From positions 1 to 29,560 of the IMG/VR virus record IMGVR_UViG_3300005732_000251: a DNA stretch of 29,560 nt; one strand, 5' to 3'. Of the stretch, positions 1-29,560 are shown one piece after another. The notes under the pieces are model-generated. The model had not been told where the DNA came from. It did not search any database and saw nothing but the letters and a program-made list of their open reading frames with translations. Numbering within the stretch: the first letter of the stretch is position 1; each line of letters opens with the position of its first letter. Source of the DNA: a virus. A program made the position numbers and the translations under genes.

Positions 1-582
1 ATGAAAAATCTAACTCTACTTACTTTAATGCTCATTATAGGGTGTTCATCACCTACAATGAGTCGAAAAGACTTTTTAAAAACCACATCAAGAATTTATG
101 AAAAAACTTCAAAAGAAGAAATCTTAAGCAACGTGGAAAAAGTTTTAAAACTAGCAGATAATGATTTTACATTTGTACATACAGAAGATGGTTTTATAGC
201 AACAAGAAAATTCACGATATTTTTACTTATTGCTGCAAGTGTTGGTAGAGATGAATGGATAATAAAAGTAAAAGAGATTGAAAAAGATAAATTTAGGATA
301 AGCACACTTGTTTCTACCTCTGGTTCTAATGTTGGTGGGTATGCAAGCTCTGGTGATACTGGTGTAGTCACAAGCCCCACGACTAAAGACTATATTCAAG
401 GAAATGCATTGTATAATTTGTTTTATGGTAGATTAGACTATTTTCAAAAAAGTAGTAAAACGTGGATAACCTGTGATCAATTTAACAAAATAATGAAAAC
501 AAAAAAACTATGGGGTAAAATAGAACCACTTTGTCAGGCATTTACAATAGATGATAATTCCCCAGAAATAGTAAAGAAATAA
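1..582 (+). CDS. Predicted lipoprotein of unknown function
   Basis: This 193-residue protein opens with a lipoprotein signal peptide: Lys2, a hydrophobic run to residue 13, then I-I-G-C with the lipidated Cys at 15. A second hydrophobic patch (about 72-83) lies inside the mature part, followed by a Ser/Gly/Thr-rich stretch near 103-128. No enzyme motif is recognised. It is the only convincing plus-strand gene and faces the phage operon tail to tail with 2 bases between the stops, so no separate terminator fits there. The ATG is the first base of the window, so its ribosome binding site is not visible and an upstream start cannot be excluded. It could be a phage-carried cargo gene (moron) expressed in the lysogen, or flanking host DNA. 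Lipoprotein nature is fairly sure; the role is unknown. Confidence 0.75.
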   Translation: MKNLTLLTLMLIIGCSSPTMSRKDFLKTTSRIYEKTSKEEILSNVEKVLKLADNDFTFVHTEDGFIATRKFTIFLLIAASVGRDEWIIKVKEIEKDKFRISTLVSTSGSNVGGYASSGDTGVVTSPTTKDYIQGNALYNLFYGRLDYFQKSSKTWITCDQFNKIMKTKKLWGKIEPLCQAFTIDDNSPEIVKK

Positions 583-584
583 AT

Positions 585-953
585 CTATTCCTTTTTTGTC
601 ATTCTTTTATCAATTGTATTTACTGTTCTGTCCCAGCTGGTAATATGCTTATTTTTGCATTTTCTAGACTTTTTACAGATCTTGATAATAAACTTTTTTA
701 TTTCTACCCAGCTATCTACAGGCAAGTGAATCATTAGTGGTCTAACTTCCCACCATGTTTTGCCATTGAATTTAGATGTATCACTAATTTCAAATTCTTT
801 TGAAGAAAGCGTATTAATACAATATGCCTTTTTTATAGATAGCTCTGTACATAGTGGCACATCAGGCGGTGTTACAGCACAGGAACTAATTAGTAAGCTT
901 AACAAGATCCCTAAACTTATTTTTAACATCATTTTCAGATTGCTGAATCTCAT
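585..953 (-). CDS. Small lipoprotein at the end of the late operon (possible outer-membrane spanin subunit)
   Basis: The product is 122 residues if it starts at the ATG at 953. A GGGTAG sequence ends 5 bases upstream and favours this start over the in-frame TTG at 989; ATGs at 932 and 929 are also possible. The N-terminus is basic, then hydrophobic, ending in L-I-S-S-C, a good lipobox with Cys at 25. The mature part has several further cysteines and a basic segment (about 90-112) but is not proline-rich like lambda Rz1. The start lies out of frame inside the 3' end of the previous gene (68-base overlap). That layout, and the position after the tail genes, resembles nested Rz/Rz1 spanin genes. 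The spanin role is inference; the protein resembles no family I can name. Confidence 0.65.
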   Translation of the reverse strand: MRFSNLKMMLKISLGILLSLLISSCAVTPPDVPLCTELSIKKAYCINTLSSKEFEISDTSKFNGKTWWEVRPLMIHLPVDSWVEIKKFIIKICKKSRKCKNKHITSWDRTVNTIDKRMTKKE

Positions 954-1233
954 AGATACTACCCGTGTTTCTAATTTGTATGTTTTCAACTAGTGTTTTG
1001 TAAAAGTCTCTACCCTGCTTATCTACTCTAAAGTCTACATATTGAAAGAAAGCTGCTAATTCAGTTTGATCTACAGCAAGGCTTATAATTGCCTCAATTA
1101 ATTTATTTAAAACAAACTTTAAAGGCGTGGAATTTAATACAGGAAATTTTGCAATAATGATAAGAACAAGAGAATTTGTTACTGTTTTTCTTGTGTGCTC
1201 TTTTAAACTATTTACATACTCATCATATCTCAT
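886..1233 (-). CDS. Hypothetical amphipathic protein, possibly lysis-related
   Basis: This 115-residue protein has two adjoining hydrophobic stretches, about residues 21-34 and 37-55, and a charged C-terminal third. It has no signal peptide or enzyme motif. The ATG at 1233 is preceded by AAAGG at suitable spacing. Its 3' end overlaps the start of the lipoprotein gene out of frame. The two hydrophobic stretches are broken by Lys and Pro, so membrane insertion is uncertain. A holin-like role is conceivable from the place in the operon, but nothing in the sequence proves it. A structured leader with two hairpins (1251-1272 and 1299-1313) precedes it. Confidence 0.65.
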   Translation of the reverse strand: MRYDEYVNSLKEHTRKTVTNSLVLIIIAKFPVLNSTPLKFVLNKLIEAIISLAVDQTELAAFFQYVDFRVDKQGRDFYKTLVENIQIRNTGSIYEIQQSENDVKNKFRDLVKLTN

Positions 1234-1250
1234 CGTACGACCTTTGAGGG

Positions 1251-1272
1251 TGGGTGTAGCGAACTACACCCA
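1251..1272. other. Perfect 9-bp hairpin with TTCG/CGAA loop
   Basis: TGGGTGTAG and CTACACCCA pair perfectly around a 4-base loop, read TTCG on the minus strand. No T-tract follows on either strand, so it is not a normal intrinsic terminator. It sits in the 86-base untranslated stretch before the gene starting at 1233, with the ribosome binding site of that gene just beyond it, so it may influence translation or mRNA stability. Confidence 0.7.
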
Positions 1273-1298
1273 TGAAAAACGATATAAAATCACACACC

Positions 1299-1313
1299 TG
1301 CCAACAAACGGCA
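1299..1313. other. Short hairpin in the same leader
   Basis: TGCC and GGCA pair around a 7-base loop. The stem is only 4 bp. It is worth noting mainly because it stands next to the strong hairpin at 1251-1272 in the same intergenic leader. Confidence 0.3.
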
Positions 1314-1319
1314 AAGAAA

Positions 1320-1559
1320 TTAATTCATTTTAAGGGCACTAAGTAGAGTGTCAAAAATAACATCATCTACCTGACCAGGGATAGCTTTTTTTAGTTTTTC
1401 GACAAAATACTTTGGTTCAATATTTGCATAAACTCCTGCATCTACACCCTTGCCATCATAACCAAAAGTAACTTTAAACTCCTTACTTTCACTATCATAA
1501 TCAATATCGAACTCTGTTTCTTTACCTGGTTTCTTTGAAACGATTGACTTACTTTCCAT
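1320..1559 (-). CDS. Hypothetical 79-residue protein
   Basis: This is a small soluble acidic protein with no cysteine, signal peptide or transmembrane segment. The middle (about 17-34) looks like alternating beta strands, and the C-terminal half looks helical. I do not recognise the family. The ATG at 1559 has AGAGG with 7-base spacing. It lies between the coiled-coil membrane protein gene and the structured leader near 1250, in the group of small genes after the tail fibre. It could be a fibre chaperone or a lysis accessory, but nothing favours either. Confidence 0.6.
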   Translation of the reverse strand: MESKSIVSKKPGKETEFDIDYDSESKEFKVTFGYDGKGVDAGVYANIEPKYFVEKLKKAIPGQVDDVIFDTLLSALKMN

Positions 1560-1628
1560 AAATAACCTCTTTGTTTAAAGTTTATTGATTCAAAGTTAAA
1601 TTATATGCCTCTTTGTTTTACATGTACC

Positions 1629-1967
1629 TTACTTGAGTAAAGTTTGATTAATTCTGATAATTGACTCTTTGTTGTCCTTAATCATTTTGGCATTTTCTCT
1701 AACTGCTTCACTTATATCAAGATCTCTTTTTTCACCTAGCTTTATTTCTCTACTCTGGATTGCTGTTAATGTAACGACCTTATTTAGAGTTTCAGTCATC
1801 TTATCGACCTTAACCATTGCTTGACCATGCATTGTTTGTAATGACTTTTGAAAATCACTCTGCATTTTCTCAACTTTTCCGGTAAGGGTATTTACTGAAA
1901 AATAAATACCCACTATTACAGCACCTAGTGAACCATTGTTAGAAATTAATTCTTTGAAGTTTTTCAT
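1629..1967 (-). CDS. Membrane-anchored coiled-coil protein (candidate inner-membrane spanin or haemolysin/XhlA-like)
   Basis: The 112-residue protein has one hydrophobic segment at about 13-30 followed by a long polar helix (35-110) with heptad-like hydrophobic spacing, rich in Lys, Glu and Gln and without proline. This N-in membrane anchor plus coiled coil is the topology of i-spanins (Rz) and also of XhlA-type lysis proteins. It starts at ATG 1967 with AAGGA five bases upstream, 13 bases after the tail fibre stop. A lipoprotein gene lies about 0.7 kb downstream, which could supply an o-spanin partner. The topology is visible; the function is inference. Confidence 0.65.
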   Translation of the reverse strand: MKNFKELISNNGSLGAVIVGIYFSVNTLTGKVEKMQSDFQKSLQTMHGQAMVKVDKMTETLNKVVTLTAIQSREIKLGEKRDLDISEAVRENAKMIKDNKESIIRINQTLLK

Positions 1968-1980
1968 GTTAATCCTTGGG

Positions 1981-4900
1981 TTATTCCAAATATTCGAGAG
2001 TGATCGAGTAATCTGTAAGAGTTCTACTTATTCTTTCAATAACCATAGAGCCCGATGGGTCATAATACGCATGAAATGCTTCGATACCAGATAAATAACC
2101 GTTGTGCCAAACGCCTGACTCGTCATCTTTGTATGTTTCCTTTATTTGAATAACCTCAATGTTAGCGTTCAAAGTGCTGTCGATTGTAGTGGTCGCTGTT
2201 ATGTTTATTCCTGTAGCCCTCCACGTCCTCGCCATAACTCTACGACTATCCAACATTCCACCTGTCCAGTACGGTGTACCATCTGATTGTCCGCTTGATA
2301 GTGGTACGTTTGCGGTAAGTACAGCTTGAGGCACTCTGTAATCGGAAAGCTGTCGTTGAATAGTAAAGCTAAAGTCATCATCTGTAACAGCGCCCGCATT
2401 TCTATTTACAGCGGTAAATCCAGTTGTGTCTATTATCCCGTCCAATAACCCCACATCTCTATTGTTCTTTTCTCCAAAAGAAATGGAAGGTGTTACAGAG
2501 AAGAAATTATCTGCAAAATCGACCCTTACTTGACCTTCTGATATCCTCTCTACATTTTTAATAAACTTACTGTTTTGACTTAGTGTCGAAGCAGTAGTCC
2601 CATTATTTTCAATCCTAGCACTATAAACATTCTCAACTAAATCAGTAACAGGAACTTGAACTATTGACGGCTCTACTGGTGTAAGTTCTAAGTAACTAAC
2701 TCTTGATTCAGTAGTGTTGCCGTAAATATGTCCACCTGCTGGGTTAGAAGCGATGCTTGTTGTTAGAGTTGTGTCTTTTGCCGTGAATGTTTTAATAATA
2801 GGAAGTGGAGTAACATGACCATTAGTTGCTGAACCATTTATCTCTGCACCTGTGATATTTGTAGCCCCATTGTCTACAGTGATAGTAAGCTCACTTGTAC
2901 TTGATACTGTTGCCGATAAAACACCCTTTAACTCATACTCTTTACCGACTTCAAGATTCGTAAAAGTTAAATCTGTCATCACTCCAACAGTGGATTTGTC
3001 TGACTGTAATCTTCTTTCCTGCGTATTACTTACATTAACACCTTTGAAGGTTACGTTATTTGACTGCTCAACAAAAACAACCTCTACATAAGTATCGGGA
3101 GTTGATTGCCACCCTGTCCAACCTGTATGAACTGACTCATTGGCTTCAAGCTCTACACTATGATTTTGAACAATGTTTCCCCCTGCTGCAAGTGCCGCCA
3201 TTGAATATCGAATCTCTGTAAGTTCATCATTATTCTTGAATAATGCTCCATAGTAACTTGCATCATTACTTTGAATATAGGAGTTGAAATGTAAAACACC
3301 TTTTCTATTCGCAGTGAACTTTGTGTAGTTTCCAGCATTGTCAATTCTTAAACCGTCACCTTTTACAGTTAAGTTTGTGTATTTTGCTCTGTAAAAACCA
3401 TTTGATTCCGTAGTTGAAAAATCTCCACTGCCTGTATTACCTTGCCACTTTGCCGATGAGATTTGTGTCGTCTGCGCAAGTTGCATAGGATTAAGATCAA
3501 CTCTAATTTTATCCATATGCAAGATAAAGCTATCATCCCTTACCACAGGGTAAGCATTTGCCCTAAGTTTTGTCTGTGTGCTTAGAAGTGAAAAAGATAA
3601 ACCACAGTCATTGACTCCATTTTCCAGCATTAAACTTGGTCCAGGAACCCACGTTGCACCATCTTCTGAATATTCCAATTCGACTCTGTAGCTATTATTA
3701 GGCGCATTTGTTTTTGAAAGGAATTTAAAGCCCAGGACTCCGGCATGAAACTCTGGCTTGGATACATCTAAAACATCTGAAACCCACTTATCCCCAGCAA
3801 GGGCAGAAGCTTGTGTCATTTTGGCTGATCTAAGACCTTCAAGGGGTTCAACTGCATCTGTCTCAACAGAAAGCGTTGCCGATGATGCCGTCCAGTAGTC
3901 AGTAGGTGCGACAACCTCATAATCCTGATAGTGTCTAATTGAAGCATTTCCAACATCAATTACAACATCACCAGTTTGGCTGTTTACACTTGTGACTAAA
4001 TCACTATTATCAATTTTTTGAAAAACTGTTCCATTCCATATTGCCCAATCATTAAGGCCCCATGCTGTAATTCCATCAAGGTCTGTATTTCCGGTCTGGT
4101 TTACAATCCAATACTGCCCAATCGCCTTCTCTGGAATTGAAGATAAGTTAGGTGTATTTGTTGAGGCATCCCATGTGGATTGATAAGAAAGCCCACCTTC
4201 CCCACCGCCAATAGGAGTTAATAACCCATCTATAACCTGATATCTTTTTTTCTCATCTACCGCAAAGGCTTCATATCCATTTGCAGCCGTAGCAGCCCAT
4301 GTCTCAAGAGAGGCTTTTGTATCATACTTTGTGTGCGGATCATGGCCATTTACATGCGAATCAATAATACTTGTGAAGTCCTTAGAGATAAATGTCAGTT
4401 TTGGTAAATCCAAATTAAAATCAACTAAATCAGATACAAAATCTTCATTAACAAAATACAAAGATCCAGAATTTAAAATAAATGTATTCTTAAAATACTG
4501 TGTATCAGGAAGATAATTAATTGATATTCTTTTTAACTCTCCTGCACTATTAACAATTACTTGTGAATTATCAACTCCGGCCATTGAGAGAAGCTTTAAA
4601 ACCCCTTTGTCGGAAAGACTAAGAACTTCTCTCAATGTTCCACCATCAATTAAGTCAATCGAATATTTAGCACTTTCCGCACCATCTGCAACATTTGTAC
4701 TAGATACTGCAATTCTTCCAAAAGTAACAGTTTCATTCACATCATTATATTGAGTAAAAATTGAAGAAAGTGAAGAAGTAGAATTTACACTTCTAAAAAT
4801 TTCTAATACATCTGCTAAATTATCCGTTCTTCCTACTGTATAAGAAGAAATTTGATTATTCCCACCGAAAATAATCTTGTGATTAATTGGATCAATAGTA

Positions 4901-5130
4901 AAAAGAGTTATATCTTGAACCCCATCAAACTGCTTGGCCTCCCAAAGCCCAATTGTTAAATCACTTATATCAGTGACCTTAACCCATCTAGTACCAGGTA
5001 TTGCATAAGCGGGCCTAGATACTCCCATATGACCAGATCTAATTGCATGAGATGCAGCATCAAGCATATTTGCTAAATCAATTCCACCATCATTATTTTC
5101 ATCAATATCTGTAAAAAAATCTTGTGACAT
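1981..5130 (-). CDS. Large tail fibre / receptor-binding protein
   Basis: The 1049-residue protein has no enzyme motif but is rich in Ser, Thr, Asn, Asp and Val, as in beta-structured fibres. Residues about 45-110 form an N-terminal part. A stretch near 155-215 has short repeated fibre-like strands. Around 315-390 there is a Trp-rich domain (W-D-A-S-T, then G-Q-Y-W-I-V and W-A-I-W-N-G) of a type often seen in fibre shafts and base-plate proteins. The C-terminal half looks like a series of beta-sandwich, carbohydrate-binding-like units. The gene follows the gpJ-like tip gene by 6 bases, the normal place of a siphovirus side or central fibre, and its ribosome binding site (GTAGG) overlaps that gene's stop. 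It probably decides host range. Exact domain families cannot be fixed by eye. Confidence 0.8.
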   Translation of the reverse strand: MSQDFFTDIDENNDGGIDLANMLDAASHAIRSGHMGVSRPAYAIPGTRWVKVTDISDLTIGLWEAKQFDGVQDITLFTIDPINHKIIFGGNNQISSYTVGRTDNLADVLEIFRSVNSTSSLSSIFTQYNDVNETVTFGRIAVSSTNVADGAESAKYSIDLIDGGTLREVLSLSDKGVLKLLSMAGVDNSQVIVNSAGELKRISINYLPDTQYFKNTFILNSGSLYFVNEDFVSDLVDFNLDLPKLTFISKDFTSIIDSHVNGHDPHTKYDTKASLETWAATAANGYEAFAVDEKKRYQVIDGLLTPIGGGEGGLSYQSTWDASTNTPNLSSIPEKAIGQYWIVNQTGNTDLDGITAWGLNDWAIWNGTVFQKIDNSDLVTSVNSQTGDVVIDVGNASIRHYQDYEVVAPTDYWTASSATLSVETDAVEPLEGLRSAKMTQASALAGDKWVSDVLDVSKPEFHAGVLGFKFLSKTNAPNNSYRVELEYSEDGATWVPGPSLMLENGVNDCGLSFSLLSTQTKLRANAYPVVRDDSFILHMDKIRVDLNPMQLAQTTQISSAKWQGNTGSGDFSTTESNGFYRAKYTNLTVKGDGLRIDNAGNYTKFTANRKGVLHFNSYIQSNDASYYGALFKNNDELTEIRYSMAALAAGGNIVQNHSVELEANESVHTGWTGWQSTPDTYVEVVFVEQSNNVTFKGVNVSNTQERRLQSDKSTVGVMTDLTFTNLEVGKEYELKGVLSATVSSTSELTITVDNGATNITGAEINGSATNGHVTPLPIIKTFTAKDTTLTTSIASNPAGGHIYGNTTESRVSYLELTPVEPSIVQVPVTDLVENVYSARIENNGTTASTLSQNSKFIKNVERISEGQVRVDFADNFFSVTPSISFGEKNNRDVGLLDGIIDTTGFTAVNRNAGAVTDDDFSFTIQRQLSDYRVPQAVLTANVPLSSGQSDGTPYWTGGMLDSRRVMARTWRATGINITATTTIDSTLNANIEVIQIKETYKDDESGVWHNGYLSGIEAFHAYYDPSGSMVIERISRTLTDYSITLEYLE

Positions 5131-5136
5131 ATATAC

Positions 5137-8100
5137 CTACTTGTAAATTAGTTCATCTTTTGTGTACCTGACTCCGATGCCTACAGCTATCCAGTCAAAT
5201 GTTATGTTGTTCTTTGGTAGTCCGCTAGAATCAAAGAATTGAACTTTGAAACCGTCTTTATCTTTTTCTATTATTTCATAGTAATCACCCTGCGCTAAAT
5301 TCTCTTGGATTGTAATATTGAAAGATTTTAATTCTTTGAAACCTGGAGCAAAGTTCACACGTTCACCTGACAAAGCATTATTTCCATTAATGTTACGAGT
5401 AGGAAAATAAGCCTTAACTACAGCAGAATAAAGCATTGGGCTTAGTGTGTTATCTTTTGAAGATAGCTTTATTCTTAATTGAAATTTTTGTCCTGTATAA
5501 TCACCAACAGTTAGCTTTTTCCATGGGCCACTATTTTTTTCAGAACCATATGCAAGAAATTGAACATCTGCTAATTTTGCCCAATCCTTCAATGTGTCCT
5601 TATCTTCTTTAACTCTTATCTCCACATCTGCACTAACAGAACCTTCAAAATTTGCACCAGCTAATGATTTAACATCTGCTAGTTTTGTCCAGTTTTTGAT
5701 AAGTGACATATATGTAAAGCCCCCAGCGATAACATTCGCCTCAAAACGAACCTTAAAAACATCACCAAGTTCAATATCTTCTGCAAAATAATAATATCCT
5801 TCCTGATAATTAAATTGTGAAAAGTCAGAATTAGAAGAAAGAATTAATCTATCTTTATATGATTGAAGATTTATTTTTTTCCCATCAAATAAAGGAACTC
5901 GATACTCCTTTTCAAGATATACATCTGTAGATTCTGGAATAGTTGTAATAACTCTAGTTTCTTTAGTAGACATATTACCGGCCCAATCTACGGCCTTAAT
6001 CAAATAAGTACCATTTCTTAGAGGTACTGATTTTGAAGTTGTAGCCGCTGGTACATCTGCAATTTTGTCAGAAATTGACCATCTAGCACCAGACGTTCCA
6101 GGGTAATATTTGATTATATATCTATCAAGATCACAATCTTCTACATCATCCCATGTAAGTTCTAAACGCTCTGTTAGAATATTTGCACTAAGATTTTTTA
6201 CATTGGCCGGTGGTATTTCATCTTGTGTAGGAGTGTATGCGTAAGATGATGAACTATTAAGATCAAGCTTTTCACCTGTACCACTAACAGAAACTATAAT
6301 AAATTTATGTTCTACACCCAAATTTTCAGAGTCAGCAAAGTATGTAAATGATGTACTTTTAACAATTCCGGCTAAATTAGTTTGTGAATTGATAGTTACA
6401 TATACTTCATATGATGAAACTAAGCTTGCTGGTGGTGTCCACGATAGATTAATACCGTATCTATATGCATTTTCAGAAGTGGCACAAGAAACAGCATAAG
6501 TTGAATATATGTTTTGAACTGCACCAGGGGCTTTCCCAATGATTGCATCATTAGTGTTTATCACTGGCCTATAATCAGGAATAGGACCTTTATCTGCATT
6601 AAAAATTTCCGGTGCGTATTCCTGGAGCAATACAACAGCGTTAAGATCCGTATCTGTATCAATTGATTTTACAATAAGATCCATTGCAGTTTTACCAGCC
6701 TCACCAAACAGAACTAAGTCATCAATTGAAAAATAAGAAGCATTTTCTACTTCTACTGTATTTATATCAACAACGTCTAAAACATTGTGAATGATTACCC
6801 TACCATTTGATCTATGCCTAGCCTCAATCTGCTTGTTCTGTGCTGCAATATCTACAATGTCATCATCAAGTGTAATAAAGTTACCTTGAATTTTTCTTAC
6901 TCTAAATGGCGAACCTCCGGCTTTCATTGTGTCCATTGCAAGCCTTACAAGATCACCACGAGTACAACTAAGGCTATCAATACCAACCTTGATTTCTATT
7001 GTTTCTTGTCTTAATTCAGCCTGTGCAAGATAATATCTTCCCTGTCTCCATGCTTGAACCATATTTGTACAGGCGAAAACGTCAATTTCTTCGAATAATT
7101 CTGCTGTGCTTTGATCGTAACCATCTGCATAAGCTATAACCTCGTCAACCTGCCAATTCGCCATTGGCTCTATATATCTACACTTAACAGCGTGAGGTTT
7201 ATCAGTATATGACCTACTTGACTTAAAAGAAGTAATATTACGAGTAGTCCAAATCTGTGTCGGAAACTCTTTGGCCTCATCGAGGATAACACCATAAGAA
7301 CCACCAAATATATTTAAAGCTGCTCTACCAGACGAACAAACTTGTTGAACTAACTCCCTTACTGTGGTCTTATAATCAAGTACAAAATTACATTCAAAAC
7401 CAGAAGATAGACCAAACTTTTCAACTGTATTTGATTCACAAAATTCTGCCCATTTTAGTATTGAAGCTAAATGAAGTTGATTCTTATTTATTTTCCTTTG
7501 ATTGAGCTCACCTGTCAGAATGTCGACAAAAACCCAAGCTGGGTTACTAGTTTCTCTTTTTTCCCATTGCTGTAGATCTTCATTGTAAACATCAAGTAAA
7601 GAAATACCCTCAACAGATAAATTATCAACTTGCCCATTTAATTGTTCCGAGGCTTTTATTTTTAGCTCTAAAAAAGTGTGTGGAACTTTTGTTTTTATAG
7701 GTGCAGTATTTGAATAACTTTTTAAACTCCCCCATGTGAAGCTATTATAGTTATTATTTGTCATCCCATTTTTTGTTTCAGATGTTTTAGTAATTCTTAC
7801 TTCATATTGTTTTTGCCCACTTTCCGGATAAATTGTAAGTGAGGCAATGAATCTATTAAGAGTATTATTTACTATGTTTATATCTGTATTAAAAAATCTT
7901 CTAAGCTCTATAACTTCATTATCAAAAGGATTGTAAGCAAGCATTAAGCCATGGTAATCATCACGGTTATTATGTGGAACATTTTCAACTAATTTAGTTC
8001 CTTGAACTTCAATAGGTCTATCTAGGTAGCTATAACCATTGTCGAATTGAGTGATTTTATATACTTGATTTCTAAAAACGACTGTATCACCAATATTTAA

Positions 8101-9267
8101 TTGAACAGATAGTCGAGATATTTTGTAATGATAGTTGTACCAGGCATCTACCCTCAAAGATCCAGAATCTTCATTACCAGAATTACTTTGAATAACTACA
8201 ATATCCCAAAATACTTTACTACCTTCAAAGTCTTTTAAGAAAACTTCGGAACCATAGTAAGGACCATCATCAAGGCTTGTAATAGAAACAATTTCAGAGT
8301 TATAAGATCTACTTGAGTACCTGGAATCAAGATCAAATTTTACATCATTATATTTTTTCCATTGAGAAGATCCAACCTCTCTAAATTCAACTCCAATGTC
8401 TACAGAGTTATTGACATAATTACCACCACTATCAATTCCGGCTAACCCCTGTGGAAAAACTAAATCTACTTGGAAAAAGTCTGTCAATTCAGATGTAGAC
8501 CTAACAGCAGAATCATTAACATCATTATATTCAACTGCTAAATTTTGTACATTAACCGAATTAGTATAGAAATTAAATATATCACCTTGATGTGGTCTTA
8601 CGATTGAATAATCAACATTGTTAAAATAACCTATAAAAGTATCACCTATTCTAATACTTGATTCCTCAATATTTACATCACCAATACCTAAATCATAAAT
8701 TGTAACTAAATATGAATCATCACCAATTAAAAAGCCATAAGGCTGTGCTGCAACTCTAGGATAGATCCTATTTCTACCGTAAGCTTTTACACATGGGCCA
8801 TATCTGTCTACAACATTGCTCTGACCTGTAACGACATCAATTCGTTTTGTATCGTTAGCCCCTGTAGCTCCACTGCCATAAGACGGTACAGGCGGTGGAA
8901 AGATTGCGTTTAAAGCTAAAGATGTACCAATGCTTGCAGCAGCCGTTAAAAGTGCGCCACCAACACCAGGACCTGCATAAGCAGAAACAGCAGCAGTTAC
9001 AGCAATGATTACGGCAGTTTTGAAAAAACCACCAAAATCACCTCCGGCCGGAACTACATGAATTTTAACAAGGGTGTTTTTATTTGGTCTTGTATAGGCC
9101 CAATATTTAGCAAATACTTCATAGTCATTAACTGTGACTTTTAAATATGGGTAAATTTCTTTGGGAATATCTGCTTGTTCTAGGATCTCATATATCGTTA
9201 CACCATCATCAAAAACATGATGTTCAAACTCGCTATCGAAAACTCTCTTTTTTATGAGTGCTTGCAC
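5137..9267 (-). CDS. Tail tip / host specificity protein, gpI-gpJ-like fusion
   Basis: The 1376-residue protein starts at GTG 9267, inside the 3' end of the peptidase gene. Residues 1-75 look like the beta-grasp part of lambda gpI, ending V-K-I-H-V-V-P-A-G-G. A Gly/Ala-rich hydrophobic stretch (about 83-130) then ends in F-P-P-P-V-P, as in gpI-like proteins. From about 145 on it reads as a gpJ/TipJ central tip protein, including D-R-Y-G-P and G-R-N-R-I-Y-P. Two fibronectin type III-like domains begin near 912 and 1019, each with a typical Leu/Ser-W-T/D strand. The C-terminal 260 residues are beta-rich. gpJ-like proteins form the trimeric tip hub that contacts the receptor and starts DNA release. 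No separate gpI gene is present, which supports the fusion reading. Confidence 0.85.
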   Translation of the reverse strand: MQALIKKRVFDSEFEHHVFDDGVTIYEILEQADIPKEIYPYLKVTVNDYEVFAKYWAYTRPNKNTLVKIHVVPAGGDFGGFFKTAVIIAVTAAVSAYAGPGVGGALLTAAASIGTSLALNAIFPPPVPSYGSGATGANDTKRIDVVTGQSNVVDRYGPCVKAYGRNRIYPRVAAQPYGFLIGDDSYLVTIYDLGIGDVNIEESSIRIGDTFIGYFNNVDYSIVRPHQGDIFNFYTNSVNVQNLAVEYNDVNDSAVRSTSELTDFFQVDLVFPQGLAGIDSGGNYVNNSVDIGVEFREVGSSQWKKYNDVKFDLDSRYSSRSYNSEIVSITSLDDGPYYGSEVFLKDFEGSKVFWDIVVIQSNSGNEDSGSLRVDAWYNYHYKISRLSVQLNIGDTVVFRNQVYKITQFDNGYSYLDRPIEVQGTKLVENVPHNNRDDYHGLMLAYNPFDNEVIELRRFFNTDINIVNNTLNRFIASLTIYPESGQKQYEVRITKTSETKNGMTNNNYNSFTWGSLKSYSNTAPIKTKVPHTFLELKIKASEQLNGQVDNLSVEGISLLDVYNEDLQQWEKRETSNPAWVFVDILTGELNQRKINKNQLHLASILKWAEFCESNTVEKFGLSSGFECNFVLDYKTTVRELVQQVCSSGRAALNIFGGSYGVILDEAKEFPTQIWTTRNITSFKSSRSYTDKPHAVKCRYIEPMANWQVDEVIAYADGYDQSTAELFEEIDVFACTNMVQAWRQGRYYLAQAELRQETIEIKVGIDSLSCTRGDLVRLAMDTMKAGGSPFRVRKIQGNFITLDDDIVDIAAQNKQIEARHRSNGRVIIHNVLDVVDINTVEVENASYFSIDDLVLFGEAGKTAMDLIVKSIDTDTDLNAVVLLQEYAPEIFNADKGPIPDYRPVINTNDAIIGKAPGAVQNIYSTYAVSCATSENAYRYGINLSWTPPASLVSSYEVYVTINSQTNLAGIVKSTSFTYFADSENLGVEHKFIIVSVSGTGEKLDLNSSSSYAYTPTQDEIPPANVKNLSANILTERLELTWDDVEDCDLDRYIIKYYPGTSGARWSISDKIADVPAATTSKSVPLRNGTYLIKAVDWAGNMSTKETRVITTIPESTDVYLEKEYRVPLFDGKKINLQSYKDRLILSSNSDFSQFNYQEGYYYFAEDIELGDVFKVRFEANVIAGGFTYMSLIKNWTKLADVKSLAGANFEGSVSADVEIRVKEDKDTLKDWAKLADVQFLAYGSEKNSGPWKKLTVGDYTGQKFQLRIKLSSKDNTLSPMLYSAVVKAYFPTRNINGNNALSGERVNFAPGFKELKSFNITIQENLAQGDYYEIIEKDKDGFKVQFFDSSGLPKNNITFDWIAVGIGVRYTKDELIYK

Positions 9268-9655
9268 CTAAGAACCGCCATACAGAATCAATTTTATTTT
9301 TCCATACAATACTATTTATATTGATAAGTTCTGACTTTTTACTTCCACCCTCATATATATGTAGAACCTGATTGTTTCCGACATAGATACCAACATGAAT
9401 TAAAAAGCCCCCTATCCTATATAGAATTATATCAAGCTCTTTGATGTTATTAATACTTACTAAAGTAAATAATGACTTCTTTTGATTTATTGTCTCTTCA
9501 ATATCTTTATTGTTGAAAACTTTTTCTTCTAGAAAAGTAGGAAATGAATACCCCTTAGATTGTGCATATAAACAACATAACCCCCAGCAATCAACACCGG
9601 AAAATTCACGTCCATTCTTTACATAAGGAATATCAAGAAATTTATAAACTAAAAT
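9233..9655 (-). CDS. NlpC/P60-family tail peptidase (gpK-like), probable ATT start
   Basis: An uninterrupted reading frame of 140 codons fills what looks like a gap between the gpL-like and gpJ-like genes. It encodes R-E-F-S-G-V-D-C-W-G-L (catalytic Cys 23) and later H-V-G-I-Y-V-G (catalytic His 87) followed by V-L-H-I, the NlpC/P60 cysteine peptidase signature. Family members at this spot cleave peptidoglycan or act in tail-tip assembly (lambda gpK). The frame has no ATG, GTG or TTG between its upstream in-frame stop and the catalytic Cys. The ATT at 9655 gives I/M-L-V-Y-K-F-L-D-I-P-Y, matching the usual start of the family, and would overlap the previous gene by 7 bases. The 3' end overlaps the next gene by 35 bases. 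The frame and family are well supported; the start codon is inferred. Confidence 0.8.
   Translation of the reverse strand: MLVYKFLDIPYVKNGREFSGVDCWGLCCLYAQSKGYSFPTFLEEKVFNNKDIEETINQKKSLFTLVSINNIKELDIILYRIGGFLIHVGIYVGNNQVLHIYEGGSKKSELININSIVWKNKIDSVWRFLGASTHKKESFR
9457..9468. repeat. Near-palindrome TTACTAAAGTAA, copy 1
   Basis: This 12-base near-palindrome (5-bp arms, 2-base centre) occurs four times in the window in the same orientation. This copy is inside the NlpC/P60 coding frame, so it may be chance. Confidence 0.4.
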
Positions 9656-10116
9656 AAGCCACCATACTCTAAAGGATTGTAAGTATAACTAGGAATAGAA
9701 ACACTTAAGATATCATCATAAACAAGTGTATAATCAATTCTATCATCATCGTAACTTACACCCCTTGCTTTCATTGTAGGAATTTCAACTTGAACATCTG
9801 TAGGATCAGAAGAAAGAACAAGTTTAAGATTTATTGTAAGTGGTGTAGTAATGGATCTAATTCTTTCGACAAGATCCAAACCTATGTTTGAAAAGCTTAA
9901 TCGTGCCTGCGGTAGAGAATCTTCACCATCTTTGGCCGGAATGACTGAAAAAGGGAAGGCTGTATAAGTATTACCATTCGCTACTAAATCTACGTTATCA
10001 TTATTTAGATATAGAGTTTCCAGGCTTTCATGACTAATTTCAATCAACCAAGTATAAACACCGTCTATATCTTGACTATAAATTTGTGAAATGACAGTTT
10101 GGCTTAACTCTCTCAT
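9649..10116 (-). CDS. Minor tail protein, gpL-position (DUF1833-like)
   Basis: The 155-residue protein resembles the DUF1833 family of phage tail proteins: a leading L-I-E-I-S-H strand, a central N-G-N-T-Y-T-A-F-P-F segment, then P-Q-A-R-L-S-F-S-N-I and a closing beta segment with Y-D-D-D-R. It sits between the gpM-like gene (ATGA overlap) and the NlpC/P60 gene, the slot of lambda gpL, which belongs to the tail tip and in lambda carries an iron-sulphur cluster. No cysteine is present here, so an iron-sulphur cluster of the lambda kind is excluded. Tail-tip role is likely from order and family resemblance. Confidence 0.75.
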   Translation of the reverse strand: MRELSQTVISQIYSQDIDGVYTWLIEISHESLETLYLNNDNVDLVANGNTYTAFPFSVIPAKDGEDSLPQARLSFSNIGLDLVERIRSITTPLTINLKLVLSSDPTDVQVEIPTMKARGVSYDDDRIDYTLVYDDILSVSIPSYTYNPLEYGGLF

Positions 10117-10463
10117 AGCTCAATCAATCTAAATTTAACAGACCAATAAAGTCCTCCAATATGAGAATCTTCATACTGACCATCAAATTTAAATGTTCCC
10201 TCTATTTTAGTTTTTGGATTAGGGAAATAAAAAGAAAGTGAACCATCTTTTAAAGTTTCACTATACCAAAGTTCAAAAATATCTAATTCTTCACGTGTAA
10301 AGATCAATGTAATCTCATGTGAATCAATTCTTTTTGTAGTTCTTCGCCTAGACTGTGGTGGACCACTCAAAAAGCTACTTTTTAAAACATTGTTACCTGG
10401 TCTATGCCTGTAGCCTTGCCTTTGAACATCACTATTAATAGTTTCTGGGTATAATTCTGGCAT
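10113..10463 (-). CDS. Minor tail protein, gpM-like
   Basis: The 116-residue protein has the layout of a widespread phage tail family in this position: D-V-Q-R-Q-G-Y-R near the start, a K-S-S-F-L-S-G-P-P segment with basic residues R-R-R-T-T-K-R, a central helix (E-E-L-D-I-F-E-L-W-Y), and closing strands Y-W-S-V-K-F-R. It starts in a TAATG overlap with the tape measure stop and ends in an ATGA overlap with the next gene, so the three are translationally coupled. By order it matches lambda gpM, an early tail-tip component assembled after gpH. The family is recognised by pattern only. Confidence 0.7.
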   Translation of the reverse strand: MPELYPETINSDVQRQGYRHRPGNNVLKSSFLSGPPQSRRRTTKRIDSHEITLIFTREELDIFELWYSETLKDGSLSFYFPNPKTKIEGTFKFDGQYEDSHIGGLYWSVKFRLIEL

Positions 10464-12517
10464 TACGCACTTCCTACTCTATTTACACCAAATGAGTTAT
10501 TCATCTCTTTATCAAAAGCACCTGTGGAAATTGAGTTTTTAACAGTTTTGTTAATTAAAACTTCAATAACCCTACTATCGCCACTTTGACTCTCTCTAGT
10601 TTCAATTTCTACACCTGCGTTATTAATAACATTTACCTGTACGTTAGAACCGCCTCCAACTGACTTTACCCCTAAAGAACCACCAATTCTAGTTAAAGGC
10701 ATGATAGCCTCTGGACCAGCTTCGCCCATTAAGCCCGTTTTGTTACCAGGCATAGGGAAGAAAGTAGGTGTATTAACAACAGAGTTAGAAAATGCGCCAC
10801 CTTTAGCAAATGGTATAACATTACCAGAACTAAAAGAATTACCTGTAGCATGAGCTGAAATACTTCCCCAACCGCCACCGCTTGAATTAGCACCAGAAAT
10901 AGAGCTAGATAATGCTCCGGCCAAAGGTGCAGTTATCGTTTGTTGAATTGTCATTCTTAGAAGATCTGACATTATAGAATCTACCAATGACTTAAACTGA
11001 ATCTTTCCAGTTTTTACAAAGTCTATTAATGTATCTTCCATTTTCTCAAAACTGTTAGTAATCGCATTTGAAATACTTTTTGATAGATTGCTTACAGATT
11101 TCACATAACTTTTCAAACCATCTTCCAAGCCATTATTTACTTTGTCTGTAAGGGAAAATAAATCTGAATATTCAACGTTAATTTTTCGTAATTTTTCTGA
11201 ATAATCTTCTAGTGTAACTTTCCCCTGGTGCCACTTTCGATTAAGAGCTTCAACTGCATCTGCCTTTTCTTTTTCTCTTGTTAATGGATCAACACCTTTA
11301 AAACCACCAGGACTAGAAGTTTTCTTAGGCCTATTTTCAAGTGTATAATATTTCTTCTTTTCAAGTTGGATATCTGCTAAACTTTGTTTAGCAATTTTCA
11401 ACTTTTTTATTTCTTCTTCTAATACTCCTGCTGGGAAAAGCTTTTTCCCTATCCAACTAGAAAATGCCTTAACACCAAGTTCACGCATCTCTACATTAAA
11501 CTCTGCCATTTTTTCTCTAACATAAAGCATACCTTCATAAGTGTACTTCTTAATAGAGTCCCAATTAGATATAACTGTCACCCCTAATGTTGTAATACCA
11601 ACAATTAAAAGCCCCCATGGGTTCTTTGCAGTTGCTAACTGTAATTCCTTCATTGCAGTTATAAGTTTAGGGATAGAAGCTATAGCAAGTCCAAGAATTG
11701 CACCTGCGAAAACTTCAACATTCTCTGCCATAAAGAGTATGCCTTTACCAACTAAAGTAAAAACACCTGTTTTCTTTTCAAGTTTATCAATAAATTCAGC
11801 TACAAATGATTTTCCTACATTGGTAATTTGTTCAATTGTAAGAGGGATATCTTTCGCCTGTTTTCTAAGATCTTCCAAGTTATTAACAAGTGAATTAACA
11901 ATGACCTCACCTGTAATTCTACCTTGTGCGGCAAGTTCTTTAAGTTGTCCACGGCTAACACCAAGCTCTTTTGCGAAAAAATCAAGTAAAACACTTGCAT
12001 TTTCGGCAACAGATTTAAATTCATCACCAGCAAGCCTTCCACTTGCCAAACCTTGCGTAAGTTGCAGAAGTGCAGAATCTGCTTGTTGTGCGTTTACACC
12101 AAAAACCCTAAAGGCTAATGAAGCAGACTCAAATACATCTAAAGTCGTTTGACTACTGTAAGTGGTATCTTTAAGAGCAGATGATATTTTAGTATATCCA
12201 TCTACCATCGTGTTTAATCCGAGGCCATTTGCCCTTTGAATCTCAAATAACTTCTTTTGTGTTAATGCTGCATTTTCACCTTCTTTCTTGAAAGTGTTTA
12301 TACGTGTAGAAAGTTGTTTCATTTGATCAGACCATGAACCAACTGCTCTTAAGGCTTGAAATGAAAATACAGCCGCCATAGTTCCCTGAAAGCGGCTTAG
12401 ATATTTATTTGATTGATTTACTGACCGATTAACACTTTTAAACTGGGTATCAAACCTTTTTAAAATCTGACTTGCTTGCTTTGCATTAACCGTTATTTGT
12501 ATTACTTTCTTTGCCAT
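10463..12517 (-). CDS. Tape measure protein
   Basis: The 684-residue protein has a tape-measure N-terminus with a TMP_3-like domain (about 45-230: A-L-R-A-V-G, W-S-D-Q-M-K-Q-L, G-L-A-S-G-R-L-A-G-D-E-F-K-S-V and the conserved E-N-A-S-V-L-L-D-F-F). Hydrophobic segments follow at about 250-320, then a helical rod. The Gly/Ser-rich C-terminal part (from about 540) includes P-T-F-F-P-M-P-G-N-K-T-G-L-M-G-E-A-G-P-E-A-I, typical of lambda gpH relatives. It sets tail length and helps DNA pass the envelope. At the usual 0.15 nm per residue a tail near 100 nm is expected. Its start overlaps the end of the frameshifted chaperone frame by 32 bases, as in lambda-like phages. Confidence 0.92.
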   Translation of the reverse strand: MAKKVIQITVNAKQASQILKRFDTQFKSVNRSVNQSNKYLSRFQGTMAAVFSFQALRAVGSWSDQMKQLSTRINTFKKEGENAALTQKKLFEIQRANGLGLNTMVDGYTKISSALKDTTYSSQTTLDVFESASLAFRVFGVNAQQADSALLQLTQGLASGRLAGDEFKSVAENASVLLDFFAKELGVSRGQLKELAAQGRITGEVIVNSLVNNLEDLRKQAKDIPLTIEQITNVGKSFVAEFIDKLEKKTGVFTLVGKGILFMAENVEVFAGAILGLAIASIPKLITAMKELQLATAKNPWGLLIVGITTLGVTVISNWDSIKKYTYEGMLYVREKMAEFNVEMRELGVKAFSSWIGKKLFPAGVLEEEIKKLKIAKQSLADIQLEKKKYYTLENRPKKTSSPGGFKGVDPLTREKEKADAVEALNRKWHQGKVTLEDYSEKLRKINVEYSDLFSLTDKVNNGLEDGLKSYVKSVSNLSKSISNAITNSFEKMEDTLIDFVKTGKIQFKSLVDSIMSDLLRMTIQQTITAPLAGALSSSISGANSSGGGWGSISAHATGNSFSSGNVIPFAKGGAFSNSVVNTPTFFPMPGNKTGLMGEAGPEAIMPLTRIGGSLGVKSVGGGSNVQVNVINNAGVEIETRESQSGDSRVIEVLINKTVKNSISTGAFDKEMNNSFGVNRVGSA

Positions 12518-13234
12518 TTGAGCTTCTTTGTTTTTCTAATTCATTAAGATAATCTAAATACATATTATCAATCATTCTCATTAAATAGTTTAACATCGAA
12601 AAATCAATATCATAAATTTGGCAATAAAAATAAATCTTATCAAAAGGGATTGGGCCAATACTCATTCCAATATTTCGCATAGATGATAAATCAGAGAAAA
12701 TATCTATGAATATCTTTACATCTTCAACATCTGGCATTTCATCTTCTTTACGAAGTTTTCCAGTTTCTAAAAGAAATTCATAAAACTCATAATTACCATC
12801 AAGCTTATTTTCCCACTCGATGTATTTAATTACTTTTTTGCGATATCCTCACAATCTGCAACTAGGAAATTCTCTAAGTTTTCAGCTTCTTTAACTAAAT
12901 CTAGGTAAAGGTCAGGCAGATCTAGTAATAACTTTTTTGCATTTTCAAGCGAAAACTCTAAAGGGTTTTCATCTCTATCTTTTACATTTTTCCAATCAAC
13001 TAAAACTGTTCCACAAAATGCACCAACTTGAATTTCAAGTGCTGTCTCTGGTGAGAGATCGCCATTTTTACTCTGTCTAGCAAATGGTTTAGAAAGATTT
13101 TCAAACTTAACATAATATGCCTTATTTGAAGGTCCTAATCTTCTAAGCTTGAACTCAACACCATCACCAAAAGGAATAAAACAACCGTCTTTTTCCTTAC
13201 TTTTGTCTGATTCATATTTTTTGTATAAACTCAT
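12486..13234 (-). CDS. Tail assembly chaperone, long form by -1 frameshift (gpGT-like)
   Basis: Ribosomes that slip back one base at A AAA AAG (12839-12833) leave the short-form frame before its stop and continue as G-T-A, A-T-T, A-A-A and so on to the stop at 12486. The fusion has about 249 residues: 134 of the short form plus 115. The continuation is an open frame of 115 codons reading V-I-K-Y-I-E-W-E-N-K-L and ending just inside the tape measure gene. In lambda the equivalent gpG and gpGT coat the tape measure protein, and the T part recruits tail tube subunits. An ATG at 12737 inside the continuation could mislead gene callers into a separate 83-residue gene. Site, frame and gene order all agree. 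Confidence 0.85.
12830..13234 (-). CDS. Tail assembly chaperone, short form (gpG-like)
   Basis: This 134-residue protein begins with a charged segment, then F-K-L-R-R-L-G-P-S-N-K-A-Y, and ends in a helical acidic tail. The layout is that of phage tail assembly chaperones encoded between the tail tube and tape measure genes. The stop TAA directly follows the slippery heptamer, so most ribosomes end here and a minority make the long form. Short and long forms together are needed in a fixed ratio to build the tail shaft around the tape measure. It starts at ATG 13234, 21 bases after the tail tube stop, with a good AGGAGAG ribosome binding site. Confidence 0.85.
   Translation of the reverse strand: MSLYKKYESDKSKEKDGCFIPFGDGVEFKLRRLGPSNKAYYVKFENLSKPFARQSKNGDLSPETALEIQVGAFCGTVLVDWKNVKDRDENPLEFSLENAKKLLLDLPDLYLDLVKEAENLENFLVADCEDIAKK
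12833..12839 (-). promoter_or_regulatory. Programmed -1 ribosomal frameshift site A AAA AAG
   Basis: The heptamer is read GCA AAA AAG TAA in the short-form frame, so it matches X XXY YYZ exactly and lies directly before the stop. GAGG sits seven bases upstream on the mRNA and could act as an internal Shine-Dalgarno stimulator of the dnaX kind. No strong downstream stem or pseudoknot was obvious by eye. Confidence 0.85.
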
Positions 13235-13255
13235 TTTGCTACTCTCCTAGTTTTG

Positions 13256-14431
13256 TTAATCTAGTTTATATATTCTTAAAGCTGATTCACCATTTGGACC
13301 GACCTTAGCAGTACCATTAAGGTTCATCATCATTTGTTGGTTACCACCCTGTACACTAGGATCATCCATTGAAACCTGAATAGCTGGTAGTGCTACAGCA
13401 TAACCGCCATCAGCATTTTTTGCGTAAAAGAATAAACCAAAAGGTGTCTGATCACTTTTCTTTTTTACAAGATCAAAACTTGCTTCTTCCAGGTATGCAC
13501 CGAGCTCTACAGATATTTGCGCCCCACCTTCATTATGATCTGCTGCTGCAACTTCTCCTAGATCATTCTTTTCACTATTATTGTTATTTAATGAAATTCC
13601 GAGAGATCGAATACAATATGGTGCTACTTGGTTCCCAACAGTCGTTTTTCCTGCGTCAGCAGAACCATTTATAGGTGTAGGAGCCCCTACACTTTCAATA
13701 GTACGGCCATCACTTAATTTAACATCTGGTGTATCGTAACCAGATACAAAATCAAAATTAATTGAAGCCAGTTCTCTGTGTGCAATATTCAAAGAAAAAC
13801 CATCAACTATGCTATTTGGATAAAGAATTGAACTATTGGCCCCAACATCTTCATATTCTTTCGAGATAAGAAACCTTGATTTAGTTGTTCCAATATCAAG
13901 GAAAGAAGGCCTTGTGATCGTTTCGTTATTATCTGCATCTGCTGCTTCATCTACCATTTTTTCAGAACCAGCATAAGTAATCTTACCGGCTTCAAGTGCA
14001 GTAATTTGAACAATTGTATTGTTTTCTGAATTGGCAAAGCCATTAAGGACAATAACATCACCTACTTTTAAACCATCATCAATAAAACTTCCTGCTGCTC
14101 TTGTGATTTCTTTTGTTCCTGCCACAACAGCTAATTCCAACGCTGGAATAATAATTTCTGGCTGCCATTGTGAATACATAGCACCTTCAAGTAGATCATC
14201 AATATCCTTACTTCTTGATAGTTCAAAGCCAATTGAACCTCCAGCCGTTAATCCAGTAACAATCTGTCCTTGTGGTTGTCTATCTGTTACAATTGCTTGT
14301 GACTCTGTGGTATCTGGAGAACCGTTTAAAGATTCATTAATATATCTAACTCGTGTTAAATTCCCTGCTGGAATTTCGTCTTTTTGTGCTTGTTTGATGT
14401 AGTATAGACCAACTCTGTTTGATGAACTCAT
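13256..14431 (-). CDS. Major tail tube protein
   Basis: The 391-residue protein fits the phage tail tube family. It has an N-terminal Y-I-K-Q-A part and a central beta segment with G-G-S-I-G-F-E-L-S and D-D-L-L-E-G-A, which occurs in tube proteins of this type. About residues 100-170 form an inserted domain (G-D-V-I-V-L-N-G-F) also known from them. The C-terminal Q-I-S-V-E-L-G-A-Y-L-E-E-A-S and A-L-P-A-I-Q-V-S-M-D-D-P segments close the fold. Such proteins stack as hexameric rings around the tape measure. Position between the tail completion genes and the chaperone supports the call. Confidence 0.85.
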   Translation of the reverse strand: MSSSNRVGLYYIKQAQKDEIPAGNLTRVRYINESLNGSPDTTESQAIVTDRQPQGQIVTGLTAGGSIGFELSRSKDIDDLLEGAMYSQWQPEIIIPALELAVVAGTKEITRAAGSFIDDGLKVGDVIVLNGFANSENNTIVQITALEAGKITYAGSEKMVDEAADADNNETITRPSFLDIGTTKSRFLISKEYEDVGANSSILYPNSIVDGFSLNIAHRELASINFDFVSGYDTPDVKLSDGRTIESVGAPTPINGSADAGKTTVGNQVAPYCIRSLGISLNNNNSEKNDLGEVAAADHNEGGAQISVELGAYLEEASFDLVKKKSDQTPFGLFFYAKNADGGYAVALPAIQVSMDDPSVQGGNQQMMMNLNGTAKVGPNGESALRIYKLD

Positions 14432-14443
14432 TTTTAAACCCCT

Positions 14444-14866
14444 TTATCCTTGGAAATCAAAACGATATTCTAAATAAAAAGTAATGCCATAGTTTGAACC
14501 CTTTATTTTTAGTGATTCATCACTTCCATATTTAGGTGTTCCAACATTTACAATTTCAATCAGATTATCAATTCTATTAGTTTTTCTTAGTAGATTTCTT
14601 AAATCTTTAACAGCTTGCATTGCAGCTTGAACACCTGGACCTTTTTTGGTTATATAGTGAATTAGAAATCTTCCCTCTTCTCTATAGTGTTCTGGAAAAC
14701 CTACCTGTGATTCATCCGATATAATAGATTGAATCAAAATATGATCTTCTTTTGAAGGAAATTCATCCTTACTAAAGTAAGTTTCAAGCTCTTGAACAGG
14801 AAAACCTACAGGCATCAAGCTCTTAACATAATTTATAACTTTTTCTCTTACTGTAATACTACTCAT
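14444..14866 (-). CDS. Tail terminator / completion protein (gpU-like position)
   Basis: The 140-residue protein starts in an ATGA overlap with the HK97-gp10-like gene and directly precedes the tail tube gene, the place of tail terminator proteins. It begins with a helix (V-R-E-K-V-I-N-Y-V-K), has a beta-rich middle (R-F-L-I-H-Y-I-T-K-K-G), a helix (A-A-M-Q-A-V-K-D-L-R) and a last strand (T-F-Y-L-E-Y-R-F-D-F). That alpha-beta layout is shared by DUF4128/gpU-type terminators, which cap the tail tube and join it to the head. Family placement is by fold pattern and order only. Confidence 0.65.
   Translation of the reverse strand: MSSITVREKVINYVKSLMPVGFPVQELETYFSKDEFPSKEDHILIQSIISDESQVGFPEHYREEGRFLIHYITKKGPGVQAAMQAVKDLRNLLRKTNRIDNLIEIVNVGTPKYGSDESLKIKGSNYGITFYLEYRFDFQG
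14769..14780. repeat. Near-palindrome TTACTAAAGTAA, copy 2
   Basis: Second of four identical 12-base near-palindromes. It lies inside the tail terminator gene, where it encodes part of T-Y-F-S-K and so may be coincidental. Confidence 0.35.
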
Positions 14867-15546
14867 AGACTATCTTCTAACAATTTAATTTCTATTACTG
14901 GTAGAACTAAGGTACTACCATCTTTTAAAGTATATCGTGGATCTTTGATTACTGGTAAATAGTCACTTCTCCCCACTCTTACATATACATTTCTTAAACT
15001 TAACAAATTGGTTTTTCTTGCAAAAAACTCATATATTCCATTAACTCTTAAAAAGGAAATATTAGACTGTGGTTTACTTTGTCTCTTGCTGGATTTATTA
15101 GCATACCTTTCGAGTTTATTTGCATAGACTGAATTATTATAGATCCTTATTATTTTTGCATCTTTAACAATTTCAGTTAGATTTTTTTTACTGGAGATAT
15201 TTTTAAGGTTATAAGTACGGCCATTTACGTCTAAAAAGTGCCTGTTTAAATACTGACCTGATTTTACTGGTGATATCTTCTTTATTTTGCTTACAATATA
15301 CCAAGTAGAATCAACTAAACTAGTAGCAGAATCAAATACGTCAACAATCCCACGAGTATTCTTTGCTGCATCATAAGCATTTTTAAACCTATATTTACCA
15401 TCATTACGATAAATAGGCTTACTAAAGCCACCAATCTTTTGTTGCTCTTTAACTTCTGTATTCAATACATTTAGTATTGTTCTTCTGATTAACTTCTCAT
15501 TGGCTTTTTCACCTAAATCAATATCACGAACAGTAACATTTCTCAT
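14863..15546 (-). CDS. Head-tail joining / tail completion protein, HK97 gp10-like
   Basis: The 227-residue basic protein carries features of HK97 gp10-like proteins: the central K-K-I-S-P-V-K-S-G-Q-Y-L segment, then strand-forming residues and the Y-A-N-K-L-E-R-Y-A motif. It is longer than typical members (about 110-150 residues), with an N-terminal extension and a C-terminal extension ending P-V-I-E-I-K-L. It is translationally coupled to both neighbours, TAATG upstream and ATGA downstream. In the head-tail region it probably joins the head-closure ring to the tail terminator. The assignment rests on motif resemblance and gene order. Confidence 0.65.
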   Translation of the reverse strand: MRNVTVRDIDLGEKANEKLIRRTILNVLNTEVKEQQKIGGFSKPIYRNDGKYRFKNAYDAAKNTRGIVDVFDSATSLVDSTWYIVSKIKKISPVKSGQYLNRHFLDVNGRTYNLKNISSKKNLTEIVKDAKIIRIYNNSVYANKLERYANKSSKRQSKPQSNISFLRVNGIYEFFARKTNLLSLRNVYVRVGRSDYLPVIKDPRYTLKDGSTLVLPVIEIKLLEDSL

Positions 15547-15869
15547 TACTCGATAACCTCGATTTCATAAGAAACAACCTGACCAATAATAAACTTAGGA
15601 ATGACTTTATTAATCGAATAATCTTCATTATTGAAAACTAAAGTATCATTTTTTTTTATTTTAAAACCATTTAAAGAGTTTGAAGAAACCAGAAAAACAA
15701 ATTTAGTATTTTCAACTTCGGCAACATCATTTAGAGAACTAGTAGCTCTGTTTACACTTGCTACAGATAATTCAATTTCAGAGTTATCGGCCATTGATAT
15801 TATTTTCACAGGAATTTTAGAAAGCTTCTTTAGTTGTGAATGGTATTGTTTAGCAAGTCTAGAAAACAT
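15546..15869 (-). CDS. Head closure / stopper protein (gpFII-like)
   Basis: The 107-residue protein has a short N-terminal helix and then an all-beta part, with K-K-N-D-T-L-V-F-N-N-E-D-Y-S-I-N and a last strand V-S-Y-E-I-E-V-I. Small beta-barrel proteins of this size after the connector gene serve as head-closure rings (lambda gpFII, SPP1 gp16 type). It begins one base after the connector stop, has AGGT seven bases upstream, and overlaps the next gene by one base in TAATG. Specific family membership could not be verified. Confidence 0.6.
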   Translation of the reverse strand: MFSRLAKQYHSQLKKLSKIPVKIISMADNSEIELSVASVNRATSSLNDVAEVENTKFVFLVSSNSLNGFKIKKNDTLVFNNEDYSINKVIPKFIIGQVVSYEIEVIE

Positions 15870-15870
15870 A

Positions 15871-16428
15871 TTAAAGACCTATTACCCTATATCTTTCTAA
15901 TACATCTTGATAACCATCCAAGATAGAATCAAGTGATTCATTTTGATTATCTTTATATTTGACAGTTGCAACACCTGTAATTGAAATTTGTGAAATTCCA
16001 TCCACATTTTCAAATTCTTCATTGTTTAACATCTTCTCATAACGTTGTTTAATGATTGTTAGAAAGACGCTTTTTATCAATTTAGGAAGATCTGCCTCAT
16101 CATAACCAGCTTCGTAAGTGATGGCAGCCATACCTCTATTAAAACGTGAAGAATCGGCAATTAACTCACCTTCGTTACCAATGATGTATGATTGAGGGAT
16201 ATTATTAATTTCAAATTTTGTTACATTGACAATTGGATAATTTGGTAAAAAAACACTTGATTCAAGAGGTCCAATTGGAACAGAAGCATTATGCACCTGT
16301 CTTTCAAACTTACGATTACAAAAGTTATTAAATGCCTCGTTAATCAATTCGATTTCTACCAGTAATTCAGCATCCTTTGAATTGTCAGCAACTCCTAAAT
16401 GATTTTTTACGGTGGCTAAACTAATCAT
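15871..16428 (-). CDS. Head-tail connector / adaptor protein (HK97 gp6-like)
   Basis: The protein is 185 residues from the ATG at 16428. That start gives M-I-S-L-A-T-V-K-N-H-L-G, the usual opening of gp6-like connectors, and overlaps the portal stop by 8 bases; a frame start at 16467 would add 13 unlikely residues. The N-terminal helices include D-A-E-L-L-V-E-I-E-L-I-N-E-A. A beta part (P-N-Y-P-I-V-N-V-T-K-F-E-I) follows, then Y-E-A-G-Y, and then the long helix L-P-K-L-I-K-S-V-F-L-T-I. These proteins form a 12- or 13-fold ring under the portal. Gene order agrees fully. Confidence 0.8.
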   Translation of the reverse strand: MISLATVKNHLGVADNSKDAELLVEIELINEAFNNFCNRKFERQVHNASVPIGPLESSVFLPNYPIVNVTKFEINNIPQSYIIGNEGELIADSSRFNRGMAAITYEAGYDEADLPKLIKSVFLTIIKQRYEKMLNNEEFENVDGISQISITGVATVKYKDNQNESLDSILDGYQDVLERYRVIGL

Positions 16429-17686
16429 CTTTTTTATCACCTTGAGTTGGTAAGTCGTTAGCATCACCCATATTTAATGGCATGTGAAGCTTGTCCCCAC
16501 CGTCAATTGGTCCCCTACCTAAGTCTGCTCTAATTTCATTACTTGTCAGAACACCCCATTGTTTTGTGGTTCTGATATATTCAGATTGTGCCTTAATATC
16601 ACCTTTTAATAATCTCTGATAATCAAACTCAACATAGTAATTAGTACCATCTAATAAATACTTATTAAAAGAAGCTTCAATCTTTTCAAAAAGAGGCATT
16701 AACGCATCAATTGTGTATGCAATATTCTCTGATTCGTTATTATTATATGTGGCCCCTTCACGCTCCATAAGTTTAGACATAGGAACTCTAAATAATTTCG
16801 CTATATCTCTTTTGCTCATTTTCATTTGCTCAATGAATTGAAGATCCACAGATGAAACTTTTACAGGCGAAATCTTCATTCCTTCATCTAACACAACTGT
16901 TTTAAATGCTTTTCCTGCACCAACCTGTGAAGATTCCCACTGTCTTTTGAACTTTTGCTTTGCTTCATTGTTTAATTTCTTTTCTGTTTCAATAGAAACT
17001 GCTGGAACAGCTCTATTATCCATTAATGAACTTTGAAATTCTTTTTGTTTTAATGATAATGCGATTAATTCTCTTTGTGCTTCTACACGAGAAGCACCTA
17101 CCGATACAGTCGATCCTGGTCTATCTTTGATATGCAAAATATATTCTGCTGGTATCATAAACCTGTTATCAAACATGTATTTATCATTTTTATTCAGTAA
17201 AGCACGGTCAATATTATTTTTAGGAGTAATTCCGTAGAAAATATCACCATCATCACTTTCATAAACTGTTATTTGGTCTGGCCTCAAAGGGTGTAAGCCA
17301 GTTACTTCATATTTATAATTTCTTTCGATGAAACAATAGCTATTACCACGCTTTAACAAGTGGTCAATCATCATTTCTTTAAAATCTACTGTGGTTTGGT
17401 AGTAATTTGGGCCTGTCTTAGCAAGCATTTTATATAGATCTGAATCTACAGCTTTTTCTTTAATTCCATTTTTTCCCTCTTTGTAAAGCAACAGAGGAAC
17501 TTTTGCGATATCTTGCGACAGAATCATGATACATGAATACAAAGTAGATTCTTGATCTGTCATCTTAAAAGTTTTATTGGTAGTAACAACCTGGTCATTA
17601 CTAAGTAATGACCAGTTAAAATCTTCAACACCAAGTGTTTTCGATTTAGAGTTGTTACCTAGCCCAATTAGAGAGAGTAGCTTCAT
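16421..17686 (-). CDS. Portal protein, HK97 family
   Basis: The 421-residue protein has HK97 portal hallmarks: a T-L-Y-S-C-I-M-I-L-S-Q-D-I-A-K-V-P segment (about 48-64), G-N-S-Y-C-F-I-E-R, L-H-P-L-R-P-D-Q-I, H-I-K-D-R-P with G-S-T-V-S-V-G-A-S-R, and the C-terminal M-S-K-R-D-I-A-K-L-F-R-V-P. The portal dodecamer sits at one head vertex, docks the terminase and passes the DNA. Length fits the family (about 380-450). Unusually it lies downstream of the capsid gene with a small gene between, instead of between the large terminase and the protease. The start is ATG 17686, three bases after the preceding stop. Confidence 0.93.
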   Translation of the reverse strand: MKLLSLIGLGNNSKSKTLGVEDFNWSLLSNDQVVTTNKTFKMTDQESTLYSCIMILSQDIAKVPLLLYKEGKNGIKEKAVDSDLYKMLAKTGPNYYQTTVDFKEMMIDHLLKRGNSYCFIERNYKYEVTGLHPLRPDQITVYESDDGDIFYGITPKNNIDRALLNKNDKYMFDNRFMIPAEYILHIKDRPGSTVSVGASRVEAQRELIALSLKQKEFQSSLMDNRAVPAVSIETEKKLNNEAKQKFKRQWESSQVGAGKAFKTVVLDEGMKISPVKVSSVDLQFIEQMKMSKRDIAKLFRVPMSKLMEREGATYNNNESENIAYTIDALMPLFEKIEASFNKYLLDGTNYYVEFDYQRLLKGDIKAQSEYIRTTKQWGVLTSNEIRADLGRGPIDGGDKLHMPLNMGDANDLPTQGDKKDD

Positions 17687-17689
17687 GGG

Positions 17690-17896
17690 CTATGACTTTA
17701 CTCTTTTACCAAATTTTTGTTCTTCAATTAACTTTGCAACCTCTTCTGTAAAGCCTGCAATTTCACCAGGTACTTTATCCTGATTCTTATCAATTGTTGG
17801 ACCCCTATAAACTCTTCCTGCGTGTGTCATTGTTTTCAGGAACTGAATAGAAACCAATTTTTCTTTTTTTTCTTCTTTTTTAGTTTTTTCGCTCAT
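17690..17896 (-). CDS. Small charged protein between capsid and portal genes
   Basis: A 68-residue product is chosen because GGAGAG lies seven bases before the ATG at 17896, while the in-frame ATG at 17911 actually contains this binding site. The N-terminus is strongly charged (K/E repeats). The middle has M-T-H-A-G-R-V-Y-R-G-P, and the end is a helix (E-E-V-A-K-L-I-E-E-Q). The central motif is reminiscent of small head-region proteins in other phages, but the family is not identified. The gene directly follows the intrinsic terminator after the capsid gene. A role in head assembly is inference from place. Confidence 0.7.
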   Translation of the reverse strand: MSEKTKKEEKKEKLVSIQFLKTMTHAGRVYRGPTIDKNQDKVPGEIAGFTEEVAKLIEEQKFGKRVKS

Positions 17897-17928
17897 TTTA
17901 AGACTCTCCATTAATTATAAATAATAAA

Positions 17929-17948
17929 GAGGTGGGAAACCCCACCTC
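17929..17948 (-). terminator. Intrinsic terminator after the major capsid gene
   Basis: GAGGTGGG and CCCACCTC form a perfect 8-bp stem around a 4-base loop. On the minus strand a T-rich stretch (TTTATTATTTAT) follows at once. It lies 16 bases past the capsid stop and before the next gene, so it could act as a partial terminator giving the capsid mRNA a dosage advantage over the portal and tail genes. Confidence 0.8.
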
Positions 17949-17963
17949 AAAACTTAATATTTC

Positions 17964-19253
17964 TTAAGCACCCCATTGAACAGCTTGAGCAACTGCCACA
18001 CAGTTTAGGTGTCTAGCTTGGAAGTCATGCTGTGAAACAAGCTTAAAAGCTACCGTATCTTCTGCAAATGTAGACTTAAGCTGTCCACCAGACTGATATG
18101 ATCCTGTTTCAGTAGACTCGATAACCATTCCACCATTTTCACCAAGATACAGCCCACTTGGAGATACAAGAGTAAGTTCAGATTCATTCGAACCTGCACC
18201 AAGATTGCTTGGAATTGCTTCTGTGTACTCAAATTTTCTATCAAATAGAAGCCCGTCTTTCATTTCCGGAAATGCTCTGTTTCCGTTGGCATCTCTTAAG
18301 AACATTAAATAGTTCTTAACTCTAGATGACATACAAAATACTGCATCTTGAGTTGGAATATTTTGACCTTCTAAAGTTTGAAGAAGTTTTTTGATCTCTA
18401 ATTCAACAGCAGCGACATTTGGAGTAGTTCCAGCAGCAGCATTAAAAGCTTGTCCGGCATTAGTTGCAATCTCTAAAAGAGAGCTAGGAGTGTTAGCACC
18501 ACCTACACCTCTAATAAAGTGTGCATCTTCTGCCTGTGCCATTGCATCTAGAAGATCTTCCCTGATAATTCTATCTACGTTCTGCACAGACCAATCAAGC
18601 ATTTCTTTTGTTACAGATGTAACAGCCATTAGTTTTTTAAGTGATAACTCACAGTTTCCAAATGCCATGTCTGTAGCATCAAGAGCAGTTTTTTCACCAA
18701 CATAAGAAGCTTGCGTAGAACCTGTTTTTCTATTTACTGTAATTTTTCCATGTGGAACACCAATAGGAGTTGGCATCATTCTTCTTACAATAGTTCTATT
18801 ATTAAGAAGTTCAATTAGCTCTGATGAGATTTCCGCTGGAATTGTATTTTGACCTGTTCCAGCAGTGGCCATAAGCGTTTTTGTAACAGGGTGGTTTTCA
18901 CCATATGCTTTTTCTGCAAACTCTAAAGGTGTTCCCCCATTGTGTTTTGCTGCAAGCATACATCTAAAATAACCAGCAGCATGTAAACCCTTTTCAAGTT
19001 TGATAGCTGTAGTATCTGTAGAATCATTTTCTGGTTTATTTTTTGTTGAAACATCTTTTGACTTTTGTGCTTCAATTAATTCAAGATCTGAAATCTCTTC
19101 TTTAATAGAGTTGATTTTTGTTCTTGTTTCATTAAGTTCTTTTGTTTTTTCTTCTGAAAAGTCTTTTCCCTGCTCACCTCTAAGATTAACAAGTTCTTCA
19201 AAAGATTTAACAAGAGTACCAAGTTCTAATTTAAGTTTTTGTAGTCTTTTCAC
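17964..19253 (-). CDS. Major capsid protein, HK97 fold
   Basis: The 429-residue protein has a coiled-coil N-terminal delta-like domain (about 1-65, rich in Lys/Glu) and a linker with Lys, Asp and Thr. The HK97 capsid domain follows: N-T-I-P-A-E-I-S-S-E-L-I-E-L-L, the P-loop region with V-P-H-G-K-I-T-V, E-K-T-A-L-D-A-T-D, then the C-terminal V-S-Q-H-D-F-Q-A-R-H. The delta domain acts as internal scaffold and would be cut off by the protease encoded next door; the cleavage point cannot be read by eye. The start is GTG 19253 with AGAGG at 5-6 bases. A terminator follows the gene. Confidence 0.93.
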   Translation of the reverse strand: MKRLQKLKLELGTLVKSFEELVNLRGEQGKDFSEEKTKELNETRTKINSIKEEISDLELIEAQKSKDVSTKNKPENDSTDTTAIKLEKGLHAAGYFRCMLAAKHNGGTPLEFAEKAYGENHPVTKTLMATAGTGQNTIPAEISSELIELLNNRTIVRRMMPTPIGVPHGKITVNRKTGSTQASYVGEKTALDATDMAFGNCELSLKKLMAVTSVTKEMLDWSVQNVDRIIREDLLDAMAQAEDAHFIRGVGGANTPSSLLEIATNAGQAFNAAAGTTPNVAAVELEIKKLLQTLEGQNIPTQDAVFCMSSRVKNYLMFLRDANGNRAFPEMKDGLLFDRKFEYTEAIPSNLGAGSNESELTLVSPSGLYLGENGGMVIESTETGSYQSGGQLKSTFAEDTVAFKLVSQHDFQARHLNCVAVAQAVQWGA

Positions 19254-19264
19254 TTTTTACCTCT

Positions 19265-19855
19265 TTACTTAACAGAAGCTAGATAATCTTCTAGTTCTTT
19301 CTGCTCTTTGTTAAATTGTTCTTCAAATTCTTTATCTTGAATTTCTTTCTGGGCTTTAATGGAAGGCTTTTCTTTAGATTCCTTAAGGGATCTACTAACA
19401 GCCAAAGATTCCGGATTGCAAGGGATAGTACAAACAGAATATTCTAAAACCTCTGATTTCTTGTACTCAAATACTTCACGGCCATCTAGATCAATCCAAC
19501 CGTAGTCTTTCGGGATAAATGAAATGGAACCGGCATTTAAAACACCACATTTTACTAGTTCAAATTTTTCGTCAATAAATGGGCTAACACCCTTTGGCGC
19601 AAATTGAACATCCATAAAGGTTTCTGTCCCTTCACGTTGCCAATCTTTCCCTGTTCCAAGGGGCAAATCTTTATTGTGATTAAAAAGGATAATCGGGTTT
19701 TGAGAAAAGTTAGAAAAATCTAAACCTTCTTGTCTAATTATATCTCCATCTCTATCAATGGCTTCACTTGAAATCTTGAATCTAACAACTCTGTCATTAT
19801 CATCAATAACTTTTGCTTCAATGTTAAACTGTTTTCGTAATACTTTTGTAGTCAT
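19265..19855 (-). CDS. Prohead (capsid maturation) protease, HK97 / S78 family
   Basis: The 196-residue protein shows the S78 serine protease pattern: S-S-E-A-I-D-R-D-G-D-I-I near the start, P-I-I-L-F-N-H-N-K with the likely catalytic His 60, L-N-A-G-S-I-S-F with the likely catalytic Ser 110, and E-V-L-E-Y-S-V-C-T-I-P-C-N-P-E-S, the conserved third block. It cleaves the scaffold part of the capsid protein during prohead maturation. It directly precedes the capsid gene. The C-terminal tail (from about 155) is charged and probably removed or flexible. TAGGAG precedes the ATG at 19855. Confidence 0.9.
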   Translation of the reverse strand: MTTKVLRKQFNIEAKVIDDNDRVVRFKISSEAIDRDGDIIRQEGLDFSNFSQNPIILFNHNKDLPLGTGKDWQREGTETFMDVQFAPKGVSPFIDEKFELVKCGVLNAGSISFIPKDYGWIDLDGREVFEYKKSEVLEYSVCTIPCNPESLAVSRSLKESKEKPSIKAQKEIQDKEFEEQFNKEQKELEDYLASVK

Positions 19856-19905
19856 AACAATGATCTCCTACTAAAAGAATTACATAAAAAGTGACATGCT
19901 CCTAC

Positions 19906-19923
19906 TTACTAAAGTAAAGAGTG
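19906..19923. repeat. Near-palindrome TTACTAAAGTAA, copy 3, with extension
   Basis: This intergenic copy, just downstream of the large terminase stop, shares 18 identical bases (TTACTAAAGTAAAGAGTG) with 23925-23942. Both copies lie directly after a gene end on the minus strand, so they may be termination or regulatory sites. Confidence 0.5.
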
Positions 19924-19924
19924 T

Positions 19925-21646
19925 TTAGAATATGAGAAGATCTTCACCTTCATTGTTATATTGACTCTCCTCTTCCTCTTCAAAATATAACCATCTTACA
20001 AGTGCGATCAGTATTGCAATAAAAGGATCTATTTTATCTTCACTAGTTTTTTTAAATGGAAAGATATTTTCATTCTTATCTGCCTTAACTTGAACATTGC
20101 TAACGGCCCAAGCTAAAACAGGGTTTCCATTATGGTGAAATCTTTTATCTTTAACTAGCTTTTCAAACTCTTTTAACGGTTCTGAAAATACAGAGACTCT
20201 TTGAGGAACCTCACAGACTTCAACACCTTCCTTCTCAATCATGTTGGCGAACATTGTCGCCCCCCATGGATCATAAGCAAATTCTTTAACTTCTGTTTTT
20301 CTTGCAATTTCTTTACAATCGTTTTTTAGAAATTCGTAATCAATTGTTGCACCTTCTGTTTCTATTAAGTAACCTTGATCTACCCATGTTTGATATGCGC
20401 TATTCTTGCGTTTTCTTAGGTACTTTTTTAAAGTTTCAGAAGGTAAATAGGAAAAAACATCTGCGTAATAATGCCAATCACCATCAATTTTCTTTCTTAC
20501 AATCCAGCTAACGTCTGACATATCAATTTTAGAAGATAAATCTACTCCTATAATTGACTCTTCACCTTCAAAATCTGATAGTTCAAAATCATCCTTACAC
20601 TGTAAATATTCATCCATATCAATAAATGAAGATCCACCGGCTACCCATATATTAAAATTCTTAGTGAGAACATTTGGCTTTCTACTTGAGATGTTTTGGG
20701 AAGATGTTACTTGTTTCGCTAAATATTCACGTGATACAGAAACATCTAAATTTGGATTAGCCTTAATCCATACATTAGGATCTGTATAATCATCTTTTTC
20801 ATCGAGTGTAAAAACCATGCAAAATAATGATTCATCTTGAATTTCTTGATTTAATAGCTTTATGGCCTCGTCACGGTTTTGATAACAAACTCCAGTAAGA
20901 TCAAAACCAGCAGTAGTAATAGAGTAAAGTAAAGGCTGTTTTCTTGCACCTAATGCAGTTTCAAATACATCATATATACCAGAGCTCTTATGGGCATGTA
21001 ATTCATCCAAAACTGTAAAATGAGGATTGTAACCATCTTGAGTTTTTGAATCAGAACCTACGGGCTTATAAAAAGAATTTGAACCAGAACAAAATATAGA
21101 CTTTGCTGCTAAAGTAATACCAAGTCTTTTACATAGGGCCGGTCTTTTCTTTAACATTGTGTGAGCATCACCCCATACAATTTTTGCTTGATCTTCCTTG
21201 GTCGCTGCACTGTAGCCCTCTGCCCCTGCTTCACCATCACAAAAGGTCATATAAATGGCAATCGCTGAAAGCTTTAATGACTTACCATTTTTTCTTGCAA
21301 CTTCTTCATAAACCCTAGTAAATCTTCTATAGCCATCTTTTACTTTATAAAAACCAAAAATGTTTAAAAACTGAAATTTTTGCCATGGTTCAAAAGTAAT
21401 ATTTTGTCCGGCCAACTCTCCCTTAGTGTGTGGCAATAAAGAGCAAATCATTAGGGCACGTTCTGCCCTAGCTACTTTCATTTCAAAACGTTTATCTAAT
21501 AAGTCTCGATGATATCTTTCACAAGCTTGTATCACGTATTTACAAGCTATAATCTTGCCTTTTAATACATCTAAAGAATAATTGTGTGCTTCATTACAAT
21601 GAGGAAATTTTTTACCGAATGGATTACGCTTAAGCCATTTTTTCAT
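19925..21646 (-). CDS. terL: Terminase large subunit
   Basis: The 573-residue packaging motor has an ATPase domain with the Walker A-like E-E-V-A-R-K-N-G-K-S (114-123) and Walker B T-V-L-D-E (211-215). The motor part ends with the coupling stretch S-I-T-T-A-G (about 242-247). The nuclease domain contains I-I-G-V-D-L-S-S (metal ligand Asp 369) and later Y-D-P-W-G-A-T, fitting the Terminase_1/YmfN-like group. The enzyme cuts concatemeric DNA and pumps it through the portal using ATP. Its gene shares one base (TAATG) with the small-subunit stop, so the two are translationally coupled. The C-terminus is acidic (E-E-E-E-E-S). Confidence 0.95.
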   Translation of the reverse strand: MKKWLKRNPFGKKFPHCNEAHNYSLDVLKGKIIACKYVIQACERYHRDLLDKRFEMKVARAERALMICSLLPHTKGELAGQNITFEPWQKFQFLNIFGFYKVKDGYRRFTRVYEEVARKNGKSLKLSAIAIYMTFCDGEAGAEGYSAATKEDQAKIVWGDAHTMLKKRPALCKRLGITLAAKSIFCSGSNSFYKPVGSDSKTQDGYNPHFTVLDELHAHKSSGIYDVFETALGARKQPLLYSITTAGFDLTGVCYQNRDEAIKLLNQEIQDESLFCMVFTLDEKDDYTDPNVWIKANPNLDVSVSREYLAKQVTSSQNISSRKPNVLTKNFNIWVAGGSSFIDMDEYLQCKDDFELSDFEGEESIIGVDLSSKIDMSDVSWIVRKKIDGDWHYYADVFSYLPSETLKKYLRKRKNSAYQTWVDQGYLIETEGATIDYEFLKNDCKEIARKTEVKEFAYDPWGATMFANMIEKEGVEVCEVPQRVSVFSEPLKEFEKLVKDKRFHHNGNPVLAWAVSNVQVKADKNENIFPFKKTSEDKIDPFIAILIALVRWLYFEEEEESQYNNEGEDLLIF

Positions 21647-22116
21647 TAATTAAAACCAAGGGCAGCACCTAAAGGGTCATCCTCATTTTCACCATTTCCG
21701 ATTTGTTCTATATTTGTTCGTGAGGCTGGAGTTAAACCATACTGGCCCTGCAATGTTTTGATTCTCTCAAAAGCTTGATGCTTTATAGTTAAATTAGGGT
21801 TTTTTACAATCCCTTTTTTAGTGATAACAGTATAACCATTTTTAAGAATATCTAAGTGCGCACTCCAATATTGAGCGTAAGAATCAGCAAGAATCAAAAG
21901 GTTTTCAATATCTGTATCTAGCAGAATTTGCGCTGCGCTTAATTTCTTATAAAGAGATATAAAATTCTTTTGACCTTGCTCACATAAAATTGAAATATCA
22001 ATTTCTTCAATATCTGCAACATCACTAGGCTTCATTACAACTTTTCCTGCTTCCTTATCTCTGTCTCGTGAACCTTGAATCAATTTAAGTTCTTTGGGCT
22101 TTTTATGCCTTCCCAT
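21646..22116 (-). CDS. terS: Terminase small subunit, P27 family
   Basis: The 156-residue protein begins M-G-R-H-K-K-P, the usual basic opening of P27-type small terminases, with further R-D-R-D-K-E. The central region has Y-K-K-L-S-A-A-Q-I-L-L-D-T-D and the helix A-D-S-Y-A-Q-Y-W-S-A. It ends L-T-P-A-S-R-T, a typical C-terminal mark of the family. It recognises the packaging site on phage DNA and activates the large subunit. The ATG at 22116 has AAAGG at eight bases. The leader upstream (22117-22280) with clustered G-runs is a candidate for the DNA site it binds. Confidence 0.9.
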   Translation of the reverse strand: MGRHKKPKELKLIQGSRDRDKEAGKVVMKPSDVADIEEIDISILCEQGQKNFISLYKKLSAAQILLDTDIENLLILADSYAQYWSAHLDILKNGYTVITKKGIVKNPNLTIKHQAFERIKTLQGQYGLTPASRTNIEQIGNGENEDDPLGAALGFN

Positions 22117-22143
22117 ATGTCATACCTTTGACGCTTGCCACCG

Positions 22144-22236
22144 CCCCCAAAATCATTTTTTTCGTCCATGTAGAAAATTTCATAACCCCACGGTAAATAC
22201 CCCTTAAGCACTTACAAGCTTAACTACCCCATCCCC
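22144..22236 (-). other. Cluster of five G-runs in the leader upstream of terS (candidate pac/cos or regulatory site)
   Basis: Five runs of four or five C on the plus strand (G on the minus) occur at 22144-22148, 22186-22189, 22200-22203, 22227-22230 and 22233-22236. Three have similar surroundings (ATGGGGTAGTTA, AAGGGGTATTTA, GTGGGGTTATGA). All lie in the 164-base gene-free stretch between the RusA-HNH stop and terS, the normal place of packaging sites. Such clustering is unusual in DNA this AT-rich. No clear promoter hexamers were seen. Confidence 0.45.
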
Positions 22237-22280
22237 TAAAGAAACAACGTGTAAGCTACTGTAATACCGTTAAGTAATAA

Positions 22281-23102
22281 CTAACTAAATCTTCCCTTAC
22301 TATCTCTAACTTGATCAACCCTAGCCGTTTTCGAAGAATGACAAGCATTGCAAAGTGTAACCAGATTAGATTCTTGATAAAACAACTTATCATTTCCCTT
22401 ATGTGCTATTCTGTGATCAACATGTAGGTTCTTATCCTCACCACAATTATCACAAAAAGGATACTTGCTTAGATGTAGAGCTCTTAACTTCCTCCATGAT
22501 TCACGAGCATACATAGGCTTAAACTTACCAGCATCTTGAACGCTCTTTGGCATATGTCTTTTACCTTTAGACCTTAAATGTTGTGGCTTGTGTACTTTCA
22601 TATCATTCCAATTGTTAATGTAATTAATCATGTCATCAAGATTGGCTTTGTATTTATTTCTAATGGTATCAATAAGAATAGAATCAACTTCTTCAATCGG
22701 TACAATGAAGAGATCCACATTGTTTTCACCAGTTCTTTTCATTGGCAGAAAGTCAAAGAAATATGAGTCATTAACACCAAGCAATTCAGCTACACAATCT
22801 TCAATTACTTTTATCCTATTACTTGTATCAAGTTGCTTAACTGCTTCTTTTGCCTTGATTGTTTTATTTAGAACTAAACTTAAGTCAAATTTAAATACCC
22901 AAAATAGAAAGTATGGCCTTCTATTTCCTACTTGCTCTAAGTAATTCAAAGCACTTTTAATAGAAGCTTGATTAAGATAGCACCATTGTTCAAAACTATT
23001 TTCATATCGAGCATATGCTGCGCTTTTCTTTCTACTTTTTCCTACGTTTGAATAAGCTACATTAACACTCACAGGCATTGGTATATTTTTAAATGTGATC
23101 AT
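22281..23102 (-). CDS. RusA-like resolvase domain fused to HNH endonuclease
   Basis: This 273-residue protein appears to join two nucleases. Residues 1-140 resemble RusA Holliday-junction resolvases: I-P-M-P-V-S-V-N-V-A-Y near the start, then L-D-T-S-N-R-I-K-V-I-E-D-C-V-A-E-L-L-G (Asp 92, Asn 95, Asp 102) and N-D-S-Y-F (Asp 112), the acidic metal-binding pattern. After a linker (about 140-190), residues 195-273 are an HNH nuclease: C217-x2-C220, L-H-V-D-H (228-230), N246 and C251-N-A-C254-H255. HNH proteins beside terminase often take part in cleavage during packaging, and RusA resolves branched replication DNA before packaging. The combination in one gene fits a debranching and cutting enzyme. 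ATGA overlap with the upstream gene. Confidence 0.85.
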   Translation of the reverse strand: MITFKNIPMPVSVNVAYSNVGKSRKKSAAYARYENSFEQWCYLNQASIKSALNYLEQVGNRRPYFLFWVFKFDLSLVLNKTIKAKEAVKQLDTSNRIKVIEDCVAELLGVNDSYFFDFLPMKRTGENNVDLFIVPIEEVDSILIDTIRNKYKANLDDMINYINNWNDMKVHKPQHLRSKGKRHMPKSVQDAGKFKPMYARESWRKLRALHLSKYPFCDNCGEDKNLHVDHRIAHKGNDKLFYQESNLVTLCNACHSSKTARVDQVRDSKGRFS

Positions 23103-23446
23103 ATTCTTGAGTTCTCATACTTTTCATGGCATTGATTACAAACAATCTTGTTGTACGACCTAAAACATTTACCGCAATTATTACACTTGCTTTCAGAAAA
23201 AACCCTTGGAAGCTTATAGGCCTTAACTTCTGCTTTACTTGGTTCAAGAAACAATCTTGCATATATACTTCTTAATTGACGCTCATACTTAGTAGGATTA
23301 TCCATATACTGCTTCAAAGACTTCTTATCAAAACCTGTTAAATAAACAACTGTTTCATCCCTTAAATAAAGAAGTTCTTCTTTTATTAATAATGAAACAA
23401 TCTTATCAACTGATAGATTTCTCGGTTCTCTTTTTAAAAGATGCAC
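23099..23446 (-). CDS. Hypothetical protein with C-terminal zinc ribbon
   Basis: The 115-residue protein starts at GTG 23446 with GAGGG nine bases upstream. Its N-terminal two thirds are helical and basic. The C-terminus has C88-N-N-C91 and C103-N-Q-C106 (a further Cys at 94), a treble-clef or zinc-ribbon arrangement likely to bind one zinc ion and perhaps nucleic acid. It is coupled to the RusA-HNH gene by an ATGA overlap, so a shared role in DNA metabolism is plausible. No specific family is recognised. Confidence 0.7.
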   Translation of the reverse strand: MHLLKREPRNLSVDKIVSLLIKEELLYLRDETVVYLTGFDKKSLKQYMDNPTKYERQLRSIYARLFLEPSKAEVKAYKLPRVFSESKCNNCGKCFRSYNKIVCNQCHEKYENSRI

Positions 23447-23481
23447 ACTTTATTCCCTCAAAGCTAAAAACTTTAGACAAA

Positions 23482-23500
23482 GCAGATTTTCTAAATCTGC
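23482..23500. other. 8-bp perfect hairpin in a gene-free stretch
   Basis: GCAGATTT and AAATCTGC pair perfectly around a 3-base loop in the 98-base gap between two minus-strand genes. A short TTTG follows on the minus strand, so it is at best a weak terminator. It could equally be a regulatory hairpin before the GTG start at 23446. Confidence 0.45.
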
Positions 23501-23544
23501 AAAGACATTTCTTATTGAAACAGATAATGCAATATTTCACTCAA

Positions 23545-23871
23545 CTAACCTCTATTCAAAGCATTTACTTCATGTTTGATAACACTTCTTACAACTTCAT
23601 CAAGCCAATTCACATCACTCTTATGCAAGTAATCACTAGTATGTAAGCCCAGTGCCTTATTCCTAGCCCTAACTCGATCTAAGACAGTCAACAAATTCAT
23701 ATATGCATCTTCACACATAAACATATTGCTACCGATATCTACTTTTTTAATTATAAATTTATTTTTTCCAGATCTTACTAAGACAATACTAAAAACAATC
23801 ACTGAAATAATATTAAAGAAAATTAGCACATAAATTAGGTTCAAACTGATTAAGATGTTAGCATTATTCAT
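23545..23871 (-). CDS. Hypothetical membrane protein
   Basis: The 108-residue protein has one strong hydrophobic segment at about 6-32, then a basic stretch (R-S-G-K-N-K) that would face the cytoplasm, and a helical C-terminal domain with two charged segments. This suggests an N-out, single-pass protein with a cytoplasmic domain of about 75 residues. No enzyme motif is seen. It follows the terminator at 23938-23960 and so may have its own promoter or depend on read-through. The function is not known. Confidence 0.6.
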   Translation of the reverse strand: MNNANILISLNLIYVLIFFNIISVIVFSIVLVRSGKNKFIIKKVDIGSNMFMCEDAYMNLLTVLDRVRARNKALGLHTSDYLHKSDVNWLDEVVRSVIKHEVNALNRG

Positions 23872-23924
23872 AACTATCCTTTGTTATCCATGTCTAGAAT
23901 ATCAATACATAGCCTTATAAAAAA

Positions 23925-23942
23925 TTACTAAAGTAAAGAGTG
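23925..23942. repeat. Near-palindrome TTACTAAAGTAA, copy 4, with extension
   Basis: Identical over 18 bases to 19906-19923. Here it overlaps the stem of the terminator at 23938-23960 and supplies the T-rich tract after it on the minus strand. Confidence 0.5.
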
Positions 23943-23960
23943 CTCAAGAATAGAGCACTC
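23938..23960 (-). terminator. Intrinsic terminator candidate
   Basis: GAGTGCTC and GAGCACTC form a perfect 8-bp stem with a 7-base loop. On the minus strand TTTACTTTAGTAATTTTTT follows. It lies 8 bases downstream of the stop of the 33-residue gene and upstream of the membrane protein gene starting at 23871, so it may mark the end of an early transcript. Confidence 0.65.
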
Positions 23961-23967
23961 AAGTAAA

Positions 23968-24069
23968 CTAAAATGTTTTCGTAAACTCCCTAACCTTCAT
24001 AACTATTTCACTACCAATAGCAATGAAAGGGGCAAGGGGGCAGATGATTAATGACAAGTATTCTTTCAT
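23968..24069 (-). CDS. Small hydrophobic protein (33 residues)
   Basis: An ATG at 24069 opens a 33-codon frame ending just before the terminator hairpin. The peptide has one hydrophobic segment (about 5-24, with C-P-L-A-P-F-I-A-I-G) and a basic tail. GGAG lies about 11 bases upstream, slightly far, while AAAGAG is too close, so the ribosome binding site is only moderate. It follows the PAPS-reductase-like gene by 29 bases. The short frame could be chance, but placement between a gene and its terminator supports it. Confidence 0.45.
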   Translation of the reverse strand: MKEYLSLIICPLAPFIAIGSEIVMKVREFTKTF

Positions 24070-24098
24070 CTCTTTATTCTCCTAGTGGGTTAGTTCTA

Positions 24099-24908
24099 TT
24101 AAGCATGAAATACATCACATGACTCCGAGCAGTTTCCAACAGGAACATCGTCAAACAAATCAAGGTTTATATTAGCTTGCTTAACCAGATCATCAATACT
24201 GTTATTTCCTCTAAACATTTTAGAGGCACCCTTTTTTGATAATTGTTCAAGGTTTCTTATGTCTTCGCACCAATCTTCTCTTTCCTTAACATTGCTAATA
24301 ATTTTTCTTTCCGACTTTTTCCAACACATAACGCAGTTGCCATACCTTTCTGGAATGACTAGATTGAAAGGCTGATTCTCCCAGAAAGCGTTTACATCAC
24401 TCTTTGTTACTCCAGCTTTAATTAAAGGATAAAACAAGCCAAGCTTCTCATAATTCTCATTCATTCTATCTGCCTCGTCGGATCTTATACCTATCGCTGT
24501 CTTGACTTCATTTAAGTTATTTGCTTTTACCCATGCCTCAAACGGTCTAAGCTTCATCTCTCTTGTGCAGTGAAGATAGCCAACACCAAAAAGCCCATAT
24601 TTCATAACGACTTGTTTAGCAATTGAGCTATCTCTCGTTGCAGTTTCATAGTTCACGTATCTAAATGAAGTGGGTACCCTCTTTTTGTGATTGACAACTG
24701 CCTCAATCCATTCAACATTTAAGCCAAACACTTTGTCACATTTATCAACAAAATCAAGCGTATCATTGTGCTCAAGACCAGTATTCATAAAGACAACCCT
24801 AAGTTTTTCCTGATATATCTCTTTGAGTTTTATGGTCATATATGCCGAAGTTTTACCACCTGAAAAACTAGCTATTATCTCATTACAATTCTCTAAAATG
24901 ACGGTCAT
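24099..24908 (-). CDS. PAPS reductase / N-type ATP-pyrophosphatase family protein
   Basis: The 269-residue protein has the P-loop S-G-G-K-T-S (16-21) of the adenine nucleotide alpha-hydrolase-like fold, followed by V-F-M-N-T-G-L-E-H and the conserved H-C-T-R-E-M-K block (113-119). Cysteines cluster at 114, 192 and 195 (C-V-M-C), and at 260 and 264 near the C-terminus, compatible with an iron-sulphur cluster. Such proteins activate a substrate with ATP; relatives reduce PAPS or take part in tRNA or DNA sulphur modification. In phages they are frequent and mostly uncharacterised. A true sulphate assimilation role is unlikely without partner genes. A DNA or RNA modification or nucleotide-signalling role is possible. 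ATGA overlap with the upstream gene. Confidence 0.85.
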   Translation of the reverse strand: MTVILENCNEIIASFSGGKTSAYMTIKLKEIYQEKLRVVFMNTGLEHNDTLDFVDKCDKVFGLNVEWIEAVVNHKKRVPTSFRYVNYETATRDSSIAKQVVMKYGLFGVGYLHCTREMKLRPFEAWVKANNLNEVKTAIGIRSDEADRMNENYEKLGLFYPLIKAGVTKSDVNAFWENQPFNLVIPERYGNCVMCWKKSERKIISNVKEREDWCEDIRNLEQLSKKGASKMFRGNNSIDDLVKQANINLDLFDDVPVGNCSESCDVFHA

Positions 24909-25114
24909 TGGTTAGACTCCTTTGCTCTACGCATAGACCTTTGGCGATATTCATAAAGCCAATCTCTGTGCTTATCAATAAAGTCATGCACGTTTTCACC
25001 AATTTCTTCTAGGCAATCATACGCTTCTTCGATAGCAAAAAGACCTAGAACAATATTTTCTAGTGCTTCAAAATCTTCTTTCTTCACTTCCTCTTTATTC
25101 TTAAGATTGTTCAT
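24905..25114 (-). CDS. Hypothetical small acidic protein
   Basis: The 69-residue protein is helical and charged, with an acidic middle (E-E-A-Y-D-C-L-E-E-I-G-E-N) and a basic C-terminus (R-Q-R-S-M-R-R-A-K). The ATG at 25114 has GAGG at about eight bases. It is coupled to the PAPS-reductase-like gene by a 4-base ATGA overlap, which suggests coordinated production. It might be a partner or regulator of that enzyme, but no motif shows it. Confidence 0.65.
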   Translation of the reverse strand: MNNLKNKEEVKKEDFEALENIVLGLFAIEEAYDCLEEIGENVHDFIDKHRDWLYEYRQRSMRRAKESNQ

Positions 25115-25124
25115 TTTGTGCCCT

Positions 25125-25523
25125 CTATCTCACGTAATAATTAACTCCGAATGGAGTTTTTGATTTAGAAATACCCATACCATGAGCAAAAAAGTCTTTA
25201 TCTTTCTGACTCATAGAGTTCTTTGGATCATTTAATTCTTTCGCAAGAATAATCTTATCTTCACGAGTACACTCTTCATCATATTCACCGTCTTTAATTT
25301 CTTGTTCTAATCTTTTTATAATTTCGATATCGCTAGGAAGAACCAGATTTCTATAGCACCATTGAGCGCATTGAATAAAATACATCTTGCCACATGCAGC
25401 CTTTGATCTAAAATCGTGAAATTCTCCCTTTTTTGCCATTTCAACCATTTTGTTTTTAGCTTCTGACTCACTCAATTTATCTAACTCTTGTACCAGTTCA
25501 ACCATTGTGTTTTTGTAATTCAT
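25125..25523 (-). CDS. Hypothetical 132-residue protein
   Basis: The start is taken as ATG 25523, which follows GGGGAAG at good spacing and overlaps the previous stop in TGATG; a GTG codon directly before it is also in frame. The protein is mixed charged and helical at the N-terminus, with A-A-C-G-K-M-Y-F-I-Q-C-A-Q-W-C in the middle (three cysteines) and G-I-S-K-S-K-T-P-F-G near the end. It has no transmembrane segment. The family is not recognised. Position in the accessory gene chain suggests an early host-interaction or metabolic role. Confidence 0.65.
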   Translation of the reverse strand: MNYKNTMVELVQELDKLSESEAKNKMVEMAKKGEFHDFRSKAACGKMYFIQCAQWCYRNLVLPSDIEIIKRLEQEIKDGEYDEECTREDKIILAKELNDPKNSMSQKDKDFFAHGMGISKSKTPFGVNYYVR

Positions 25524-25639
25524 CACTTCCCCTTTACCTTATCCTTAATCTTTTTAACCAAAACAATAGGCCCCCAAATAGGAAGCGTTATTACTTGGAT
25601 CACCTTAATTATTCTTTCTTCTTTCTTTGAAAATCTCAT
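25523..25639 (-). CDS. Small membrane peptide (38 residues)
   Basis: A 38-codon frame runs between two coupled genes: its ATG at 25639 overlaps the upstream stop as ATGA, and its stop TGA shares one base with the next ATG. AAGGGG lies six bases before the start. The peptide is basic at both ends (K-K-E-E-R and K-K-I-K-D-K-V-K-G-K) with a hydrophobic middle (about 11-28, V-I-Q-V-I-T-L-P-I-W-G-P-I-V-L-V). This could be a membrane-associated or amphipathic peptide. The exact tiling with both neighbours strongly supports it as a real gene. Confidence 0.7.
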   Translation of the reverse strand: MRFSKKEERIIKVIQVITLPIWGPIVLVKKIKDKVKGK

Positions 25640-25989
25640 TTTATTCCCCTTAACTGGTCTTGTTTTTCTTTAAAGTATTGACGGGCACGACTTCCGCCGT
25701 CATCTTCAAATTCATCATAAAACTCTATAACCTTCTCAGCTTTTTCTAGTTGGTCTTTGAGGGATTGGAGTTCTTTTTTGGTTTGAGTAATGTTTAATGT
25801 GTAGTATTCAGACGCTTTCATGCACCCTAGACATTCATCGTCGCCACAATCGACAAAGATATCTGACTCATCATGTGGCCCATGATTGTTTTGAACCATA
25901 CCAATAAGTTCCTCAATAAAACCCTTGAGTCTAAAATTTTCTTCTTTGATTAAACTATACTTGTCTCTCAATATTTTTTTTGTGTCCAC
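25636..25989 (-). CDS. Hypothetical coiled-coil protein with Cys cluster
   Basis: The 117-residue protein begins at GTG 25989 with GAGGTGAG upstream. The N-terminal part is helical. The middle contains V-D-C-G-D-D-E-C-L-G-C (three cysteines), and a long coiled coil follows (about 68-95). The Cys cluster might bind metal together with nearby His residues (N-H-G-P-H). Overlap of four bases with the following small membrane gene. The function is unknown; a nucleic-acid or protein adaptor is possible. Confidence 0.65.
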   Translation of the reverse strand: MDTKKILRDKYSLIKEENFRLKGFIEELIGMVQNNHGPHDESDIFVDCGDDECLGCMKASEYYTLNITQTKKELQSLKDQLEKAEKVIEFYDEFEDDGGSRARQYFKEKQDQLRGIK

Positions 25990-25992
25990 TTC

Positions 25993-26265
25993 TCACCTCT
26001 TAATTCTTTTAATTTCTGGTTTGTTTAGGAGCTTATCATTTTCCGCATACCATTTATTAAGTTCTATACAGTTCATATCACCAACATCTTTATTTAGCTG
26101 TTTAACTAACTCCCTAAGCAGCTCGTCTTTAACTTCTAGCTTGGATTGTTGGTGATCCCATGCATCTTTAGCAACCATTTTTGCCGACAAGATATAAATA
26201 TTAAGTTCTTCATACTCATCATGAACATTGAAAAAGTAATCTTCAAACTCTTTATCACTCGCCAT
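25993..26265 (-). CDS. Hypothetical acidic helical protein
   Basis: The start chosen is ATG 26265, with AGAGG seven bases upstream; a TTG two codons earlier is also in frame but has no better site. The 90-residue protein is mostly helical and acidic in the first third, with D-C... absent and one Cys (about 66), ending in a basic K-P-E-I-K-R-I-K-R. No signal or transmembrane segment is evident. It overlaps the preceding small membrane gene by 11 bases. I do not recognise it. Confidence 0.6.
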   Translation of the reverse strand: MASDKEFEDYFFNVHDEYEELNIYILSAKMVAKDAWDHQQSKLEVKDELLRELVKQLNKDVGDMNCIELNKWYAENDKLLNKPEIKRIKR

Positions 26266-26407
26266 AAACAAACCTCTTAACAGAAAGTAATAGGTGAACT
26301 ATAAAAAACGTCCCTACCACCATACCAAAGACATAGTTACCGTAAGCAGACAATCTGTCGCAAAACATTCCAACTGTCCTAGTCACTAAACTAATCTTCT
26401 CTAACAT
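26255..26407 (-). CDS. Small membrane protein (50 residues)
   Basis: The ATG at 26407 has AGAGGTG five bases upstream. The 50-residue product has a hydrophobic segment at about 26-42 flanked by polar ends, with basic residues R-L-S before and K-R-F after. This is a single-pass membrane peptide. It overlaps the next gene by 11 bases, and its start lies inside the reading frame of the 26-residue gene upstream, so expression is probably coupled. Its role is unknown; small phage membrane proteins of this kind can be holins, antiholins or exclusion factors. Confidence 0.65.
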   Translation of the reverse strand: MLEKISLVTRTVGMFCDRLSAYGNYVFGMVVGTFFIVHLLLSVKRFVYGE

Positions 26408-26471
26408 CTGCACCTCTCATAAAAATTAATATTATTGCTACTGCTGCTATCCAGCTATATAAATAGATCAT
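26391..26471 (-). CDS. Very small membrane peptide (26 residues), first M-R-G-A type
   Basis: ATG 26471 follows TAGGAATTAACA, with AGGA seven bases before it. The peptide has a hydrophobic segment at about 3-17 and then F-M-R-G-A-D-V-R-E-D. The bases coding M-R-G-A are at the same time the ribosome binding site of the next gene (ATG 26407). A 15-base match in the same arrangement occurs at 27560-27574. The frame is short, so confidence comes from tiling between coupled genes. Confidence 0.5.
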   Translation of the reverse strand: MIYLYSWIAAVAIILIFMRGADVRED

Positions 26472-26480
26472 TGTTAATTC

Positions 26481-26642
26481 CTATCGTTCCCTTCTCTCTG
26501 ACCTTATTAACAATACTTTTGTATCTGTTTTTCTCTCTAATTCATGCCATGCCTTACTTACCCAATCTGTACTATAGAGATCCTTCGACCTTTTACCGTT
26601 CCTTACTAGATAAAAGTAATACTTGAACAAATGACCATTCAT
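26481..26642 (-). CDS. Hypothetical small basic protein
   Basis: The start is taken at ATG 26642, which overlaps the upstream stop as ATGA; an in-frame GTG at 26708 would overlap the previous gene by 70 bases and has no clear binding site. The 53-residue protein is strongly basic, with Y-Y-F-Y-L-V-R-N-G-K-R and a basic C-terminus ending E-R-R-E-R, so it may bind nucleic acid. No family is recognised. It is part of the coupled chain of small genes. Confidence 0.6.
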   Translation of the reverse strand: MNGHLFKYYFYLVRNGKRSKDLYSTDWVSKAWHELERKTDTKVLLIRSERRER

Positions 26643-26809
26643 TTTTGAGAGGTCCAAAAGTCTATTATTTCTTCTGCTTTTTCTTCTACGCAACTTACAG
26701 AAGTACACTCTTTTTCTAGGTCTACAATTTCATTCTTACATTGAGATTCACTTGTAAGACCGTTACACATTTTTAAATAGGCCAAAACCGCAATTAATAT
26801 AAAATTCAT
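26639..26809 (-). CDS. Small exported or membrane-anchored Cys-containing protein (56 residues)
   Basis: The ATG at 26809 overlaps the upstream stop as ATGA, with AAGGTG in front. The N-terminus is hydrophobic (F-I-L-I-A-V-L-A-Y-L), followed by K-M-C-N and further cysteines at 24, 35 and 40. This suggests a signal or anchor segment and an oxidised periplasmic domain. The Cys at 15 is not in a proper lipobox. It directly follows a gene for a membrane protein with a coiled coil, so the pair might be an atypical spanin set near the endolysin; that is speculative. Confidence 0.6.
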   Translation of the reverse strand: MNFILIAVLAYLKMCNGLTSESQCKNEIVDLEKECTSVSCVEEKAEEIIDFWTSQK

Positions 26810-27126
26810 ATTTCACCTTTCAACTTTCTATATTCTTGTTCTTTTAAAGCAAGCCTTCTCTTGTAACTCCAAAGCTCACTATTTAACTCTCTTGCCTCAT
26901 GCCTCAACTTTTGATTTTCTTTCTCTAAATGATCTCTTTCAAAGCGTCTATGTACACGCTCAAGATGTAAAACCCCAAACAAACAGCGATAAAATTCGAC
27001 AGCAAAATAAAAAATGATATTCAAGCCTAGAAATGTAACAAGTAAATCATCCTGACACATTCTTTCCTTGAATGGAGCGTAGAATTTAGGTATTTCCTCA
27101 AACCTTTTAATTTTTCTAATCAGCAT
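26806..27126 (-). CDS. Membrane protein with C-terminal coiled coil (alternative i-spanin candidate)
   Basis: The 106-residue protein has a basic N-terminal 25 residues, one hydrophobic segment at about 28-52 (L-L-V-T-F-L-G-L-N-I-I-F-Y-F), and a long highly charged helix to the end (E-K-E-N-Q-K-L-R-H-E-A-R-E-L). That shape, one anchor and a coiled coil, is shared by i-spanins and by several holin-associated proteins. It overlaps the previous gene by 7 bases and the next by 4. Its closeness to the endolysin gene suggests a lysis role, but the long cytosolic N-terminus is not typical of Rz. Confidence 0.6.
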   Translation of the reverse strand: MLIRKIKRFEEIPKFYAPFKERMCQDDLLVTFLGLNIIFYFAVEFYRCLFGVLHLERVHRRFERDHLEKENQKLRHEARELNSELWSYKRRLALKEQEYRKLKGEI

Positions 27127-27554
27127 AGCTTCGTCGTTTGTTGTTCACACCACATTCTTTCTAAAGTTAGTGGTTTAAGACTTACAATCCCATCGTTTCT
27201 TGTAGATTTCATATGATTATCTACCACTTGAAAAAATGGCTTACACACTCTTAACTCATTCTTTAAGGCCTCAATTTCGAGATCTCTCTTGTCGAGTATG
27301 TTAATCAGTTTTGATTTTGAATGAACTTCATAAAGCTTTTCGTTATCCTCTAGGCCAATCCAGTCCAATATCTCTGATTCACTCATTGGACCACAGCCCA
27401 TTAATTGAGATAGAACAATTTCTTTAGAAAGAATCAGCTTCTTTAATTCTTCTTTAAAGTCATCTTCTGTTTCACATTCCTTATTTATTCTAGGAGCAAT
27501 GGAATATGATAAAATATGCATTGACCTTGTAGATAGATATTTAAAAGATTTCAT
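27120..27554 (-). CDS. Hypothetical 144-residue protein
   Basis: The start is set at ATG 27554 because AGAGGTG lies seven bases upstream and the start overlaps the previous stop as ATGA; an in-frame codon at 27578 is less likely. The protein is soluble and helical. A central segment has L-M-G-C-G-P-M-S-E-S-E-I-L-D-W-I-G, and coiled-coil-like residues follow near 80-105. No enzyme motif is visible and the family is not recognised. Confidence 0.6.
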   Translation of the reverse strand: MKSFKYLSTRSMHILSYSIAPRINKECETEDDFKEELKKLILSKEIVLSQLMGCGPMSESEILDWIGLEDNEKLYEVHSKSKLINILDKRDLEIEALKNELRVCKPFFQVVDNHMKSTRNDGIVSLKPLTLERMWCEQQTTKLC

Positions 27555-27631
27555 TTTTTTGCACCTCTCATAAAGCAAATAGCAAAGTATAAAAGTGCTA
27601 CATATACGACAATCCCTACTATTACTTTCAT
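27551..27631 (-). CDS. Very small membrane peptide (26 residues), second M-R-G-A type
   Basis: ATG 27631 has AGGG eight bases upstream. The 26-residue product is nearly all hydrophobic (V-I-V-G-I-V-V-Y-V-A-L-L-Y-F-A-I) and ends F-M-R-G-A-K-K. The M-R-G-A codons double as the ribosome binding site of the next gene, whose ATG overlaps this stop. It resembles the peptide at 26391-26471 in size, anchor and end sequence. Confidence 0.6.
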   Translation of the reverse strand: MKVIVGIVVYVALLYFAICFMRGAKK

Positions 27632-27639
27632 CTTTTACC

Positions 27640-27720
27640 CTATAAATAATGTGCTGCTATAAATAGCCCAATGATAAAAAAGAAAATTAGGAATATAACA
27701 GCACTTACAAATTCAGACAT
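27640..27720 (-). CDS. Very small membrane peptide (26 residues) coupled to endolysin
   Basis: The ATG at 27720 shares one base with the endolysin stop (TAATG), so it is read by reinitiating ribosomes. The peptide is M-S-E-F followed by a long hydrophobic helix (F-L-I-F-F-F-I-I-G-L-F-I) and a polar end H-Y-L. Direct coupling to the endolysin gene makes a lysis role attractive, but 26 residues is shorter than known holins. Confidence 0.6.
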   Translation of the reverse strand: MSEFVSAVIFLIFFFIIGLFIAAHYL

Positions 27721-28274
27721 TAAATAGCTCTATAAACTCTTACACGTTTATCAATCCAACCTAGAAAGAAATCTTTATTGGTTTTAGTCTTTTCGCATAG
27801 AGTGTTATATCTCTCACATTGAAGGCCATTCATATTGATTACAATTACACGTTTTTCAATATCTCTTTTTTGAAGTGCCTTTAATCTACTGATTGTCTTA
27901 GGCCCTACCATACCGTCACGTTTAAGCTCTTTATGCCTTCTGGACATATTATTAAGAGTTCTTTGTAAGAAAAATTGAGGTGTTCTGACTCCATAATTAA
28001 CGGCTTGTTCAAAAACCTCTAATGCCAATTCCTCATTAATTGATTCAATCAAGTGTGCCTTTGATTTTTTCCAATAATCGACATGATAAATTTCATGGGC
28101 CAGGCCAATTGGAAAATCTTTCATTTTTCCTTTGTAACCCCATCTTCTAGCTGTTTTCTCGGTAATCCCATACTTTGTCTTACCCCCTTTATCGCTAGGG
28201 TGATCTGAATACTCTCCCTCGATGTGTAAAACTTCTTTCAATGCTCTTAAAAATACTGGGCTTAAATTACTCAT
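27720..28274 (-). CDS. Endolysin, glycoside hydrolase family 108 type
   Basis: The 184-residue protein matches GH108 muramidases: the N-terminal L-H-I-E-G-E-Y with probable catalytic Glu 19, then D-K-G-G-K-T-K-Y-G-I-T, V-D-Y-W-K-K, and a C-terminal peptidoglycan-binding half with D-G-M-V-G-P-K-T-I. It cleaves the cell-wall glycan at the end of infection. There is no signal peptide, so a holin would be needed for release. AGGAGAG precedes ATG 28274. Unusually the gene is beside replication genes, far from the late genes at the left end. Confidence 0.9.
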   Translation of the reverse strand: MSNLSPVFLRALKEVLHIEGEYSDHPSDKGGKTKYGITEKTARRWGYKGKMKDFPIGLAHEIYHVDYWKKSKAHLIESINEELALEVFEQAVNYGVRTPQFFLQRTLNNMSRRHKELKRDGMVGPKTISRLKALQKRDIEKRVIVINMNGLQCERYNTLCEKTKTNKDFFLGWIDKRVRVYRAI

Positions 28275-28286
28275 TTCTCTACTCTC

Positions 28287-28733
28287 CTATGAAGCTTCTT
28301 TTTCATCTTCATTTACTATTGGTTCATCTGTGTATGATTGTGAAAAAGAGAAATGCATCTGCCCCTCTTTTTCTTTTTGGATATATTTATGCCTTTCGAT
28401 TCTCTTAACAATTCCCTCGGCCTTACACGCATTGCGCTCTTTCTTTATCTTTCCCTCGTGTTTATCTTGCAGATATTCAACTTCTCCAGGTCCAAGCCCA
28501 ATACCAAAAGCGAAAAACTCAAGAGTCATTCCTAGATAGCTCACAACCTTGAAAACATCGTTATCAAGTTTTGGTTTTTTCCTTAACCAGATCCAAGAAT
28601 AAATCTTGTTGTAATCAACTCCTGTAGCTTCTGAAATCTCTACGCAAAAACCCCAGTGACTAATTCCACGTTCTTCTGCTTGCTCTAACAAAATCTCGGA
28701 GTGAATATTTTGATATTTAATCTCGTAATCCAT
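28287..28733 (-). CDS. Helix-turn-helix DNA-binding protein (Cro/XRE-like)
   Basis: In the 148-residue protein, residues about 25-75 look like an XRE-type helix-turn-helix: W-G-F-C-V-E-I-S-E-A-T-G-V-D-Y-N-K-I-Y-S-W-I and the following helix D-V-F-K-V-V-S-Y-L-G. The second half is charged, with a basic region near 92-120 and an acidic C-terminus. No peptidase or cleavage motif of CI-type repressors is present. It begins two bases after the replication gene stop. It may regulate early genes or assist replication. Family assignment by pattern only. Confidence 0.65.
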   Translation of the reverse strand: MDYEIKYQNIHSEILLEQAEERGISHWGFCVEISEATGVDYNKIYSWIWLRKKPKLDNDVFKVVSYLGMTLEFFAFGIGLGPGEVEYLQDKHEGKIKKERNACKAEGIVKRIERHKYIQKEKEGQMHFSFSQSYTDEPIVNEDEKEAS

Positions 28734-28735
28734 AA

Positions 28736-29560
28736 TTAAGCCGATAGGTTAAAGTTATTAACAAGATCTTTAATGGCTTTGGTCCTCATCCGGCTTAGTG
28801 CGCTTGCACCTCCATTTGATTCAATGAACTCTCGTTCTATTTCTCGAAGGTCTTTAACTTGCTCTAGAGAAACACCTTTGGCCAAAATTCCGACAATCCG
28901 GTTTGGATTAACTATTACTTCTTCTGCAATTGAAACATTTAGGTAATCTCTCCAAACTTTCGCAAAATTAGAGAGTTTTTTAATATATTGAGGTTCATTG
29001 CCAGCATAATACTTACAAGCTCGCTCTACTGCTTTTTCAAAGTCTGGTAGCTCATCAAGCTCTATACTTTCTGTTAGATGATTGAGGGCTTCTTCTTTTT
29101 CGAGTGGATTGGGATAAGCAGAAAGAATTTCTTCAATTTTTTCACGCTTTTCTTTATCTTTTTCTTGATCTTTATCTTTTTCTTGATCTTTATCTTTTTC
29201 TTTAAGGGTATGGGAACCCTTTAGATACCCTTTAATATCTATATTGTGTTTTTTCAATTTATTGATAACTGCCACATGAGGCTTTGACTTAGTAGACAAT
29301 TCTCCATACTGATAAGTTATAAAATCAGTAAGAAAAATCTTATCATCTGAAATAAAAGTAAAATGATCTTCTAGATAATTGAGATCATCTATTGAAACTT
29401 CTTCACCTATGTAGAAAGATGCATTTTCTTCATCAAATTCAATTACTCCTGCATGATCACATCTTTCATAAAGGTATCGAAATAAGCACTTGTGCTTAGG
29501 TTTTAGTTTTCTAAACCACTTCTTTTCCCAGATATCCGTATCTGTAAAACGCTTTGCCAT
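28736..29560 (-). CDS. Replication initiation-like protein (replisome organiser N-terminal type)
   Basis: The 274-residue protein opens M-A-K-R-F-T-D-T-D-I-W-E-K-K-W-F-R-K-L, a start common in phage replisome organisers, followed by a winged-helix-like region to about 110 (L-F-R-Y-L-Y-E-R-C-D-H-A-G-V). A linker of K-D-K-D-Q-E repeats (about 120-138) leads to a helical C-terminal domain. Such proteins bind the phage origin, often inside their own gene, and load helicase. The ATG is the last base of the window on this strand, so the start is at the edge and its upstream control is unseen. Confidence 0.7.
   Translation of the reverse strand: MAKRFTDTDIWEKKWFRKLKPKHKCLFRYLYERCDHAGVIEFDEENASFYIGEEVSIDDLNYLEDHFTFISDDKIFLTDFITYQYGELSTKSKPHVAVINKLKKHNIDIKGYLKGSHTLKEKDKDQEKDKDQEKDKEKREKIEEILSAYPNPLEKEEALNHLTESIELDELPDFEKAVERACKYYAGNEPQYIKKLSNFAKVWRDYLNVSIAEEVIVNPNRIVGILAKGVSLEQVKDLREIEREFIESNGGASALSRMRTKAIKDLVNNFNLSA
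29152..29205. repeat. 18-bp tandem repeat (three units, last imperfect) in the replication gene
   Basis: Units start at 29152, 29170 and 29188 on the plus strand (ctttatctttttcttgat). The first two are identical and the third diverges at its end. They encode K-D-K-D-Q-E units of the linker. The repeat could be an iteron-like origin element or simply a slippage-prone linker. Confidence 0.7.

Follow-up and report, generated by a model that had tools for sequence, protein, structure and literature searches.

In phage lambda, gpK is encoded between L and the I/J region and carries an NlpC/P60 peptidase domain together with an additional JAB domain. A K subtype with the NlpC domain only is already known (PMC1779556). 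Rhizobium phage RHph_Y3_1 (QIG68381.1) and similar prophages (L002, L075, L083 and L092) encode such an NlpC-only K and a separate J that overlaps K, and their K starts at the ATG of a TGATG overlap. Start codons outside ATG, GTG and TTG are known from infC of E. coli (ATT) and sigR of Streptomyces (GTC), both of which are repressed by IF3 (PMC5472188). The activity of an ATT start in E. coli reporters is given as ~0.3% of that of ATG in PMC10666635, citing Hecht 2017, and E. coli ribosomes are known to re-initiate close to a stop codon (PMC2268962). Switches to AUU between close genomes have been counted at 1 of 61,358 ancestral AUG starts and 1 of 5,080 ancestral GUG starts (PMC5622118). The phage K gene described here would share with infC and sigR a start outside ATG, GTG and TTG. 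However, the infC and sigR starts are experimentally demonstrated, IF3-regulated and of known purpose, whereas the K start is a candidate read from the sequence.

The stretch of DNA analysed (the window) comprises 29,560 bases of an IMG/VR virus record, a single uncultivated metagenome assembly. It has a G+C content of 34% and carries all of its major genes on the minus strand, to which all coordinates below refer: terminase, portal, HK97-type capsid and protease, tail tube, tail chaperones, tape measure, M, L, K, J and a large downstream tail gene. The large terminase is nearest to those of HK97-like phages (~40%), and the tail module to those of Rhizobium, Rhodobacter-type and other phages (~30%). 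Searches with K, J, tape measure, major capsid, tail tube, terminase and junction DNA found no near relative of the virus in the collections searched. Major genes other than K are all intact with standard starts. An altered genetic code was ruled out, as TAA, TAG and TGA each terminate family-length genes in the window. Elsewhere in the window, an HNH endonuclease (22281-23102) adjoins the small terminase subunit, a common arrangement in HK97-like phages, a PAPS reductase-like protein (PF01507; 24099-24908) is encoded near the early phage genes, and a glycosyl hydrolase 108 endolysin with a peptidoglycan-binding domain is encoded at 27720-28274.

The tail module has the gene order of lambda gpK-type loci, TMP-M-L-K-(I)J. 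The tape measure gene (10463-12517; PF20155, PF09718, phrog_339) is followed by an M-like gene (10113-10463; phrog_384, E 1.7e-16), assigned also by its position between TMP and L, and by an L-like minor tail protein of the DUF1833 family (9649-10116; PF08875, E 9.9e-13; phrog_396, E 1.6e-21). The gene for a J-like tip protein (5137-9267; phrog_31, E 1.8e-85; NCBIfam TipJ-related) starts at a GTG of its own and shares 35 bases with the end of K. The Rhizobium phage group has the same gene order as the window and likewise has separate, overlapping K and J genes; most AT-rich relatives (L013-L091) instead carry an in-frame K-J fusion, with 67 of 74 frames longer than 170 aa. Upstream, at 12486-13234, lies a tail assembly chaperone pair whose frames overlap by 19 bases (upstream frame phrog_8233/phrog_313, downstream frame Phage_TAC_18/phrog_3817). 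It has a canonical -1 slippery site, A AAA AAG, near 12833-12839, just 5' of the upstream stop, and is an ordinary lambda G/GT-type frameshift.

In the K slot, a frame open from stop to stop at 9233-9688 (151 codons) matches Pfam NLPC_P60 (PF00877) with an E value of 8.9e-12 and 45.4 bits, where the curated cut-off is 23, and the 'minor tail protein' family PHROG 329 with an E value of 1.9e-15. Its closest solved-structure relative by sequence profile is the murein endopeptidase MepS (Spr; 2k1g, E 1.1e-16), which is a cellular lipoprotein, whereas K is a tail protein. Compared with 10 relatives, K keeps every invariant family column, including the catalytic Cys followed by His and a third polar residue (D-C22, H86, H98). 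Unlike lambda gpK, the 140-aa frame consists of the NlpC/P60 domain only. On this sequence evidence, K is a genuine NlpC/P60 tail protein and predicted peptidase, not a chance frame, as a sequence-only reading of the locus had proposed from the K slot and the intact Cys and His blocks.

That reading had also placed the start of K at an ATT at 9655, after finding no standard start before the catalytic Cys. Its coordinates were right: read from ATT, the gene (9233-9655) has 140 sense codons, ends in TAG at 9233 and overlaps L by 7 bases, the L stop (TAG) being at 9651-9649 within the K start region. The record reads TTTTAGTTTATAAA at this start region, and TTATTTTAGTTTATAAA within 9600-9720. The absence of ATG, GTG and TTG proved to extend over the whole 9233-9688 frame, both 5' and 3' of the catalytic Cys, and so includes the family N-terminus. 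As had been anticipated, K is invisible to gene callers limited to these three codons, and an open reading frame list built on them holds nothing in the K frame. At this genome's codon frequencies, the chance of finding none of the three in 139 codons is ~2%, and 6.5% of test windows in its other genes contain none. The chaperone gene at 12830-13234 likewise has 133 codons past its start that lack them, with a chance of a few per cent. The absence by itself is thus only mildly unusual, and the comparison with relatives is what matters.

We gathered relatives of K via a K alignment (5-sequence subset), which gave 142 scorable sequences, 115 of them distinct, and start positions were scored by rule rather than curated per locus. 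Every one of the 142 has an ATG, GTG or TTG upstream of the Cys, leaving the window as the sole exception; none has a non-canonical K start, and none is a close relative. Among the 115 distinct sequences, an ATG lies 17-32 codons upstream of the DCWG motif's Asp in 104, GTG or TTG takes its place in 10, and one has other starts only, outside the family position. The modal ATG distance is 21 codons (49 of the 104 with ATG). The proposed check, whether relatives have an ATG at the same place, which was to count as a sign of sequencing error here, found a standard start there in all of them. However, because they are at most ~35% identical over the main alignments, they do not distinguish a real start switch from a base error.

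Two codons are candidates for the start of K. The ATT (9653-9655) lies 21 codons upstream of the DCWG Asp, the modal distance in the family, and is preceded by GGUGG (9659-9663), an extended Shine-Dalgarno match that pairs with UCACC of the usual 16S tail. The aligned spacing of GGUGG is 6 to ATT, 9 to TTA and 12 to a GTT at 9647-9649. Spacings of 6-8 are found in most of the virus' own genes with good matches and at the K starts of relatives, and AGGA, too, lies at spacing 6 in the K genes of relatives. At ~3% of coding positions there is a match of this quality at spacing 5-8, and ATT, ATA, ATC or CTG make up ~7% of codons, so the coincidence of GGUGG and ATT is modest but real. The Shine-Dalgarno matches were scored with a partly approximate stacking table; RNAduplex gives -6.7 for the same region. 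GGUGG exists because a conserved Pro of L is Gly in the window: L proteins of the family end in PGLF, whereas the window's L ends in YGGLF, and the residue in question is Pro in 93 of 98 distinct relatives and Gly in the window alone. The motif could be a mere by-product of these Gly codons. RNA structure over the K start is weaker than in shuffled sequences (z ~ +1). The GTT directly abuts the L stop as TAGTT, where the architecturally closest relatives have TGATG or TAATG. Its alignment with the ATG of these relatives, the Rhizobium phage group (~28-33% identity), is also free of gaps. The proposed ATT start thus gained support from its distance and Shine-Dalgarno spacing and lost some to the homologous position of GTT.

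We tentatively favour, at somewhat under an even chance, real non-canonical initiation or re-initiation of K, most likely at ATT. K would then be a real, constrained tail-tip gene translated from a non-canonical codon. Ribosomes finishing L at its TAG, or 30S subunits bound at GGUGG, would initiate with fMet on the AUU at 9655 and make a family-length protein at a low rate; the GUU at 9649, touching the L stop, would be the second-choice start. Since ribosomes ending L terminate on the spot, re-initiation would be available to them. Low output may be tolerable if the phage needs little of the enzyme, and since J is started independently in the window: a K-J fusion would not tolerate a weak start, whereas with a separate GTG for J a weak K start would cost only K. 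A simple history would run from TAATG or TGATG through TAGTG to TAGTT, with AUU then taking over, unless the last step is an assembly error. Counting against an AUU start are the lack of a non-standard start in any relative, the rarity of such switches, the homology of GTT and the rarity of 7-base L/K overlaps, of which there is 1 among 98 relatives. We think it unlikely that AUU has been fixed for a tail-tip peptidase, with the Pro-to-Gly change in L as a compensating step that builds the Shine-Dalgarno sequence and with a low output dependent on L translation and host IF3 level. Overall, a special start for K is plausible, has precedents elsewhere and small independent support, and depends on a single base of one uncultivated sequence. 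Translation of K, the codon used and its efficiency are what we infer here.

The main alternative, which we regard as a substantial possibility, is that K has an ordinary start in the phage, or had one in its immediate ancestor, most probably a GTG within TAGTG, and that GTT reflects either one wrong base from sequencing or assembly or a defective copy in the population. TAGTT and TAGTG differ by one base, at 9647, and a GTG there would restore the -1 overlap of one base (TAATG or TGATG) that is the commonest L/K junction, found in 57 of the 98 distinct relatives (42 of the 47 that are AT-rich), ahead of ATGA in 25 of 98. The gap-free alignment of GTT with the closest group's ATG and the standard starts of all scored relatives also favour this explanation. 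By our own estimate of the error rate, set against the published switch rates (PMC5622118), a metagenome base error is a priori about as likely as an AUU switch. However, the intact major genes elsewhere in the window give no sign of poor assembly, and no well-spaced Shine-Dalgarno sequence would serve a GTG at 9649, which would lie 12 from GGUGG. The version of this explanation in which an ATG at 9655 was misread as ATT is disfavoured, as the last residue of L would then be Cys, which is seen in none of the 98 relatives.

Initiation or re-initiation at the GTT itself, the homologous position, instead of ATT appears improbable. Its placement relative to the L stop and to the ATG of the closest relatives speaks for it, as does the GTC start of sigR, a working GUN codon other than GUG (PMC5472188), but the same Shine-Dalgarno spacing of 12 stands against it.

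Production of K only as a fusion with L, which would have overturned the idea of a separate start, is very unlikely. The fusion could arise by -1 frameshifting, as K is read in the -1 frame relative to L and a 40-base overlap is open in the two frames, or by a +1 shift from an out-of-frame ATG at 9665, which opens an ATG-GTG mini-frame at 9665-9642. However, the overlap contains no X XXY YYZ heptamer, whereas an identical scan recovers A AAA AAG in the chaperone pair; it has no unusual RNA structure (z ~ +1), and relatives encode L and K separately, each with its own start.

Least likely of all is that K was recently killed and the phage lives without it or obtains its function elsewhere: the standard start is missing and, for some prophages, degeneration of NlpC-only K genes has been proposed (PMC1779556), but the frame is fully open, its invariant residues are all kept, and its divergence and codon usage are like those of other genes. 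K identity to relatives is 0.29-0.31, against 0.32-0.33 in other pairs, about half a standard deviation lower than expected from L. An anomaly in the codon score of K vanished once scoring was limited to synonymous choice, where K falls inside the range spanned by the window's other genes. Because this usage is ordinary and divergence tracks that of L, a long-standing pseudogene is not supported; both observations would be compatible with a fresh mutation or a base error.

If the GTT is a base error, the locus is a reminder that a translation mechanism should be proposed for a startless but conserved frame in a single metagenome contig only once reads back the sequence. If the non-canonical start is real, K would be a rare phage structural or assembly gene started outside ATG, GTG and TTG, and gene callers would be leaving holes in phage tail modules. 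It would also hint that the amount of a tail enzyme can be governed by a weak start.
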